In this document: positions 1 through 64,000 of the stretch, one piece after another | Layout of the letters: each line of letters opens with the position of its first letter | How positions within the stretch are numbered: position 1 is the stretch's first letter | Origin: a virus | Reading direction: 5' to 3' (one strand) | Virus record (IMG/VR): IMGVR_UViG_3300022602_002120 | Coordinates: 1 to 64,000 of that record | DNA length: 64,000 nt | The notes under the pieces: model-generated | Databases searched by the model: none | Told to the model about the DNA's origin: nothing | What the model saw: only the letters and a program-made list of their open reading frames with translations | Program-made: the position numbers and the translations under genes

Positions 1-677
1 GCTGAACCTTTACCTACATCACCGTAGCCTGCTACTACCGCTGTCTTACCGGCAATCATAACATCAGTAGCACGTTTAATTGAGTCCACCAGACTTTCAC
101 GGCAACCATACAAGTTATCAAACTTACTTTTAGTTACACTGTCATTAACATTAATAGCACGTAGTTTAAAACTACCGTTGGCAATAGCTTCGTTAATTTT
201 GTGAATACCTGTAGTTGTTTCTTCAGTAACACCGTAGATACCTTCTAGCAGTTCTGGATAGTTAACATGGATATACCAAGTTAGGTCATGTCCGTCATCC
301 AACAACATATTAGGTACCCAACCATCTGGACCTTTAACTGTTTGTTCTAAGCACCACCAGTATTCATCTTCTGTTTCACCTTTCCAAGCAAATACAGGAA
401 TGCCCAAGTCTGCTAATGCGGCCGCGGCATGATCTTGTGTTGAGAAAATGTTACAGCTGGCCCAACGTACTTCTGCACCTAGGGCCACTAGTGTCTGCAC
501 TAATACCGCAGTTTGAATAGTCATATGTAATGACCCTGTGATACGAGCACCTTTAAGTGGTTGACTTGCCTTAAGCTCATCACGAATGGCAATTAAGCCT
601 GGCATTTCTGTTTCTGCGATTGCTATTTCTTTGTGGCCCCATGCGGCTAGGCCAATCTCTGCGACTTTATAATCCAT
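1..677 (-). CDS. ahcY: S-adenosylhomocysteine hydrolase, N-terminal part (cut by window edge)
   Basis: The enzyme splits S-adenosylhomocysteine, the inhibitory by-product of methyl transfer, into adenosine and homocysteine. The translated 225 codons run from an ATG at 677 to the window edge. They show the substrate-domain signature [13 protein letters not shown] followed by the [14 protein letters not shown] block, the [16 protein letters not shown] block, and the Rossmann motif [10 protein letters not shown] that binds NAD. The C-terminal half lies outside the window. The ATG overlaps the TAA of the upstream small gene by one base (TAATG), which suggests translational coupling. SAHH is a cellular housekeeping enzyme and is unusual in a phage. 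A methyltransferase and a radical SAM gene lie within 7 kb on the same strand, so a role in keeping phage methylation running is plausible but inferred. Confidence 0.93.
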
Positions 678-880
678 TATTCAGTTACCTGTGCTGGGCC
701 ACGATTAGCTTTTTGTGTTGTTGCTGGATCACTGAACTTACGTGTCTTATTAGCTACATAACTAGCTTGAGCATCGATCATTGCTTTGCGAAAAATACTA
801 CGTGCTACTGGATCTTGAATGTTACCAAGTTTAATTTTGTTCATCTTGCCGAATTTAAATGTTGCGTTAGTTTTAGCCAT
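677..880 (-). CDS. small basic hypothetical protein
   Basis: This 67-residue protein is rich in Lys, Asn and Ala and I do not recognise its family. It starts at an ATG 6 nt after a good ribosome binding site (AAGGAG), and its stop overlaps the SAHH start, so the two are probably co-translated. It follows the omega-like gene by 10 nt. There are no membrane segments or cysteines. Its middle part (about residues 24-45) looks helical. The function is unknown; the position suggests a shared transcript with omega and SAHH. Confidence 0.7.
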
Positions 881-890
881 GCTAATCTCC

Positions 891-1130
891 TTATCGAATT
901 TTGTTTAAATATTCTGCGCCAATTTTACCTTCTGCGATTTCAATTAACGCTGTTACGTTAGCTTTGTTTTCGTATAGTACTTTGACTCCATTACGTTCTT
1001 GGAATACTCGTTGACTAGCAATTTCTCTAGCACGTGCTGCCGCACCTAGAATCATGTGGAATCTGTTTCCACCAAATGCATCTAAGCAACGGTCAATATT
1101 AACTTTTTCTACTGAGTTTTGTGGTTTCAT
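891..1130 (-). CDS. rpoZ: RNA polymerase omega subunit-like protein
   Basis: This 79-residue protein aligns by eye over nearly its whole length with bacterial RpoZ. An N-terminal VEK element is followed by NRFHMILGAAARAREIA, which parallels the NRF-[hydrophobic]-AA-RAR core of omega. A second block, NKANVTALIEIAEGKIG, parallels the omega TVIALREIEEG region. In bacteria omega clamps the beta-prime subunit and aids core assembly. A phage copy could replace or supplement host omega on the polymerase that phage gp55 (60874-61755) directs to late promoters; this role is inference. The ATG has an AGGA-type site in front. E. coli omega is 91 residues; this copy lacks only the variable C-terminal tail. 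Confidence 0.82.
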   Translation of the reverse strand: MKPQNSVEKVNIDRCLDAFGGNRFHMILGAAARAREIASQRVFQERNGVKVLYENKANVTALIEIAEGKIGAEYLNKIR

Positions 1131-1162
1131 TGGAGATCCTATTAAATATACAGTCTTATAGT

Positions 1163-1993
1163 TTAACTAAAATAGTTCAAAGAGTCAATCTTTTTAAGAT
1201 TTTTAAGATAATCTTTTACTTTAATAGCATCAGAGGTAATCATATATTTTAAAGGTCGTGTTAAAAATTTAACTGTATCCATTCTTGACCAATTAATAGC
1301 ATAGAAATTTTCCCAAGTAGTGATTGCAGGCTGTGAAACTGCTGGATAATAGGTCCATCCGTCGGGTTGATTGGTTTTATATATACCCAGAATCTCAAAT
1401 TCGCTCAACCACTTAGGTTCTCCTAATTCTCTTAGATTAGGAATAGCATCGAGCCAACTGCATCCATTACGTTCTTCTATTAATTGTTTTAATCCAATCC
1501 AGTCTGCTTTACTATATGGCATTAACTCGTTTACTAAACTGTAATCTAATACACGTGTTAGTCCCGTAAGTTTTTCAGTCATTTCGGCATAGAGTTCTTG
1601 ATATGGATTCCATAGTTTTTCGGCTTTAAAATTAAGTTTACTATCTACGAAAAAATCAAACTGTTTGAGAGGAACTTGGTCGCAATCTTGTATTAAGAAA
1701 TAATCACTGTCAAAATGATCAAGTGCGCAAAATTTAAGTGCTTGTTGATAATACCAATGGTTATGTTTATAACGACTTAGATCGTAATGTTCTTCAAAAT
1801 AAAGATCATCTAATAATTTATATACAGAACTATCTAGTCCAAATTCTGCAAATACACTGTCTATTTTATGTTGTGGATAAGGGCTAATGATATATGTTAC
1901 GTCAGGTCTAGGATTCAATCTATCATCAAAACTTAAGGTAACAGCAGCTTCGTTGATCCTGCCAGGACCAATGAGTAAAATACGTGTTATCAT
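1163..1993 (-). CDS. glycosyltransferase-like protein (DUF6492-type)
   Basis: This 276-residue protein has the layout of small nucleotide-sugar-dependent glycosyltransferases. It opens with a beta-strand start (ILLIGPGR). A central block, DSDYFLIQDCDQVPL, resembles the Asp-x-Asp metal-binding strand of GT-A folds, followed by aromatic-rich segments (WLSEFEILGIY, WTYYP). The SEFE block with a preceding W resembles the acceptor-side motif of DUF6492 proteins. The start at 1993 has a strong AAAGGA site. The gene lies 1 nt after the stop of the upstream gene and 32 nt before omega. The sugar donor and acceptor are unknown; virion or host-glycan decoration is possible. The family assignment is from memory of the motif pattern. 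Confidence 0.5.
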   Translation of the reverse strand: MITRILLIGPGRINEAAVTLSFDDRLNPRPDVTYIISPYPQHKIDSVFAEFGLDSSVYKLLDDLYFEEHYDLSRYKHNHWYYQQALKFCALDHFDSDYFLIQDCDQVPLKQFDFFVDSKLNFKAEKLWNPYQELYAEMTEKLTGLTRVLDYSLVNELMPYSKADWIGLKQLIEERNGCSWLDAIPNLRELGEPKWLSEFEILGIYKTNQPDGWTYYPAVSQPAITTWENFYAINWSRMDTVKFLTRPLKYMITSDAIKVKDYLKNLKKIDSLNYFS

Positions 1994-1994
1994 T

Positions 1995-2465
1995 TTATCC
2001 TTTCGATTGTATAGCTACTAAATCAACTAATCCCCAGGTAATACTCATCCCCGGGCTGATATCCGGAACCGAGCACCAACTATTAAATTTAGGATCATCT
2101 ACATGGGGATTGAAAATAGTTACGTATGGTTGCCCGCCAAATCGTAGTGGTTTTCCTTTTACTGCCTGTTGCCAATTCAATGGTAAATGCACATTGTCTA
2201 AATAAAATTCAACCATATAAGTTTGAATAGGTCCAATTGATTCCGGACTGTTTGCTACAGTTAATGTTAAATTTGTTACACCATCCCATGTATCGGTTAA
2301 TATTTCAATTTGATCAGGAATAACTTTAGTTGGATCTTGATTAAATTGTGCCGTAACAGGTACATTTTCTGCTAATTTTTCAGCACTTAGTGATACATTT
2401 GTCCAAGCGTTACCTGTTAGCGGACTACCTTTACTTACATTGATTATAATTTTTAATTGAGGCAT
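1995..2465 (-). CDS. hypothetical beta-rich protein, possibly carbohydrate-binding
   Basis: This 156-residue protein is rich in Val, Thr, Pro and Asn with alternating hydrophobic residues typical of a beta-sandwich. The segment around VTNLTLTVANSPES followed by YMVEFYLDNVHLPL loosely recalls calcium-dependent xylan-binding modules (CBM36/60), where a strand pair is followed by a short Asp-containing loop. That resemblance is weak. The ATG has an AAAGGT site. The gene sits tightly between the 453-residue late protein and the glycosyltransferase-like gene. There is no signal peptide, so it is probably a cytoplasmic or virion protein. Confidence 0.6.
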   Translation of the reverse strand: MPQLKIIINVSKGSPLTGNAWTNVSLSAEKLAENVPVTAQFNQDPTKVIPDQIEILTDTWDGVTNLTLTVANSPESIGPIQTYMVEFYLDNVHLPLNWQQAVKGKPLRFGGQPYVTIFNPHVDDPKFNSWCSVPDISPGMSITWGLVDLVAIQSKG

Positions 2466-2476
2466 AGTTAGAACCT

Positions 2477-3838
2477 TTATTTGAAATAGAAAGCTAATTT
2501 ACCGCCGATGCGCGAACTGTAGTAATTCTTACCACCGTCCATTAGTACACGACCTTCAAAGTTTGGCGGATATACAGCAGTAAATCCTTGTAATACAGCA
2601 TCTTCTCCCTTCTTGGCCATCTTAGTATAAATTTGAATAATACTTGATTGATTTAATAGTGCAAGTGCTCCTTGACTAAATTCTTCACTCATGTTTACTT
2701 CGTTGGCTACCGTTTTTGCCACAGCGGCCATAATAGAGTAGCCTGTGTTAAATCCAACTACTTCAGCCTTAACTTTGTAGGGTGATAAAATTGCTTTGGC
2801 ATTTTTACTTAGTCCATCAAAATCAGTTTTGCCTGAATTAATATAATAGTCAACTTCTTGCAGTAGATATTGATCAATACCAGGTATACCTAGCTCAATG
2901 CCCAACATAAACGGACCTTCTTTAGCTGATTCACGAGCGATAATACTTACTACATGAATAGCATACTTGGCTGTTTCTAATAGTTCAGTGTTGCCTTCTT
3001 TCTGTGCTTTTACATAAGCATCGTATAGGTTTTTAGCACTGGCTTTAGCACCACTACCACCTTTACTACTAATACCAATCTGTTGTCCATTTGGTGCTGT
3101 TAAGAAACTATCGCACAAGGCAGCATTCATTGCCATTGGAAACTGTACCTTACATTTGCTCCAAGGTGCGCCTCCTGCTAATATTTGTCTAGCTTCTTCT
3201 GCTTGACCAGTAATAACTCCGCCAGCTAAGGCCACTGGTTGCATGATCTCACCAAAATAATCGCGCACAGCTTCCATTTGATGTGCCATACCCGGAAATA
3301 TAACTGCGCCATTACCTTGTGCTAGTGCTGTAAGATTTTGTGCAAATACATCTTTAACTGGATCTGGACTATTTGCTACTACTGTTTGAATAACTTGATT
3401 TACGTTATTAAACACGTTTTCTGTTTTAATAAGATTTTGTGGATCGAAACCTGCTTGTAGTTTTTGTGCACCTTTGGTAGCAAGTTTCCAGCCCGGTGGT
3501 ACTTGTTTGTTACCCCACACGCCCATCATGTCGTGTTTAGTGGCTTGTAGGTAACGACCCCAAAACACACGACCGCCATCTTCGTCATCTAGTTCAGCAA
3601 CGGCAAATGCACTACCACTGGGTGCATTAGTCCATTCAATTTGAGTGTTGTATTCTTTTTCTAATTGCGCAATTGCTTGATCACGTTCTTGCGGACTAGC
3701 ATATTTGCCTTGTTCTGCGCTAGGAAATCCAGTTGCTGAAACAAATTTAAATTCTTTTCCGTCTGCATTAACAAACGCATCGCCGGGAAGGCGTCCAAAT
3801 ATACCTTTGGCTTCAAAAACTAAATCATAAAATCTCAT
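2477..3838 (-). CDS. conserved phage hypothetical protein, probably late-expressed
   Basis: I do not recognise a defined family for this 453-residue protein. The N-terminus reads MRFYDLVFEAKGIFGRLPGD. The region around residues 240-265 (ALCDSF, then IGISSKGGSGAKASAKN) has the shape of a D-x(n)-xxK nuclease core, but a Ser stands where the acidic residue is expected, so I do not call it a nuclease. The rest looks alpha-helical with an Ala-rich C-terminus. A GATAAATA late-promoter octamer lies 21 nt upstream of the ATG and an AAGG site is present, so the gene is probably expressed late with the structural genes. Confidence 0.65.
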   Translation of the reverse strand: MRFYDLVFEAKGIFGRLPGDAFVNADGKEFKFVSATGFPSAEQGKYASPQERDQAIAQLEKEYNTQIEWTNAPSGSAFAVAELDDEDGGRVFWGRYLQATKHDMMGVWGNKQVPPGWKLATKGAQKLQAGFDPQNLIKTENVFNNVNQVIQTVVANSPDPVKDVFAQNLTALAQGNGAVIFPGMAHQMEAVRDYFGEIMQPVALAGGVITGQAEEARQILAGGAPWSKCKVQFPMAMNAALCDSFLTAPNGQQIGISSKGGSGAKASAKNLYDAYVKAQKEGNTELLETAKYAIHVVSIIARESAKEGPFMLGIELGIPGIDQYLLQEVDYYINSGKTDFDGLSKNAKAILSPYKVKAEVVGFNTGYSIMAAVAKTVANEVNMSEEFSQGALALLNQSSIIQIYTKMAKKGEDAVLQGFTAVYPPNFEGRVLMDGGKNYYSSRIGGKLAFYFK

Positions 3839-3859
3839 ATCTACACCTTATTATTAGTG

Positions 3860-3867
3860 TATTTATC
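3860..3867 (-). promoter_or_regulatory. late promoter octamer GATAAATA for the 2477-3838 gene
   Basis: The octamer is an exact match to the window-wide consensus. It lies 21 nt before the ATG at 3838 and overlaps the last codons of the upstream gene. It leaves room for a short leader with an AAGG site. Confidence 0.65.
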
Positions 3868-4603
3868 GACGTTCAATGTCGTCTTCAGTACAACGTGCGC
3901 CATATTGTATCTCAACGATACGACAAGGTTCACTGTATGGATTACTAAGTTGATGCCATTCACTAGGATGTATGTAAAAATAATCGTGTCGTGATAAGTT
4001 CGATGTACGGTTAAGATCGGCTACTTGGCATCGACCTTCTGTTACTAACCAATATTCACTACGATGCTGGTGTTTTTGCATACTTAAGCTCTTACCAGGG
4101 TTGATAGTCAACTCTTTAACTTTGGCACCAGAAACGTCATGTAATACACGATAATAGCCCCAATCTCGTTCAGTTTTAGGTGATTTCCACTCCTCTAGAA
4201 TCCAACTACTACTATTGAGCTTATCTTCTCCACCAACCCCAAACGCAAACTCTACATCTGGTTCTGTCATCTCTGGAATATTATCTTTTGTACGATCACC
4301 ACCATTGGCAAATATGATATGGCTATTAGGATACATCATTTTAACATTGCGGATAGCCTCGCGGCTACTACCGTCATCGTCATTAAACAATATGCAGTGG
4401 CTAACCATTTTAAGATTTTGTAAGATGTTAATACGTTCTGTACTAGGCATGAACGCACGACCTTTTTTACGAGTAAGCCAAGCATCGCTGTTAACCCCAA
4501 CTACCAGCATGTCGCCTAATGCTCTCGCGGCTTTAAAATAATTAATATGCCCGCTATGTAGGGGATCAAATCCCCCTGTTACTAACACAACACGATTAAC
4601 CAT
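3863..4603 (-). CDS. nucleotidyltransferase-cupin fusion
   Basis: Two catalytic-type modules are fused in 246 residues. Residues 1 to about 140 form a cytidylyltransferase/RfaE-like Rossmann domain with the nucleotide-binding motif GGFDPLHSGHINYF (HxGH type). Residues about 150-246 form a cupin very like the C-terminal domain of type II mannose-6-phosphate isomerase/ManC proteins: PGKSLSMQKHQHRSEYW, then the WHQLSNP and EIQYG strands, ending TEDDIER. The protein therefore probably activates a sugar- or alcohol-phosphate with a nucleotide and isomerises or binds a related sugar. Its start overlaps the methyltransferase stop by 8 nt, so they are translationally linked. With the nearby glycosyltransferase-like gene it suggests a small sugar-activation route. 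The exact substrate is unknown. Confidence 0.82.
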   Translation of the reverse strand: MVNRVVLVTGGFDPLHSGHINYFKAARALGDMLVVGVNSDAWLTRKKGRAFMPSTERINILQNLKMVSHCILFNDDDGSSREAIRNVKMMYPNSHIIFANGGDRTKDNIPEMTEPDVEFAFGVGGEDKLNSSSWILEEWKSPKTERDWGYYRVLHDVSGAKVKELTINPGKSLSMQKHQHRSEYWLVTEGRCQVADLNRTSNLSRHDYFYIHPSEWHQLSNPYSEPCRIVEIQYGARCTEDDIERR

Positions 4604-5513
4604 TTTTATAACTCTTTCTTGTAGGTGGTTTGCTTTTTATCGGCACTGGTTTGAATGTTTCTGTTTTAACTTCTATAGCCTTAGGTTGTTCTATAGTTTG
4701 GATATCTGATTTAATCACTTCGCCGGGTAATACTCCTGTTATTTCTGTTGCTGGGGGTATTTCCATTTGTTGGCTAATATAATCAATAAAATATAGTTCT
4801 TTATCCAACCATGGCATTATTATTTCTTCTTGTTTTAAATATCCATTAGAATTCAAGCTATCCACTATGCTAGGATGCAGTAAATTTTTATCTATTAGGT
4901 CAAACCAAGTAGTTGTCTGTGGATCCATTGGCAAAATATCTGTTTTATATACAGCAATTTGTGTCCACGGATCTTGAAAACGTTTTAATAGATAAGCATC
5001 ACGACAATCAAATCCATTGACGGCTAACATGTATATTAACATAATAGGAGTGTAGTGATAATAACATCCATTATATCCTCTACTAATTTGTCTACCATGC
5101 TCAATGCCAGTATGTTGTGGTACACTTAATGCCAACATGCCATTTACATTCATGTGGCTATTCCATATTTTTAAGGTATGTAATGGATTAGTACTATATT
5201 GTAGACTATCGTGTGCCCATATAAAATCCACTGGTACAGGAAATAAAATCTCACTGTCGTAACTACTGTTTATTTTATGTATATTTTTAAGATCGGGGAT
5301 CTGTGCTAATTTTCCAGCATCAATATCTACAGCAAAACAATTAAAATTATATGGTTCAGGTGGATCATTATTATTCATTAGAGTTGCCCACCAAGTAATA
5401 TCCTTACCGATGCCGCAGCCCATATCAGCAATATGACGTATACTCTCTAAAAAAACATCGTATTGTTGAATTAAATTAAGTATACTTAAACTATGCCTAT
5501 CCAATTGTAGCAT
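4596..5513 (-). CDS. class I SAM-dependent methyltransferase
   Basis: This 305-residue protein has the Rossmann methyltransferase motif I (ADMGCGIGKDITWW, residues about 27-40). An acidic strand end follows (CFAVDID), then a motif IV-like segment (VDFIWAHDSLQYSTNP) and a post-motif strand (GMLALSVPQHT). This is the pattern of methyltransferase type 11/25 enzymes. The C-terminal 60 residues are rich in Pro, Lys and Thr and look disordered. The start lies inside the end of uvsY, with a GGAG site almost touching the ATG. The product SAH would be removed by the SAHH encoded downstream. The target (sugar, protein, nucleic acid) is unknown. Confidence 0.8.
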   Translation of the reverse strand: MLQLDRHSLSILNLIQQYDVFLESIRHIADMGCGIGKDITWWATLMNNNDPPEPYNFNCFAVDIDAGKLAQIPDLKNIHKINSSYDSEILFPVPVDFIWAHDSLQYSTNPLHTLKIWNSHMNVNGMLALSVPQHTGIEHGRQISRGYNGCYYHYTPIMLIYMLAVNGFDCRDAYLLKRFQDPWTQIAVYKTDILPMDPQTTTWFDLIDKNLLHPSIVDSLNSNGYLKQEEIIMPWLDKELYFIDYISQQMEIPPATEITGVLPGEVIKSDIQTIEQPKAIEVKTETFKPVPIKSKPPTRKSYKNG

Positions 5514-5952
5514 CCTCCATGCCTGCTGTGCGTAGACGTGTAATATGCCCTAGCATAAAGTTTTTACTTTCTAAGCCTTTCATAATACCTAGCCATTTGT
5601 TACGCAACAATGCTACTTCGTTAATGATAGTTTCCATGTCAATAACTTCATCTTCTGCTTCTGCGTATTTTTCAGCGTCGCGACTAGTTAAAGCACGACC
5701 ATATGCTTCAAGATATTTTTTGTAATGAGTTTGGCGAATTTTACGTAGCTGTATATTAAGATAGTTGAGAATAGCTTCAATCTCCTGCAATTGATTAAAG
5801 CGTTGTTCTGTAATACCGGGTAAATTGGCTAGATTTTTTTCTATATTACCATGAGTGCCAACTTCTTTTTTGGCCTGTGCTAGTTCATTTTCATAATAAG
5901 TTATGAAATCCGGAATATTACCTAAATTAGCTACTACCTTGTTATACCACAT
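5497..5952 (-). CDS. uvsY: recombination mediator UvsY
   Basis: This 151-residue protein matches T4 UvsY in size and layout. The strongest similarity is in the C-terminal half: a Tyr-rich KYLEAYGRAL segment, then an acidic run, then LLRNKWLGIMKGLESKNFMLGHI, which parallels the T4 ending where the helix before the AIKHIQDMR-type tail is found. UvsY loads UvsX recombinase onto gp32-coated single-stranded DNA. Its genes for both partners lie just upstream in the same transcription unit (uvsX 7663-8772, gp32 8825-9847). The start overlaps the end of the radical SAM gene by 11 nt. Confidence 0.78.
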   Translation of the reverse strand: MWYNKVVANLGNIPDFITYYENELAQAKKEVGTHGNIEKNLANLPGITEQRFNQLQEIEAILNYLNIQLRKIRQTHYKKYLEAYGRALTSRDAEKYAEAEDEVIDMETIINEVALLRNKWLGIMKGLESKNFMLGHITRLRTAGMEDATIG

Positions 5953-7189
5953 ATTTTTCTAACCATGGGAATAAAACTTTCCAATTTGTATTTCTTCTAC
6001 GATCTAATTCATCTAAATACGTTAACAATTTCAATACTTCTTCTTTATTATATATTGATTTTTCGATCGTTGCAACTATACCTTCCATATATGTTTTTGC
6101 ATGGCCACCACGCCAGGTGTCGGTTTCCATTAAATTTAAAATTTTTAAAAAATCTTCCTTAAATTCATCTGGGCCTAAAATGGCAGGATGCAGATAACTT
6201 GGATATCCTATAAGAGCAAAATAATGTTCTATCTTTCGATCTTTTGTCCAATTATTAATTCGTTCTATTAAATCTGGTAAAGTCTTTATAGTTAAAATCG
6301 AAATTGTATTATTAACATTTAATTTAATCCATCGTTGGCTGATTAAATATTCAAAATTTTCTTGCCATTTGTCTAATTCAATCCCGAATCGAACAAATTC
6401 TTGTTCAGGTCCCCAGCAATCAATACTACATGTTATTTCTAATGTTTTTAATTTTCTAAGTTTTAATAAGTTTTTAAATCTATCAATATAATTAATTAAT
6501 TTAGATTTTGAAATTACTAGATTAGTTACAATATTAAATTCTAAATTAGGACAGGGATTATTTTCAAAAAATTCTATAAAAGTATCAAACTGCTTTTGAT
6601 AAAATGGTTCACCACCCAACAACTGTAGTCTTACTAATGTATGTGCATTACCTTTTAACCATAGCCAAAACTGTTCTTGAATTTCTTCATAATTGCTAAC
6701 TCTATGATGTTTTGTTTCTAAAATTAACCCGTTTTTATTAAAAGGTCCAAACTTTATCATCTCATTATGAATTTTAGAACTTAATTCAGGAATACAATAT
6801 ACACAACTTAGATTACACACATTATCAATATATACTTCTAATATTGTAGGCGAAACTGAAGTTGCAGATGGATTAATTTCAAGTTCATTTGGTGATAAAT
6901 TGGGCACATGTGAAAAGAATTGCCTATCACTTTGACCTATTCCAGTATTCTCTATATTTTCACAATATTCACACCCTGCCTTAGGCCACTTACCTTGCAG
7001 CATTGTTTCACGTTGTTGAATTTTTTCGGGTGTATTGTGAAAATTAAAGGTATTAATGTCAAACGGATGATCTTTAACCCTGTGACAACTAGAAGTTATT
7101 CCATAATGTAGAGTAACTTTTGAAAATGCCCATTTTAACTGACATGCTGTTTCTGTCTTAATTGGGAAAAACTTTTCAGACACGATCAA
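5942..7189 (-). CDS. radical SAM protein (twitch/SPASM-like)
   Basis: This 415-residue protein carries a classic radical SAM cluster motif, CNLSCVYC (CxxxCxxC), within an EVYIDNVCN strand. It also has GGEPF, the usual SAM-binding glycine motif, and a TIM-barrel-like pattern after it (NIVTNLVIS). An extra cysteine pair lies upstream (CEYCENIE, about residue 75). There is no ATG near the 5' end. The frame opens with TTG at 7189, overlapping the TGA of the preceding small gene, or GTG at 7183, so the start is uncertain. It lies between uvsX-associated small genes and uvsY. The substrate is unknown. Confidence 0.85.
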   Translation of the reverse strand: MIVSEKFFPIKTETACQLKWAFSKVTLHYGITSSCHRVKDHPFDINTFNFHNTPEKIQQRETMLQGKWPKAGCEYCENIENTGIGQSDRQFFSHVPNLSPNELEINPSATSVSPTILEVYIDNVCNLSCVYCIPELSSKIHNEMIKFGPFNKNGLILETKHHRVSNYEEIQEQFWLWLKGNAHTLVRLQLLGGEPFYQKQFDTFIEFFENNPCPNLEFNIVTNLVISKSKLINYIDRFKNLLKLRKLKTLEITCSIDCWGPEQEFVRFGIELDKWQENFEYLISQRWIKLNVNNTISILTIKTLPDLIERINNWTKDRKIEHYFALIGYPSYLHPAILGPDEFKEDFLKILNLMETDTWRGGHAKTYMEGIVATIEKSIYNKEEVLKLLTYLDELDRRRNTNWKVLFPWLEKYVV

Positions 7190-7428
7190 TAATCTTCGTC
7201 TTCTTCGTCATCGTAGTCGGCTTCTTCAACTGTTTCGCCTAGATATTCTTCAACAGCACGTTTAAGATAGCTATCAGTACCACCCACAGCAATAAGATCG
7301 CGCTCTAAAATATTATGATCAGCTACCACGCTGATCAAATGATCAGCGGCAGCTTGACGATCTTTCGGATTGATATACTCTTTACAAGTTAACCAAACTT
7401 CTCCTACTACATCGATTTCAATGCTCAT
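7186..7428 (-). CDS. small acidic hypothetical protein
   Basis: This 80-residue protein has a helical N-terminal domain and a strongly acidic, Tyr-ending tail (EEADYDDEEDEDY). Its TGA overlaps the TTG/GTG start of the radical SAM gene, and its own ATG overlaps the previous gene by 4 nt (ATGA-type), so the whole run is translationally coupled. I do not recognise the family. The acidic tail could compete for basic DNA-binding surfaces of UvsX or UvsY; this is inference. Confidence 0.75.
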   Translation of the reverse strand: MSIEIDVVGEVWLTCKEYINPKDRQAAADHLISVVADHNILERDLIAVGGTDSYLKRAVEEYLGETVEEADYDDEEDEDY

Positions 7429-7676
7429 TTTTCTCTTACTCCAACAGAAATAACTTCTGCCTGTGCTGGCAATACTAAAAATTCAACGTTATTAGGAATA
7501 ATCATTACCTTGTTGTTTGGTAACAAATATTTAACCTGACGCCCAAGTTCTTCCGCTAACGGCATAGTATATGAACTATCTGTGCGGACAATTACAATAT
7601 CGTCCGGTTTAATGTTCATTAATGTTGTTTCTGGTAAGCCTAATGCGTTATCTTCTAAAAATTTATTCATTTTCAT
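7425..7676 (-). CDS. small hypothetical protein downstream of uvsX
   Basis: This 83-residue protein is not recognised. The central region (DIVIVRTDSSYTMPLAEELGRQV, described here by its start and end) looks like an alternating alpha/beta domain. The C-terminus, with MIIPNNVEFLVLP, is predicted to be beta. The ATG at 7676 overlaps the last codons of uvsX and uses a GGAAATG-type site in that gene. Together with the following acidic protein it forms a conserved-looking small-gene pair inside the recombination operon. Confidence 0.72.
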   Translation of the reverse strand: MKMNKFLEDNALGLPETTLMNIKPDDIVIVRTDSSYTMPLAEELGRQVKYLLPNNKVMIIPNNVEFLVLPAQAEVISVGVREK

Positions 7677-8772
7677 TTCCTTCTAATTGTGCTGTGTTAT
7701 CAGACAATTCTTCATCTGAGACTTCGGCAGTTTCAGTACTTAGCAAAGGGTTAACGTTACTTGAAATTTCAGCCATAACTTTGTCTAAGCATTCATCTTC
7801 GTTACGTTCCCATGCCTTGCGGAATTTCTTAATAACTGTGCCGTTAACAAGTTTGTAAACTAAACTGTTACCTTCTTTAGTTAGTAAGTTTTTACTTTCT
7901 AACATATCTACCATACCTGAGTAAGGACTCATACCAGTTTCATATGGAATCTCTACTTGTACTGACTCAAACGGTTTAGCATATCTGGTCTTCATAATCT
8001 TACAAGCAGCACGGATACCGTTTACTGTTGAAGTTTTATTACCATCAGCGTCTGTTTTAAGTTTAAGTTTACGCATAGCTACAACGATACTTGATGCGTA
8101 GATAAAGCCTTGACCACCTGAAATCTTATCATCTGGGTCAAACATATCTTGACTTGCGTAGGTATGGTTAGTTGCTACTAGGCCTAGGTTTAATGTACCA
8201 AACATGTTTACACAGTTACGTACAAGTGCTGTAAGTGCTTTAGGTTTACGCCCCATGTCACCTTTCATTTCACCTGCTTCAAACTGGTTAACGTCTGTTG
8301 GAGTTAGCATCATACCCAAGCTGTCTAGAACAAACAATACTTTAGGACGATCTGCTTCATCTAAGGTGCGATACTCTTTAACGAAATCACTGATAACCTT
8401 GGCTACATCGTCAATCATAGCCATGTTCAGTTTTAGCAATTTGTCTTCTGAAGTGTCTACTCCTAACGCATGTAACCAAGCCTCATCAAGCGCATTTTCA
8501 GTATCAATTAAGATTACATAAATGCCCTGCTCTTGTGCGTGACGTACAATGTTACCTGAACAGATAAATGATTTACCTGCTCCTGATTCACCGGCAAACA
8601 CCGTTACTTTACCTAGCGGAATACCTTTGTTAAAGTCACCGCTTAATAGATAGTTTAATGTGTAGTTGCCTGTTGAGATCCAATCAGTTGGATCGTTAAA
8701 GCCAATGCCCATTCCTGGGATAGCTTTTGTAATACTCTTTCTGAATTTACTAATGTCGTATGGTTTTGCCAT
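7663..8772 (-). CDS. uvsX: RecA-family recombinase UvsX
   Basis: This 369-residue protein is the phage RecA/Rad51-type strand-exchange ATPase. The Walker A motif is GESGAGKSF (about residue 60). A DTENALDE strand and the Walker B strand KVLFVLDSLGMML follow, then the L1/L2-type DNA-binding region around ATNHTYASQD and SGGQGFIY. The C-terminal tail is acidic (EVSDEELSDN), as in RecA-type proteins where the tail regulates DNA access. It works with gp32 upstream and UvsY downstream in the same operon. The ATG at 8772 has an AAAGGA site. Confidence 0.95.
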   Translation of the reverse strand: MAKPYDISKFRKSITKAIPGMGIGFNDPTDWISTGNYTLNYLLSGDFNKGIPLGKVTVFAGESGAGKSFICSGNIVRHAQEQGIYVILIDTENALDEAWLHALGVDTSEDKLLKLNMAMIDDVAKVISDFVKEYRTLDEADRPKVLFVLDSLGMMLTPTDVNQFEAGEMKGDMGRKPKALTALVRNCVNMFGTLNLGLVATNHTYASQDMFDPDDKISGGQGFIYASSIVVAMRKLKLKTDADGNKTSTVNGIRAACKIMKTRYAKPFESVQVEIPYETGMSPYSGMVDMLESKNLLTKEGNSLVYKLVNGTVIKKFRKAWERNEDECLDKVMAEISSNVNPLLSTETAEVSDEELSDNTAQLEGNENE

Positions 8773-8797
8773 GTTGAATTATCCTTTGATTGAAATA

Positions 8798-8814
8798 GGG
8801 GGCATTGCGCCCCC
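8798..8814 (-). other. GC-rich intercistronic hairpin between gene 32 and uvsX
   Basis: A 6-bp perfect stem (GGGGGC with GCCCCC) around a 5-nt loop lies between the gp32 stop and the uvsX start. It is the most GC-rich short element of the region. On the minus strand it is followed by TATTTC rather than a T run, so it looks like a partial terminator or an mRNA processing/stability hairpin that lowers uvsX output relative to gp32. Confidence 0.5.
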
Positions 8815-8824
8815 ATACGCTATC

Positions 8825-9847
8825 TTAGTTTGTCTTTTGACGATTGCGAATCATTGCAAGGATATCTTCGGCACGTTGAGCGCCACCCGCTGGTGTTGCT
8901 ACTGGTGCTGTTGGAGCACTTGCTACAGCTTCTGATTCAACTGAACGATCAGCTTCAAATGGTAAATCTTCATCTTCTGCTACAGGTGAAGCTACAGGTG
9001 CTGGAGTTGCTACAGCTTGTGGTGCTGGAGCAGCTTGTACCGTACCTGCTGGTGCGCTAACACCGCGTGGACGATAGTACGCACCCCAACGATCTGTATC
9101 GTATGCTTGACCATCTACTGATGCTTCAAACATTTCTTTGATAACTTTCAATTCAACATCGCTTGGTTTCTTAGGTAAGAAATCAGCCAGGTTATACAGG
9201 CCATTTTTCTCAATAGCTTCCGCTTCGTCTGAGTTTAGCGCACTTTCTTTACGCGACCATTTGCTTGTTGAATAGTCGGCATAACCACCTTTACTTGTCT
9301 TAGTAACAGTAAAGTCTAAACCACCTTGGTAGTCTGTTGGTAAGTTTTCTAACTCTGGATCAAGCAAGGCTGCTTTAACTAAGTTAAAAATTTGTGGGCT
9401 GATGATGAAACGTCGAATTGGGTTTTCAGATTTATCATCTGCTAACGGATTTTCACGAACAAACCCTTGGAACAAGTATGATTTCTTCTTCCAATATTTA
9501 CGACCCATTTCTTCTAGACTTGGATCTTTAAACCATGTACGTACTTCTGCTAGTACTGGACATGCTTCGCCATACATTTCTACGCATGGTACTTGTACTG
9601 TAACTGGTTTACTATCTGGTTGACCTTTAACGCCCGCAAAGGTCAAATTAATCATCAAACGTTCTTTCCAAAAGAAATCGTTCTTTTGATCTGCGTCTGG
9701 TAAAAATCTAATTCTTGACGAAGTGCCTTCTGGAATATTCCAGTGAGCGTAGATAGCGTTGTCTCCACCGCCTTGTTGGTTACCGCCTTGACCGCGGGTT
9801 TCTTGTGCTTGTAATTTTGCACGAATTTCTGCTAATGATGTTGCCAT
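8825..9847 (-). CDS. 32: single-stranded DNA-binding protein gp32
   Basis: This 340-residue protein resembles gp32 of marine T4-like phages. It has the N-terminal cooperativity segment (MATSLAEIRAKLQAQE), an OB-fold core with the block LFQGFVRENPLAD and, before it, cysteines in VPCVEMYGEACPV that may belong to the gp32 zinc site. The C-terminal 90 residues are an Ala/Pro/Val-rich linker ending with AEDILAMIRNRQ. T4 gp32 instead ends in a long acidic tail. The protein coats single-stranded DNA for replication and recombination. Its leader is 75 nt or longer and carries an inverted repeat followed by an AU-rich stretch, recalling T4 gp32 autoregulation. Confidence 0.9.
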   Translation of the reverse strand: MATSLAEIRAKLQAQETRGQGGNQQGGGDNAIYAHWNIPEGTSSRIRFLPDADQKNDFFWKERLMINLTFAGVKGQPDSKPVTVQVPCVEMYGEACPVLAEVRTWFKDPSLEEMGRKYWKKKSYLFQGFVRENPLADDKSENPIRRFIISPQIFNLVKAALLDPELENLPTDYQGGLDFTVTKTSKGGYADYSTSKWSRKESALNSDEAEAIEKNGLYNLADFLPKKPSDVELKVIKEMFEASVDGQAYDTDRWGAYYRPRGVSAPAGTVQAAPAPQAVATPAPVASPVAEDEDLPFEADRSVESEAVASAPTAPVATPAGGAQRAEDILAMIRNRQKTN

Positions 9848-9886
9848 AATGTTTTTCCTTTAATTTAAGTTGGTCTTTAAAATGCC

Positions 9887-9920
9887 TATAACGTAAGCAT
9901 GTAATATACTATACGTTATA
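9887..9920 (-). promoter_or_regulatory. inverted repeat at the gp32 promoter/leader
   Basis: Nine-base arms (tataacgta and tacgttata) are separated by 16 nt. In the mRNA they would form a hairpin near the 5' end, followed by an unstructured AU-rich stretch up to the AAAGGA site. In T4, gp32 represses its own translation through a folded leader and an AU-rich operator. The layout here is similar, but the arm nearest the promoter overlaps the predicted -10 box, so a DNA operator is an alternative. Confidence 0.45.
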
Positions 9921-9936
9921 ATTATTTATCTTACAA
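9908..9936 (-). promoter_or_regulatory. gp32 promoter: sigma-70-like with an embedded late octamer
   Basis: On the minus strand TTGTAA and TATAGT are separated by exactly 17 nt. The spacer itself contains the late octamer GATAAATA (9923-9930). Expression both before and after gp55 takes over is therefore plausible, which suits a protein needed through replication. The distance from the octamer to the ATG is 75 nt. Confidence 0.5.
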
Positions 9937-9966
9937 GAGCTATTTTTAAATATTTTTAACCAAAAT

Positions 9967-9990
9967 AAAAGGCACCCTTGAGTGCCTTTT
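9967..9990 (-). terminator. terminator after the 787-residue protein gene
   Basis: A perfect 9-bp stem (AAAAGGCAC with GTGCCTTTT) with a 6-nt loop lies 23 nt after the stop at 10013. Both sides have A/T runs, so it can work in either direction. It separates the packaging/head block from the gp32 operon. Confidence 0.85.
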
Positions 9991-10012
9991 TAATTGATTT
10001 ATTATTGTTATT

Positions 10013-12376
10013 TTACTTTAGACCTGCTAGTTTACGCATTTCTGTTAGTACGTTTGTTTTTGATTGTACGCTTTCATATACACTATCGTCCTTGCCTTGA
10101 ACCCATGCTTTAGCGCCTTTTAATGTTCTAAGAACTTTCTCTTTTGTACTTTGTTCAGGTTCTCTTGGTTTTGCGCCTACGTTTTTCATTTTTTGATAAT
10201 GTGCATATTTGTCTTTGGCCATATAGTCATCGCCCACTGCTTCTTCCATGCTGTAGTCGTCGTTATATTGATCTTCGCCTAGAGTTGCTTTGACTTCTTC
10301 TTTAGTTTTGCCATATTTTTCGTAGAACTCTGTATCTGTTAATTGTTTTAAGTCAATGTCAAGATCTTTCATACGGCCTTCATCTACAGCATCATCACAG
10401 TGGCAATCTGAGCTTTCACATTTATCACAATATGCTTTGTGTGCATGTGTTAGCGGGCTAGATGAATCGCCCGGTGACATAGCTTCTAATGCTTCATTAA
10501 ATGCACGACTGTAGGTAGTATCTTGGTCAGCATTTTTTGCTAGCCAATCATAATGTTTTCTAAGTGCAGCCTTTTTACTTGGAGTTTCTTTTTTATAGAA
10601 TTTCGGATCCATAGAGCCTTCATCTACTTCACGTTCAATACCAGCATCACGGGCTAGTTGTTCTACCCAACCACTAACATCGCTAGAGCCAATTTCATGT
10701 ACAGGGCCAGCAAATTCAGCAATGTCTACTGCGGCATTTACAATACCTTCTGGGCCTAGTTTTCTTAATAATGCTAGCATTCTTTCATTGCCTTGGCTAC
10801 AACCAGTAAGAATTCTGCGTACAATAGCATTTGCAATAGCATCTATGCTATTATCATCTTCGTCTTCGTCTTCATATACCGCACCATCGGCACCATATTC
10901 ATCACCCTCTGTCATATCATGTGACTTGCCTTCTACCATGTCGCGTAGTTCTTCATTTGAAAGATGTTGTGCTTCTAAGGTGTCTAAATTTAAATAATCT
11001 AATAACTCACTTCTGGTCATTTTTTCAGTTGGTGCATCACCTGTGCCCGATTCTTCTAATTCGCCAGTGTCGCCTATTTCGTTTGTAAGTTCTTGATAAA
11101 CAGCAGGAACATTATTATGCAACCAACTAACAACTAGTTCGCGTGCATCAGCTTCTGGGTCTTGCTGTGCAGCATGTAACAATATTTCTTCTAACTCATT
11201 GCTATTAATAATATCACTAATTACATTAATAGCGTTAATTGCATCTACACCCAATGGAATTGGTTCAGCAAATGCGTCAGCTAAGTCATCAATGTTAATA
11301 GGCTCTATGCCCCATTGCTTAACTCCCTCTTCGTCTTCGTCCCAGCTTTCTGCTACTTTATTAGCCCAGCTCTCAAAACTTTCAGCAAATTTATTGGTTT
11401 TCTTCATATTGTAAGCCTTATATACTATAGGTAACGCATCACTCATACGTTCGTTGAATGTACGTTTAACAAATCTTTCTTTGAGAGCTTCAGCATCAAA
11501 ATCCTCTTCTGGGATAAAACTTGTGCTAGTTGCTACAAATTCTTCTTTACACTGTTGGTAGCCTTTACGACCACTCATTTTACCTAAGGTGTTTTTTAGT
11601 AAACTATGATATTCAAATGCAGCTTCTACCATACGTTGTGTTTCTTCATCTTCAAAAACACGGCGTACCATAGCAGCTTTAAATGGACGTAGTTTATTGC
11701 TTTCTTCAGCGATCTTAGTAATGTGTTGACCAAAATCATCATCGATACTACCACCTTCACTACAATGACGAGCCATAGCACGTGCATATCTTAGACTATT
11801 AATAGGTAATTTACGGCGTTCACCTTCTGAATTTTCTAAGTACATAGCACGGATTTTACGGCTACGAGCACCACGTTGTTCTGGATCTACATTATCACTA
11901 TGACGAATGATGATCTTTACAGGACCGTCATTTTCATAGCTTGAACGACTAGTGCCGTAGAGTCTGCTTTCGCTAACTACGTCATCTTTGTCATAGGTAT
12001 CATCTGCTTTTGAAATTTGTTTAAGGTCACGGTGTTTAAGTGTTGATCGTGTAATATCACGTGGTTCAAAACTTAATAGGTTACGTTTAGCAAATTCACG
12101 TAGTTCTTTTAAGAAATTGTACCATTCTTTACGTTGTTCGTCGTCTAGATCATGGCTAATGTTCTTACTAAAGTATACCTTTAGGCTAGTTTCATCGATG
12201 ATGCTAAGTGTAATGTTGCCATAGTTCTTACCATCAACTGTGTAATCAAAGTTAAAAAAGCGTGCTTCTTCTGGGTTTTGTGTAGCGTGAGCGTTATCAT
12301 CGCCCAAGCTAACATCTTCAAAGCGGTCACGGACTTTTTCAAATAGACCTTCTGCAATTTTGTTAATTTCTCTCAT
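10013..12376 (-). CDS. large putative internal head/prohead core protein
   Basis: This 787-residue protein is acidic overall and not assigned to a family. The first 20 residues contain INKIAEGLF, which fits the L/I-x-E|G/A cleavage rule of T4-type prohead proteases. A mid-region is very acidic (EDEDEDDNS). A CxxCx4CxC cluster (CDKCESSDCHC, about residue 655) looks like a small metal site. The protein ends in MRKLAGLK, the same ending as scaffold gp22. The gene lies directly after terminase gp17 in transcription order. The ATG has no Shine-Dalgarno, and a late octamer ends 5 nt before it. These signs point to a late protein incorporated in the prohead core; the function is inferred. Confidence 0.7.
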   Translation of the reverse strand: MREINKIAEGLFEKVRDRFEDVSLGDDNAHATQNPEEARFFNFDYTVDGKNYGNITLSIIDETSLKVYFSKNISHDLDDEQRKEWYNFLKELREFAKRNLLSFEPRDITRSTLKHRDLKQISKADDTYDKDDVVSESRLYGTSRSSYENDGPVKIIIRHSDNVDPEQRGARSRKIRAMYLENSEGERRKLPINSLRYARAMARHCSEGGSIDDDFGQHITKIAEESNKLRPFKAAMVRRVFEDEETQRMVEAAFEYHSLLKNTLGKMSGRKGYQQCKEEFVATSTSFIPEEDFDAEALKERFVKRTFNERMSDALPIVYKAYNMKKTNKFAESFESWANKVAESWDEDEEGVKQWGIEPINIDDLADAFAEPIPLGVDAINAINVISDIINSNELEEILLHAAQQDPEADARELVVSWLHNNVPAVYQELTNEIGDTGELEESGTGDAPTEKMTRSELLDYLNLDTLEAQHLSNEELRDMVEGKSHDMTEGDEYGADGAVYEDEDEDDNSIDAIANAIVRRILTGCSQGNERMLALLRKLGPEGIVNAAVDIAEFAGPVHEIGSSDVSGWVEQLARDAGIEREVDEGSMDPKFYKKETPSKKAALRKHYDWLAKNADQDTTYSRAFNEALEAMSPGDSSSPLTHAHKAYCDKCESSDCHCDDAVDEGRMKDLDIDLKQLTDTEFYEKYGKTKEEVKATLGEDQYNDDYSMEEAVGDDYMAKDKYAHYQKMKNVGAKPREPEQSTKEKVLRTLKGAKAWVQGKDDSVYESVQSKTNVLTEMRKLAGLK

Positions 12377-12381
12377 AACAA

Positions 12382-12389
12382 TATTTATC
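12382..12389 (-). promoter_or_regulatory. late octamer GATAAATA 5 nt before an ATG
   Basis: The octamer overlaps the stop codon of gp17. If it occupies -13 to -6 as in T4, transcription would start on the A of the ATG at 12376 and give a leaderless mRNA. No Shine-Dalgarno sequence precedes this ATG. Confidence 0.5.
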
Positions 12390-13957
12390 TAGAATATAAA
12401 GAATGGCATTGGCTCAACTATGTCTTCTAAGCTATCTTTCATAGTAAAGTCAATTTGACTGTCAAAACTCTGCAATAACATAGCCATACGCACTACTAAT
12501 ATAAGTGCCATTACTAGGTCGTCTGTTTCACCTGGTTTTGCCGCAAAGCTAGGACCGTTAGCTACAAATGTTTTAAGTTCTGAAATTAAAGGTTTACTTA
12601 CAATAGTCATGCGCTTGGTTTCAATTAAGTTCTTTAATTTAGCACAGGCTGATATTTTAGTTGCATTAGTAGTGTTAAATCCTTTACGATATCTACGCCC
12701 AGAACCTGCACGCTTAGGTTCGCTTAGGAATACACCTTTAAGGTTTTCTTCACCAATTTCGTTAATAGATATCAATGCCGCTTCACCTATGGTATTATTT
12801 TCTACACTGTAATAGATATTATTCTGATTAACTGTTTCGTTTAAATAACGTAGAATTTCAGCCAGAATACCAACTTGTTGTTGTACTGGTGTACGATTAT
12901 GTTGCCACTCGCCTATTTGTCTAAAACTAGGTAACTCAAATATCTGTATAGCCGCCGGGTCACCACCTGTGCCTAGGCTAGGGTCATGTGCTACTATATA
13001 AGTGTATTGTGGTTCTGGCTTCTTATACCAACGTACTTGCCCTTGTCGTTCTATAGGATCTAGACCAGCCATTTCAACTAGATGTCCCGGATTAATTAAG
13101 GTTTCATCCCAGATAATAAATTCACAGTCCATTTCTCGGCGGAAACGCTCGTCACCTAACTGCGCACGTTGTTGATCAGCCCACTTGTCATCGCGGTCTG
13201 GGTGTTCTTTCCAAAAGCTTCTAAACGCTTTGAATCCATTAACCCCCACTTCTGTTGGATTGCCAAACTCATCAAAGCACTTATTCGCCCCTTTCCATAG
13301 GGTAGCAAATTGGTCTTCATCGCTGTTAGGCGTTGAAGTGATAATACACTTACCACCAGTTGCTAGTGTGGGACTAATCGAAGTCCAGAATTCTCGTCCT
13401 ATAGTAGGGCGAACAAAGGCAAATTCATCGCAATATAGTAGTGATATAGACATACCACGACCTGTGTTTTCAGTAGTTGTAGCTGAAACTATACGACTAC
13501 CGTTGTCAAAATCAATACTACCTTTGTTGTAACTCACAGCACCAGCACGTATAAAGTCCGGTACGCTTTCATAGGCGTAACGAATACGCTGCATAATTTC
13601 TTGTGAGCCTGTAAATTTATGTGCGGCAATTAGGATAGTACTATCTGGTACAAACATTGCATACCATAACAAGTAACCTGCGGCACTTGTTGACTTACCT
13701 GTTTGTCGGGGCATTAGCGAGATGCTATAGCGATAGTTATGATATGTATTGATTAAGCGTTTCTGGTAGTCGAATGGCTCGTACAGCATACGTCCTTTAG
13801 TAGGATGTTGTATGTAGAAGTAGTTACTCATAAAGTATTCAGGGCCTGTTACAGGATCTGAACATTTTACAAACTCTTGTAGTTGTTCGTGCGAAAAAGC
13901 CGTTGCTTGATGCGGCTTTTTAACTAGAACATTATCTGTACCTTTGCCTGTTGCCAT
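12389..13957 (-). CDS. 17: terminase large subunit gp17
   Basis: This 522-residue protein is the DNA-packaging motor ATPase and headful nuclease. Walker A is MPRQTGKST (about residue 84), Walker B is LLYCDEFA, and the coupling motif TSTPN follows. The RNase H-like nuclease domain opens with VAHDPSLGTGGDPAA and later has an acidic YSVENNT strand. It lies close to its usual length (T4 gp17: 610) and lacks any intein. The start at 13957 follows a GATAAGTA octamer with 5-nt spacing and a distant AGGA. Small terminase gp16 is encoded 4 kb upstream, separated by internal head-type genes; in T4 the two are adjacent. Confidence 0.95.
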   Translation of the reverse strand: MATGKGTDNVLVKKPHQATAFSHEQLQEFVKCSDPVTGPEYFMSNYFYIQHPTKGRMLYEPFDYQKRLINTYHNYRYSISLMPRQTGKSTSAAGYLLWYAMFVPDSTILIAAHKFTGSQEIMQRIRYAYESVPDFIRAGAVSYNKGSIDFDNGSRIVSATTTENTGRGMSISLLYCDEFAFVRPTIGREFWTSISPTLATGGKCIITSTPNSDEDQFATLWKGANKCFDEFGNPTEVGVNGFKAFRSFWKEHPDRDDKWADQQRAQLGDERFRREMDCEFIIWDETLINPGHLVEMAGLDPIERQGQVRWYKKPEPQYTYIVAHDPSLGTGGDPAAIQIFELPSFRQIGEWQHNRTPVQQQVGILAEILRYLNETVNQNNIYYSVENNTIGEAALISINEIGEENLKGVFLSEPKRAGSGRRYRKGFNTTNATKISACAKLKNLIETKRMTIVSKPLISELKTFVANGPSFAAKPGETDDLVMALILVVRMAMLLQSFDSQIDFTMKDSLEDIVEPMPFFIF

Positions 13958-13962
13958 ATACT

Positions 13963-13970
13963 TACTTATC
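13963..13970 (-). promoter_or_regulatory. variant late octamer GATAAGTA before gp17
   Basis: One mismatch to the window consensus, with the same 5-nt distance to the ATG seen at three other genes. An AGGA overlaps its start, 11 nt from the ATG, so a normal ribosome site in a longer transcript is also possible. Confidence 0.35.
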
Positions 13971-13989
13971 CTGGCAGGACGTTAGACTG

Positions 13990-14298
13990 TTAAAACGGCT
14001 TTTCGCCTGTGAGATATGGTTTTGCGAACCATAAGCGGAACCACTCTGGTGTACCTGGTTGAATATTATTGTTATTTTGATAGTTAATCTTTTCTACCGC
14101 TGTAATACTCGGGTTACTACCTTCTAACCTAGTAGGGCTACCATACCCCTTATACTCAGCTAACTTACCAGCATTTCCTTCCATTCCTGCTAGGCGTCTT
14201 AGATCCACTATAGGATCATTAGCATCTAGTACAGCTTCTGGGATAAGGTCTTCTGTACTATAGAAGTCGCTAGAAGTTAGTTTGATATGATCAGCCAT
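13990..14298 (-). CDS. small hypothetical protein with LAGM motif
   Basis: This 102-residue protein carries VDLRRLAGMEGNAG (about residues 32-45), a variant of the LAG(L/M) element shared with gp22 and other proteins here. The rest is rich in Asn, Pro and Gly and ends in an aromatic PEWFRLWFAKPYL segment. The ATG overlaps the stop of the preceding gene (ATGA-type junction), so the two are coupled. Just upstream of gp17, it may be a head or packaging accessory protein. I do not recognise its family. Confidence 0.65.
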   Translation of the reverse strand: MADHIKLTSSDFYSTEDLIPEAVLDANDPIVDLRRLAGMEGNAGKLAEYKGYGSPTRLEGSNPSITAVEKINYQNNNNIQPGTPEWFRLWFAKPYLTGEKPF

Positions 14299-14723
14299 TA
14301 TTTAACACCTGCATTTTTCTTAAGAGCTTCTAGCTCTGGATGTGCGCCTGAATTATGCGGCACAGCACTAACCTTGCCAACATCGTCAGTTTCTTCGCTT
14401 TTATTTTTGCTCAGTTGATTAATTGGGCCAGCATCTGTCATTTCTGCTGCATCTTTAATCATATCAAATTCTTCATCGCTGAATGTCAGCAATAATGGAT
14501 CTCCAGCAAACGCACCGTTGCGTTCCATTTTACCACCTTTCTTACCATCAGCTACAGCCAGAGCGATTCCAAATCGATATTGTTTATACATACTGCCATC
14601 ACTTTTATTCATACTAATATCAGGCATACTAACTGGGCCTTTCATAGTAGCAGCATGATCGTGCTCTAATTTTTTAGGATCTGCACCTTCGTTGCCTTCT
14701 GTGATGATTTCATTAATTTTCAT
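14298..14723 (-). CDS. hypothetical protein, possible prohead component
   Basis: This 141-residue protein starts MKINEIITEGNEGADP. The ITEG sequence fits the I-x-E|G rule for cleavage by T4-type prohead proteases at an N-terminal targeting peptide. The rest is mixed helical and hydrophilic with a His-rich patch (EHDHAATMKG). I see no catalytic motif. It has a 92-nt leader containing a strong hairpin at 14767-14801 and a TATAAAATA sequence at 14744-14752 that resembles, but does not match, the late octamer. Confidence 0.62.
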   Translation of the reverse strand: MKINEIITEGNEGADPKKLEHDHAATMKGPVSMPDISMNKSDGSMYKQYRFGIALAVADGKKGGKMERNGAFAGDPLLLTFSDEEFDMIKDAAEMTDAGPINQLSKNKSEETDDVGKVSAVPHNSGAHPELEALKKNAGVK

Positions 14724-14766
14724 ATTATAACTTCTTAAGAATGTATTTTATACTTTTAACTACAGC

Positions 14767-14801
14767 TACGCATAGACAAATAAATGTATATTCTATGCGT
14801 A
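14767..14801 (-). other. strong hairpin without a T run
   Basis: Ten-base perfect arms (TACGCATAGA and TCTATGCGTA) enclose a 15-nt loop. It lies between the 819-residue protein gene and the 141-residue gene. No T run follows on either side, so it is not a standard terminator. It may protect or process mRNA. Confidence 0.5.
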
Positions 14802-14815
14802 ACTTTAAGCTCATA

Positions 14816-17275
14816 TTACTTTTTTACATCTTCGATCATGCTTTCGTATGATTTCCAAAGAGCTTCTTCTTTAACAGCCATTGGATTATCACCTCGATAT
14901 GGTTTGTCAGCATATGAACGTTTAGCGCGGTTTAAGTCAGTACCACTTGGAAATGCTACTTCTGGCTCACCTACTTCTTCACGTGGTGTATTTAAGTATT
15001 CAATATCGCGTTCTTTTTCTTCATCTAACTCTTCTTCCGGTAATTCAACTGTTGGTTCATCATCTACTTCTGCCATACCAGCTAGTTTACGCATTAAGTT
15101 CAATGCATCATCTTCTAATGTAGCTGATACAGTAATAGTAGCATCTTCTTTTACTGTGTAACGTTTACCGTCTACTTCGAACTCTTTAGCACCCGCAGCT
15201 TTAGCTCTAGCTAATGCGCCTGAGAATTCATTGCCTTCTTCCATTTCCTCTTCACGCACCGGGTTTAGCTTGCTCTTGTCATAGCTAACGCCTGGTTTTG
15301 CTGTTGGTGCAGCTGGTGTTGCTGTAGGGGCTTTTGGCATAGATTGGAACTGTTCACGCTCATCTAACTCACATGAACATGGGCTCATTTCACACACTGG
15401 ACATGCTGTAGTTTCGTGAGTCAATCCAGCTAGTTTAGCAATCTCATCCAACTCTTGCATACTGCCTCCTAGTTGACTATTAATAGGTGCACCACACTCT
15501 GCTATATCTTTACAGAAATGGCCATATGATGATGCTACGTCTTGAATAAAGTCTTCATCAGCTAATAATGTATTACGGGCAGAACGAGGTGTCATACCTT
15601 GTGCTACCATTTCATCATATACAGCTTGACGGAATTCGCTAGTAGCTGAATTTAAATGTGGATTTTCTTGTGCTAATGCTTTAGCCACTGTTTCATAAAA
15701 GTATTCTGTATTTTCTGCGATACGGCTTTCTTTTAATTTAACTTTAGATAAGTTTGGAGTAGAGTTTTTAACAGTGTCTTTAAATTCAACACCTTCTTCT
15801 ACTTGGCCTTTGTTGTGTGCTTTCCATGCTGTAGCGTAAGCAATACCTTTTTCTTTCTTAGTTAGTTTGCCGTCTTTACTATAACCTTGTTTAATATGTT
15901 TAACCATACGTTCAGCTTTAGCGCCTGGAGGTGCTTTTTCGTAAACATCAACTACTGGTTTACCTTTAGGATCCATCTTTGCTCCACGACCGGCTGGTTT
16001 ACCTTTGCCTGCTTCGCCGCGACCTGCGATATGACGACTAGCTGTTGAGATTGGGTTCTTAGCACTGCCTGAAGGTAATTGTTTAACTGTTCCGCCTTTA
16101 GCTTTGAAGTCACCCAATGCTTGATTGTATTCTTCTTGGCTGTATTCATCTAACTCTTCACTGTGACGTAGTTTGTTTAATACAGCGCCAGCAACACGTT
16201 CACCTGCGGCTTTTGAACCGTAACGTTCAGCAGCACCTTTAGCAATCTTACTAAAGTTTTTGCCTGGTTTGCCAATGTCTTTACCAGCACGTGCGGCTTT
16301 AGCTGAATAGCTAGCTTCACTAACACCGTGTTCACGTTTCTTCATAGCTTCAATAAAGTCTGCTAGTTTTTTACCTGGATTTTTTGCCATCCATTTGTCG
16401 TAGTTAGCTTTGAACTTAGGATGTTTAGGATTGTATAGTTCGTAAGGGCCACCACTTTCGTTTACATCTTTTTCTGGGTTATGGCCAACTTGTCCCGGAG
16501 CACCACCGTAGATTGTACCAGCAGCCATTAGTAATGGAGCCGCAATCATACCTAAATATGGACTACCAGCAGCGTATGCGCCAACCGTAGTACCTAGTAG
16601 GCCTGCTGTGTAAAGAGCCTGTACAATTTTGCCACCTAGTGTAGGAGCAATGCCTTCTTCAACTTGACCTTGTTCAGCTTGTTGAATAAGTTGTGGAGTA
16701 ATACCTAATGCTTTTGCTAGGGCCGCAGGATTGTTACCAACTTGTTTAACTGTAGCAGCTAGTTGTTGTTCTTCTTCTGGGCTTAGTGCTTGCAAGATAG
16801 CCTGTGCGCCTTTTTGTGCTTTAGGATCAGCACTTTCTTTAACTGCTTTTTTATCTTTAACAGCTTTCTTAAATGTTTCTTTCTTATTGCCGTCACCGTC
16901 AACATCTAAGAAGTCTGGTTTAGCAGCCTCATCTAGGTCATCTTTTTCTTCAGCATCTTTCTGTGCTGAACCACCGTAGGCTTTACCTTTAACAAAACGG
17001 CTAGCTGACTTAGGCTTTTCTACTTCTTTGTCTTTGATCTTACCTTTAGCGGCAGCTTTTTCACGAGCAGCTTCAATTTTATCTTCAATACCTTCTTTGA
17101 AAGTAGCGAATTTTTCACCCAAACTCTTAACAGCTTCACTAATACTACCGCGTGGTTCTACAGTTTCATAAACTGTTGGTTGTTTAACGCTTTCGTTTAG
17201 CTGAGTTGCTTCTTTTGCGTTATCATTTAGGCCTTTCATTATGCCTAAAATATTATACATTCTCATATCGCTCAT
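14816..17275 (-). CDS. large putative virion/internal head protein with several motifs
   Basis: This 819-residue protein is modular and highly charged. In order: a Lys/Glu-rich coiled region; PDFLDVDGDGNKKE (about residue 120), an EF-hand or dockerin-like calcium loop; a hydrophobic Gly/Ala stretch (about residues 215-260) that could insert in a membrane; basic Gly-rich segments; a PPGAKAERMVKHIK block; IAKLAGL followed by the metal-type cluster CPVCEMSPCSC; and, near the C-terminus, LMRKLAGM. The LAG motif and the CxxCx4CxC cluster are shared with the 787-residue protein. Several SEA, LNE and TEG-like sites could be protease cuts. A late structural role is inferred. The ATG has an AAAGGA site. 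Confidence 0.65.
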   Translation of the reverse strand: MSDMRMYNILGIMKGLNDNAKEATQLNESVKQPTVYETVEPRGSISEAVKSLGEKFATFKEGIEDKIEAAREKAAAKGKIKDKEVEKPKSASRFVKGKAYGGSAQKDAEEKDDLDEAAKPDFLDVDGDGNKKETFKKAVKDKKAVKESADPKAQKGAQAILQALSPEEEQQLAATVKQVGNNPAALAKALGITPQLIQQAEQGQVEEGIAPTLGGKIVQALYTAGLLGTTVGAYAAGSPYLGMIAAPLLMAAGTIYGGAPGQVGHNPEKDVNESGGPYELYNPKHPKFKANYDKWMAKNPGKKLADFIEAMKKREHGVSEASYSAKAARAGKDIGKPGKNFSKIAKGAAERYGSKAAGERVAGAVLNKLRHSEELDEYSQEEYNQALGDFKAKGGTVKQLPSGSAKNPISTASRHIAGRGEAGKGKPAGRGAKMDPKGKPVVDVYEKAPPGAKAERMVKHIKQGYSKDGKLTKKEKGIAYATAWKAHNKGQVEEGVEFKDTVKNSTPNLSKVKLKESRIAENTEYFYETVAKALAQENPHLNSATSEFRQAVYDEMVAQGMTPRSARNTLLADEDFIQDVASSYGHFCKDIAECGAPINSQLGGSMQELDEIAKLAGLTHETTACPVCEMSPCSCELDEREQFQSMPKAPTATPAAPTAKPGVSYDKSKLNPVREEEMEEGNEFSGALARAKAAGAKEFEVDGKRYTVKEDATITVSATLEDDALNLMRKLAGMAEVDDEPTVELPEEELDEEKERDIEYLNTPREEVGEPEVAFPSGTDLNRAKRSYADKPYRGDNPMAVKEEALWKSYESMIEDVKK

Positions 17276-17279
17276 TTTC

Positions 17280-17912
17280 TTATCCTTTTACTGGGCTTGG
17301 GATTTTATTTTGTTTGCTACCAATAGGGTCTACTTTGCCTTGTGGAATACTATTAGTTGTTTTAGCATATGATGGATCTTTTTCACCACCAATTGTTTTA
17401 TCATTACCTGCAATTTCAAATTTAGCTGGTTTATTTAATTCTTTAAGAATTGTACCTGCTTCACTGTAGAACTTGCTAGCGGCTTTTTGATCTTCATTTG
17501 CTTCTGGATATGGTTTAACTAACTCTGCATCACCTTCAACAAATTCTTTGATTTCGCTTTGTCCATCTACATTCCAGCGCCATATTTCTTCAGGATGATT
17601 TTTAGGAATTACTCTAACTTGAGCCAGTGGACATCCTAGACGTTCGCTAACAATTTCACGCAATTGTACATCGTTAACTGGATATTTAAGACTAGCATCC
17701 ATTAAGAAAATTTCACAGTTTTTTATGCTTGGAAAATCAATGTCATCTTCTTTAATAGGTAAACGTTTAATAGCACCAATGCTTTCTACATCAAAGCCAG
17801 CTAGACCTACTTTTAATCCCTCTATCTTTTCTGCTGGATCGCAATTAGCTACTTTGATACGGAATTCGTAGATTTTTTGTGATTCACTAAGGTAGTTTAA
17901 AAAATTCTTCAT
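17280..17912 (-). CDS. conserved T4-like structural-type hypothetical protein
   Basis: This 210-residue protein starts MKNFLNYLSESQKIYEFRI. I chose the ATG at 17912 rather than the GTG at 17951 because a late octamer lies between them. The N-terminal 110 residues look like a compact alpha/beta domain (EFRIKVANCDP, LAQVRVIPKNHPEE). The C-terminal 60 residues are rich in Lys, Pro and Gly and likely disordered. Proteins with this N-terminus accompany terminase and head genes in marine T4-like phages, but I know no function. It sits between gp16 and the 819-residue head-type protein. Confidence 0.65.
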   Translation of the reverse strand: MKNFLNYLSESQKIYEFRIKVANCDPAEKIEGLKVGLAGFDVESIGAIKRLPIKEDDIDFPSIKNCEIFLMDASLKYPVNDVQLREIVSERLGCPLAQVRVIPKNHPEEIWRWNVDGQSEIKEFVEGDAELVKPYPEANEDQKAASKFYSEAGTILKELNKPAKFEIAGNDKTIGGEKDPSYAKTTNSIPQGKVDPIGSKQNKIPSPVKG

Positions 17913-17935
17913 ATTATAAGATCCATATATAGTGT

Positions 17936-17943
17936 TATTTATC
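17936..17943 (-). promoter_or_regulatory. late promoter octamer GATAAATA
   Basis: An exact consensus match 23 nt before the ATG at 17912 and just after the gp16 stop. It decides the start of the following gene. Confidence 0.65.
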
Positions 17944-17950
17944 AAAAACA

Positions 17951-18448
17951 CTAGGTTTTCGTGTTAAGTATTTGCTTAAGTAATTCGTTACGGTCTAATA
18001 CCACACCTTGGCCATCTTCAGCGTCAATGATCTTATCACCGTCTGATTTCTTATTAGCCTGTTCAATTTGCATGTCTAAGCGTGCTTTTTTAAGTTGTAG
18101 GTCTACCATACGTAGTTTTTTATCTAACTTAGCTTGTTTAGCTGTAATGGCATGTCCTAATAATGTACCTGCTGTGGCTAAAATATGCCCGCTAAAGCGT
18201 GCTTCAACGTTCATACCTAGGTCTATCAGGTCTTGAAATTTGTCTTTGGCTAGATCAGCAAGCTCATCTAGCTCTTTATCGCTAGTGTCTAAGTCTGCTA
18301 CAAATGGTAATGCTGCATCAATCTTATCAATGGCTAAGTCGGTTTCTTCTATTAGCGCACGATTTTCTTCAATGGTATGTTCTGCAGCGTCTGTAGTTAC
18401 ATCATCTGCAGGTGGTAAATTAAATAATTCTGATAGTTTTTGTGTCAT
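17951..18448 (-). CDS. 16: terminase small subunit gp16-like
   Basis: This 165-residue helical protein has the T4 gp16 layout. An acidic N-terminal part is followed by LAKDKFQDLIDLGMNVEARF, matching the D-x-LI-x-x-G-x-x-A turn of gp16, then a helix with LLGHAITAKQAKLDKKLRMVD. The long C-terminal helix, Lys and Gln rich, supports ring assembly. The small subunit recognises DNA and regulates gp17 in packaging. T4 gp16 is 164 residues. The gene lies directly after the gp4 head-completion gene. Confidence 0.68.
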   Translation of the reverse strand: MTQKLSELFNLPPADDVTTDAAEHTIEENRALIEETDLAIDKIDAALPFVADLDTSDKELDELADLAKDKFQDLIDLGMNVEARFSGHILATAGTLLGHAITAKQAKLDKKLRMVDLQLKKARLDMQIEQANKKSDGDKIIDAEDGQGVVLDRNELLKQILNTKT

Positions 18449-18470
18449 AGTATTGTATTTAATACTATTT

Positions 18471-18902
18471 TTATCGTTTGAGATTTTTAAAGATATCGTG
18501 TTCTGTTACTACACGGAAACGCATATTATTAGCCTTACACCAAGCATCTGCTGCAGCCCACTTGGCCATGTTAATTGCTACACTGTATTTGTCTTTAAGT
18601 GTCTTAGCACTTTCCATAGTGGTTTGTGTTAACGGTTTGATTTCAACAACTTCTACATGTTGTCTTTTGTTAGCGTCTTGATATACTATGACAAAATCGG
18701 GAACATAGATAGTCTGTTTACCTAGTACAGGATTAAAATATGGAATTTGTATGCTTTCACTGGCCCACTGTGTAACCGCTGGGTTATTGTCACAAAAATT
18801 CATAAATGCAAATTCCCAGCTACTACGATATGTAGGTACTCTTTTACCTATATATTTTTCTGCATTTTTAATTGTAAATTTACCGTTAGCGTATTTGGCC
18901 AT
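18471..18902 (-). CDS. 4: head completion protein gp4 (nuclease fold)
   Basis: This 143-residue protein matches T4 gp4. Shared features are an N-terminal KYIGKRVPTYRSSWE block (T4: TYRSNWE), NNPAVTQWASESIQIPYF (T4: WGSETAVIPYF), VPDFVIVY and VEIKP, then a C-terminal KWAAADAWCKANNMRFRVVTE. The D-x(n)-ExK arrangement (PDF...VEIKP) is that of a PD-(D/E)XK nuclease. In T4 gp4 acts with gp50 and gp2 on heads after packaging. The start overlaps the preceding stop by one base (TAATG-type). Confidence 0.88.
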   Translation of the reverse strand: MAKYANGKFTIKNAEKYIGKRVPTYRSSWEFAFMNFCDNNPAVTQWASESIQIPYFNPVLGKQTIYVPDFVIVYQDANKRQHVEVVEIKPLTQTTMESAKTLKDKYSVAINMAKWAAADAWCKANNMRFRVVTEHDIFKNLKR

Positions 18903-19423
18903 TATGCTAGAATCATTCTCGAAACGTAAGGACTAGTTTGGGGACTATTACTAATACCTAATAGGCTAGTGCCCACGCGGTTAAGGTTAAGCAGCATAGT
19001 TAGATAAGCATCTAATTCAGTTACAAACGCAGGAGGAGTTGAAGGTCCTGGTTTAGCATAGTTTTTAGTACCTGTTGACCATGTACCTGTTTCAGGATCA
19101 AATACATAGTCATCCTGTGAACCTTGATTAGTTTCTTGACTATATTCACTAATAGGATTAGTTATATTTCGCTTATCGTTTAGAGCTTTTAATTGATCAA
19201 CAATAGTCATTGGATCTAGATTTTGTTGTAAAGCTGTGTAGATCACTGAGGCAGCTAAATTTCTACCAGTATCTGCATTGCCTGTAATACGCTGGAAGAA
19301 GGCCACTACAGCATCGTTAATCGATGGACTAGTACCCACAGCCGCATTATAAAAGTTATTGAAGTAATTTGTAGTACTTGGATTATTAGTGGTTTGACCA
19401 GGTAAATTTCCGTTGATAGCCAT
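18902..19423 (-). CDS. conserved virion-type hypothetical protein
   Basis: This 173-residue protein begins with Asn/Thr/Gly-rich sequence and then has FYNAAVGTSPSINDAVVAFF and a helical GRNLAASVIYTALQQ segment. The pattern occurs in baseplate-cluster proteins of marine T4-like phages, but I do not know its function. It lies between gp54 and gp4 with 1-nt spacing on one side and a one-base overlap on the other. The AGGA site before the ATG is good. Confidence 0.6.
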   Translation of the reverse strand: MAINGNLPGQTTNNPSTTNYFNNFYNAAVGTSPSINDAVVAFFQRITGNADTGRNLAASVIYTALQQNLDPMTIVDQLKALNDKRNITNPISEYSQETNQGSQDDYVFDPETGTWSTGTKNYAKPGPSTPPAFVTELDAYLTMLLNLNRVGTSLLGISNSPQTSPYVSRMILA

Positions 19424-19424
19424 T

Positions 19425-20444
19425 TTATTGTCCTAGAAGATTTAGTACACCATTGCCGCCGCTAGCACGAGCAATACCTTGTTGTACTGTTGCGCTAGTC
19501 GGAGCAAACACAGGACTAAATGGATTTTGTCCTTTGAGGATACTATTACCTATATTGCTCAAATCAAGGGCAGGTGTTTGTTGAAGCTGTGTATTGCTGC
19601 CTGTAAAAATATTCATAGCATTAATACCATTTTGTACCGTTGCGCCAAGGTCCCCATTTTGAATACCAGAAATAACACCTTCTATAGATCCAATCGCGGC
19701 GCCAGCATTACGTAGTGGACTAGGTGTATTGTCGTAATGAACTTCATCAAAGCCCATTACTGTGCCGTTGCTTACTGGGCCAGTTTCGTATAATACAGAT
19801 TCAAATTGGACTGTCATTTGATGTTGCATCGGTGAATAATCACCTGCATCGTGCTGTCCATGAGCAAATGCGGTGATCATTGGTCTAATCAAGTAGTATG
19901 AACTAAAACGCTTTTGATGTAGACTATAAATTCTAATAGCATTGATGTAGGATTGATTACCATCATTAGCCTGTGGACTATAACCCCACATCTGCTGTTG
20001 ACGAGTTTTATATTTGCTATCGTAATTATATGTTTGTTCGTTACCTAAATAATCGCTGTCTCTGTAGTAATATGAAAAGTATTTTTGCCAAAACAATCTA
20101 ACTACATCGGCACTGTCATCATGAAAGGTAATATTAACAGGATCGTAGGTAACACGTTCTTGTTGTACCATCTTACGATTATAAGCATTATAGGTTTTAT
20201 TTTGTATAGTAAATTTAGGTAGTGTAACACTCTTAGCCATTAGACCAGTTTCTATCAAACTTAGTGTATCTGTACCTGCGATACTTTGATTTACATCAAT
20301 AAACACATGATACAGATTACCTATCTTAGGGCTTAATCTATATAAGCTGTCAACAAAGGTTCGTGCGCCATGTTGATAGTCCCTAACACTTTGGTTAGGT
20401 GCTATGCTTTGTAATAGTTCACCAAAAATATTGTTGCTAGACAT
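19425..20444 (-). CDS. 54: baseplate-tail tube initiator gp54-like
   Basis: This 339-residue protein has a tail-tube-like fold pattern: AKSVTLPKFTIQNKTYNAYN, then YDPVNITFHDDSADVVRLFW, as in gp19-family tube proteins. It is, however, much longer, matching gp54 (T4: 320 residues), the first tube-like ring on the baseplate. The C-terminal 110 residues are Gly/Asn rich. I place the start at the ATG 20444, because an AGGA site and a late octamer both lie between it and the upstream ATG at 20462. The genes for gp19 and gp18 follow upstream in order. Confidence 0.7.
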   Translation of the reverse strand: MSSNNIFGELLQSIAPNQSVRDYQHGARTFVDSLYRLSPKIGNLYHVFIDVNQSIAGTDTLSLIETGLMAKSVTLPKFTIQNKTYNAYNRKMVQQERVTYDPVNITFHDDSADVVRLFWQKYFSYYYRDSDYLGNEQTYNYDSKYKTRQQQMWGYSPQANDGNQSYINAIRIYSLHQKRFSSYYLIRPMITAFAHGQHDAGDYSPMQHQMTVQFESVLYETGPVSNGTVMGFDEVHYDNTPSPLRNAGAAIGSIEGVISGIQNGDLGATVQNGINAMNIFTGSNTQLQQTPALDLSNIGNSILKGQNPFSPVFAPTSATVQQGIARASGGNGVLNLLGQ

Positions 20445-20462
20445 AATGTATCCTATATACAT

Positions 20463-20470
20463 TATTTATC
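20463..20470 (-). promoter_or_regulatory. late promoter octamer GATAAATA for gp54
   Basis: An exact match 18 nt before the gp54 ATG, between the terminator of gp19 and the gene. Confidence 0.68.
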
Positions 20471-20473
20471 GTC

Positions 20474-20499
20474 AAAAAAAAGCCCAGAATTAACTGGGC
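20474..20499 (-). terminator. terminator of the gp19 gene
   Basis: The stem GCCCAG/CTGGGC with a 6-nt loop is followed on the minus strand by seven or more T. It lies 25 nt after the gp19 stop, immediately before the gp54 late promoter. Confidence 0.88.
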
Positions 20500-20524
20500 C
20501 TTTATAATGTATTTTTCGTCTGGA

Positions 20525-21142
20525 TTAACCAGTGATTACTGTACCTAAAGTACGTGTTACTGAAGAACCAATGCCTGAACCTGTAGGTGTTTGTAATGCG
20601 TTATCATAACGGATTGTTAAGGCAATTTGAATAGGTGTATTTTCACCATAGTTAACATCGCCATAATCTGCTGTTGACAAGTAGCATCCATACAATTCCC
20701 AAGTTTCAAGAACGTTAGGTGTATTAGCACCATTACCACCATCAAGAATTTCAAGTAATGTTTGGAATTTGTAGTCAATACCAGAACTTGCTGATGCTTG
20801 TTCCATAAAGTCAAATTGTTTCTGCATTTGTTCGCCAACACGTTTAGAAACTTCACCACTTGCATCATCACGCAAGTTACATGTAACTTCAGCCCAGGTT
20901 GGTTTACCAGCTAGATACACACGACTATTGTAAATAGGTATTTCAATAGCGTCAAAGCTCACACTTGGACGTTTAAAGTCAACAACTTGTTTTGTTAGTT
21001 CTGTCGTTGGTTGTGTAACGCCAAAGTTTAGAAAAGTAACGCGGAAGCGGAACTTTAATTTTGGCATTAACAAACCTTGTGAACTAGCACTTTGGTCTGT
21101 TGATAACGGCACTGTAAAATTTGTTAATGATGATGTTGCCAT
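20525..21142 (-). CDS. 19: tail tube protein gp19
   Basis: This 205-residue protein has the T4 tube pattern: FRFRVTFLNFG, then VDFKRPSVSFDAIEIPIYNSR, WAEVTCNLRDDASGEV and a C-terminal IQIALTIRYDNALQ. It polymerises into the inner tube through which DNA passes. T4 gp19 is 163 residues. Its gene is preceded by the sheath gene and has its own late-type promoter and strong terminator, consistent with a high-copy protein. The ATG has an AAGGAAG site. Confidence 0.88.
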   Translation of the reverse strand: MATSSLTNFTVPLSTDQSASSQGLLMPKLKFRFRVTFLNFGVTQPTTELTKQVVDFKRPSVSFDAIEIPIYNSRVYLAGKPTWAEVTCNLRDDASGEVSKRVGEQMQKQFDFMEQASASSGIDYKFQTLLEILDGGNGANTPNVLETWELYGCYLSTADYGDVNYGENTPIQIALTIRYDNALQTPTGSGIGSSVTRTLGTVITG

Positions 21143-21171
21143 CTTTTCTTCCTTTTAATACTTCTTTATAG

Positions 21172-21179
21172 TATTTATT
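21172..21179 (-). promoter_or_regulatory. late-type octamer AATAAATA for gp19
   Basis: One base differs from GATAAATA. It lies 29 nt before the gp19 ATG in the 88-nt gp18-gp19 gap. Confidence 0.5.
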
Positions 21180-21230
21180 ATTTTTTCACTTACAATATGG
21201 GAGAGTCACCTCTCCCATTATGTACGTATA

Positions 21231-24200
21231 TTACTGAATTGTTAAAGCTGCGCCAGTGTTTTGTAAACGTACTGGAATGTAAATAAACTCAATTGCTTTA
21301 ACTGGTTGTATAGCAATATCAACCCACAACTCATTAGCATCAATACGTGCCGGAGTGTTGTTTGTTGTATCACAAACTACCAAGTAGTCATAGATACCAC
21401 GTTTAGCAACTAAATCATTGAACACAGCGTTAAATGCTGCTTGAACTTGGTTGCGTGTAATAGTATCATTTGGTTCAAAGATGAACGGTTGAGCAACTTT
21501 GTTAAGTACTGTACGTAAGTAAACTACTAAACGAGCTACGTTAATACGATCTAATGCACTTGATTGCGAAGCACGTGTTTTTTGACCGTATGCAACTAAA
21601 CCTACGCCCGGTAACACTGTTAATGGATTAACATTGTTTGCGTAAAGTACATCACGTAGACCGTTTGTTACACCAATACTTGTGTATACATTGTTGTTTG
21701 TGCGATCAACATAACCAATTGAGCTTACATTGTCAATTAAACCACGACGTACACCAGCTGGTGCAAACCATGGATAACTTACAGCGTCACTACGGATCAA
21801 TGTACGTAGCATCATATGGCTTGGTGGAACAACTACACTGTTACCATCTAAGTTAGTAGCTAAACCGCTTGGATAGTAAACACCTAAGTATTCACTATGG
21901 CTTACTAAACCAGTTTCACCATTGTCTGCTGCAAGAGCTTCGTTGTCTGACCAGTTGTTTAATGTTGTGCTGTCTGCCGGTAAGTCAATTGGGCTATCAC
22001 CGATAATGAACGCTGTATCTAAACGATCATTATTTAGAGTGATCATGTCGCCAATTAATTCTGTGTAACCAGGAGCACAAATTAAGTTAAATGCTGTTTG
22101 TTCTTCACGTAGTGTTGTGCTTGAAGCAATAGCTGATTTCAATGCTTTTACAACTACTGAACGTTGTGCTTTGTAGCCAAAGTATGGAACGCCTGTGGTT
22201 GGATCATCACCACTGTGTGTTACCCAAGCATTTTGTACTGTACCACCAGTAACAGCTAATTGAGCTGTTGTGAAGTAGTCAGGGTTAAATTGTTTAACAT
22301 TGTAACCTGAACGGCGTGTGTTAAACAACAATGTACCACGAGCGTATAATTGGTATTCTGGAGCATCTGGATCTAAATAATCACTTGTTAACAAGCTAGC
22401 TGTTGTTGGCAAGTCGGCTGTAATTGGATCTACATCACCTGTTGCTGACCAACGTGCATCTGCAAATAAGATACCACTTGCATCAACGCTATCTGCATTG
22501 TCAATTAGATCCCATGTAGCACCGTTATAACGATATAGTACAGGGAAGTTAGCTAAATTGCCACTGTTAATCCACAAATCGCCCGGAACCACTGGCGTAA
22601 CACCATCGCTTTGTGTTGTTGGTTGACTTGCAGCAATAATTACACCATTAGGGTCAGTTGCTGTTAGTGTATAACCACGAGCATCTGTACCTACGTTACG
22701 GTAACCTCTCCAAGCACTACCATCGTGAATCATGATATCTACTTGTGTTGGATCACTAAAGTACCATAATGCACCTTGACTTGGATTACTGTATGGTGCT
22801 GTAGCTCCATAGAAGTAAGTCAATGCTGTCCACGGACTTGCTAGGTATACTGTACCTGCTGAAATTACTTGTACATGTGAGTCTGTAAATAGACCTGCTG
22901 TAGCAAGTGGAGTACCTACCAATTGCGTCATTTGTATTGTACCGCCAGCTAAGTGACTAATAAAGATCTCACCGCTTGAGTTAAAGCCTGCTGTGATGTT
23001 TGGTAAGTTAGCACCTAAAATACCGCCAACCATACTAGCTGCTGTGTTTGCATTTAATGTAACTGTAGCTGTACGCAATGTTGCAGAACCCGGTACGCTA
23101 ACAGCTAGGCTAAAGCTATCATTTTGGTGATATGAACCAGCTGCACCCGATACTGTACCTGTAATAGTTACTACACCTGATACTGTTTTAATATAAGGTT
23201 TAAATGTACCAGTAGTTGTACTTAAGGTGTCGTATTTAACATAGATAGAACCTGCCGCTAGACCTGCACCGCCACCTACTGGGTCTAAACCGTAGATTGC
23301 AGCCGCATCGCTTGAATATAAAGGAGCAGCCAATTGGTTCCATGAATCTAAGCTAGCACTGTATTCTTTAATAGCCCAGCTTGCGCCGTTACCAGTTGCT
23401 GATGTTTTAAACCAAATACTACCGTTTGGACGGGTATTTGTGTCTGATTCGCGCCATGCTGGTGGGTTAGTGTAGTCACTAAATTGTACAGCAGGACCAT
23501 TGTATGTATAAATGTTACCACTACCTGTAATTGAAATAGCTAGGTTTGCATCTAATAAACCTGCGCTAGATGCAGCATCGATAGCATTGATAGCTGTACC
23601 TTTAATAATTTGTAGTGTATCTGGTGTCGATGTAGCTGTGTCGATAGTACCACGAACGTTACCAGCTGCATTACTATAAATGATTGTATTACTGTTAACA
23701 AAAATTTCAACTTGTGGGTTAGATGAATTAGTAACGTTAGCTGTTACACCTTTAATTGTAGCTGCATTAATAGCTGTAGCCACTGCAGATGCTGTTGTAC
23801 CCGAAACTGTAACTGTGTTACCGTTAATAACTAGTTTACTACCACTGGTAATTGTTGGACTAGCAACACTACCTGTAATTGTTGAAACTACTGATCTCCA
23901 ACCATCACTACCTACTAGATACCAGTTATTATCATAACCTTTGTAGTAGATTGGATTGCTTGAACTTGTAGCAACTACAGCGTAGTCGCCAATCGCACCG
24001 AATGTGCTTAAAGGCACACCTGCGTTTAGATATGTTGGATCTGTAATTACTGTGATACTACCTTGTTGATTTGTGAAACCATCTTCTTGATCCCATTCAA
24101 ACACGCCCCAGTTAGTTGCGCTAGTATCTGTGTCTAACCAATAGGTACCATCAACTGGTGTACCAGTTGGACGAGTACTTGTACCTGCTAGTTCTGCTAA

Positions 24201-24545
24201 GTTAACGTTAGCACGTTGAATGTAAATTTGGTTTGTTACGCCTAATGCTGAGTAAGCAGCTAATAAGCCATACTCGTTAAGTTGACTATCATTAACTGGA
24301 TTACCTGATGCGTCAAGCTCAAAATTAGGACTACCAAAAATGTTAACCAAGTCACGTTGACTGGTAACTGTAATAATTTTTTCTGCATTAGCAATAGTTG
24401 TTCCTGTCGCTAGCGAATTGCTAGGAGTCATTTTATCTTGCGCGGTTGCAAGTAAAATAAATGGAACAGTACCAGCTTGTGTAGACGTATATTGGCTTTC
24501 ATCAATTATGGTAACTGATACGCCAGGTGAAGTTAATGCTGCCAT
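21231..24545 (-). CDS. 18: tail sheath protein gp18 (very long)
   Basis: The N-terminus (SPGVSVTIIDESQ) and the C-terminal 250 residues (AYGQKTRASQ, LNKVAQPFIFEPND, PVKAIEFIYIPVRL) are those of contractile-tail sheath proteins. At 1104 residues it is far longer than T4 gp18 (659). The extra length is a Ser/Thr/Gly-rich beta-type insertion between about residues 120 and 700, probably exposed outer domains. Repeated short elements such as GSIWFKTSATG and GTYWLDTDT occur inside it. The gene has an exact T4-type late promoter. Confidence 0.9.
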   Translation of the reverse strand: MAALTSPGVSVTIIDESQYTSTQAGTVPFILLATAQDKMTPSNSLATGTTIANAEKIITVTSQRDLVNIFGSPNFELDASGNPVNDSQLNEYGLLAAYSALGVTNQIYIQRANVNLAELAGTSTRPTGTPVDGTYWLDTDTSATNWGVFEWDQEDGFTNQQGSITVITDPTYLNAGVPLSTFGAIGDYAVVATSSSNPIYYKGYDNNWYLVGSDGWRSVVSTITGSVASPTITSGSKLVINGNTVTVSGTTASAVATAINAATIKGVTANVTNSSNPQVEIFVNSNTIIYSNAAGNVRGTIDTATSTPDTLQIIKGTAINAIDAASSAGLLDANLAISITGSGNIYTYNGPAVQFSDYTNPPAWRESDTNTRPNGSIWFKTSATGNGASWAIKEYSASLDSWNQLAAPLYSSDAAAIYGLDPVGGGAGLAAGSIYVKYDTLSTTTGTFKPYIKTVSGVVTITGTVSGAAGSYHQNDSFSLAVSVPGSATLRTATVTLNANTAASMVGGILGANLPNITAGFNSSGEIFISHLAGGTIQMTQLVGTPLATAGLFTDSHVQVISAGTVYLASPWTALTYFYGATAPYSNPSQGALWYFSDPTQVDIMIHDGSAWRGYRNVGTDARGYTLTATDPNGVIIAASQPTTQSDGVTPVVPGDLWINSGNLANFPVLYRYNGATWDLIDNADSVDASGILFADARWSATGDVDPITADLPTTASLLTSDYLDPDAPEYQLYARGTLLFNTRRSGYNVKQFNPDYFTTAQLAVTGGTVQNAWVTHSGDDPTTGVPYFGYKAQRSVVVKALKSAIASSTTLREEQTAFNLICAPGYTELIGDMITLNNDRLDTAFIIGDSPIDLPADSTTLNNWSDNEALAADNGETGLVSHSEYLGVYYPSGLATNLDGNSVVVPPSHMMLRTLIRSDAVSYPWFAPAGVRRGLIDNVSSIGYVDRTNNNVYTSIGVTNGLRDVLYANNVNPLTVLPGVGLVAYGQKTRASQSSALDRINVARLVVYLRTVLNKVAQPFIFEPNDTITRNQVQAAFNAVFNDLVAKRGIYDYLVVCDTTNNTPARIDANELWVDIAIQPVKAIEFIYIPVRLQNTGAALTIQ

Positions 24546-24581
24546 GTTAAGTATTCCTTTATGAATGTTACTACTTTAAAC

Positions 24582-24589
24582 TATTTATA
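24582..24589 (-). promoter_or_regulatory. late promoter TATAAATA for gp18
   Basis: Identical to the T4 late promoter octamer. It lies 36 nt before the sheath ATG, with a GGAAT-type ribosome site between. Confidence 0.7.
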
Positions 24590-24637
24590 ATTTTTTGGTT
24601 AAATTAGTGGTATAAGGTGCCCTTTTAAAGGTTCACC

Positions 24638-24645
24638 CATAAATA
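24638..24645 (+). promoter_or_regulatory. late-type octamer CATAAATA 5 nt before an ATG
   Basis: Spacing to the ATG at 24651 is exactly 5 nt and no Shine-Dalgarno lies in range (AAAGG is 20 nt away). A leaderless mRNA is predicted. A bulged hairpin (GGTG...CACC) lies just upstream. Confidence 0.45.
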
Positions 24646-24650
24646 CTAGT

Positions 24651-25001
24651 ATGGAATACAGAAAATTATGTCAGATTTGTGGTAAAAAACCCTGTGCAGT
24701 CAACTATAAGCTATGGGACAAGACTTATTATAGAAGTCGATGTGACAGTTGTATCCGTAAAAAGAAGAAATTACCTATACCTATCCCAAGTTGGCATAAG
24801 GCAGGCTACAAAAAGAAACCACACTGTGAAAAGTGTGGCTTTAAGGCAAAGTATAAAGATCAGCTATTTGTCTATTACATCGATGGTGATCTAAACAATA
24901 ACGAGCATAGTAATCTGCGTACCATATGCTCTAACTGTCAGTATGAAGTTGCTCATGAAGGACTAGGCTGGCGTCAAGGGGACTTGGTCCCTGATTTTTA
25001 A
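24651..25001 (+). CDS. zinc-finger HNH-like nuclease
   Basis: This 116-residue protein has four CxxC-type pairs (CQICGKKPC, CDSCIR, CEKCGF, CSNC). The C-terminal block YYIDGDLNNNEHSNLRTIC resembles the HNH core (DGD-x-x-NN-x-x-NL-x-x-LC-x-x-C), although the catalytic His is replaced by Tyr. It is the only plus-strand gene in this region and its last 39 bases overlap the dNMP kinase gene end to end. It could be a freestanding homing endonuclease or a degenerate one. Confidence 0.65.
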   Translation: MEYRKLCQICGKKPCAVNYKLWDKTYYRSRCDSCIRKKKKLPIPIPSWHKAGYKKKPHCEKCGFKAKYKDQLFVYYIDGDLNNNEHSNLRTICSNCQYEVAHEGLGWRQGDLVPDF

Positions 25002-25625
25002 CAGTTGTTCTACTTGTTCGTACAAGTCCTCAATAGTACTATCGTTAGTAATAATCTTATCGAACTTGCTACCAACCCAACTATACTCGCTGGCATGAAC
25101 GCCCGCTTCGTCTAGGTGATGCTTGCCAATTGCCCAGCCGATGTACTTTTGACCTTTGTTGTAGTTTTTAGCATGTTCATACCATTCAGGTTCCGGACCG
25201 CGTTTAACTCTAAGTACCTTAGCACCAATGTTCTTAAGTGCTTTGATTTCATTTGGAAAGCGACAGTCGGTGATAACGATGTCATCTTTGCTGTTCATCA
25301 AGCGGTTTTCTAAGCTAGCTACCCACATGTCGTCATGGAAGCCTTTACGCACTACTTCTGTGCCCCAATACTGTAGGACCCAGCGTGGTGTGATGTCTTG
25401 CTTTAGTCGTTTGCTCCACCATTCATCTTTAGTTTCGCGCCATTCGCGGCTTTGCTTAGTACGACCTTCTAATAGTTCGCGGTCCCAACCAAACACTACG
25501 CTCACAGCATCTTTAAGGCTGTTGGCGAAACTTTCTCTTTTGTAACCGTGGAAATTAACTAGATAATCAGCAATGGTGTCCTTGCCAGAACCCATAAAGC
25601 CGCAGATGGCGATGATAGAACTCAT
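24963..25625 (-). CDS. 1: deoxynucleoside monophosphate kinase (T4 gp1-like)
   Basis: This 220-residue protein matches T4 gp1. The P-loop is GFMGSGKDTIADYL. A FANSLKDAVSVVFGWDRELLEG block, RWVLQYWGTEV, and the DCRFPNEIKALK strand follow, as in the phage dNMP kinase family. It phosphorylates dGMP, dTMP and modified dCMP to feed replication. The ATG at 25625 has a TAGGAG site. Its 3' end is convergent with the HNH-like gene. Confidence 0.88.
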   Translation of the reverse strand: MSSIIAICGFMGSGKDTIADYLVNFHGYKRESFANSLKDAVSVVFGWDRELLEGRTKQSREWRETKDEWWSKRLKQDITPRWVLQYWGTEVVRKGFHDDMWVASLENRLMNSKDDIVITDCRFPNEIKALKNIGAKVLRVKRGPEPEWYEHAKNYNKGQKYIGWAIGKHHLDEAGVHASEYSWVGSKFDKIITNDSTIEDLYEQVEQLLKIRDQVPLTPA

Positions 25626-25686
25626 GAAAACTCCTAATTGATATACTATTGTATTACAGTTAGATTACTATGTCTAGATATTTTGG

Positions 25687-26604
25687 TTAGCCAGTTATCC
25701 AAGTCAATGGTTGGCCGCCATCTACAAAGTTTTTAATTTGTTCATCTAACTCTTTAAGTAATTCCATACCTTCTTGTTTTAATGCAGCACCATTAAGGCT
25801 AGTACCGCCTTGTGGGCCAGCAATACTTTGGAATTTTTCACGTGCTTGACCTATGCTTAGAATAGTTAGAGCATAAGCATAGTCTTGGATCCATGGAAAT
25901 ACCTGAGGATCGTTTAATAACATAATATCGGGTTTGTAATTGTATACGTGTAGCATTACTGTTTCAGCAATTGTATTTGCAGCGCCTGTGCCGCCAAATG
26001 GTTGTTTACGAACTAGAGTAAGCTTCTTGGTAACTTTATTCCAGTAAAAGTTCATAAACCCACCAAACATCTTCATTGCTAGCTTTTGATAGTCAACAAA
26101 TAGTTCATAGTTAGTTAAACCACCAACACGACCAGCTACTAACATATAAGTGTTTAAGTAGCCTGATGCAAATGGTTCAAATTGACTGGCTGTTGTACCT
26201 GTAACTGATCCGATACCACGACGATAAATCTGTTTAACATCTGTAATATAGTTAGGTAGAATGTATTCTTGTGTTTCAGGATAGATATCTAAGAACGCAT
26301 AGCTTTCTTCTACAGCATTCGAACTCTTTTGACGATAGCGGATAAATGCCTGCTTGATACCCATGTCGAAGTGTTCTTTGTCCGCTTCAACATCAATCAT
26401 ACCATAACCTAATCGTAGACGAATATAGTCAACGATGTCGTTTTGTAGACTTGATACTGTGGTTAATTGTGCTTGTAGATTAGCATCAAACGCAATATGA
26501 CCTGCGCCTGTACCAGTATTGGCACTAAAAAGACTGTCTGTTACAAGACTACCATTGGCCGTTAGGTCCGTGGTAGCTGAAATTTGTGCTGGTATTAAAG
26601 ACAT
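25687..26604 (-). CDS. 13: neck protein gp13-like
   Basis: This 305-residue protein has the pattern of neck proteins of T4-like phages: DIVDYIRLRLGYGMIDVE, then AFIRYRQKSS, a DIYPETQEYILP strand and ITDVKQIYRRGIG. Its length matches T4 gp13 (309). A C-terminal helix with GMELLKELDEQIKNF follows. Neck proteins close the filled head and join the tail. A GATAAATA octamer and an AGGATAA site precede the start. Its partner gp14-like gene is divergent at 28542. Confidence 0.6.
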   Translation of the reverse strand: MSLIPAQISATTDLTANGSLVTDSLFSANTGTGAGHIAFDANLQAQLTTVSSLQNDIVDYIRLRLGYGMIDVEADKEHFDMGIKQAFIRYRQKSSNAVEESYAFLDIYPETQEYILPNYITDVKQIYRRGIGSVTGTTASQFEPFASGYLNTYMLVAGRVGGLTNYELFVDYQKLAMKMFGGFMNFYWNKVTKKLTLVRKQPFGGTGAANTIAETVMLHVYNYKPDIMLLNDPQVFPWIQDYAYALTILSIGQAREKFQSIAGPQGGTSLNGAALKQEGMELLKELDEQIKNFVDGGQPLTWITG

Positions 26605-26625
26605 TTAAATTATCCTGTTGTCAAG

Positions 26626-26633
26626 TATTTATC
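26626..26633 (-). promoter_or_regulatory. late promoter octamer GATAAATA for gp13
   Basis: An exact match 21 nt before the ATG at 26604. Confidence 0.66.
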
Positions 26634-26656
26634 GTCAACAACAGGATAATTTTTGT

Positions 26657-27865
26657 TTATGCTACTTTAAGTAAGATTGTGTCTTCGTTGATACGTCCGT
26701 TAAGTTTAACTTCTGTAGTTTTAATATTTTCTAAAAACTTACGCAATTCAACTTTACTGGCAGCCATGAACTCTTTTAATTGTACTTCGGGTTTACGAAT
26801 AGTTTTTTGTGTGCTTTTGATATCATTGTATCCTGTAATAGTAGTGCCTTTAACATTTAACGCACCACCCATTTCTTCAGCAACATAACGACCAAGTTTA
26901 CGTGTTTTAACATTGTAAACCCACAATACCTGTGCGCCAATAATGTCTACAGGACTAACACTCACTAATTTAAGTGTAGTATCATTCTTTAGATATTTAA
27001 GTTTGGCAACAAGTTTTTCTTTTTGCGGAGGTTTACGTACACTTGCTTTTTTAGTTGCCCGTTTAACCTGTCCATATTGAGCGAACCCATCAAACAATGC
27101 TGTATAGAAAGCTTCTAAACGTTTGTAGTCAGCTGTTTTAAGGTGTGCGTAAGCATCGACTGTGTCTTCATCTTTGCTGGTTTTTGCCGCTAGGAACTCT
27201 GCGCGACTACGTTCAAACGGTGCTAAGATTCTAGCTAGTGTTGCTGGTGCTACACTCTTAGCCAACAAATACTCGTATGCTTTAGGGTCAACTGTCTTGC
27301 CTGCAAACAATTGATCTTCTAGCTCTAAGAAATGTAGTTGGTGCTTGTCTGCTATTGCGTTCATACGATCTTGTATTGTAGGTACCTTTACGTCAATCTT
27401 AGGGGCCTTTGCATCAGCTTTTACTGATTCATCATCTTCGGCAAGTTCTTCCTGTAGTTTGATAACTTTCTTCACAGTGTCTAACAAGTATTCTACATGA
27501 CGATCACGTAACGGCATACCTTGTGTATGTGCTTTAATAATAGCGCAGGCTGTAAGTGGAGTTAGGCCATCTTTGGTTTTAGCATAGTAATCAATAGTTG
27601 CTTTGTCTAAGTGATGATATTCGCTATCTTTACCTGTGTGTTCACGCAACCAAGCTACAAAATATTTCTTTAGGTCTTTAACACCGTAGAAATAATTATA
27701 GTAGCGCATAGCTTTACGAAATTGATGATCAAATTCTTCGTCTGTAAACTCTAAGGCACGATCGTGATCCCAAATTACTTCACTACCTGTATACTTTTCA
27801 TCTAAGAAAATAGGATCTTTAGTTACTTTAGCTTTCTTCTTTGCACCATCAATTTTAATTGCCAT
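26657..27865 (-). CDS. conserved T4-like hypothetical protein
   Basis: This 402-residue protein is Lys- and Ala-rich and mostly helical. Its N-terminal 140 residues (RALEFTDEEFDHQFRKAMR, YYNYFYGVKDLKKYFVAWL) form a compact helical domain, and the last 100 residues look beta-rich. I know similar sequences in marine T4-like phages but no function. It overlaps the upstream 54-residue gene by 11 nt and starts the run that ends with gp13. A sigma-70 promoter upstream suggests early expression. Confidence 0.6.
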   Translation of the reverse strand: MAIKIDGAKKKAKVTKDPIFLDEKYTGSEVIWDHDRALEFTDEEFDHQFRKAMRYYNYFYGVKDLKKYFVAWLREHTGKDSEYHHLDKATIDYYAKTKDGLTPLTACAIIKAHTQGMPLRDRHVEYLLDTVKKVIKLQEELAEDDESVKADAKAPKIDVKVPTIQDRMNAIADKHQLHFLELEDQLFAGKTVDPKAYEYLLAKSVAPATLARILAPFERSRAEFLAAKTSKDEDTVDAYAHLKTADYKRLEAFYTALFDGFAQYGQVKRATKKASVRKPPQKEKLVAKLKYLKNDTTLKLVSVSPVDIIGAQVLWVYNVKTRKLGRYVAEEMGGALNVKGTTITGYNDIKSTQKTIRKPEVQLKEFMAASKVELRKFLENIKTTEVKLNGRINEDTILLKVA

Positions 27866-28019
27866 TAGTCATTTCCCTTTCTAACTCACGTTTAACCATT
27901 TTGTATGCTGTCTTATCGTATATATCCAAGTCATCCCATTCACTATTCATTTGTGTTAGAGCTTTCCATAGATCACGATTGTAAAATTGTACCGCTGAGT
28001 ACGCTTCTTCTATAGTCAT
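27855..28019 (-). CDS. small hypothetical protein
   Basis: A 54-residue reading frame, acidic with helix-forming composition, starts at ATG 28019 and ends inside the start of the next gene (ATGACTAATGG junction). It has no motif that I recognise. It belongs to the tight small-gene run behind the sigma-70 promoter at 28480-28508. Confidence 0.55.
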   Translation of the reverse strand: MTIEEAYSAVQFYNRDLWKALTQMNSEWDDLDIYDKTAYKMVKRELEREMTNGN

Positions 28020-28027
28020 AATTAGCA

Positions 28028-28201
28028 TTATTTTTGTAGTGTGTATTTAATTAAAATATTTTTTGCTTCTGTAACATCAGTAATAGGTTCTAACTTATCT
28101 AATGTAATTAGTTCATTATGTAGATTAATAGTACGTTGTGCTTGATATAATCTATTATATTTTCCGTCTGGATAAGACGGTTGTGTCCAAGAGTGTTTCA
28201 T
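28028..28201 (-). CDS. small hypothetical protein
   Basis: A 57-residue reading frame starts MKHSWTQPSYPDGKYNRLYQ. It begins 2 nt after the stop of the upstream gene and ends 8 nt before the next one, which supports its reality. It has no recognised domain. It could be one of the short host-takeover proteins typical of early T4-like operons. Confidence 0.55.
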   Translation of the reverse strand: MKHSWTQPSYPDGKYNRLYQAQRTINLHNELITLDKLEPITDVTEAKNILIKYTLQK

Positions 28202-28203
28202 TT

Positions 28204-28473
28204 TTATCCCGCAAGTAATACAGCAAATGTCATCATACGTTCATAGTTTGCTATCTCTTCATTGACTTTGTCAACCAGTTCTTTATGTAATCTGGTCTGC
28301 TTACCCAATCTGCGGCAGTTAATTTCTTCTTTGCTTACGTCTTTAACCATAAGTCCAATATTATGACTAATATTCCACATTTCGTGGCTGTATCGCTTCA
28401 TACTACGTATTGGCGCTTCTATGCGTTGCTGTACTATAGCCCAATCCATACTTGTTTGTATCTTATTTTCCAT
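28204..28473 (-). CDS. small hypothetical protein, first gene of an early operon
   Basis: This 89-residue helical protein is not recognised. A consensus sigma-70 promoter (TTGACA, 17 nt, TATAAT) lies just upstream, and the -10 box ends 6 nt before the ATG, which places the expected start of transcription on the ATG itself. No Shine-Dalgarno is present. The gene is followed by two further small genes and the 402-residue protein gene. Confidence 0.65.
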   Translation of the reverse strand: MENKIQTSMDWAIVQQRIEAPIRSMKRYSHEMWNISHNIGLMVKDVSKEEINCRRLGKQTRLHKELVDKVNEEIANYERMMTFAVLLAG

Positions 28474-28479
28474 TTTTGT

Positions 28480-28508
28480 ATTATACTATCTATTTCTCTA
28501 GATGTCAA
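28480..28508 (-). promoter_or_regulatory. consensus sigma-70 promoter
   Basis: TTGACA and TATAAT match the consensus fully and are separated by exactly 17 nt. It should be strong from the moment of DNA entry and is the best host-type promoter in the window. It lies back to back with the plus-strand late promoter of the gp14-like gene. Confidence 0.82.
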
Positions 28509-28513
28509 TCAAC

Positions 28514-28521
28514 GATAAATA
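28514..28521 (+). promoter_or_regulatory. late promoter octamer GATAAATA for gp14-like gene
   Basis: An exact match 20 nt before the plus-strand ATG at 28542, with AGGA in the leader. Confidence 0.68.
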
Positions 28522-28541
28522 CTAGATAATAGGATTACGTA

Positions 28542-30005
28542 ATGCCAAGACTTTCACTTTATAGACCAACCAAAGGTAGTGATTATCAATTTTTTGATAG
28601 AACTATCAGCGAAATGTTTACTGTGGGCGGTGTTGATATTAATTTGCACAAATATTTAGGTCCACTAGATACCGGTAACATCAATGCTACCGAGCCCGGC
28701 GGCACTGGTCTTACTAGTATTCAAGACATGTTGTTCTTAGAAAACCGCGACCGTAAATATGATACCAGCATATATACAATGCGTACACAGTTTCGTATCA
28801 ACGACAGTGACTTTGACTTAACTCAATTTGGCTTATTCCTAACTGGCGATACTATATTTGCTACATTTCATTTAAATGACATGATTGACACGTTAGGTCG
28901 TAAGATTATGGTTGGCGATGTTGTAGAAATGCCATTCTTAAAAGACTACTATCCTTTAGATGATGCAATGTCTGCGGCACTTAAACGATACTATGTAGTA
29001 CAAGATGCTACCCGTGCAGCAGAAGGGTTTAGTCCACTATGGTACCCACATCTATGGCGTGTTAAACTACAACCTCTAGTAGACAGTCAAGAATACAAAG
29101 ATATTCTTAATAGTTTACCAGCTAATGATCCTAATGGTGATGGTATATTGAATCCTGGTGATCAAACATTAGGTAATCTATTAAGCACCTATAACACGCT
29201 TCTTGGCATCAACGATGCGGTTGTTAGTCGTGCAGAGCAAGATGTACCAGAAAGTGGGTATGATACTACATCATTCTACACAGAAGCTGTTGATAGTAAT
29301 GGTAATCCAGTAGATCCATCAGCGGCAGATGCTAGCACAGCTACTCATACAGTAGATGGACAGGTAGTAGATGCTAGTTCTACTGTAGATGATGCTAGTT
29401 ACCAAACCCTAACTTCAGTAACCAAGGTAGAAGGTTACCTAACTGGCGACGGTCTACCACCAAATGGTGCTACAGTTGCCGCTGGCTTGAGCTTTCCTTT
29501 TAACCCGCACGAAGGTGATTACTACCTACGCTTAGATTATGTACCTAATAGACTGTTCCGTTACGATGGACGTCGTTGGGTTAAAGTGGAAGATGCTGTG
29601 AGAACTAACCTAACACCTGGCGCACAAAATACAACTCAACTTAGCGGCTTTATAAACAATACCAACCAGTTTATGGGCAATGCTGCAGCATGGGATGCTA
29701 TACGTGTAGCAAATCCATATACTCCTTCAGCTAATGCAGCCACTGTATCATTTACTCTAAGTAACGTAAATCCATATGGTACTGTACTTACTGTAGTACC
29801 TTATGCTAGCACATATGGTGTACGTACACAATTAAACGGTCTACCTATAACTAATACTGTAAACAACATTGGCGGAAACGTATCATTTACTGTATCTACT
29901 GTGTTAGCAATCGGTGATCTATTAGAATACACTGTCTATAGACACGTGGTTAATGAACGTCAGAGCTTGAGTCAAGCCTTACGTCCTTCAGCGGATAACA
30001 TATAA
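28542..30005 (+). CDS. 14: neck protein gp14-like
   Basis: This 487-residue protein has an N-terminal domain with EMFTVGGVDINLHKYLGP, DMLFLENRDRKYD and FGLFLTGDTIFATFH, then LGRKIMVGDVVEMPFLKDYY, the pattern I associate with gp14 neck proteins of marine T4-like phages. The C-terminal part has an RLFRYDGRRWVKVED block typical of virion proteins and an Asn/Thr-rich tail. It is much longer than T4 gp14 (256), so the added C-terminal module is extra. Its stop overlaps the gp15 start (TAATG). Confidence 0.55.
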   Translation: MPRLSLYRPTKGSDYQFFDRTISEMFTVGGVDINLHKYLGPLDTGNINATEPGGTGLTSIQDMLFLENRDRKYDTSIYTMRTQFRINDSDFDLTQFGLFLTGDTIFATFHLNDMIDTLGRKIMVGDVVEMPFLKDYYPLDDAMSAALKRYYVVQDATRAAEGFSPLWYPHLWRVKLQPLVDSQEYKDILNSLPANDPNGDGILNPGDQTLGNLLSTYNTLLGINDAVVSRAEQDVPESGYDTTSFYTEAVDSNGNPVDPSAADASTATHTVDGQVVDASSTVDDASYQTLTSVTKVEGYLTGDGLPPNGATVAAGLSFPFNPHEGDYYLRLDYVPNRLFRYDGRRWVKVEDAVRTNLTPGAQNTTQLSGFINNTNQFMGNAAAWDAIRVANPYTPSANAATVSFTLSNVNPYGTVLTVVPYASTYGVRTQLNGLPITNTVNNIGGNVSFTVSTVLAIGDLLEYTVYRHVVNERQSLSQALRPSADNI

Positions 30006-31408
30006 TGGTAGCAAGTCAACAGTTTTTTTACGATGGGCAGATAGAACGCTTCTTGGCACAGTTTATTCGTATGCTCAGTGGGTTTCAAGTAGAGTTTGGC
30101 AAGGACCGTAACGGTAATACTACTCTACAACGTGTTCCAGTTTATTGGGGTGATAGTAGCCGTCAAGTACAAACTATTATCAATCAGAACTCGGGCGGCA
30201 ATATGCTACCTACTGTGCCAGCAATGACTGTGTATATTAATGCCATGACCTATGATCGTGATCGTGTTCAACAGCCAGACTTTGTTGGCAAGATGAATAT
30301 TCGTGAACGTTATTACAATGAAGACACCCAGGAATATGAAAATCGTCAAGGCAATGCCTTTACTATTGAACGTATGATGCCTGTGCCTTATACTTTAGAA
30401 CTTAAGGTAGACATTTGGACTAGCAACACTAAACAAAAGCTACAACTATTAGAACAAATTATTCCATTATTCAATCCTGCACTAGAGATTCAGTCAACTG
30501 ATAACTATATCGACTGGACTAGCCTCAGTGTTGTTTATTTAGAAAGCCCAAATTGGACTAGCCGTAGCGTTCCGATTGGTACAGAAAACCCAATCGATGT
30601 TGCTACACTTACATTTAAACTACCTGTGTGGATTAGTACCCCAGCTAAGGTTAAAAAACTTGGCGTTATTCAAAAGATTATTGCTAACATACACGATGGT
30701 GATGGCAACTTAAGCGATGCTGTGCTAAATGATGGTAATCTTTTAGGTGCTCGTCAGTACTTTACACCTATGATGTATGGCACATTGCTAATTGGCAATA
30801 CCTTAACTCTATTAAAGATCAGCGAATTTGCAGATCCTAGAGATCCCACTACACAAACACAAACTAAAATTGGTACTAAAGACAGTTGGCGTAGTCTAAT
30901 CAACGTCTACGGTGAACTAAACAATGGTATTAGTCAAGTTAGACTTCTACAAGAAGATGGCATCACTGAAGTTATTGGCACTGTAAGCTATCATCCAACC
31001 GATGATACTTTATTAATCTTTAATGTCGACGTAGATACTAAACCAGGTAATACTCTATCTGCTATCAATGCCATTATTAACCCTAGCACTGTAAATCCTA
31101 ACAGTATTTCTGCTGTTAGTGGTACTAGCTATTTGATTTTAGAAGACATCGGTAGTTACGCTAACCCTACGGGCTATGGCGCTATTGCTTGGCGTGGCGC
31201 AGATGGTCAAGATCTAGTAGCACATGCTAACGATATTATAGAATACAATGGGTCGCACTGGACAGTAATATTTGACAGTCAGACTGATCAGAGTTTACAA
31301 TATGTAAGTAACCTGACTACAGGTACTCAATACAAATGGAATGGTGTTCAATGGTTAAAAAGTTACGAGGGCGAGTACAAAGAGGGCCTGTGGACTCTGG
31401 TATTATAG
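30005..31408 (+). CDS. 15: tail completion and sheath stabiliser gp15-like
   Basis: This 467-residue protein begins with FFYDGQIERFLAQFIRML, then QRVPVYWGDSSRQ, like the N-terminus of T4 gp15 (FFYN...RRY, RVPITYA). A MPVPYTLELKVDIWTSN strand and LLEQIIPLFNPAL follow, matching the gp15 domain in which a bundle of strands precedes IVEQILPYF. T4 gp15 is 272 residues, so the C-terminal 200 residues are an added domain, ending with a short beta module. It caps the tail for head joining. Confidence 0.65.
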   Translation: MVASQQFFYDGQIERFLAQFIRMLSGFQVEFGKDRNGNTTLQRVPVYWGDSSRQVQTIINQNSGGNMLPTVPAMTVYINAMTYDRDRVQQPDFVGKMNIRERYYNEDTQEYENRQGNAFTIERMMPVPYTLELKVDIWTSNTKQKLQLLEQIIPLFNPALEIQSTDNYIDWTSLSVVYLESPNWTSRSVPIGTENPIDVATLTFKLPVWISTPAKVKKLGVIQKIIANIHDGDGNLSDAVLNDGNLLGARQYFTPMMYGTLLIGNTLTLLKISEFADPRDPTTQTQTKIGTKDSWRSLINVYGELNNGISQVRLLQEDGITEVIGTVSYHPTDDTLLIFNVDVDTKPGNTLSAINAIINPSTVNPNSISAVSGTSYLILEDIGSYANPTGYGAIAWRGADGQDLVAHANDIIEYNGSHWTVIFDSQTDQSLQYVSNLTTGTQYKWNGVQWLKSYEGEYKEGLWTLVL

Positions 31409-31818
31409 AAGGTGTAGGCACATTCATATATAGTATTAGTACTCAACGTTACCTTTTCTTACTACGCAATACTAAAAAATATGCAGGAACCTGGGGATTA
31501 GCCGGGGGCGGCATCGAAGCTGGTGAACATTTACTGTCTAGCTTATATAGAGAACTCGACGAGGAACTAGGCTACGATTTCTCAAACACTAAAGTTATTC
31601 CGATTGAAAAGTTCACTAGCGACAATAATAAATTCTCATATCACACGTTTTTAATAGCCATTGATGATGAATTTGTACCTGTACTTAACAACGAGCATCG
31701 TGGATTTTGTTGGGTAGGTCTAGAGGATCATCCAAAACCCCTGCACCCAGGAGTTTGGCGTACTATCAATTTTTCAAGTGTTGTAGATAAAATTAAGACG
31801 TTAGAAGCGGTCTTATAG
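31351..31818 (+). CDS. Nudix hydrolase
   Basis: This 155-residue enzyme carries a full Nudix box: G-x5-E-x7-RE-x2-EE-x-G, seen as GGIEAGE, seven residues, then RELDEELGY. Such enzymes hydrolyse nucleoside diphosphates linked to another group; T4 NudE acts on ADP-ribose and Ap3A. The ATG at 31351 or the in-frame ATG at 31336 both lie inside the end of gp15, so the gene is overlapped by 58-73 nt. It is convergent with the DUF115-like gene (6-nt overlap). Confidence 0.88.
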   Translation: MVKKLRGRVQRGPVDSGIIEGVGTFIYSISTQRYLFLLRNTKKYAGTWGLAGGGIEAGEHLLSSLYRELDEELGYDFSNTKVIPIEKFTSDNNKFSYHTFLIAIDDEFVPVLNNEHRGFCWVGLEDHPKPLHPGVWRTINFSSVVDKIKTLEAVL

Positions 31819-32547
31819 GTCGCACTCTAATACAAGATTTCTAAAATTAATTTGTCTAAAATTTAAACAAGATTTTAATTGTTCTGGAATAGGATTGCTA
31901 CCCGCCGGTGTAACCCAGACCCAATCTACGTCATCGTAGGTATCGAATAATGCTTTATGATTTGTTAACCATTCGCTGTGATCAATTTCAAAATCATTAG
32001 CATCGTATCCAGCAGTGCCAGCATAGACATTGTTATTCCAACCTGCTTCGTGACCATCAAATCCTATTAGGTATATCTTTTTATGCTCGTCAAATGCCGC
32101 AATGTAAGCCGCAGTAGTACCAGCATCCGCATAGATATCGTACGGGATTAGATAAAATTTGCCAGGATGTTCTAATAAGTGAATAGCACTAGAATAAACA
32201 ATATGTCCTTGTGTATATGTGCCATTTGCTATTTCAGCTACAATACCATTATTACCCACCGCTACTAAAAAATCTGGTTCAAAATCTCTATAAAGTGCGT
32301 TACACCCATAGGTTTGTACAGTTCTTGACCCTAATAATCCGCTAGGCTTTTTAAAATTCTGTAGATCAAATCCTAAACGATTAGTTCCATTGCCTATTAC
32401 AATAGCTGTGTTAGAAATCTGTCTGTTGGTAATACCACTAGGAACAGTTTCTGTGGTTGTTTTCCACATACTGTCCTCTAGTCTACGTTCAACAATGATT
32501 TCTTCGCCTACATAACCTCTACGGAACTTTTTATTTACGTGTATCAT
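31813..32547 (-). CDS. DUF115/MptE-like Rossmann protein
   Basis: This 244-residue protein has the start AIVIGNGTNRLGFDL, then YGCNALYRDFEPDFLVAVG and YLIGFDGHEAGW, the spacing seen in DUF115 (6-hydroxymethylpterin pyrophosphokinase MptE-like) proteins. In bacteria such proteins often lie with flagellin- or surface-glycosylation genes. Here it follows the largest fibre gene, with an AAAGG site 10 nt past the fibre stop, so it may modify fibre or host glycans. The assignment rests on the motif pattern. Confidence 0.58.
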   Translation of the reverse strand: MIHVNKKFRRGYVGEEIIVERRLEDSMWKTTTETVPSGITNRQISNTAIVIGNGTNRLGFDLQNFKKPSGLLGSRTVQTYGCNALYRDFEPDFLVAVGNNGIVAEIANGTYTQGHIVYSSAIHLLEHPGKFYLIPYDIYADAGTTAAYIAAFDEHKKIYLIGFDGHEAGWNNNVYAGTAGYDANDFEIDHSEWLTNHKALFDTYDDVDWVWVTPAGSNPIPEQLKSCLNFRQINFRNLVLECDL

Positions 32548-32556
32548 TGATTACCT

Positions 32557-35500
32557 TTATACAATATAAGTTGTCATTACTTTAACATTACTATTTGTCA
32601 GACTATTACTTGTATAGTAAAGGTTAACGTTGCCAGAACTAATGCTACATGAGAATACACCCATTATATTACCAACTACACCATATGTTGTTAAGTATGG
32701 AGTAACAGTATCTTGAGTTAATAATATCTCTGCTGCTTCTGCTGTATTTCCAGTTTTAACCTGCACAATATACTTGGCTGTTGTATAACTTGATGTTGGG
32801 AATGTATCAATTACTACAGGAGTACTTGCTGTTGGAATATTAACCACTGGTTGTGTGTATGTAACTTTATTGCCTGTTAGGTAGTTAAAGTTACCTGAGG
32901 TATCAACGTTGATACGTTCAATTGTACCTGATGCATTAGTACCTGACCAAATTTGTGATCCGCTCGCATCACATAAGAATTGATTTAGGCCGTTACCACT
33001 AGTAATTGATGATACTACAGTAGTAGTTGCTAGTACACGAGCGTCAATTACATCATCTGGTGCCGGCGGTTCTGTAAATGTCAATGTTGATCCGCTTACT
33101 GAATACGCCAGTACTGGGAATTGTATCACACCATTAATACTTACGATTGTGGCACTAGTTGTCGAACTTGCTTGCAAGGTAAAGGATGTGTTAGTACCGT
33201 CTACGTGACCATATGCTCCTGAATTACCTGAGAATTGACGATCACTAATAACAGTAAACACAGAACCTGCTGTCTGCCATTGGCTACCATCGTAAAATTC
33301 TAACTGTGAAACTGTGGAGTTAAAACGCATCATACCTGCTACGTCAACGTTACCGCCACCACCGCTTGGACGTTGCGCTGTTGTACCTACAGGTACCATC
33401 ATTGAGTCTGTTGATTGTACTTTAAATGATGCACCAGGTGTTGTGCTTACACTGCCTGTGCCGTTGTAGCCACCACCGCCCACTGTAACTGCTGCATTGT
33501 TTGGATCTGCGTAGATTAATCCAGTGGTTGTAGAACCCATTACTACAAATGGATCATGTCCTTGTGTGCTGTTAAACACAGCGCCACCACCTGCACGTAC
33601 ATTGCCAGCTATACCAACCCCACCGTCTACACGTAGCGCACCAGTGTTAGTTGTTGTACTTACAGTAGTATATTTCAACCAAGCATTACCGTTATTGCTC
33701 ACGTTACTATGGAAGCGCATAACTTCTGCTGTGCTTTGGAAGCTACCAACACCAAATACAATATCGTTAAAGTTACCTGTTTGGCTAGTTGCTAGAACTA
33801 AGTTACCACCCCATGTACTGCTTTCCGGCTTAACAAAAAAGTAACCATCGTTTGGTTTAGTAATTGTGTAGTTGCCATCATTAAACGCATTGCCGGTGAA
33901 GCCCATGTCTGCCCAACCAGCAGTGTCGTTACCTGCGCTTGAGTATGCAGCGTAGTCTGCTGAACCTGTATTAGCAGTGTTCAATATAGCCATTTGTGCG
34001 TATGTTGATCCGTTATCAACTGCTACTACTGTTGGGTAGTTTAATGCTATACTAAATGCAGTCGCTCTGCCAACATAGATGTTTTTACCAGCGTAGATAT
34101 TACCAGCGGCACTAATACCACCTTGTGTAATAATTGCACCAGTTGTAGTTGATGTTGTATCTGTAGTGGAGTTTGCCCAAATAACACCTGTAGCAGCAAG
34201 CACTGTAGCATCTACACGTGTAGCCAACACATTACCAGTTACATTCAAATAACCAGTTACTGACTCATTACCGTTAACTGTCATTGCGTTAAACACACCT
34301 GCTGTTGCTAAAACGTTACCAGTTGTGTTAATTTGACCTGCATTTAGTTGTGGAGTTGAAATATTACCTGCGGCATTAATGTAGCCACTAATAGTTTCAT
34401 TTCCATTTACTGTTAATCCATTTAATACACCATTTTGTGCAATAACGTTACCTGAGGTATTCAATTGACTTGCAGTTACCACTGCAGCCATTACGTTACC
34501 AGTTACATTTAAATAGCCAGTTACTGATTCATTACCATTTACAGTAAGTGCGTTAAACACACCTGCTGTAGCTAGCACGTTACCAGTAGTGTTTAGTTGA
34601 CTTGCAGTTACCACGGCAGCCATTACGTTACCAGTTACATTCAAGTAACCAGTTACTGATTCATTACCATTGACTGTCAATGCGTTGAATGTGCCAGCAG
34701 TTGCTAAAATGTTGCCTGAGGAGTTAATAAAGCCACTTGATACTGTTAATGTACCATTTTGTGTTGTTGCTCCATTAACTGTCAAACCACTTAATGTGCC
34801 ACTAGCACCTAAAATATTACCAGTTACATTCAAGTAACCAGTTACTGACTCATTACCATTAACTGTTAGTGCATTAAATACACCGGCAGTAGCTAATACG
34901 TTACCTGTAGTATTAATTTGACCTGCATTTAGTTGTGCTGTCATTACGTTACCAGTTACATTCAAGTAACCAGTAATTGTTTCATTGCCATTAATTGTTA
35001 ATGCGTTAAATGTTGCAGCTTGACCTAGTACGTTACCTGTACTGTTTAGTTGTCCTGCTACTAGTGTTCCGCCGATACCAGCACCGCCTGCTACAATTAA
35101 AGCACCAGTGCCTGTTGTAGTTGCGGCTGTTGTATTAACTAAGTTTAAGTTACCAGCTTTAATTGGATCGTAAACAGTAGTACCATCAAGCGTGATATAG
35201 CTTGCACTTGGCTCTGCCAGGTTACTTACAAATTTCCAAGTGTTATCTGTAGGATCACGGAATACGCTAGTATGTTGGTATTGGTTGATTGTACCTAGAC
35301 CTACGCCAGTGAACGCACTGTAGAAACCAATATCATAATTGTATGGTGTTGTTACATTTGGTCTTAGATATAGTAGCGGATCTTGTACAGTAATAACGTT
35401 AGCTTGAACACCAATGATGTTGCTAACAAATAAATTACCGCCAATCCAAACGTCTTGGCTGAAGCTTGCGCCACCAGCAACCTGCAATGCACCAGTTGAT

Positions 35501-37320
35501 GCACCAGTTGCTTGAGTAGTGTTTGTTATTGTTGTAATGCCACCAACACCTAGTGTGTTGTTAATTTGTGTAGCACCACCAATAGTTGCTGTAAGTGCAA
35601 TATTCGCTGCACCTGCAACACTAATACCACCGTTAGGTACTACAATAGCACCTGTACCTTGTGTAGTAGTTGCTATACTTGCGTTAGCCCATAGACTGTT
35701 CGAAACCCCCAATATACTCAATGTACCAGTAGCACCCAAAATGTTACCAGTTACATTCAAGTAGCCAGTTACAGTTTCGTTGCCATTAACTGTTAGGGCG
35801 TTAAATGTACCAGCTTGTCCTAATACGTTACCAGTTGTATTAATTTGACCTGCATTTAGTTGTGGGGTTGAGACGTTACCAGCACTGTTAATATATCCAG
35901 TTGATGTAATACCACTAAATGTGCCTTGTGCGCCTAATATGTTGCCAGTTACATTCAAGTAACCAGTCACTGACTCGTTTCCATTTACCGTTAATGCGTT
36001 AAATATACCCGCTGTTGCTTCTACATTACCTGTAGTATTAACTTGGCCTGCATTTAACTGTGGTGTCGAAATGTTGCCTGCAGCATTAATATAGCCACTA
36101 ATAGTTTCATTTCCGTTTACTGTTAATGCGTTAAATGTACCAGCTGTTGCTAGAACATTACCTGTTGTATTAACCTGTCCTGCATTTAGTTGTGCAGTTG
36201 AAATATTGCCTGTGGTGTTGATATAACCGTAGGCTGAAATATTACCATTGACACGTAAGTCGTTGTATATACCAGCAGTGGCAATAACGTTACCTGTCGT
36301 ATTAATTTGTCCTGCGTTTAGTTGTGGTGTTGAAATATTACCACTGGTATTAATATAACCAGTTGAATTTATAGCACCAAACACACCAACAGCGGCACTT
36401 ACATTGCCTGTTGTGTTGAAATATACAGGGCCGCCTGCCGAAGTTTGTGTAATATTACCTACTACGTTAACCCATGATCCGCTAACTTGGCCTGCTAGAC
36501 CCAGTGAAGTATTACCAAATACGCTTAAGCCAGTTGATAGTACATTGCCTGGTGTATTAAAGTTAGCAGCAAACACAGTAGCATTACTATTAAATCCGCC
36601 TGCGCCTACTAGAATATTTGATACGTTAATAACTGAGGAATTTGTAGTACCGTTGACAGTTAATGCGTTATGTACTGCACCTGTTGATAATACATTACCA
36701 GTTGTATTAATTTGACCTGCGTTTAGTTGCGGAGTTGATATATTACCTGCGGCATTGATGTAACCACTAATGGTTTCATTGCCATTTACTGTAAGTGCGT
36801 TAAACACACCACCGCTGGCTAATACGTTACCACTTACGTTTAAACTTGCGGTTGTAATTATGTTTGTTACAGAAATAGTACCAATGTTTGCTTGACCTGG
36901 TACATTTAAGCTACCAACACTTAAACGTGATAAGCCTGCGCTGTTAACGTTACCGTAGGTTGTACCTGTTTCGTTAGTAGCAATAAGACGGAATTCGCCA
37001 AAGTACTCACTCCAGATAATAGCTTGGTTTTGACTAGTACCACGATTGAAAATTAAACCTTCATCGTAACTATTAGTACCACTAAAACCATTGTTTAGTA
37101 CTACCAATGGATCGTTAACGTAAGTGTTGGTACTAGCAATAGTTGTATATGAGCTAGAACCTAATACAAACAAGTTACCCGAAATTAATAAGTCACCTGG
37201 TACTGTTACGTTACTAGAAAATAGTGAACCTGTAATAGATCCGTCTGCAATTTTCTGACTAGCAATAATAGTTTTGCTATAGATTTGATTATTCAGTATT
37301 CTGGTTAATGCACCTGACAT
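32557..37320 (-). CDS. giant repetitive tail fibre/adhesin
   Basis: This 1587-residue protein is the largest product of the window. Its first 1000 residues are built from repeats, each containing NG(N)E(S/T)(V/I)(T/S)GY(L/I)N, TGNV and FNALTVNG elements, giving a Thr/Asn/Gly-rich beta fibre. A mid-domain without repeats follows. The C-terminal 260 residues include an RQFSGNSGAYGHVDGTNTS strand region and a final domain (YTTAKYIVQVKTGN) that is shared with the next fibre gene. It likely contacts the host. A CATAAATA octamer lies 84 nt upstream, giving an unusually long leader. Confidence 0.75.
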   Translation of the reverse strand: MSGALTRILNNQIYSKTIIASQKIADGSITGSLFSSNVTVPGDLLISGNLFVLGSSSYTTIASTNTYVNDPLVVLNNGFSGTNSYDEGLIFNRGTSQNQAIIWSEYFGEFRLIATNETGTTYGNVNSAGLSRLSVGSLNVPGQANIGTISVTNIITTASLNVSGNVLASGGVFNALTVNGNETISGYINAAGNISTPQLNAGQINTTGNVLSTGAVHNALTVNGTTNSSVINVSNILVGAGGFNSNATVFAANFNTPGNVLSTGLSVFGNTSLGLAGQVSGSWVNVVGNITQTSAGGPVYFNTTGNVSAAVGVFGAINSTGYINTSGNISTPQLNAGQINTTGNVIATAGIYNDLRVNGNISAYGYINTTGNISTAQLNAGQVNTTGNVLATAGTFNALTVNGNETISGYINAAGNISTPQLNAGQVNTTGNVEATAGIFNALTVNGNESVTGYLNVTGNILGAQGTFSGITSTGYINSAGNVSTPQLNAGQINTTGNVLGQAGTFNALTVNGNETVTGYLNVTGNILGATGTLSILGVSNSLWANASIATTTQGTGAIVVPNGGISVAGAANIALTATIGGATQINNTLGVGGITTITNTTQATGASTGALQVAGGASFSQDVWIGGNLFVSNIIGVQANVITVQDPLLYLRPNVTTPYNYDIGFYSAFTGVGLGTINQYQHTSVFRDPTDNTWKFVSNLAEPSASYITLDGTTVYDPIKAGNLNLVNTTAATTTGTGALIVAGGAGIGGTLVAGQLNSTGNVLGQAATFNALTINGNETITGYLNVTGNVMTAQLNAGQINTTGNVLATAGVFNALTVNGNESVTGYLNVTGNILGASGTLSGLTVNGATTQNGTLTVSSGFINSSGNILATAGTFNALTVNGNESVTGYLNVTGNVMAAVVTASQLNTTGNVLATAGVFNALTVNGNESVTGYLNVTGNVMAAVVTASQLNTSGNVIAQNGVLNGLTVNGNETISGYINAAGNISTPQLNAGQINTTGNVLATAGVFNAMTVNGNESVTGYLNVTGNVLATRVDATVLAATGVIWANSTTDTTSTTTGAIITQGGISAAGNIYAGKNIYVGRATAFSIALNYPTVVAVDNGSTYAQMAILNTANTGSADYAAYSSAGNDTAGWADMGFTGNAFNDGNYTITKPNDGYFFVKPESSTWGGNLVLATSQTGNFNDIVFGVGSFQSTAEVMRFHSNVSNNGNAWLKYTTVSTTTNTGALRVDGGVGIAGNVRAGGGAVFNSTQGHDPFVVMGSTTTGLIYADPNNAAVTVGGGGYNGTGSVSTTPGASFKVQSTDSMMVPVGTTAQRPSGGGGNVDVAGMMRFNSTVSQLEFYDGSQWQTAGSVFTVISDRQFSGNSGAYGHVDGTNTSFTLQASSTTSATIVSINGVIQFPVLAYSVSGSTLTFTEPPAPDDVIDARVLATTTVVSSITSGNGLNQFLCDASGSQIWSGTNASGTIERINVDTSGNFNYLTGNKVTYTQPVVNIPTASTPVVIDTFPTSSYTTAKYIVQVKTGNTAEAAEILLTQDTVTPYLTTYGVVGNIMGVFSCSISSGNVNLYYTSNSLTNSNVKVMTTYIV
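34200..36830 (-). repeat. degenerate tandem repeats inside the fibre gene
   Basis: The repeat is visible at DNA level. A block of the type ccagttacattcaagtaacc followed by agttactga(t/c)tcatt recurs near 34230, 34500, 34630, 34820, 34950, 35750 and 35950, alternating with a shorter gttttgttaattgcctgcattt-type unit. Unit length varies. Such repeats can change length by recombination. Confidence 0.7.
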
Positions 37321-37404
37321 GGAAAACTCCGCTTTAAATTATATTTTACACTATTATTTGCCTGCGGTTCCATATCCCCAAGGCCTACGATGTGTGGTTT
37401 AATG

Positions 37405-37412
37405 TATTTATG
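37405..37412 (-). promoter_or_regulatory. late-type octamer CATAAATA for the fibre gene
   Basis: One base differs from GATAAATA. It is 84 nt from the ATG, one of two long leaders in the window, and the ATG has a GCGGAG site. Confidence 0.45.
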
Positions 37413-37427
37413 CTGAGTTTGGGAAAA

Positions 37428-38876
37428 CTAAAGTGGGTAAAAATTGCGGCTAACTGTAAGATAAGTGTTAGATATCACAGGAGTATATTGAATTTGAACA
37501 TTACTACCGCTGATGCTTGCTGATATATTACCTAGCACATTACCAATAGTAATCACCCCATAGGTTGTCGAAGTTGCTGTAGTACCGTTATGTGTAACTA
37601 AGGTTTCGTAACTTTGTACATCACCGGCATTAACAGCTTGAATTACGTATTTTGCAGTTCTATAACTAGTGGTACTATAACTATCAATGGTTGCAGCCAC
37701 ATTAGGTGTTGCTATTAAGGTATTGGCTAGATTGTTATAGAATCCAGTGGTCTGGATGTTACCAACCATGTTTATATTATATCTGTCTAAGGTTACAGAT
37801 GTGTAATTATTAAAACTCAATCCGCCAACAGTAACAGCACTAGGTGCCATTAAACGTACTTCAATTGAATCCGTTGTTAATGGAATTTCAGTAAATTGAA
37901 TTTGGTTATTATTAATGATATTATATGAATAACCAGGTTGTTGAATAGTACCGTTGATGCTTACAAACACACCAGATGAAGTTGTATTAGAACTTAGTGC
38001 ATAGGTATTACTTGTGCCATCAGGGTTGATAGTCTGACTACTAATTGTTGCCTGTCCTGGTGATATCCAGTTAGTACCGTCATAGTATTCAATTGTTTTA
38101 CTTGTGGTATTAAAACGTGTATATCCTACATAAGCACTACTTGGTCTAGATGATTGATCACCAGCTGGCAGTCCCAATGCATCGGTACCTAAAATCTGTA
38201 CAATACCTGTGCCAGGTGCATTTAATACAATATTGCCGTTGGTCTCTTTAGTTGAAATAGTGTTACCACTAAATGTAAAGTTGCCTAAAATAGCATTACC
38301 AATATTGCTAGGCGTGGGTAATCCTAGATTGCCCGCATAAACCCCGCCGCTGATATAAACACTATTACCTGCAAAGCTAATAGGGCTACCACCGCTATAC
38401 GGTGTGTTGTTGCTGTTAAAGTTTAAGATACCTGCTTGATAGTCAAATACCCATAGGTCATTACTACCACTACCAGTGGCAAATACCTGTGTACCTTTAC
38501 TAGCTACGTTAGCAGCATTACCACTAGGTGCAATATAGACTTTAATTTGATAAGTTGATCCAAACTCTGGTGGTACCCAGAATGTACGTCCTGTTTGCCA
38601 TGTCAATGTTGGAGTAGGAATGCCTGCTGTGCTAGTACATTCTACAGGAAATGCTGTCGGATATACTGTTACAACACTGCTATTACTTGACGGAATAACT
38701 CCGGGAATTTGATCAGAATTTTGTAAGATTTTATCAGCACGAATTTGTAGCGGGCTTGGATTAGGTTCGTTAGTTGCGTCGATGTTACCACTAATATCAG
38801 TCTTAGCGGCACCGTAGACTATTTTCTTCCAAAGATAGTCAACCTTCTGCGAATCTGGTGCGTTCTGTATCGCCAT
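37428..38876 (-). CDS. tail fibre/receptor-binding protein
   Basis: This 482-residue protein has a Ser/Thr/Asn-rich body and a C-terminal domain homologous to that of the 1587-residue fibre. Shared elements are YTTAKYIV/YRTAKYVI strands, the SINGTIQQPGYSY block (compare SINGVIQFPVLAY), and TYGV...GN(I/V)... strands near the end. The N-terminal block starting KVDYLWKKIVYGAAKTD is that of small virion proteins that attach to a fibre base. It starts by overlapping the stop of the next gene (TAATG). Confidence 0.65.
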   Translation of the reverse strand: MAIQNAPDSQKVDYLWKKIVYGAAKTDISGNIDATNEPNPSPLQIRADKILQNSDQIPGVIPSSNSSVVTVYPTAFPVECTSTAGIPTPTLTWQTGRTFWVPPEFGSTYQIKVYIAPSGNAANVASKGTQVFATGSGSNDLWVFDYQAGILNFNSNNTPYSGGSPISFAGNSVYISGGVYAGNLGLPTPSNIGNAILGNFTFSGNTISTKETNGNIVLNAPGTGIVQILGTDALGLPAGDQSSRPSSAYVGYTRFNTTSKTIEYYDGTNWISPGQATISSQTINPDGTSNTYALSSNTTSSGVFVSINGTIQQPGYSYNIINNNQIQFTEIPLTTDSIEVRLMAPSAVTVGGLSFNNYTSVTLDRYNINMVGNIQTTGFYNNLANTLIATPNVAATIDSYSTTSYRTAKYVIQAVNAGDVQSYETLVTHNGTTATSTTYGVITIGNVLGNISASISGSNVQIQYTPVISNTYLTVSRNFYPL

Positions 38877-41791
38877 TATGACACCGCCAATGTGGTAACT
38901 GTTTGACCACTTGCTAAAGCTATTCTAATCAATGCTACGTTGTTGGTTGCAGATGACATACTTACTGTACCTAGTGTCATTGTATATGCGGCATTTAATG
39001 CCACGTTGGCTGATACCAATGCTCCGCTACCGCAACCGTTTGATCCGTTACCGCCAGCTCCTGTATTAGCTCCAGGTTTACCACTACCAGCATAGCTAAC
39101 TGTAGCATCTAACCAACCATTTAATGTACTTGTACTATCAATTGCTGTTCCCGGTGCGGCTATCCATAATCCAGCAATCCCAGCCGGTGCTACTAAGTTT
39201 AAGTTAAAGTTTGAAATACCTGTACGTTGGAAGCCCATGGTAAAGTATTGATAACTTGTGCCGTCACCACTACGATTAGGTCCTACTGGCAGATATCCAG
39301 TGCTGTAATTAGCTGTTGAGTAACGTAGCACCCCTAAACGAATAGTAGCTTCTCTAGTACCAGCAACACCAGGATCACTAGTTTCATTATAAGTGTTTGC
39401 TGTAGACATAAAGTTTGTAGTGTTTACATAGCTAGGCGTATGTGTTGTACTTGATAAGAAGTATGTACTACGCACCGCTGGGTTTGTATTAGCTGATGTA
39501 TTTGCTGATATAGCAATTTCACTAATACCACTTTGTGCTGCTGTGTGTACTTGGATAGCTGTGTTTGTATAGTAGTTTGAACTAGTGCCATTAACACTAG
39601 TCACAGTTAATACTAAGTTTGCTATGCTACGAACAGCCGATGCAGTTACTGATACTGTTAGTGGGTTTAATGTATATGAACTGTATGCTCCAGTATTAGC
39701 GATAGGTGTACCACCACTTAACATTGTTACCGCAGTGTTGCTTACCGTTGCGTAGGTATACGTAGCCGCAGTGACTATGGCACTACTTGTACCTTCTTGG
39801 AATTGCCCTGTGCTGATGCTCACAGGACTGCCGTTATAATATGTTTGCCCTATCCAACTACTGATAGTAGTATTACCAACTAACACAGTAGGACTACCTG
39901 TATTATAATATGGTACACCAGAAACATATCTGTAAGTACCGTTGGTGCTAGGTATAGTAATACCAGATGCCGCTGTTGGAACTGATGTTATATTGTCAAC
40001 TACAAAGTCTACGTTACTAGTTCTACCAGTTGTTGAATGTATTATGCCGAATCTGTTTATGCCTATAGGTAATTTGCTACCAGTTGCGGTAACGTTGGCC
40101 GTAAAGCCAGACCCCCAACCTGGATAGTATATCGAGCTAGCAAAGGTTGTTGCAGCACCTGTTTGTGCAAATAAATTATAATCGCTAAGAGTAATGACCC
40201 AAAGATTGCCGTATAACCCTGTTGTTTGTGAGTTTGCAAAATTAACATTACCCGAGTCTACACCGTTGACTAAAGAAGCTAAAACTCCTGCATTAGCATT
40301 ATAAGTTAATGTGTTAGTTATTGTACCACCACTGGCACTAACAGTAGTTTGATTGTAGGTAGCGCGGTTAACTGAAGCTCCGACTGTTAATGTTGTTCCG
40401 CCTGTGTTATCTGTAACACTAGCTGCTAGGTACGGACTTGTACCTACACTTGTGCCGTATGTTAATGATCGTGTACTTACACCATATGGTGTAGCTGGTA
40501 CGTTGGCATAGACTTTTAATGCTACGTTTGAGTATAGCGGTAAGATTGCTGGGTTAGCAAGATTATCTGTTAGTAATGCTAGATTAACACCCCATTGCCC
40601 TGAGCCACTATTTCCATTATATGTATAGGCCAAGTTAGCACCTAATACCCCGCCAGGACTTGTATTGTTTGCTATGTTAGATACTGTACCATCACCCCAC
40701 AGTACTGACCAAGTTACTGTGCTGGTATTTGTGTTGGTTGTGGTATTTTGTAGATAAATTGTATTACCTTGGATGGCATATAAATTATTACCACTAAGAA
40801 TTGTTCCACCTGTATTAGTTCTATACAGATTGTAACTCATCACTGGGTTAGGACCGTAAATCTGTATGTACCCAGGAATTTGGAATGCCGCTGAATTACT
40901 TGGCACAGCACCATTGGTGTTGGTTGCTGTAACCGCTACAGTAAACGGAGTACCCGCATTAGTAGCGTAGGTATGTGTGGCTGTAGTAGAACTTGTTGTA
41001 GTATTTGCACTTCCGTCACCCCAACTAATTACATATTGGTTAACATTACCTTGCGGTACCATTGTTAATAAAATAGTTTGACCTTGGCCACCTGCTGTTA
41101 CATTGCTTGAGAATGTAACTGTACGAACAAAGGTATTAGTAAACAAGTTTTCTGCCACTGAATTTAAAATATCAATAGCATCTGTAACAGTAGTAGATGT
41201 AGTAAAGCCTAAATAGGCTGCATTGTTGCCAGCTAAGTTACCATCTGACGGAGTACCTAACGGAATTACATTGCCTATAACATCTGCAGAAATTGCACTA
41301 TCAACGTATGATTTAGTTGCAGCATCTGTACCTGTAATTGGAGTTGCAACGTTGATAATTCTATTGTTACCAGCGTTTAGATTGCCGCCAACAAACAAGT
41401 TGCCTATGCTTACGTTAGCTACTACTAGATTGCCGGAAATAGTTAAGTTTTGTAGTACACCAACATTAGTGATATTAGGTTGATTTGCAGTTACTAACGT
41501 ACCTGTAAGATAGTTAGATTGCACATTAGCAAAATAACCAGTGCGCCACCAATTAGTTGTAGTCCCGAGATCGTAACTTACATTGGCCCCAGTATAAACA
41601 TGTCCATTGCTAGTATTAATGTTACCGCTAACATCTAAATCGTATTGCGGTGCACTGTTGTTAATACCAATACGGTAGTTTGTTACGTCCCAGTATTGTA
41701 GAGTTAGGCCAGATGAGGTTATACTAAGGTCTGTACCTTGGCGGTCTAAATTACTTAGTAGTGAATACCCCGGAATGCGACTGATTGCCAT
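38876..41791 (-). CDS. large adhesin with PKD-like domains
   Basis: This 971-residue protein has an N-terminal fibre-anchor region with a KSYVDSAISADV trimer-forming block and NVQSNYLTG elements. Two PKD-like modules follow: YVISWGDGSANTTTSS then THTYATNAG, and WSVLWGDGTVSNIAN then AYTYNGNSG. Further beta repeats are rich in Thr, Asn and Tyr, with a Gly-rich C-terminus (GSGKPGANTGAGGNG). PKD domains mediate protein or glycan contacts on surfaces. A late octamer and AAAGG site precede the start. Confidence 0.65.
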   Translation of the reverse strand: MAISRIPGYSLLSNLDRQGTDLSITSSGLTLQYWDVTNYRIGINNSAPQYDLDVSGNINTSNGHVYTGANVSYDLGTTTNWWRTGYFANVQSNYLTGTLVTANQPNITNVGVLQNLTISGNLVVANVSIGNLFVGGNLNAGNNRIINVATPITGTDAATKSYVDSAISADVIGNVIPLGTPSDGNLAGNNAAYLGFTTSTTVTDAIDILNSVAENLFTNTFVRTVTFSSNVTAGGQGQTILLTMVPQGNVNQYVISWGDGSANTTTSSTTATHTYATNAGTPFTVAVTATNTNGAVPSNSAAFQIPGYIQIYGPNPVMSYNLYRTNTGGTILSGNNLYAIQGNTIYLQNTTTNTNTSTVTWSVLWGDGTVSNIANNTSPGGVLGANLAYTYNGNSGSGQWGVNLALLTDNLANPAILPLYSNVALKVYANVPATPYGVSTRSLTYGTSVGTSPYLAASVTDNTGGTTLTVGASVNRATYNQTTVSASGGTITNTLTYNANAGVLASLVNGVDSGNVNFANSQTTGLYGNLWVITLSDYNLFAQTGAATTFASSIYYPGWGSGFTANVTATGSKLPIGINRFGIIHSTTGRTSNVDFVVDNITSVPTAASGITIPSTNGTYRYVSGVPYYNTGSPTVLVGNTTISSWIGQTYYNGSPVSISTGQFQEGTSSAIVTAATYTYATVSNTAVTMLSGGTPIANTGAYSSYTLNPLTVSVTASAVRSIANLVLTVTSVNGTSSNYYTNTAIQVHTAAQSGISEIAISANTSANTNPAVRSTYFLSSTTHTPSYVNTTNFMSTANTYNETSDPGVAGTREATIRLGVLRYSTANYSTGYLPVGPNRSGDGTSYQYFTMGFQRTGISNFNLNLVAPAGIAGLWIAAPGTAIDSTSTLNGWLDATVSYAGSGKPGANTGAGGNGSNGCGSGALVSANVALNAAYTMTLGTVSMSSATNNVALIRIALASGQTVTTLAVS

Positions 41792-41814
41792 TAATAATTA
41801 TCCAACCTTTACAC

Positions 41815-41822
41815 TATTTATC
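41815..41822 (-). promoter_or_regulatory. late promoter octamer GATAAATA for the PKD adhesin
   Basis: An exact match 23 nt before the ATG at 41791. Confidence 0.66.
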
Positions 41823-41829
41823 TGGATAA

Positions 41830-42273
41830 TTAAGCTATGTTTGAAACTGTGCTTGCGAATCCGCTAATGATTGTGATAGTTGCGCCGCTACTTGGGGGGC
41901 TACTAAAAATAATATTTCCTGTGCCATCGAATGTATAGTTGGTGTTAGGGATCTGATACACTGATCCTGCATGAACTATAACTTTAAGTTCGTCGCCTGA
42001 CACAAACGGCACCGGCGGATTCCAAAAGCGTGTTTTTGATCCATCAGCTCCTATTGGACTAAATGAAGATATAGTAACATTGCCTTGTGTGGCCACAGCA
42101 TTCCACCCGCCTACACCGGATGTGTTAGAAAAGAATTCTAACTTGTTTGTAGTGGTGTTCCAACGTACTTGCGCATTAGCGGCTGGGTTAGGCCCAACAG
42201 TACTAGTCCCAGTTGGCACACCTAGAGCATAAGCCGCACCACTGAATACTTGATTTTTAAGCATGCGTCCCAT
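41830..42273 (-). CDS. small fibre-associated virion protein
   Basis: This 147-residue protein starts MGRMLKNQVFSG, then has NAQVRWNTTTNKLEFF, a module that also occurs in fibre proteins of this cluster (MMRFNSTVSQLEFYDG, YTRFNTTSKTIEYYDG). A C-terminal beta region follows. It is probably a fibre or collar component. Its AGGAATC site lies just upstream; the gene is 3 nt from its neighbour. Confidence 0.6.
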   Translation of the reverse strand: MGRMLKNQVFSGAAYALGVPTGTSTVGPNPAANAQVRWNTTTNKLEFFSNTSGVGGWNAVATQGNVTISSFSPIGADGSKTRFWNPPVPFVSGDELKVIVHAGSVYQIPNTNYTFDGTGNIIFSSPPSSGATITIISGFASTVSNIA

Positions 42274-42276
42274 GAA

Positions 42277-42582
42277 TTAGATTCCTACGTAGTTTACTGT
42301 TGCACTAATTGAACCACCCGAGTTAGCTCTAATATAATCACCGCTAGCTAAAACTAATTTTTCTTTGTCAACAACATAGGTATCTGACGGAGCAATTTGA
42401 ATTTCTTTATATACAATGTTAGCTGTAGTGCTATATGGAGCTCCATTACCAGTAACCCAAACGTTCAAGTTAGCTGCACCTGATCCCCAATTACAAAAAT
42501 ACATAGTTGAAATAACTGTATTGCCTGTACTTGCATAGATATTACTTGTTGCTAGTGTAAGTGTTGTGCTAATTAATGCCAT
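42277..42582 (-). CDS. small conserved virion protein
   Basis: This 101-residue protein is beta-rich (ISTTLTLATSNIYASTG, then YKEIQIAPSDTYVVDKEKLVLASGD). Such short proteins occur in phage fibre modules, possibly as receptor-contact or cap proteins, but no function is known. It sits between two fibre-type genes, and an AGGATT site precedes it. Confidence 0.6.
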   Translation of the reverse strand: MALISTTLTLATSNIYASTGNTVISTMYFCNWGSGAANLNVWVTGNGAPYSTTANIVYKEIQIAPSDTYVVDKEKLVLASGDYIRANSGGSISATVNYVGI

Positions 42583-42592
42583 TTAATAAATC

Positions 42593-43234
42593 CTATAAGA
42601 ATAACGAAAAGCCAAATGCTCTACGTTTTGTAACTAATTCTTCGTTACTAGATGCTGTACCTGTTACATATATCCCTGTTTGACCTGCGCCTTCGGCAGC
42701 GGCATTAACTACAGTACTACCTAATGCTGATGTGTATGTAACATTAGCATACTTCATTTGTAGCGCACCTTGCAAAGTGATATAAGAAGTTGCTGTAACG
42801 TTGGCATATATAGTATAACCGTTAACATTTAGGTTAGCACCTAATACAGGCGCTTTATCGTCAAATACTGTAGTTAAACCAGTGCCAGATGTTGTTATAT
42901 TTGCAAAATTGCCACCAGTTTGGTCACTAACTTGCCAACTCTTTACTGTTTCATTCCATTGGAATTTAACATTTGGTAGTGTACCGCGATCAATAATAAC
43001 ACCAGAAGTAGTACCTAATGTACTAACACCTGCGCCAGTTTCGCCGTCATTCAATGTAATAAAGTTATCAGTGATACTTAAAACATTGCTTGAGATTTCT
43101 GCTGTGTTGCCACGAACGTATAAGTTACCAGTAATGTATACTGTATCAGTATCTAAGGTAATGTTACTAGTAACACCAGTTTTGAATGGTGTTTGTATAA
43201 CTAAATTACCATTGAGTTTTTTAACTGTAGCCAT
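42593..43234 (-). CDS. fibre-type virion protein
   Basis: This 213-residue protein has the anchor segment TVYITGNLYVRGNTAEISS followed by VLSITDNFITLNDGETG, which parallels the first 60 residues of the 1587-residue fibre (LLISGNLFVLGSSSY, then NDPLVVLNNGFSG). The C-terminus (SSNEELVTKRRAFGFSLFL) is basic and aromatic. It probably shares the attachment site of the large fibre. A late octamer lies 19 nt upstream. Confidence 0.62.
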   Translation of the reverse strand: MATVKKLNGNLVIQTPFKTGVTSNITLDTDTVYITGNLYVRGNTAEISSNVLSITDNFITLNDGETGAGVSTLGTTSGVIIDRGTLPNVKFQWNETVKSWQVSDQTGGNFANITTSGTGLTTVFDDKAPVLGANLNVNGYTIYANVTATSYITLQGALQMKYANVTYTSALGSTVVNAAAEGAGQTGIYVTGTASSNEELVTKRRAFGFSLFL

Positions 43235-43253
43235 CTAAATATTCCGTTTACAT

Positions 43254-43261
43254 TATTTATC
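43254..43261 (-). promoter_or_regulatory. late promoter octamer GATAAATA
   Basis: An exact match 19 nt before the ATG at 43234 and just downstream of the terminator of the gene cluster on its other side. Confidence 0.66.
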
Positions 43262-43280
43262 ACAAAAGTTAGAGATAAAA

Positions 43281-43305
43281 AAATAGCGGCTTAGAGCCGC
43301 TATTT
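43281..43305 (-). terminator. terminator after the 302-residue gene
   Basis: A perfect 11-bp stem (AAATAGCGGCT/AGCCGCTATTT) with a 3-nt loop, followed on the minus strand by seven T. It begins 15 nt after the stop at 43320 and is the longest perfect terminator stem seen here. Confidence 0.92.
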
Positions 43306-43319
43306 TCATTAACTAAAAA

Positions 43320-44228
43320 TTAGTTATTTGTTGCGATTTGAACTGATACACCATTAACTGGTGAGTTAGGACTTACTACCCATGCTACTTTCTGATCAAT
43401 AACAAATTGTACACCGTTAATTGGGTGTAAGGTTGCTGTACGATCACATAAGTGTTTAACATAGTAAGTATTACCATCGCTGTCTGTGGCTGTAATAGTC
43501 ATCCAACCTGCACCTAACGGACCACCGTTTGTAACTACTAAAGCATTACCTGTTAGTACGCAATTATCTGTACCATCAGCGTTAGTTACATTGTAACGAC
43601 GAGCACCTTTCTGTGCGTTGATGTCTGCTAATTTAGCAATAGTTCCGCTAGAAATCCAAGCATTGGCCGCAATAACGTTAGCTGTAACATCTGGTGTGTA
43701 TAATACCGCTGTTAATGCACCACCGTAACCTACGTCACCGAATGCAATAGTAGTACCTGCTAACGGTGCTGTGTTAGCACTTGACATAGTAACTACATTA
43801 GTACCGTATACGTTAATAGATGTAATAGTTGCCGAGGCACTGAACCCTACGTTAGCTACCATACCTAAGTATAAACCAGATGTAGTTGAAACAGTAACGT
43901 TGCCGTTAGCTGGATATACAGAAGTAGCAGTAACTACCACGTTAGATGGTTTAACAATTGAAATAGCCGGAGCCGTTACATAACCACTACCTGATGTAAT
44001 TACTGACGTTGTTGCAATAACCCCGTTAGCAAATTCAGTATCGCCAACAACCGCTGTAATACCACCAATTGGACTTGGTGCTACTGTGAAGCTAATACCT
44101 TGTGAATATGCTGTTCCTGGATTAGTAATAGTTACACTAGCTAGACCTTCGCCGCCTGCACCATCAAATACTTCGCCATCATTGACGTTACCAACGCCAA
44201 AATATTTTCTTTTAATTGGTCTTCCCAT
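43320..44228 (-). CDS. virion protein with MGRPIK start
   Basis: This 302-residue protein starts MGRPIKRKYFGVGNVNDGEV and has Val/Thr/Gly-rich beta repeats (SVTITNPGTAYSQGISFTV, ISIVKPSNVVVTATSVYP). Its C-terminus (VKHLCDRTATLHPINGVQF, then KVAWV) parallels that of the next gene (AKELQDHWVVDWNGNRW, AYDIQIA). Both likely share a fold and a virion site. The AAGGAG site is ideal. Confidence 0.62.
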   Translation of the reverse strand: MGRPIKRKYFGVGNVNDGEVFDGAGGEGLASVTITNPGTAYSQGISFTVAPSPIGGITAVVGDTEFANGVIATTSVITSGSGYVTAPAISIVKPSNVVVTATSVYPANGNVTVSTTSGLYLGMVANVGFSASATITSINVYGTNVVTMSSANTAPLAGTTIAFGDVGYGGALTAVLYTPDVTANVIAANAWISSGTIAKLADINAQKGARRYNVTNADGTDNCVLTGNALVVTNGGPLGAGWMTITATDSDGNTYYVKHLCDRTATLHPINGVQFVIDQKVAWVVSPNSPVNGVSVQIATNN

Positions 44229-44238
44229 GATATTCTCC

Positions 44239-44661
44239 TTAGTTTGTAGCTACGTTAGCCATTGTAGATGTAGCTGCAATTTGAATATCATAAGCCCAAC
44301 GATTGCCATTCCAGTCGACTACCCAGTGATCTTGTAATTCTTTAGCATAGAATTGTGTACCTGTGTAGTCATAACATATAACACTTGCTTGACCGGCTGC
44401 TAGATTACCAATGTCTGTGTTACGTAGATACACTGTAGTGTTAGCGTTAAAACTTGAGCTGTCGGCTACATCAAATCTGTGTTTACTACGTTGTTTGTAT
44501 GCAAAACCGTGTGCATGTGTTGTGCCTGTTGAGTCTGCATATTGGAAATCGATTGTGTATACGCCTGTTACTGCGTATGGTGCACCAATTGTACCACCAA
44601 TGCCACTAGCATATCCGATATCGTTTGTACTGCCTGATGTTAATTTAATAGGACGTCCCAT
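44239..44661 (-). CDS. small virion protein with MGRPIK start
   Basis: This 140-residue protein is a shorter relative of the preceding 302-residue protein, sharing MGRPIK and the C-terminal KELQDHWVVDWNGNRW pattern. The middle contains TTHAHGFAYKQRSKHRFDV. It is expected at high copy and starts behind a long (79-nt) leader from the late promoter at 44741-44748 with an AAGGAG site. Confidence 0.6.
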   Translation of the reverse strand: MGRPIKLTSGSTNDIGYASGIGGTIGAPYAVTGVYTIDFQYADSTGTTHAHGFAYKQRSKHRFDVADSSSFNANTTVYLRNTDIGNLAAGQASVICYDYTGTQFYAKELQDHWVVDWNGNRWAYDIQIAATSTMANVATN

Positions 44662-44740
44662 TTGTTTTTCTCCTTATGGTTGGCGTTCTAGGCCTACGCG
44701 GTGGGTGCCGCATAAACTCCCCTTACGGAGCGAACACATA

Positions 44741-44748
44741 TATTTATC
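44741..44748 (-). promoter_or_regulatory. late promoter octamer GATAAATA
   Basis: An exact match. The 79-nt leader to the ATG contains small hairpins, including GCGG-CACCCA-CCGC. It is divergent from the sigma-70 promoter at 44754-44782. Confidence 0.6.
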
Positions 44749-44753
44749 GTAGC

Positions 44754-44782
44754 TTGACTTTTAACAGCTTAGATAGTATAAT
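44754..44782 (+). promoter_or_regulatory. near-consensus sigma-70 promoter
   Basis: TTGACT and TATAAT are separated by exactly 17 nt. It would drive the isolated plus-strand gene at 44811, starting about 7 nt past the -10 box. Confidence 0.8.
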
Positions 44783-44810
44783 TACGGTTCATTTGTATAA
44801 GGAGTTTAAT

Positions 44811-45137
44811 ATGACTTGGTACAACGCAAAATACAAAGGTGTTAAGCCCGTTTTTAAGGGCGGTGCTACTAACTACAATACTATTAACGCTACTAAGAAA
44901 TATGTAGAATATTTTTTAGACATACAAGACATGAATGAATTACTTAGAACTACTAAAAGTTTTGATATTAAAATGGATTTGTTATATTGTTTAGATAAGG
45001 CAGAAAGTAAACGTGCGTGGAATTTTAGGCATCCTAACTTTTGTCAAAAGGATGCTAACGTACTGCTACAAGCTGTAAGAAATGTTAAACGCAAAGATGG
45101 CTATGATATAACAGAACGTTTTGAGTATTATGCTTAG
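44811..45137 (+). CDS. isolated early hypothetical protein
   Basis: This 108-residue protein is Lys/Tyr/Asn rich (MTWYNAKYKGVKPVFKGG) and matches no family I know. It has the cleanest early expression signals in the window: a sigma-70 promoter, an AAGGAG site 6 nt before the ATG (which sets this start), and a terminator 4 nt past the stop. It is surrounded by late structural genes of opposite strand. The layout is that of a moron or host-takeover gene inserted into the structural region. Confidence 0.75.
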   Translation: MTWYNAKYKGVKPVFKGGATNYNTINATKKYVEYFLDIQDMNELLRTTKSFDIKMDLLYCLDKAESKRAWNFRHPNFCQKDANVLLQAVRNVKRKDGYDITERFEYYA

Positions 45138-45141
45138 ATAA

Positions 45142-45169
45142 AAAAATAGCACCCGAAGGTGCTATTTTT
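45142..45169. terminator. bidirectional terminator (UUCG loop on the minus strand)
   Basis: A 12-bp stem flanked by A and T runs serves both the plus-strand early gene and the capsid gene. On the minus strand the loop reads C(UUCG)G, an exceptionally stable tetraloop. Confidence 0.9.
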
Positions 45170-45194
45170 ATTTTCATATCCTAAAGAATAAATC

Positions 45195-46364
45195 TTATTG
45201 GAATGATAGGTTGCTAATACCAATCGCTTCTAAGTAGTCAGCTGCATTACCTAGAGATGAAGCAGTATTTGTAAGCTCAGCATAACCATAACGTGTCATA
45301 AAGCCTACTACTGGTTCAAACGTATTTGGATCTAGAACAACACCAGAACTCATTAGAGGCACATATGGGCAATAGAACGCAGCTGCATCAGCTTCGCTAG
45401 AACCTTTGTAACCTACTAATACTGCTGTACCTGTTGCTGCAAATGAGTTAACATAGATCTTCATAGCATTGTTTAAAGTACCAACTAGTTTTGTGTTAGT
45501 TGGAGCTTCGAAAGTACCTTCTGTTGAACGAGCAAAAGCTGAAGTTGTAGCAGATTGTAGTACTGTTAATGCTTCTGGACTTACAACTGCCCAGTTAGCT
45601 GCACCGCGACGTGTACGTTGAGCGATCAAGTTTGCAGCGCGGTTAATTAAAACTGCTAGAGCTGCGTGCTCGTCACCTACGAATGTAGCTGTACCAGATA
45701 CTGTAGCTTGGTTGTAGTTGTATGTGTTACCTGAAAGTGCCATTAGAGATGCTAAAATCTCTTGGTCAATTTCAACTGTAATTTCTTGAGCCAAAGCTGC
45801 CATAATTTCAGCTTCAACATCTAAACCGTGCATACTTTGTGCATCTTGAGCTGCCTCAAATGTCCAACGTGCGCTTAATTTACGTGTTTTAGCTTCAACA
45901 ACTTGTTTCAAGATTTGTACGTTGATACGGTTACCAGGTACACCTTCAAGTGTTGATGTTGAAGCTGCTTTACCTGCTGTTGTACCAGAGTACGCTGTTG
46001 CAATCTTGAATGGACTTAATGCCTCATCACCACCGTTTGTGCTGTCGCCTGAAGTTGCAGTAACTTGATCAGCGTAACGAACACGTAGAGTGTGGATTTG
46101 AGCCACTGGGCCAGTCATTGGTTGTACACCAACGATTTCATTCGCAATAACTGTCGGCATTACACGACGAATTACTGGAAGAATAACGCGGTTTAATGTA
46201 GCTACGTTACCAACAGCAGTAGCGCCACTGGTTGCAGTTTCCATCAAGTGTTTCTTAGTATTTTCTAAGATAACAGCCATTGTAGTTCTTTTAGAACCTT
46301 GTAGACCTTCTAACAGGGCGTCTTTGGTCTCATTCCAACGGCCTTCTAATAGTTGGGTTGTCAT
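45195..46364 (-). CDS. 23: major capsid protein gp23
   Basis: This 389-residue protein has the gp23 N-terminal region followed by the HK97-type fold with ILENTKKHLMETATSG, NRVILPVIRRVMPTVIAN and IHTLRVRYA, plus a C-terminal FEPVVGFMTRYGYAEL strand. The N-terminus contains LLEG twice (QLLEGRW, ALLEGLQG), both fitting the L/I-x-E|G/A rule of gp21 cleavage. It is shorter than T4 gp23 (521) and close to gp23 of short marine versions. It follows gp22 by 29 nt and is terminated by a strong UUCG hairpin. No exact late octamer is visible just upstream. Confidence 0.93.
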   Translation of the reverse strand: MTTQLLEGRWNETKDALLEGLQGSKRTTMAVILENTKKHLMETATSGATAVGNVATLNRVILPVIRRVMPTVIANEIVGVQPMTGPVAQIHTLRVRYADQVTATSGDSTNGGDEALSPFKIATAYSGTTAGKAASTSTLEGVPGNRINVQILKQVVEAKTRKLSARWTFEAAQDAQSMHGLDVEAEIMAALAQEITVEIDQEILASLMALSGNTYNYNQATVSGTATFVGDEHAALAVLINRAANLIAQRTRRGAANWAVVSPEALTVLQSATTSAFARSTEGTFEAPTNTKLVGTLNNAMKIYVNSFAATGTAVLVGYKGSSEADAAAFYCPYVPLMSSGVVLDPNTFEPVVGFMTRYGYAELTNTASSLGNAADYLEAIGISNLSFQ

Positions 46365-46393
46365 TTCTTATTTTCCTTAAAAAAAGTTTACTA

Positions 46394-47491
46394 CTATTTT
46401 AGCCCTGCTAAACGTTTGATATCAATGACATTGTCACCGTTTTCAATTACGTCAATTTTAGCAGATTTATCACCTGTCACTTCTTTACGACTTTCAGCAA
46501 TCATCACTTTCTCAGCTTTGACTGTTGGTGCGTTGTTTAGAACTGCTGGTAGATACTTATCGTATGCAGTTTGTAGTCTTTCTGTCTGCACACTCTCAAG
46601 AAGACTGATCATTACTTCAGCTTTCTCTTTGTTTAATGGTTTTAATAACTCTGTCATTTTCTCTTTACGAGCAATGCTTTCGTTAATAACTCGAACTTCA
46701 CGGTTCTTAGTTTCAACTAATGCTTCTTTTTCAGCAATAACTTGTTTGCTTTCAGCTAATTGACGTTCTTTCTTAGCTAATTGAGCTTGAAGTTTAGCAA
46801 ATTCTTTGTTCTCATTTAAGTGAGTAACAGCAAATTCTGCTGCGTATGCTTCAAATAAGCGACGACCGAACATGTTCTCACGAGCAGTTTGGATGTCTTC
46901 TTTTAGTTGAGCTAATTCTGACCCTAGGTTTTGTGCTACTGCTTCTTTAACAAGTTTAGAGCTACGTTTTACAAATGCTTGTTGTAATTCAGCTAATTTT
47001 GATTTAGCTTCAGCAACAAGTTTAACTTTTGTTTCAACTACAGCTTGTTTGTCTTGTTCAAACTCTTTGATCTCTTCAGCTAATGCACGGATAACAAATT
47101 TTTCTAACTTAGCAATGCTTTCGTTTTGAACTTTTTTATCTGTACGTAACTCTTTGATCTCTTCAGCTAATTTACCAACCATAAAGTCGTTAAATTTACC
47201 TGTGCTTTCAACCATTTGACGTTTAAATTTCACGCGGTCTTCTGCAAGAGCTTGTTTCTCATCGGCGAACTCTTTAAGTTCAGCGGTAAGACTTTCAGTA
47301 ACCATTTTGTCTAGAGCTTCAACCATTACAGCTTTGTCATGTGAATAGCGGTTTGCGAATTCTTCACGCAATTCAGCGCGAATCGTTTCACGTGCTTCAT
47401 TAATTTGACTTTCCCAAGCTTCTGTAATAGCAGTTTGGGTAGACTCATTAATAATGCCGCTTTCCAACAATGGTTTGATAGCGTCTAACAT
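46394..47491 (-). CDS. 22: prohead core scaffolding protein gp22
   Basis: This 365-residue protein is almost entirely helical, with long Glu/Lys/Ala heptad-like runs (AELKEFADEKQALAEDRV, KLVAEAKSKLAELQQAF), as expected for the main scaffold core. Several L-x-E and I-x-E sites would be cut by gp21 during maturation. It ends in NVIDIKRLAGLK, matching the C-terminus of the 787-residue head protein. The order 21-22-23 is as in T4. The start has an AGGAG site. Confidence 0.88.
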   Translation of the reverse strand: MLDAIKPLLESGIINESTQTAITEAWESQINEARETIRAELREEFANRYSHDKAVMVEALDKMVTESLTAELKEFADEKQALAEDRVKFKRQMVESTGKFNDFMVGKLAEEIKELRTDKKVQNESIAKLEKFVIRALAEEIKEFEQDKQAVVETKVKLVAEAKSKLAELQQAFVKRSSKLVKEAVAQNLGSELAQLKEDIQTARENMFGRRLFEAYAAEFAVTHLNENKEFAKLQAQLAKKERQLAESKQVIAEKEALVETKNREVRVINESIARKEKMTELLKPLNKEKAEVMISLLESVQTERLQTAYDKYLPAVLNNAPTVKAEKVMIAESRKEVTGDKSAKIDVIENGDNVIDIKRLAGLK

Positions 47492-47500
47492 TCTGATCTC

Positions 47501-48142
47501 CTATTTAATTTTAAGATCTTTGATTAAGCGTGTTACATGCTCTTTCAAATACTTTTGTACTTTTTGATCTGCACTGGCTTCACGTGCCATTTCGAATACC
47601 TTACTGCCACCACGCATATTCATCAGTCCTTCGTAAATCGCTGTTGGATACGCATTAGGTGCGCTTGGTTGTGCAACTACATCTACTGTGACTATTTCAA
47701 AGTCACTTACTTTGCCATCAGCCTCGTTAACGTTACCGCTACCGCGACTAGATACGCCTAGTTTCACACCTGACTCTAACATAGTCTGAACTAACTGACC
47801 CATTGGAGTAGGTAAAATCTTTAATTTGCCAAAGCCATTAGGTCCATCCATCCACATATCTGTAATCATGTGGCTTACACGGTCTAGGTTAATTTTCAAA
47901 TCATCAGGGTGATCTACTTCGCCTAAAACGCTGTAGCCACCCTTGATTTGTTCATTTAACGTAGAAACGGCTTTTTCAATTTCATTTACAGGGTACACAC
48001 GCTCATTGTGATTACGTACACCACCTTGAATGAATATACCTTTCATATAACAGTTCTTGCCTTTGCCGTCATGTGAATCCTCAGTAAGGATCTCCAATCT
48101 TGCCGCATCGTATGTTAAGTTTTCTTTAAGGTATAAAGCCAT
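47501..48142 (-). CDS. 21: prohead core protease gp21
   Basis: This 213-residue protein is the herpes/T4-type maturation protease. It has KGIFIQGGVRNHNERVYP, GEVDHPDDLKINLDRVSH with the catalytic His, and GVSSRGSG with the catalytic Ser, followed by EIVTVDVVAQPSAP. It cleaves scaffold and capsid proteins at L/I-x-E sites and then itself. T4 gp21 is 212 residues. The start has an AGGA site, 14 nt after the upstream stop. Confidence 0.93.
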   Translation of the reverse strand: MALYLKENLTYDAARLEILTEDSHDGKGKNCYMKGIFIQGGVRNHNERVYPVNEIEKAVSTLNEQIKGGYSVLGEVDHPDDLKINLDRVSHMITDMWMDGPNGFGKLKILPTPMGQLVQTMLESGVKLGVSSRGSGNVNEADGKVSDFEIVTVDVVAQPSAPNAYPTAIYEGLMNMRGGSKVFEMAREASADQKVQKYLKEHVTRLIKDLKIK

Positions 48143-48155
48143 TTTTGTTTCCTAA

Positions 48156-49082
48156 TTAAGCACGTGGTTTAAGTGTGCTTTGTTTGTTTACTGGACGACT
48201 ACCGTCATTACCAGCTAATTTACCTTCACCAGCGCCTTTCTTCTCAGCACCGTGGCCGCCGTCACCTTTACCGTCCCAAACTTTCTTGCTACCTGGTACG
48301 TTTTTGAATTGACCTGCGTGTGGTAAATCACCTTTCTTTTTAGCATTTGGATGTGGTGTTGTGCCATCTGGAGCAGTTTCTGCTTTACCAGTAGCAATGT
48401 TTTTGCCGCTAGCTGAACCGGCACCTAGTGGATTTTTACCTGCTACAATACCTTTATCATTAACTGTTGGTTTTTGGCTACGTGCACCTGTACCAGCTAA
48501 AGCACCTTCTGAATTACCAGGAGCTGCTACTTTTTCTACATATTCACGAACGATAGATTCATCCAAATCTTCGTCGTCTTCTTCGTCTTCGTCATCTTCT
48601 TCTTTTGACTCGTACATGCCTTCCATTTCATCTTCAGCACCAAATTCTTCTTCGTGGCCAAATTCTGGATCATCAATACCGTCATGATGTTCTGGCTCGT
48701 GAGCTTCATCAGCCATTAGTGCATCAAATTCAGCTTTAAGTTCGTCAAGTGCATCTTCAAGATCTAAAACGCGATCTTCGATTTCTGCTTCTTCGTGTTC
48801 TTCGCCGCCAAATTCTTCTTCACCGCCGAATTCACCTTCTGTGTCTTCATCGCTACCAAAGTCTTCATCTTCTTCTTCAGAAATGCCTTCTTCGTCTGAT
48901 GTAACTTCGTCAACTAAGTTTTCAACTTCGTTGCCGCCGATTGTTTCATCTAAATCTTCTTCTTCTACTAAGCTCTCATAGATGTCGCGAGATTTCTCAA
49001 CAACGATCTGATGGAATAATTCACGAGCTTTGTCATTTTCATCATTAATGATGAACTCAACTAACTGTTCGTATTTGTTCAT
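48156..49082 (-). CDS. 68: acidic prohead core protein (gp68 position)
   Basis: This 308-residue protein has a helical N-terminus (MNKYEQLVEFIINDENDKAR), as in T4-like core proteins, then a 110-residue block of Glu/Asp (EEEDEDFGSDEDTEG and similar), and a Lys/Gly-rich tail. The position between gp67 and gp21 matches gp68, which sets scaffold shape in T4; the length is double that of T4 gp68 (141), so homology beyond synteny is uncertain. Its 127-nt leader has a 16-bp palindrome and a TGTAAATA sequence. Confidence 0.68.
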   Translation of the reverse strand: MNKYEQLVEFIINDENDKARELFHQIVVEKSRDIYESLVEEEDLDETIGGNEVENLVDEVTSDEEGISEEEDEDFGSDEDTEGEFGGEEEFGGEEHEEAEIEDRVLDLEDALDELKAEFDALMADEAHEPEHHDGIDDPEFGHEEEFGAEDEMEGMYESKEEDDEDEEDDEDLDESIVREYVEKVAAPGNSEGALAGTGARSQKPTVNDKGIVAGKNPLGAGSASGKNIATGKAETAPDGTTPHPNAKKKGDLPHAGQFKNVPGSKKVWDGKGDGGHGAEKKGAGEGKLAGNDGSRPVNKQSTLKPRA

Positions 49083-49103
49083 TATGAACTCCTTGTGATA
49101 ATA

Positions 49104-49119
49104 TAAGTTTCGAAACTTA
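49104..49119. promoter_or_regulatory. 16-bp perfect palindrome in the gp68 leader
   Basis: TAAGTTTCGAAACTTA lies 22 nt before the ATG. It can be a DNA operator or a short hairpin just upstream of the AAGGAG site. A variant late octamer TGTAAATA lies about 27 nt further upstream. Confidence 0.45.
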
Positions 49120-49209
49120 CATCTGTATGATGTATTATGTTTATATATTTACAAAATTTATTAAAAAGTGGGGTTTTATGCTATGTTTTTGAGTCAAAAC
49201 GAGAGATAA

Positions 49210-49434
49210 CTACATTCCACCTTGTTCTTGCGGTGGTGCTTTGTATTGAATTTGCACAGCGTCAATCTTCTTTTCATGTTCTAATTTACGAATGTCATTC
49301 ATGATTCTTAGACGATTTAGCTGTTTTAAAGTTAATTTAGTCTTGCGGAGGTCTTTGAGTTTGATAACAGAATTGTCATCTTTCTCATCATAATATCCCG
49401 CAGGAGTAGGTTCAAGAATTTCAAATAGGTTCAT
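49210..49434 (-). CDS. 67: prohead core-type protein (gp67 position)
   Basis: This 74-residue protein starts MNLFEILEPTPAGYYDEKDD and continues with a basic helical LRKTKLTLKQLNRLRIMND segment. Length and place between gp20 and gp68 match T4 gp67 (80 residues), although T4 gp67 is more acidic. I chose the ATG at 49434. A TTG 15 nt upstream lies inside a GGTAAATA sequence, and no Shine-Dalgarno is present. Confidence 0.62.
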   Translation of the reverse strand: MNLFEILEPTPAGYYDEKDDNSVIKLKDLRKTKLTLKQLNRLRIMNDIRKLEHEKKIDAVQIQYKAPPQEQGGM

Positions 49435-49439
49435 AACGT

Positions 49440-49447
49440 TATTTACC
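49440..49447 (-). promoter_or_regulatory. variant late octamer GGTAAATA 5 nt before gp67
   Basis: One mismatch to GATAAATA, exactly 5 nt from the ATG, in the 20-nt gap after gp20. It is the fourth case of this spacing in the window. Confidence 0.35.
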
Positions 49448-49454
49448 AAAAATA

Positions 49455-51176
49455 TTATAAACCTAATCCGCCACCTTGTGAGCCAGCACCTGTGGGTGCG
49501 CTTTGAGGAGCACCTGCTTCTTGTGCGCCTCCTTGTGGCGTACCTTGTGCGCCTGCTTCCGGTGCTTCTTGTGGACTTAGAGTGTCCATATCTTGTTGCA
49601 GACCGGCATTTGTAACACCTACAGCACGTAGACCAGCTTGTGGTATTTCTGTATCTTCAACAGCACCGTTTTCTTGTGCCCATAATTCATCATTACGTTG
49701 CATTTCTTCTTCACTTAGGTCCAAGTAACGTTCTAATAAGAAACGTTTGCTCAAGTAAGGAATAGGCTCTAGCTGTGTAAATGTGCTAATACGAACTTGA
49801 TCGACTTCTGCTTGACGATACTTAGCAAAGTTTTGTGGTTCGTTAAAACGCAATTCAAATAGTGCATTATCAATATTAATACCTCTCCAACGCATAAACA
49901 TCTTAAATTCGTTGTCAAGTTTTTCTGCAATCATCTTTTGAAGGCGCATACAATATTGATTAAAGCGCCACTCTTGGATCAATGCTGTGGTTGTTTTACC
50001 GTCACTGAATGTACGTTCACCTTCATCTGTACCTGTAGGTAAGTATGAGCTAGGTATACGTAGACCACGGAACATTTTGTTAGTAAAATAACGCAGGTCA
50101 GTAATTTCACCTAGGTTTTGACCACCTGGGAATACATCTACGCTACTACCACGGCCGTCTGCTGTAACAGGGAAGAAATAATCCTCGTTCGTTGACAGTG
50201 GATTGTATGTAGCATCCATCATGTTAACACCGCCACCAGTTTGTGTAGGGATACGACGTTGGTGAATTTCATTTTTAACACGATCAACATAGGCCATGGC
50301 CATGTGGGTTGGCATGTTACCTACGTCAATTTTGAATACACGACGTTCTGGTGCACGTTGTATGCGGTAAATGATAATACTATCTTCTAATAGTTCTTTT
50401 TGTTTAAAAATCTTAAAGATACTTTCTAATACACTAGTACCGAATGGCCAATTTAGGTCTAGACCTTCTGTTAGACTTAGATGTACTACGTGTTCTGCAT
50501 CAATAACAGCTTCGTTTTTAGCATGACTAAAACGGCTACCCCCACTGTACGGAGTTTGCGGTTGTACATAACTACCACTAGGTCCACCTACTTGTGGGTG
50601 ATTAATAAATGTATCACTCGAGCTTAAGGCTGTGGCTGTTAAGTTTTGGAAGTTAATATTTAGATCTTTGATAACATATTGTTCCGGCTTCTTGCCTTCT
50701 GCTTCGTTAACAATAACCTTAGTTACTTTAAACATTTCTGTCCAGTATAACTTAAAGTCTTCTGGATCACGTAGGAATACTTGATCACCGTACTTAATAC
50801 AGTTACGGAATAGTTTAAACAGGCGTTTGTTTAGGTCGTTTAATGTTACCCACTGTTGTAGTTGATCTTTTAGAATCTTAACTTCGTTGTCTGTTGGATC
50901 TTCTTTGAAGAATAGGTCAAATCCTGTGCCGTTTTCAATGTTAGTTTGTGTACTAAACTCAGCAATAATGTCTAGGGCAGCATTAATTTCACTGTCCATG
51001 TCCATTTGCTCGTATTGGTTGTATCGTTCTGTACGATTTGGATGCCCAATGTACACTTCTGGTAGTTGACTCGCAAAGTTGCGATAGCCTGCGTCTGGTA
51101 AATTATTATTACCACCGCCCAGTGGGCTCATCATACCGCTAGTGTTAGCAGTCTTAAAATACTTTTTCCACGCCAT
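49455..51176 (-). CDS. 20: portal protein gp20
   Basis: This 573-residue protein has the gp20 signatures: SQLPEVYIGHPNRTERYNQYEQMD, described here by its start, then DMDSEINAALDIIAEF, RDPEDFKLYWTEMFKV, and the stem and wing regions RIQRAPERRVFKIDVGNMP and FRGLRIPSSYLPTG. It forms the dodecameric DNA gate and starts prohead assembly. The last 60 residues are Gly/Ala/Pro/Gln rich. T4 gp20 is 524 residues. Confidence 0.93.
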   Translation of the reverse strand: MAWKKYFKTANTSGMMSPLGGGNNNLPDAGYRNFASQLPEVYIGHPNRTERYNQYEQMDMDSEINAALDIIAEFSTQTNIENGTGFDLFFKEDPTDNEVKILKDQLQQWVTLNDLNKRLFKLFRNCIKYGDQVFLRDPEDFKLYWTEMFKVTKVIVNEAEGKKPEQYVIKDLNINFQNLTATALSSSDTFINHPQVGGPSGSYVQPQTPYSGGSRFSHAKNEAVIDAEHVVHLSLTEGLDLNWPFGTSVLESIFKIFKQKELLEDSIIIYRIQRAPERRVFKIDVGNMPTHMAMAYVDRVKNEIHQRRIPTQTGGGVNMMDATYNPLSTNEDYFFPVTADGRGSSVDVFPGGQNLGEITDLRYFTNKMFRGLRIPSSYLPTGTDEGERTFSDGKTTTALIQEWRFNQYCMRLQKMIAEKLDNEFKMFMRWRGINIDNALFELRFNEPQNFAKYRQAEVDQVRISTFTQLEPIPYLSKRFLLERYLDLSEEEMQRNDELWAQENGAVEDTEIPQAGLRAVGVTNAGLQQDMDTLSPQEAPEAGAQGTPQGGAQEAGAPQSAPTGAGSQGGGLGL

Positions 51177-51195
51177 ATTTGTTTAACCTAGGTTG

Positions 51196-51203
51196 TATTT
51201 ATT
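51196..51203 (-). promoter_or_regulatory. late-type octamer AATAAATA for the portal gene
   Basis: One base differs from GATAAATA. It lies 19 nt before the ATG at 51176. Confidence 0.48.
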
Positions 51204-51234
51204 ATTTAACTAAAATTACAGTTTGCTATAAATT

Positions 51235-53838
51235 TTAATTAGTGTTTGCTGCTACTCTAGCTGTATGATCTACGTTTTGTTTCATTAGTCTAGCAATTTC
51301 TGCTAAATGAGCTGTAGCTTCTGCAGAACTAACATCACCGCGTTCCTCGTCGTCCCATTGTTTATATACTTTCTTAATAGGATCTGCTTCTGGACGTTTC
51401 ATAAACTCTTCTTGCAGTTGATTTACGTCAAAACCTTCAAAGCCTTTCATACGATCTTTAATCACACCCCAACGATCTTCATTCATGCTAACCTTTGGTT
51501 GATAATCGTTTTCTCCGAATCGCTGACCTTTCATTTCACGCATAGCATCAATAGCTGTTACCAGACTTTCAACTGTGGCATTACTCAATACGCTACTAGG
51601 TCCGTTAGTAGTAACCGGACTAGTTGCTGTTTGATTAAATCCTTGAAGTTGTTTAGCTATTTCAGCTTGCAATACCGGCGAGTTGACTACAGTTTTGTCC
51701 ATACCGTCATCGCCGGTTAGGTTTCCAGATTGTAACTTCATGGCATTTATTACATCAAGTAATTTACCAGTTGATACTGTACTTAATACACTACTCGGGC
51801 CACTAATAAGTTCAGGGCCGTTTTCACCAGCAATACCTAGTTTACCTACACCAATTGCACCACCTTTATCATGTTTAGCAACGGATTTCATGTAATCAGA
51901 TTGCCAATCACTAGGCTTATTAGCCTGTGCAGCATTTGCATTTTGTGTAGCAGCAAAATCTCTTATACGTTTTTCATATTCTGCTTGCGTTTCATTTGGT
52001 TGTTTTAAGAACGCTGTACTTGATGCTCCTACTCCTTCGGCTTTATTTTCGCCTGTAGCTACTTGTGTCATAGCCGCAGTTCTATTTTCTTTTGCGATCC
52101 CAGGAGTATGAGTTTTAATACCAAGATCAGCAAGCATATCCTGTACTTGGCTTAACATTGCTTTGCTTACTTCGGCAAATTTTGCTATAGCAGGTGTTAA
52201 TTCTTGTTGAAGTGCTTTTTTCAAATCTTGCGCAGCTTCTTCTGCGCCTGTTACACTCTTAGTTAGATCATCATTTGCATCTTTTTGTGTTACTCCAGCC
52301 TCTGCTCCATCTACAGCAGCTTTTGTATATTGATTGTTGGCATCAATTTGTTTAGACATTGATGCAGAAAGATCTTTTATAGCACCATCAGCAAAATATC
52401 CAGCACGAGCCAATCCTTGGTTAGAGAGAATAGATTTATTAATCGTTTCACCGTACTTGGCATTTAAATCTGCACCTTTTTTGTAAGTTAATGTATTACT
52501 TTCCCATGCTGCATATAATTCACTGGCTTTATCTTTAGCACCTCTTACTTGTGCTTCATACATTGCACCTTCTTCGTTAATAACTGCGCCATGTGATGCA
52601 ACACGATCTTTGAAATTTTTCAGCTCAAGATCTGTCATACTTGTCATAGCCTGCTGAATAGCAGCTTGTTGTTCAGGTGATTTTTTAGCCAATTCCTGTC
52701 TAAATATTAGTTCTTTAGATGCTTGTTCAGCAACTTCCATTTTCTTTTTAGCATCTTCACCTGTAATACTAGCAATTAAACGTAGATTTTCTGCATATTT
52801 TTGTGTAGCATCTTGCACATTCTTATCAGTAACTGTTTTACCAGTGATACGCATCTGTTTAGTAACATCGGCCATTAGACCTACTTGTTCTTCAAACCCG
52901 TAACCTAATTTTAATAGCTGTTCTTGTGCGCCCGATTCTTTTAGTGCCTTACCGACACGACCTAACATCTTAGTGCCTTCAGTTACACTAATGCCAGCTG
53001 ATGCAATCTTTTCACTGCTGGCTTTAACAACATTTGACATTTGCTCAATAGTTAAACCGGCATCTCCTGCGGCATTGCGCATACCAGTCATGCCATCAGT
53101 AAACAGAGCCCCGCTAGCCGACATTTGATTAAATGCTTTGTATGTTTTTTCTACTTCTTTGCTTAAGATCTCAACACCAAACTTAGCTAATTTAGTCATT
53201 GACTCTGAACTAGCGTCTAGTGCTGATCCGAGTATTTTTGCCGCGCCGCCGACTATAAATCCAAGTCCTTCAGTTTCGACTCCTGCAGCCATAGCTACAT
53301 CACCAAAGGTACTTAATAGCTTACCAGCGCCTTTAGCCGCAGATCCTGCCATGTCAATGCCTGCGGTCATCAGATCTGTAGATAATTGTGTTCCGCTAGC
53401 ATCGTCTTGAAGATTTTTTACAAATTGTGCTGTACCTTGAGCAGCTCGACCTAGTATGTCTTTAGTTGCTTTACTAGTTGCATCTGCATATTTCTTAGTG
53501 GCTTCTTCAGCCATTTTAGTAGCAGCGGTCTTGGCTAACTCTGCTTTCATTGATTTCTTAACCGCTATTTCAGCCGCATCAGTAGTTTCATCTAGATCTT
53601 CAATAGAATCATTGAGTTCATCAATTTTCTTTTTTAGGTCGTCATAGGTGGCTTTTTGCTTTTTAGCGTCTTTGGTTAACTTGTCAATTTCTTTTTGGAA
53701 TTTTTCAGCAGATTTTCCAGACTTTTCGTAGATATCGTTTAAGTCCTTGCTGTTTGCGCCAAATCGTTCTAGGAATTCAGCAAACGCTCTTAATTGTTCT
53801 TCATTCATGCTTTTATAGACCTTGGTTTTAGCTACCAT
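51235..53838 (-). CDS. tail tape-measure protein
   Basis: This 867-residue protein is long and helical, with an N-terminal coiled coil (KDLNDIYEKSGKSAEKFQKE), several Ala/Gly-rich hydrophobic stretches (residues about 160-215), and a C-terminal block AGENGPELISGPSSVL of the kind ending many tape-measure proteins. A second PSSVL block lies further on. It sets tail length, in T4 by gp29. The ATG at 53838 is preferred over a TTG at 53862 that coincides with the promoter. It is divergent from gp26 and so is next to its likely chaperone. Confidence 0.75.
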   Translation of the reverse strand: MVAKTKVYKSMNEEQLRAFAEFLERFGANSKDLNDIYEKSGKSAEKFQKEIDKLTKDAKKQKATYDDLKKKIDELNDSIEDLDETTDAAEIAVKKSMKAELAKTAATKMAEEATKKYADATSKATKDILGRAAQGTAQFVKNLQDDASGTQLSTDLMTAGIDMAGSAAKGAGKLLSTFGDVAMAAGVETEGLGFIVGGAAKILGSALDASSESMTKLAKFGVEILSKEVEKTYKAFNQMSASGALFTDGMTGMRNAAGDAGLTIEQMSNVVKASSEKIASAGISVTEGTKMLGRVGKALKESGAQEQLLKLGYGFEEQVGLMADVTKQMRITGKTVTDKNVQDATQKYAENLRLIASITGEDAKKKMEVAEQASKELIFRQELAKKSPEQQAAIQQAMTSMTDLELKNFKDRVASHGAVINEEGAMYEAQVRGAKDKASELYAAWESNTLTYKKGADLNAKYGETINKSILSNQGLARAGYFADGAIKDLSASMSKQIDANNQYTKAAVDGAEAGVTQKDANDDLTKSVTGAEEAAQDLKKALQQELTPAIAKFAEVSKAMLSQVQDMLADLGIKTHTPGIAKENRTAAMTQVATGENKAEGVGASSTAFLKQPNETQAEYEKRIRDFAATQNANAAQANKPSDWQSDYMKSVAKHDKGGAIGVGKLGIAGENGPELISGPSSVLSTVSTGKLLDVINAMKLQSGNLTGDDGMDKTVVNSPVLQAEIAKQLQGFNQTATSPVTTNGPSSVLSNATVESLVTAIDAMREMKGQRFGENDYQPKVSMNEDRWGVIKDRMKGFEGFDVNQLQEEFMKRPEADPIKKVYKQWDDEERGDVSSAEATAHLAEIARLMKQNVDHTARVAANTN

Positions 53839-53871
53839 AAATATAAAATATGGTACTATCAATTATTTATA
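53836..53871. promoter_or_regulatory. face-to-face late octamers: TATAAATA (minus, 53864-53871) and CATAAATA (plus, 53836-53843)
   Basis: TATAAATA lies 25 nt before the tape-measure ATG. CATAAATA lies 40 nt before the gp26 ATG and overlaps the tape-measure start codon. Transcripts would overlap by about 20 nt, linking tape measure and chaperone expression. Confidence 0.5.
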
Positions 53872-53883
53872 GGAAATAAAAAC

Positions 53884-54750
53884 ATGAGTCAAACTCCATC
53901 GTTTAATCAAGCTAACCCATTAGCTAGACACTTTAGACAACCAGTGATCTACACTAAACTACCTAGTCGCGGTCAGTTTTGGCCAGAAGGTAGTATAGAC
54001 ATCCCTGTTACAGGTGAAATTCCTATTCTAGCAATGAGTACTAAAGACGAAGTTATTCTACGCACACCAGATGCACTGTTAAACGGGCAAGGTGTTATTG
54101 ATGTTATTCAAAGTTGCTGTCCAACTATTAAGAACGCATGGGAAACTCCTAGTATTGACGTAGACAGCATTATTATCAGTATTCGTATTGCTAGTTATGG
54201 TAATAATATGGAGTTTACCAGCACTTGCCCACACTGTAATACCCAGCATGACTATAGCGTTGATCTAGGAGTAGTTCTACAGGGCATCGAAACACCTAAC
54301 TACAGTAGAGGTGTTGACGTAGATGGTCTTAAAATTAAACTACGTCCGCAACCATACTTTAGTCTTAACAAAACTAACATCATTGCTTTTGAAGAACAGC
54401 AATTGTTACGATCACTACAGATGATTGAAGATAATTCAGACGAAGCACAGGCTAAATTTAATGCACAGCTGAATAAACTAATCGATCTTAACATTATGAT
54501 CACTGCCGACAGTACAGAAAGCATTACCACAGAAGACGGACAACTAGTAACTGATCGTAGTTTTATCAAAGAGTTCTACACAAACTGTGATAATAAAACA
54601 GTTAAAGCGGTTAAAGCTCGTTTAGATGAATATAACAAACAAGCCAACATTAAACCATTTAATGTTATCTGTAGCGAAGAAGACTGCGCTAAGCCATTTG
54701 ATATTGATATTATATTCGATTTTGCAAGTTTTTTCGGAAAAGGCTCTTAA
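53884..54750 (+). CDS. 26: gp26-like tail/baseplate assembly protein, upstream frame of a frameshift pair
   Basis: This 288-residue protein has the T4 baseplate protein (gp26) pattern: KLPSRGQFWPEGSID, TGEIPILAMSTKDEVIL, RTPDALLNGQGVIDVIQSC and PTIKNAWETPSID, then a zinc-ribbon-like pair (CPHC and CSEEDC). The ATG at 53884 has an AGGAAA site. Near its end the frame contains T TTT TTC at 54729-54735. A -1 slip there leads into the overlapping ORF that ends at 54965. The start and stop layout around the tape-measure gene recalls the G/GT tail assembly chaperones of other phages. Confidence 0.78.
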   Translation: MSQTPSFNQANPLARHFRQPVIYTKLPSRGQFWPEGSIDIPVTGEIPILAMSTKDEVILRTPDALLNGQGVIDVIQSCCPTIKNAWETPSIDVDSIIISIRIASYGNNMEFTSTCPHCNTQHDYSVDLGVVLQGIETPNYSRGVDVDGLKIKLRPQPYFSLNKTNIIAFEEQQLLRSLQMIEDNSDEAQAKFNAQLNKLIDLNIMITADSTESITTEDGQLVTDRSFIKEFYTNCDNKTVKAVKARLDEYNKQANIKPFNVICSEEDCAKPFDIDIIFDFASFFGKGS

Positions 54751-54811
54751 CTCTAGATAACGCCAGCGTCGTGTCCTTACTCGAAGGATATGACAAAGAA
54801 GTAAGAGCCTT
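54729..54811 (+). other. probable programmed -1 ribosomal frameshift signal
   Basis: The heptamer T TTT TTC lies in the gp26 frame exactly as X XXY YYZ. Four nt later a 10-base sequence (AAGGCTCTTA, 54740-54749) is perfectly complementary to 54802-54811 (TAAGAGCCTT), a stem of the spacing that stalls ribosomes. The -1 frame is open from 54708 to 54965. The gp26 stop (54748-54750) lies at the base of the stem. Confidence 0.72.
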
Positions 54812-54965
54812 AAAAGATGATGCGTTACGTATGTGTTGGTATATGCGTGGTGGGTTAAGTTATGATGATGCTATGTTGCTAAGTCAAACAGAAAAAGAAA
54901 TTATCAATAAGATAGTTAAAGATAATTTAGAAACTACCCAAAAGAGTCATTTGCCTTTCTTTTAA
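54735..54965 (+). CDS. gp51-like C-terminal extension made by frameshift
   Basis: The region encodes 76 residues in the -1 frame relative to gp26, giving a fusion of about 360 residues. The first codons (CGG AAA AGG CTC TTA ACT) have no start codon or ribosome site. The only start of its own is a GTG at 54771 (MSLLEGYDKEVRALKDDAL). The sequence is helical and charged and ends HLPFF. The position after gp26 matches the short gp51 (baseplate hub) genes of marine T4-like phages. Confidence 0.65.
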   Translation, partial: RKRLLTLDNASVVSLLEGYDKEVRALKDDALRMCWYMRGGLSYDDAMLLSQTEKEIINKIVKDNLETTQKSHLPFF

Positions 54966-55512
54966 TAAAAGTCATTATATTACATACAAGAGTAGTTGTG
55001 TGGCATATATTCTAGACTAATCCATTTGTGTAGTATAATTCGTAATATATTCCATACAAGAAAGATGTCTCTGACATCTGCGTTATCGCTATCGCTCAAC
55101 GCTTTTTCTTCTAATCTAAATTACGTTAGTTATTTTGAATTACTGTACTGCTCTTAAACGTTATCATCCAGATTTGGTCATACTTCACCTATCCGAGGCA
55201 AAGTATAAGTCGCATCATCCGAGTTGACAGTCATACTAACTAAAAGAGATTGTTAATCAATAACACGGAGGCGGTCAGCCGGTACCCCCTACTCTAGCTT
55301 CTTCTGACGGGTGCTGTATAGCCATAGTTAGCTAACTATACTAGTCACGTGAGTTGTATTGCTTTTTCTTCAGAGCTCACATCATTTGGCGTTTAGGCCT
55401 AATTGATCGTCGGTGCCATCCAGTGTGTAGTCTACTCTACACGTTCCAAGTGCGGCCATTACGCGAGCACCATCTCCTCTGGATACAGAACTTAATCTGC
55501 AATAGGGCTAAT
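54966..55512. other. 547-base non-coding island with strong secondary structure
   Basis: No significant ORF, tRNA or familiar RNA motif is seen, but several perfect inverted repeats occur: AGATGTC-TCT-GACATCT (55063-55079), a 16-bp palindrome (55324-55339), and GTGTAG/CTACAC (55425-55442). Two further pairs, GGTGC/GCACC (55412-55416 with 55467-55471) and ATCCAG/CTGGAT (55418-55423 with 55479-55484), cross and would form a pseudoknot. A TATAAT lies at 55034. The minus strand has four short ATG-started frames (25, 16, 18 and 5 codons). The region is richer in GC than its surroundings and lies between convergent genes next to a GIY-YIG endonuclease. A structured RNA, an origin, or an intron remnant are open options. 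Confidence 0.6.
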
Positions 55513-55950
55513 TTACTTCTTTATTACTAGATCTTTTACTGAATTCTTGCCAAGTTTAATTTGTATAATGCCGTTGTAGTTGTTTTCACGAAGTAATACA
55601 TGTTCTGTGAATTGGTAGTAGGCCTCTAAGTAGTTTGTTTCGCCTCTACTGTTACATAAATGAATTATGTCACGAGTAAAGTTTTCTTTGCCATGTGTGT
55701 CAATATCTGCTTGTAGTCGCGGACTAGATCCCCAGTAGGTCTTCCAATCTGTTTCTACAACTTCACGACGTTTGTTTTTCTTGCCTTTTAGAGGTGGTCT
55801 CTTTTTGATAGTAGTGAAATATTTGCGGCCAACATAATCGTGACCATTTATATTATTTGTAATTCTGTAGATAAAACCATAATAAGTGCCGATATCCTCG
55901 GATTCAAATGCTACACCGTTATAAATCCAAGGATAATCGTATGATGCCAT
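55513..55950 (-). CDS. GIY-YIG homing endonuclease
   Basis: This 145-residue protein has the GIY-YIG core: YYGFIYRITN, then HDYVGRKYF, a WKTYWGSSPRL block and a catalytic Glu within NYLEAYYQF. The pattern is that of freestanding phage GIY-YIG nucleases (T4 Seg-like). There is no recognised DNA-binding tail; the C-terminus is short and basic. It borders the non-coding island on its 3' side, a usual sign that the island marks or contains the target or a former intron. Confidence 0.85.
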   Translation of the reverse strand: MASYDYPWIYNGVAFESEDIGTYYGFIYRITNNINGHDYVGRKYFTTIKKRPPLKGKKNKRREVVETDWKTYWGSSPRLQADIDTHGKENFTRDIIHLCNSRGETNYLEAYYQFTEHVLLRENNYNGIIQIKLGKNSVKDLVIKK

Positions 55951-55953
55951 AAG

Positions 55954-56145
55954 TTATTTAGCGGCTTTAGCTGCGTTTTTCTTCTCTTGAATTTCTGCAC
56001 GACGAGCTTTGGTTAGTTTACCTAGGTCGCCCAATGCACCACGAGCACGTGTTCCTGCCGCTGCTACACCTTTTTCTTCAAATTTAGCATGTTCTGTTAA
56101 GTATGCTTCATATGCTGCTACGATTTGTTCATGATTTGTTGCCAT
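55954..56145 (-). CDS. small histone H1/Hc1-like protein
   Basis: This 63-residue basic protein resembles the N-terminal part of bacterial histone H1-like Hc1: HAKFEEKGVAAAGTRARGAL and KLTKARRAEIQEKKN (compare Hc1 AEKGNKAAAQRVR and KVAKVYRKESI). Such proteins bind and compact DNA. It has an AAGGAG site and lies 3 nt from the GIY-YIG gene. The assignment is by eye. Confidence 0.5.
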   Translation of the reverse strand: MATNHEQIVAAYEAYLTEHAKFEEKGVAAAGTRARGALGDLGKLTKARRAEIQEKKNAAKAAK

Positions 56146-56166
56146 TTTTTACTTCTCCTTGTGAAA

Positions 56167-57183
56167 TTACCATTCTGTTGCGTACTGCTGATTTACCACT
56201 GATATATTACATTTAGTCCTACATTCGGTCCTGGAGAAAATTTCAAACTCTTCGCTCCAATACTGGTCATTTAGGACCTCATTTAATGATCTTTGATTCA
56301 GATCAAACTGGTTCTTACTTACATCTAACCACTCGTTGTTATGTGAATATCTATTTGCTACCCAACAACAAGGAAATAAATGTCCTTGACTGTTGATAAA
56401 CAAACCCTTATTACCGATTCCACATAACGGAGTTACTTCGCCAAACGTTTCTGCTTGGTTATATAATCTTAAATTAGTTTTTGCACCTACTGTACTTTCT
56501 TTACGTTCATTGAATTGTGTAAAAATCCGTTGGAATCTGTAGTTAGTACTAATTAAGTTATCCTTGGGCTGTAATTGGTCGCTTTCTGGGTATATACTAT
56601 ATACTTTATTAAACTTTGTACTTAACGTCAACTGAAATTGATCAAACCCTAGTTCTTTGGCCAACAATTTCATATCATCTAATTTATCTTCGTTAAATTT
56701 AAATGCAATAGCATCCCAGGTCATATAAACATGACTGCTATTGCGTAAGGTAGTAACGCCTTGAATGATACTCGACCAATTGCTGTTTATACGATATTGT
56801 TCGTTACTGCCTTGATCCCATCCATCCAAACTAAAGTGAATATGATCATTATGATCTAATGCTTGCCCTAGTCTAGCCCACCAGTCAACATTTTTATAGC
56901 TACCGTTGGTAACAATAACAAATTTCACTGGTTTAACACTTTTAATATATTCGATCACGTCTATTAAGCTATGTGCATATATAGGATCACCATCGTCGCC
57001 ACAAAACGTAATCTTTTCTACGTTGTCTTGTATAAATTCTGGAGTAAAATTCTTCTTAAAGAAATTTAAACTTAATTCTGTGTTTACTAAGGTGTCGGGA
57101 ACTTCTGTGCGAGCACAGCGCGGACATTTTAATGTACACTTACTGGATATTTCGATATGCCAATGCCACGTTGCTAATTTCAA
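56167..57183 (-). CDS. radical SAM/SPASM-like protein
   Basis: This 338-residue protein has the radical SAM motif CTLKCPRC near the N-terminus (HIEISSKCTLKCPRC) and later VIVTNGSYKN and HFSLDGW of the TIM barrel. A C-terminal cysteine set (LCGIGNKGLF, LFPCCW, ECRTKCN) is like that of auxiliary-cluster SPASM domains. It is a close relative of the next gene. Start overlaps that gene's stop by 4 nt (ATGA-type). Substrate unknown. Confidence 0.85.
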   Translation of the reverse strand: MKLATWHWHIEISSKCTLKCPRCARTEVPDTLVNTELSLNFFKKNFTPEFIQDNVEKITFCGDDGDPIYAHSLIDVIEYIKSVKPVKFVIVTNGSYKNVDWWARLGQALDHNDHIHFSLDGWDQGSNEQYRINSNWSSIIQGVTTLRNSSHVYMTWDAIAFKFNEDKLDDMKLLAKELGFDQFQLTLSTKFNKVYSIYPESDQLQPKDNLISTNYRFQRIFTQFNERKESTVGAKTNLRLYNQAETFGEVTPLCGIGNKGLFINSQGHLFPCCWVANRYSHNNEWLDVSKNQFDLNQRSLNEVLNDQYWSEEFEIFSRTECRTKCNISVVNQQYATEW

Positions 57184-58049
57184 AATTCGACCTCACGTTG
57201 CCATTGGTTTGAGTAACTTGTACCATTTAAGTTTTTTGTACAGGTTGCAACACAAGTTGCATTAGGTGATATCGAATCCCAGGATTCTTGCACAATGTTA
57301 AAATAGTCAATAGTGTGACTAGTATTGCCCAACCAGCAACACGGATACACTATACCCTTGGTAGAAATATATAGACTTTGTTCTTTAAGAGCAACACAAT
57401 CAATAGTTCCGATATTTACACTAGGATTTTTCCATCCGGTAGGGGGATTTAAAAAAGATATAGGGTGATTAGTATGCCGACGACTAACTTTAGCTCGAAA
57501 CCATTTAAATCCTAATTCTTTTGCTAATGTTTGTGCTTGATCTACCTGATGTTGATTATGTTCAAATACTAACATTTCCCAGTGAGCTCTACCGCCGGCG
57601 GCAATAAATGCCTGCGCATTTTCTATAACCTTATCCCAACCAACATTTACTCTGTATATGTGATTGGTATCGTTTAATCCGTCGATACTAAAAATTACAT
57701 AATCTTTCTGATAAGATAACATTGCACCTAAAGAACTCCACCAAGTAGTAGACCGTAGACCTCCATTAGTATTCATACCTAATGTTATTGTGGGATTTAA
57801 TTTACGAAAATAGCTATAAATTTCTAAGGTGTGCTTGCCTGCGGCAGGATCGCCATAATTTCCACACATATACATCTTGTCTAATGCTTTGATAGTATCT
57901 TCTGAAATAGCATCTGCTATATTATCTACAGTTAAATGGTGCAGCACAGACTTATCAAACGTAGGATCAGTTTCTCTGCTACATTGCGGACATGCAGCAT
58001 TACAAGCATCTGTAGGTTCTACGTGTAATATTTTAGGTAACATCAACAT
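57180..58049 (-). CDS. radical SAM/SPASM-like protein (paralogue)
   Basis: This 289-residue protein has CNAACPQC in the context EPTDACNAACPQC, then GLNDTNHIYRVN and the LYISTKGIVYPCCW auxiliary-cluster segment, followed by CVATC. It shares layout with the downstream radical SAM protein and is probably a tandem duplicate. The start is uncertain: ATG at 58049 or 58043, both inside the end of gp46. The pair lies between gp46 and the Hc1-like gene. Confidence 0.85.
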   Translation of the reverse strand: MLMLPKILHVEPTDACNAACPQCSRETDPTFDKSVLHHLTVDNIADAISEDTIKALDKMYMCGNYGDPAAGKHTLEIYSYFRKLNPTITLGMNTNGGLRSTTWWSSLGAMLSYQKDYVIFSIDGLNDTNHIYRVNVGWDKVIENAQAFIAAGGRAHWEMLVFEHNQHQVDQAQTLAKELGFKWFRAKVSRRHTNHPISFLNPPTGWKNPSVNIGTIDCVALKEQSLYISTKGIVYPCCWLGNTSHTIDYFNIVQESWDSISPNATCVATCTKNLNGTSYSNQWQREVEF

Positions 58050-59808
58050 CAGTATTATATGTAGTAAATCCATTCTCTTTTACTACTGTTAAAATATTGT
58101 TTACACGACCCGCTAGTTCATCTTTATGCGATACTAACCAAATAGATTTGTTATTCTCTCTGGTCATTTTCTTAAGGATAGCAAGAGCATTTTCTACACC
58201 CGACGTATCCATACCGCTGTCAACAAGTTCGTCGATAAACAATAAGTTAATTGGTTGATATAAACTTTCCCACACATCACGGAATGCCCATGATAAGCTA
58301 AGGATAAGTCTATTGCGCTCTCCACGGCTTAAGTTATCAAAATCTAACTCTCTGCCTAATTCTTCAATTTGTACACTTAGATCATTTAAGAATTTAACCT
58401 GATGTGGTAATCCAATTTTATCTAAGTAGTGGCTTAAGCGAGCATTTAAATAGCTTAAGTTCTGATCAATAATGCGTTTACGAATATAACTGTCTTTATT
58501 AGTTAGTAATTTATGTAGGAACTCTTGGTGTTCTTTAATACGTACTAGTTCATTCATATTAGTATAATCAATTTCAGCAAGTGCTGTAGTGCGCATTTCA
58601 GCTATCTGTTCTGTATAAGGATCAGTTTCTGCTTGCTTACTTATTAATTGTGTTTGTAAACTAGCCACAGTACTACGATGATGGATAGCATCTTCTTCTT
58701 TATCATAGTAAACTTTAGGTGGCGCACCTAATTCTCCTAATGCTGATTTGGCATCGCCTAGGTCTAATAGTAATTTCTCAGCGGTACTATAAGCTAAAGC
58801 TGACTCCTCTAATGATGCTTGTTTAGTTGCTAATACTTCTTCATGCTTGCTATCGTGTAAGTCTTGACCGCAAGCATAACATTTGTGATTGTTTAAGTCG
58901 GCAATTTCTTTGTCTAATTTTTTAATAGTTTTTTGCTCGCGATCCATATCGTTGCTAGCACGCTGTAAAGCTGTGTTAAGGTCTGTTAGGTCTCTACGCT
59001 TTTGATTGTATGCTGTGAGTTTTTTGTGAGCAGCAATTTCAGCGTCAATGTCGATGTGGGATAATTCTTCAATGGCAGCTACTAGCTTTGACACATCCTC
59101 AATATGTTTAGTAGTCCACATAGTTTGGCGACGTTCTAAGCTAACAATCTGTTCTTCGATACGCTTATTAGCATCAGTAATTGCTTTGATGTTAAATTCT
59201 TCTTGAGTAATCGCATCTCTGGTTGCTTTACTTTGCTCTTTAAGTGCTTCTGCTTTTTCACTTAATAGAGTAATACCAAGTAATTGTTCAATAATAGCAC
59301 GCTGATCATTCGCCTTAAGACTTAAAAACGGTTCTGTGTAGGTGTTAAGTGCAACAATGTGCTTGAACATGTCATGAGACATGCCTAGCAAGCGTTCAAT
59401 TTCGGCTTGTGTTTCTCGACTGTCACCTTGACTGTTATCATCTTTAGCTTCTTGTTCGATATCTCCAATATAAAACTTCATTACATTATGTTTACGACCG
59501 CGCTCAATCTTATAGTCGACCCCATTTACTTCAAAATCAATAGTAACTAACATGTTCTTAGCGTTAGTTTTATTGATCAAGTTATCTTTACGAATATTAG
59601 TTAGAGCATTGCCGTATAAGGCATAACTTAATGCGTTAATGATAGTAGTTTTACCTGTACCATTACGTGCTCCGCTGTCATCACCACCTAAGTCAATATT
59701 CTCGCCTAGGACTAAGGTCAAGTCCTTGCGATCAAAGTTGACGGCCTGCGTAGCATTACCCACACTCATAAAGTTTTTAACTGTAAGATATTTGATACGG
59801 AAACTCAT
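58033..59808 (-). CDS. 46: recombination nuclease subunit gp46 (Rad50/SbcC-like)
   Basis: This 591-residue protein is an SMC-type ATPase. Walker A is GARNGTGKTTIINAL, the coiled-coil centre has a zinc hook (CYACGQ), and the head has the ABC signature LSRGERNRLILS and Walker B LLFIDELVDSG. With gp47 it processes DNA ends for recombination-dependent replication. T4 gp46 is 560 residues. Its start overlaps gp47 by 4 nt, as in other T4-like phages. Confidence 0.95.
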   Translation of the reverse strand: MSFRIKYLTVKNFMSVGNATQAVNFDRKDLTLVLGENIDLGGDDSGARNGTGKTTIINALSYALYGNALTNIRKDNLINKTNAKNMLVTIDFEVNGVDYKIERGRKHNVMKFYIGDIEQEAKDDNSQGDSRETQAEIERLLGMSHDMFKHIVALNTYTEPFLSLKANDQRAIIEQLLGITLLSEKAEALKEQSKATRDAITQEEFNIKAITDANKRIEEQIVSLERRQTMWTTKHIEDVSKLVAAIEELSHIDIDAEIAAHKKLTAYNQKRRDLTDLNTALQRASNDMDREQKTIKKLDKEIADLNNHKCYACGQDLHDSKHEEVLATKQASLEESALAYSTAEKLLLDLGDAKSALGELGAPPKVYYDKEEDAIHHRSTVASLQTQLISKQAETDPYTEQIAEMRTTALAEIDYTNMNELVRIKEHQEFLHKLLTNKDSYIRKRIIDQNLSYLNARLSHYLDKIGLPHQVKFLNDLSVQIEELGRELDFDNLSRGERNRLILSLSWAFRDVWESLYQPINLLFIDELVDSGMDTSGVENALAILKKMTRENNKSIWLVSHKDELAGRVNNILTVVKENGFTTYNTDVDVT

Positions 59809-60821
59809 AGATGTCTGTAGATATCCAATAATAAATTAGGATCGTAATGATCACTGTTAATGTTTGTTAGATTATTTGTAACGATAGTATCAATACTTTC
59901 AAACTGTACATTACCTAGTTGAATATCTTGGCCGATATCCATATTTTTAGCAGGTATCAGTGTAAGCTCACGTAAATTATAAGTTCCTACAAAAGTTTCT
60001 TTAATAAAAGTAGCTTCTTCGTAGGTAATATCAACATCAATATTAACGCGACAGTGCATATCCTTCAGTAACAAGTTTTCTGGAATACGTAGAATATCAC
60101 TTAGATTGTACACACGATATTTAGGTTGGTCAGGCCAATTGTGAAACTCTGGTTCCTTGCCCCAATCTAAGATCATCATACCTCTGTCGTCGTCACTAGC
60201 ATCGGCATAATTATGTGGGAAACAATTACCGATATAGGTAATATTTTTAGAATGTTGACGCTTATGAAAGTGTCCGCTGAATACGTGTTCTATATGACCA
60301 AAATGTTCACCACGTAGTTCGCCGTGTTCTGGCATTTGTACCATAGCATTCATAAAGAAATGCGGCAATTCAAAATGCCCAAATACGTATTTGCCCTTTA
60401 GCTTAGGTATCCGCTTATGATCGTCGCCGACAAGCCAAGGAGCAATGACAACGTCACTGTCTGAAAACCAGTCATTAACAATTTTAACGTTGGGTAGGTG
60501 TTTTGCCCATTCCACGCTTTGTACGTCACGCTTGTCTCTATAGTAGAGATCGTGATTGCCAGGGATAAAATATACAATATCAAATGCGGCATTTAATAAC
60601 TCCAGGGCTTGTAAACTGTAGTTAAGAGTGACAATGTTAATTGCCGCACGATTATTATGCCAGTCGCCAAGGAAGAAACAGGTTTCACACCCTTCTTCTT
60701 TAGCTTTAGTAATAAACCATTTAACAAAGGTTAAACAATCGTCATTGTGTGCTTGGCTGTTAGACTTTAATCCGAAATGAATGTCAGTACAAACAGCCGC
60801 TTTTTTAAATAAATTAGCCAT
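59805..60821 (-). CDS. 47: recombination nuclease subunit gp47 (Mre11/SbcD-like)
   Basis: This 338-residue calcineurin-type phosphoesterase has the motifs DIHFG, GDWHNN, GNHDLY and GHFHKR. It forms the exonuclease with gp46. T4 gp47 is 339 residues, so the length is full. The promoter region (60822-60873) shows TATAAC only 1 nt from the ATG and nothing stronger, so expression may come from gp55 upstream. Confidence 0.95.
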   Translation of the reverse strand: MANLFKKAAVCTDIHFGLKSNSQAHNDDCLTFVKWFITKAKEEGCETCFFLGDWHNNRAAINIVTLNYSLQALELLNAAFDIVYFIPGNHDLYYRDKRDVQSVEWAKHLPNVKIVNDWFSDSDVVIAPWLVGDDHKRIPKLKGKYVFGHFELPHFFMNAMVQMPEHGELRGEHFGHIEHVFSGHFHKRQHSKNITYIGNCFPHNYADASDDDRGMMILDWGKEPEFHNWPDQPKYRVYNLSDILRIPENLLLKDMHCRVNIDVDITYEEATFIKETFVGTYNLRELTLIPAKNMDIGQDIQLGNVQFESIDTIVTNNLTNINSDHYDPNLLLDIYRHL

Positions 60822-60873
60822 AGTTATAGTGTATACGAATCCTTGTAGTAAGGTCTAGTTAAATGTAGCCAAA

Positions 60874-61755
60874 TTATTCATCCGCACCCCAACCACCTCC
60901 ACCCCAATCGCCTTGTCGAGTGTACGAAGGAGTATAGTTGTTCATTTCTAAGATATCATCACGAATGTTTTGATTGCGCTTTTCGATGTTTAGAACACGA
61001 GTAAATGAATTTGTAATTGCAGCTGTATAATAAGCGAATGGATTTTGTGATTTGCTTTCGTCGAATTGAAGACCGATTTGACTTAATTGTAGTAGTGCTT
61101 GACTACGCATTTCGTCATTGTAGGTATAACCACGCCAGTTACTACGTGTAGCATAACGTTCGCATAATTTGATGAACATGTGTGCTAGTTTAGCTGTCAT
61201 AGCACCATGATCTTTACTAAACTTGCCTTTTTCTAAGTCACCTTTCCAATGGCTTTTGCCTACTAGATAAGGAGTATTATTTTCATCTACTTTATAGTGC
61301 ATGAATGGAGGGAAGTTACATTTAGTATACTTAGTTGCACCTTTAACTACAACTGGCTCGTCGTATTCGGTTTCAAAGTTGTCTTCATCTGCGTCGTATT
61401 CTTCTTGAGCTTTGGCATCAGCTTTCTTTTGCTTCGCTTCGTCGATGGGTATATGTTCCCAGGTCATAACACGGAACACTACATCTGTACTTGGAGTATC
61501 TTTTAAAGGGGAAGTGTATTCGTCTAATTTCTTTTTAACACCGTTGAGTAGATCTTGTTCTTGTAGTTCTTTACCTAAACGTTCTATACGGGCTTTGCGT
61601 GCTTCTTCTATATGTTTTTTAGTAATTTTGTCGACGCTAGGTACAATCATATCGTAGTCTTTATAACTAGGATCTATAAAACTACAAAACGTTGACTTAC
61701 TTTTGTGAATTTCTTTTAATATATCTTTATTATTTAGGTAATTTACCTTTCTCAT
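60874..61755 (-). CDS. 55: late-transcription sigma factor gp55 with an insertion
   Basis: This 293-residue protein is the phage late sigma factor. The N-terminal VNYLNNKDILKEIH matches T4 (YNYVNNKELLQAI), and the C-terminal half has AHMFIKLCERYATRSNW, GYTYNDEMRSQALLQL and FDESKSQNPFAYYTAAI (T4: FDETKYKNPHAYITQA). T4 gp55 has 185 residues; the extra 100 or so lie between the two blocks and are charged (EEARKARIERLGKEL, TEYDEPVVVKGATKY). It binds host RNA polymerase and recognises the GATAAATA octamers found here. The C-terminus is Gly/Trp rich. Confidence 0.88.
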   Translation of the reverse strand: MRKVNYLNNKDILKEIHKSKSTFCSFIDPSYKDYDMIVPSVDKITKKHIEEARKARIERLGKELQEQDLLNGVKKKLDEYTSPLKDTPSTDVVFRVMTWEHIPIDEAKQKKADAKAQEEYDADEDNFETEYDEPVVVKGATKYTKCNFPPFMHYKVDENNTPYLVGKSHWKGDLEKGKFSKDHGAMTAKLAHMFIKLCERYATRSNWRGYTYNDEMRSQALLQLSQIGLQFDESKSQNPFAYYTAAITNSFTRVLNIEKRNQNIRDDILEMNNYTPSYTRQGDWGGGGWGADE

Positions 61756-61795
61756 GGTTAGAGGAATCCTTTTAATATACTACTATAATACAGTC

Positions 61796-61803
61796 AATAA
61801 ATA
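61796..61803 (+). promoter_or_regulatory. late-type octamer AATAAATA for gp48
   Basis: One base differs from GATAAATA. It lies 24 nt before the plus-strand ATG at 61828, with an AGAGG site between. Confidence 0.5.
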
Positions 61804-61827
61804 CAGTAAAGCAAGAGGTTTTAGATA

Positions 61828-62880
61828 ATGGCATTAAATTTAGGTGGTTTATTCAACCAATCAGCTGGTAGCTCAACCACCCAGGCATTAACTGGGGGTA
61901 CTAGTGTATTCTCTTTATTAGATCCAAGCAATGCTCGCAACGCTATTTCTGGGCTATTGCCAGGCGGAATGAGTAGTGCTGCCAAAGCTACACCTAATAT
62001 AGGCTTCCAAACCGCTGGTGGAAATGGTGGTGCAACGGCCGCAAATGAAAATGACTGGCGAGTAAGAATAAGTTTATCTCCAGGAGCCAAGATTTGGTAT
62101 CAAGATCCAACATTGATATCAAATGCTCTAATGTATCCACTAGTTGAAACCAATGGTGTAGTGTTCCCATATACACCAGCTATTACTATCAACCATAATG
62201 CTAACTACAGTACTGCACAGCTTACACATAGTAATTATCCCGCGCATTTCTACAACTATTCAGAAGTGGCAGACATACAGATAGGCGGCGAATTTACTGT
62301 ACAAAACCCAAGCGATGGCCAATACCTAATGGCGGCCATATACTTTTTCCGTTCAGCAACTAAGATGTTCTTTGGACAAGGTGATAATGTAGGTAACCCA
62401 CCACCAATGGTATATCTAGATGGATATGGAAGTCACTACTTTCCGCATGTTCCTTGCGTAGTTACTAGCTTTCAGCATCAATTACCTGATGATGTAGACT
62501 ACATTCAAGTGCCTATCAGCAGAACTACTATGCAGGAGTCGCAGATTTCTCCATCTAGTGCTACAAATAATACAACACCAGACCTTGCAACCAACAGTAT
62601 CACAGGTCCTAACGGTGAAACGTATACTCCAAATTGGAACTTTACCGGATCAGCAACGGGTGATGCTGCCCTAGCAGCTAACAATAACACAATGAATACT
62701 ACAAAAACACAGTATAGTACTATTACAACTACTACACGCTTACCAACGAGAAGTAGCATTTCAATTACATTAAAACCAATGTATAGTCGTAAAAATCTTG
62801 CTGATAACTTTGATCTTAACAAATTTGCCCAAGGAATGTTGTTGGCTAATCCAACCACAGGTGCAGGAGGATTTATCTAA
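61828..62880 (+). CDS. 48: baseplate tail tube cap gp48-like
   Basis: This 350-residue protein has ENDWRVRISLSPGAKIW, then VFPYTPAITINHNANYS, YSEVADIQIGGEFTVQ, AIYFFRSATKMFFGQGDN and DDVDYIQVPISR, the gp48 pattern of marine T4-like phages. It caps the baseplate hub and starts the tube together with gp54. The Thr/Asn-rich section (residues about 245-310) is unusual. Its stop overlaps the gp53 start (TAATG). Confidence 0.78.
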   Translation: MALNLGGLFNQSAGSSTTQALTGGTSVFSLLDPSNARNAISGLLPGGMSSAAKATPNIGFQTAGGNGGATAANENDWRVRISLSPGAKIWYQDPTLISNALMYPLVETNGVVFPYTPAITINHNANYSTAQLTHSNYPAHFYNYSEVADIQIGGEFTVQNPSDGQYLMAAIYFFRSATKMFFGQGDNVGNPPPMVYLDGYGSHYFPHVPCVVTSFQHQLPDDVDYIQVPISRTTMQESQISPSSATNNTTPDLATNSITGPNGETYTPNWNFTGSATGDAALAANNNTMNTTKTQYSTITTTTRLPTRSSISITLKPMYSRKNLADNFDLNKFAQGMLLANPTTGAGGFI

Positions 62881-63182
62881 TGACTGTTAATTATAGTAAA
62901 TCTAGCCCATACGCTAACACAAACTTTTACGGTTTCTTTTTAGATGTCGCTACATTGCCTAATATTCCTATAGATCCTACGGATGTACTATATGAAATTG
63001 ATGCTATCTATGAAAGTCGCCCAGACTTATTAGCCTACGACTTATATGGTGATCCTAGCCTATGGTGGGTATTTTGTATACGTAATCCTAATGTACTTCA
63101 AGATCCTACATATGATTTTGTTCCTGGGGTAACTATCTATATCCCGCAAAAACAAAATTTAGTAGCGGCTCTAGGACTATAA
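62880..63182 (+). CDS. 53: baseplate wedge protein gp53
   Basis: This 100-residue protein has DVLYEIDAIYESRPDLLAYD, LWWVFCIRNPNVLQDP and YDFVPGVTIYIP, typical of the gp53 family (LysM-like). It joins wedges into the hexagonal baseplate. T4 gp53 is 196 residues; the short form lacks the extended C-terminus, as in many marine phages. It overlaps gp48 by one base. Confidence 0.88.
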   Translation: MTVNYSKSSPYANTNFYGFFLDVATLPNIPIDPTDVLYEIDAIYESRPDLLAYDLYGDPSLWWVFCIRNPNVLQDPTYDFVPGVTIYIPQKQNLVAALGL

Positions 63183-63187
63183 TATAA

Positions 63188-64000
63188 ATGTCAATAACTC
63201 CAGCACCATCACTTAGTCAGGTAATACAAAGTGCTAGCGGCTATTTAATAGCTCTAACCACAGGCGGTGAAACAGTTAAGCTAACTGGTAATGCCAATTG
63301 GCGCAACAACAATCCTGGTAATCTGCGCCCTACAGCATTTACAAGAGCTCAACCCGGTTTCATTGGTGTAGCTGATACAAGCAGCGGACAATTTGCTGTG
63401 TTTGACACTTATGCACACGGCGCACTAGCTCAGCAGACCCTATTGTTTAGTACTACAGCGTATGCAGGACTTACTATAGCTCAGGCAATTGCCAAGTATG
63501 CTCCGGCAACTGAGAATAATGTACAATCTTATATTTCATCTGTGGTTAATGCCCTAGGAGTTGCAGCCAGCACATTAATGAACGCATTGACCCCTAGTCA
63601 ACAGCAGACATTAGTGACATCTATGCAGAAAGTGGAAGGATATGTTCCAGGACAAGTACAAAAAATATCAGACCCTTCATCTTTAACTAATGCGTCTACA
63701 CCTAATCCGTCGGAGGCTAATTCTGCAGATGCTTCTCAAGTTTATGTAGTGAATAATTCGCCACCTATACCTAACAGATTAGCTAATTATGCAAACTACA
63801 TATATTCGTTAAGTTTACACATGTTAACAAATGAGGAATATAATAATATTGTAGTCACACAACAATATACTCCTAAGAATGTTATTATTGCCAGTGCTGG
63901 CCGTCATGGTGTTAATTTTCCTCGTAACCCTAATTGGAGTGAAGATTTTTACTTTGAAAACTTTACTATGCAGACTATTATTAGTCCCAATGATGAAAGT
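63188..64000 (+). CDS. baseplate hub-type protein with transglycosylase-like domain (cut by window edge)
   Basis: The open frame runs from the ATG at 63188 to the window end (271 codons, no stop). Residues about 35-120 carry WRNNNPGNLRP, then VFDTYAHGALAQQ and IAKYAPATENNVQ, a pattern seen in phage proteins with a lytic transglycosylase/lysozyme-like fold. The next part (LANYANYIYSLSLHML, PKNVIIASAGRHG) looks structural. In T4 the hub protein gp5 carries a lysozyme domain; the context suggests a functional analogue. The weak AGGA site is 14 nt from the ATG. Confidence 0.6.
   Translation, partial: MSITPAPSLSQVIQSASGYLIALTTGGETVKLTGNANWRNNNPGNLRPTAFTRAQPGFIGVADTSSGQFAVFDTYAHGALAQQTLLFSTTAYAGLTIAQAIAKYAPATENNVQSYISSVVNALGVAASTLMNALTPSQQQTLVTSMQKVEGYVPGQVQKISDPSSLTNASTPNPSEANSADASQVYVVNNSPPIPNRLANYANYIYSLSLHMLTNEEYNNIVVTQQYTPKNVIIASAGRHGVNFPRNPNWSEDFYFENFTMQTIISPNDES

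Follow-up and report, generated by a model that had tools for sequence, protein, structure and literature searches.

The stretch of DNA analysed here (the window) comprises 64,000 nucleotides, positions 1 to 64,000 of the IMG/VR virus record IMGVR_UViG_3300022602_002120, which has 188,801 bases. The portal protein encoded in the window resembles gp20 of T4. Among isolates, the proteins most similar to the window gp26 are found in the jumbo phages Atu_ph07, Phosso, PA5oct and the RaK2/BF group. The gp26 gene is overlapped at its 3' end by a second reading frame and adjoins a long gene on the other strand. The features of this locus are as follows:

51235-53829, minus strand: probable tape-measure protein, a long protein of 864 aa (875 aa from TTG 53862) with a GENGPELI motif
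53884-54750, plus strand: gp26-like gene starting at ATG 53884, coding for the predicted short isoform (TAC-N) of 288 aa
54729-54735, plus strand: slippery heptamer T TTT TTC, in phase with gp26 and unchanged in relatives
54729-54965, plus strand: extension in the -1 frame (FFRKRLL...CWYMRGG...LPFF), the predicted C-terminal part of the long isoform, with its stop at 54963-54965 included
54740-54749, plus strand: 5' arm of the downstream stem, a perfect helix of 10 bp with covariation
54748-54750, plus strand: zero-frame stop codon of gp26 (TAA), read from the sequence
54768-54794, plus strand: inner hairpin within the loop of the stem, 11 bp in this phage, in both the MFE and the centroid structure
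54802-54811, plus strand: 3' arm of the downstream stem, partner of 54740-54749 with covariation, lying elsewhere in other subgroups

The window gp26 belongs to the T4_baseplate family, as it matched the Pfam model PF12322 with 58.0 bits (cut-off 24.5) and the baseplate hub family phrog_150 with an E value of 2e-17. The codons at the 3' end of the gene read ..AGT TTT TTC GGA AAA GGC TCT TAA, and the -1 frame has no stop from 54729 to 54962, across the gp26 stop. Both the heptamer, which is of the canonical -1 slippery type, and the open -1 frame had been reported in the first-pass annotation, which also expected a fusion of about 360 residues; a slip at the heptamer is predicted to give exactly 284 + 76 = 360 residues and a product that shares its N-terminal domain with the short form. 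The earliest start codon in the downstream ORF is the GTG at 54771, which lacks a Shine-Dalgarno-like sequence, in agreement with the earlier remark that a GTG was the only start signal there. The window ORFs of at least 100 codons were scanned for an XXXYYYZ heptamer within the last ~60 nt combined with an extension in the -1 frame by 50 codons or more, and gp26 was the only one of the 70 that had both.

Relatives were retrieved by gp26 protein patterns alone, leaving the junction unused, and five named phages were added. All 95 far-T4/jumbo loci with a readable junction, two of which are cut by a contig end, carried T TTT TTC in phase with gp26 together with an open -1 frame, so the heptamer was conserved in the comparison that had been proposed. 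It sits 10 to 40 nt upstream of the gp26 stop, and the -1 ORF has 73-79 codons in every complete locus. A downstream ORF out of the -1 phase, which had been regarded beforehand as a sign against frameshifting, did not occur in any of them. The zero-frame tail past the slip site was variable, with a stop after FF plus one residue, FFxxGS, FFxxGF and other endings, whereas the -1 product was kept across the loci as FFR.RLL...WYMRGG...LPFF. The heptamer was invariant in 88 distinct relatives despite two synonymous wobble positions in the gp26 frame. The codon preceding the two Phe codons always ended in T (log10 P about -24) and the first Phe codon was always TTT (log10 P about -11), values that were derived from how these genes use their codons, with loci treated as independent, and that overstate the surprise because kinship among the loci is ignored. 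The final C of the heptamer was left out of this count, because a near-invariant Arg (CGN) in the -1 frame also explains its constancy.

The extension itself was conserved as a protein, with a mean column identity of 61% and with FFR, W and MRG invariant. Modelled alone by AF2, it was predicted with high confidence to form a small all-helical domain (pLDDT 89.6); the model of the window gp26 had a pLDDT of 85.8. The extension was assigned to no family and had no significant fold match. The predicted fold of gp26 had no significant match among solved structures, and the HK97 tail-assembly chaperone 2ob9 ranked 27 with an E value of 4.4 and a TM score of 0.34 by target. A further search of solved structures with gp26 gave only designed proteins, with E values of ~0.02, and these were rejected. 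The extension was only weakly similar to the T4 gp51/cyanophage extension (hhalign P 0.005 and 0.07), and phrog_634 matched one of the 78 far-T4 extension members at an E value of 0.01 and did not match the extension of the window. Because the match is weak, we do not claim direct homology between the 75-aa extension and the C-terminus of T4 gp51.

A perfect stem of 10 bp beginning 4 nt after the heptamer had been noticed in the first-pass annotation and is indeed formed by 54740-54749 and 54802-54811, with a spacer of 4 nt. The region 54736-54830 folded at -28.1 kcal/mol, compared to -17.8 ± 2.9 for shuffled sequences (z -3.5). The inner hairpin at 54768-54794 is possibly specific to this phage, because it was missing from the consensus structure. 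Most far-T4 loci have a stem of 8-16 bp that begins at about +11/+13. The best perfect helix, with its 5' arm near the heptamer and a score of at least 17, was at or above this threshold in 92% of 87 distinct loci, compared to 14% of the controls in which the -1 codons had been shuffled; about 8% of the far-T4 loci stayed under it. The position of the 5' arm was constant in these 87 loci and the 3' arm lay mostly at +72 to +83, while in other subgroups the partner of this 5' position lay at about +42 to +63, +73 or +94 to +105.

RNAalifold alone returned only five consensus pairs, the inner ones, and for this reason the pairs of the 54740-54749/54802-54811 stem were counted separately in 58 distinct aligned rows. 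There, 87.9% of the cells were paired, compared to 22-58% for slid partners, and covariation, which had been suggested as a check on this stem, was found in 45 double-change cells, compared to 15.0 ± 3.0 in shuffles. Columns 18-77 changed between U-A (38) and C-G (19), and columns 21-74 between G-C (45) and A-U (12). The strongest pairs connect wobble bases of Leu codons in the 5' arm with second codon positions in the 3' arm ~55 nt away, and the latter distinguish Lys from Arg, and Val/Ile from Ser/Ala/Thr. Such a covariation of a Leu wobble base with a second codon position is not something that constraint at the protein level alone would produce. These loci offer extensive comparative material on a natural stimulator of -1 frameshifting, in which the helix has moved and the function has apparently been kept.

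The neighbour on the other strand is probably the tape-measure gene, and its counterparts in RaK2, BF and PA5oct have been annotated as virion structural or tape-measure-like proteins. A long tape-measure-like ORF adjoined gp26 divergently in 95 of the 95 far-T4 loci, so that the divergent abutment described earlier for the window applies to the whole group. Classical TAC genes are located just upstream of the tape-measure gene and in the same direction. The divergent orientation is a real difference that sets the far-T4 loci apart from the classical TAC operons.

The gene family, the heptamer, the open -1 phase, purifying conservation and the covarying stem are established. Programmed -1 frameshifting explains these sequence data far better than any alternative, in support of the interpretation first given to the locus, and we assign a probability of roughly 0.88 to the reading that the frameshift makes a short and a long isoform of a tail-assembly chaperone. 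From the sequence we infer slippage of the ribosome and a ratio of the two products, as follows. Most ribosomes would terminate at the gp26 stop and release the short form of 288 aa. A minority would slip back one base at T TTT TTC, aided by the stem-loop 4-6 nt downstream, continue past the stop in frame -1 and yield a product of 360 aa, the last ~75 residues of which would be a helical domain. The short and long forms would jointly chaperone the tape-measure protein during tail building. A TAC role of the gp26 pair is most likely in view of its family, its neighbourhood and the analogy with lambda, where the short and long forms G and GT act as the tail-assembly chaperone and are taken as the analogue of the far-T4 pair. 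In T4, gp26 as the short form and gp51 as the long form most likely have the same role, as products of two genes.

Other explanations of the locus have to be weighed against this one. Gene decay or an error in the sequence, for which nothing speaks beyond the view from one window, was ruled out by the same phase change in 95 contigs and isolate genomes, and its probability is negligible. An independent downstream gene, with translation beginning at GTG 54771 or coupled to termination at the gp26 stop and with the T-run being incidental, is very unlikely. The ORF has been annotated as separate in Phosso, BF and Atu_ph07, and half of the cyanophage-type loci have an ATG five codons past the slip site, so that a start of its own is possible there. 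However, conservation of the far-T4 protein (FFR.RLL) begins before any start codon that the loci have in common, and the start codons differ among loci in both position and kind, with an SD-like 4-mer before a start within 25 codons in only 10 of 87 loci. The good independent start that the first-pass annotation would have held against the frameshift was thus not encountered, and translation from GTG 54771 was rejected because a conserved start is lacking. A separate gene would also leave the invariant wobble positions of the heptamer and the stem unexplained.

Poly-T/A runs can cause slippage of the polymerase, and transcriptional slippage on the T6 run would supply -1 mRNAs and an identical product. 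Exactly six T followed by C in 175 far-T4 and cyanophage-type loci, however, make such an origin highly improbable, and both the stem downstream and the phasing to P-site and A-site codons suit slippage of the ribosome. A further reading accepts the frameshift and assigns its products to the baseplate hub, as structural or assembly factors that have no chaperone role for the tape measure. This agrees with the historic annotation of T4, in which gp26 is a hub component or chaperone and gp51 an essential assembly catalyst (PMC3004832), with the divergent position of the gene and with the insignificant match to the HK97 TAC fold. We nevertheless consider it unlikely, since a tape-measure-like gene is always alongside (95/95 loci), the logic of a short and long pair argues for chaperones, and TAC genes of T4-like phages have been identified in print (Vladimirov et al. 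2022, as cited in PMC10274946 and PMC12846349).

For lambda (G/GT) and its relatives, the frameshift that makes the tail-assembly chaperone was reportedly described by Xu, Hendrix and Duda in 2004. The far-T4 genes share with it a slip site shortly before the end of a short ORF adjoining the tape-measure gene and a -1 extension without a start of its own, and a major short and a minor long product would be expected. They differ from lambda in the T TTT TTC site, the PF12322 family, the divergent gene and the conserved stem with a long loop. Vladimirov et al. are said to have named the chaperone genes of T4-like phages in 2022. The first-pass annotation knew of no description of such a frameshift in T4-like phages, but the general idea was already known: as cited from Vladimirov et al. 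2022, poly-T slip signals occur in T4-like TAC-N genes (PMC12846349), and a short gene plus a long fused gene replace frameshifting in some T4-like phages (PMC10274946). The TAC gene of phage Adele, from the Vandenendeviridae/Andersonviridae (PMC12846349), likewise has a -1 frameshift at a poly-T site, and differs in its GTTTTT motif, its phage family and its position upstream of the tape measure. In the literature, with Vladimirov et al. 2022 represented by the papers citing it, we found no account of the far-T4/jumbo clade, of its covarying stem or of its orphan C-terminal domain.

Other phages share this arrangement, which is widespread among T4-like phages with the exception of the T4 group itself. 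KVP40, S-PM2, P-SSM2, HTVC008M and phiM12 have one PF12322 gene and, after it, an overlapping ORF in the -1 frame that begins with FF(R), and the heptamer at the junction is TTTTTTC in KVP40 and TTTTTTT in HTVC008M and phiM12. Their second ORF belongs to phrog_634, which is named after T4 gp51, and is annotated as 'baseplate hub assembly catalyst'. They are unlike the far-T4 loci in that the extension has ~60-68 aa and belongs to another sequence family, the downstream hairpins are tighter and an ATG often follows soon after the slip site. TTTTTTC was present in 80 of 80 further cyanophage-type loci, and their downstream hairpins exceeded the threshold in 74% of 54 distinct loci, compared to 15% of the controls. 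Among phage records, 523 had KVP40-type extensions and 1160 had C-termini of the T4-gp51 type.

The same signal was absent from the junctions of T4, RM378, PAU and Vi01. T4 has two separate divergent genes without a slip site, 26 (208 aa) and 51 (249 aa), whose products are both in PF12322 like the window gp26. T4 gp26 ends in ...KEFFELL in the place of the ...SFF of the frameshifting genes, and gp51 carries an additional long C-terminus that can be aligned with the -1 extensions of KVP40 and the cyanophages. In the Rhodothermus phage RM378 and the Sphingomonas phage PAU, the PF12322 gene is followed by an ORF in +1 phase, in RM378 after CTTTTTTTGG, so that these two phages may use recoding or coupling of another kind. 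The Salmonella phage Vi01 has a next ORF in -1 phase with a weak phrog_634 match, and its junction (GAA ATT TTC ATT TAA) has no clean heptamer.

The deepest split of the unrooted tree had frameshift carriers on either side, and gp26 and gp51 of T4 were long branches on the KVP40/cyanophage side. As far as a tree with long branches and a missing root can be read, frameshifting is likely the older state and the duplication in the T4 group the derived one. We lean towards a scheme in which a single frameshifting gene was ancestral and was later duplicated in the T4 group into 26 and 51, while the far-T4/jumbo phages have their own unclassified RNA stimulator, with a fixed 5' arm and a moved 3' arm, and an orphan C-terminal domain, all divergent from the tape measure. 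The frameshift reading explains the long obscure T4 gp26 and gp51 as a pair that T4 encodes in two genes and frameshifting phages in one, and it corrects the annotation of many T4-like genomes, in which the second half is called a separate hypothetical protein or 'baseplate hub assembly catalyst'.

Several other elements were observed in the window. Directly downstream of the frameshift gene, a conserved non-coding stretch of ~450 nt lies on the minus strand (55060-55512), with 71-77% identity over most of its length in ~12 loci and partial conservation in ~15 more. RNAalifold on the minus strand of 11 loci gave -88.3 kcal/mol and 90 pairs, 33 of which had compensatory changes, and the stretch ends in a hairpin followed by T's, like a terminator. 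It matched no Rfam family and contained no tRNA; it looks like an undescribed structured RNA of phages and is a candidate for a new large one. Directly upstream of this putative RNA, a small GIY-YIG-like ORF occupies 55513-55950 on the minus strand; its best PHROG is labelled 'NAD synthetase' and the next matches are homing endonucleases. The Rfam freshwater-2 RNA (RF02980) was detected at 44659-44732 on the minus strand with 52.4 bits, exceeding the gathering score. At 56167-58073, also on the minus strand, there are two adjoining ORFs that appear radical SAM / SPASM-like from their translations (CNAACPQC, CTLKCPRC).
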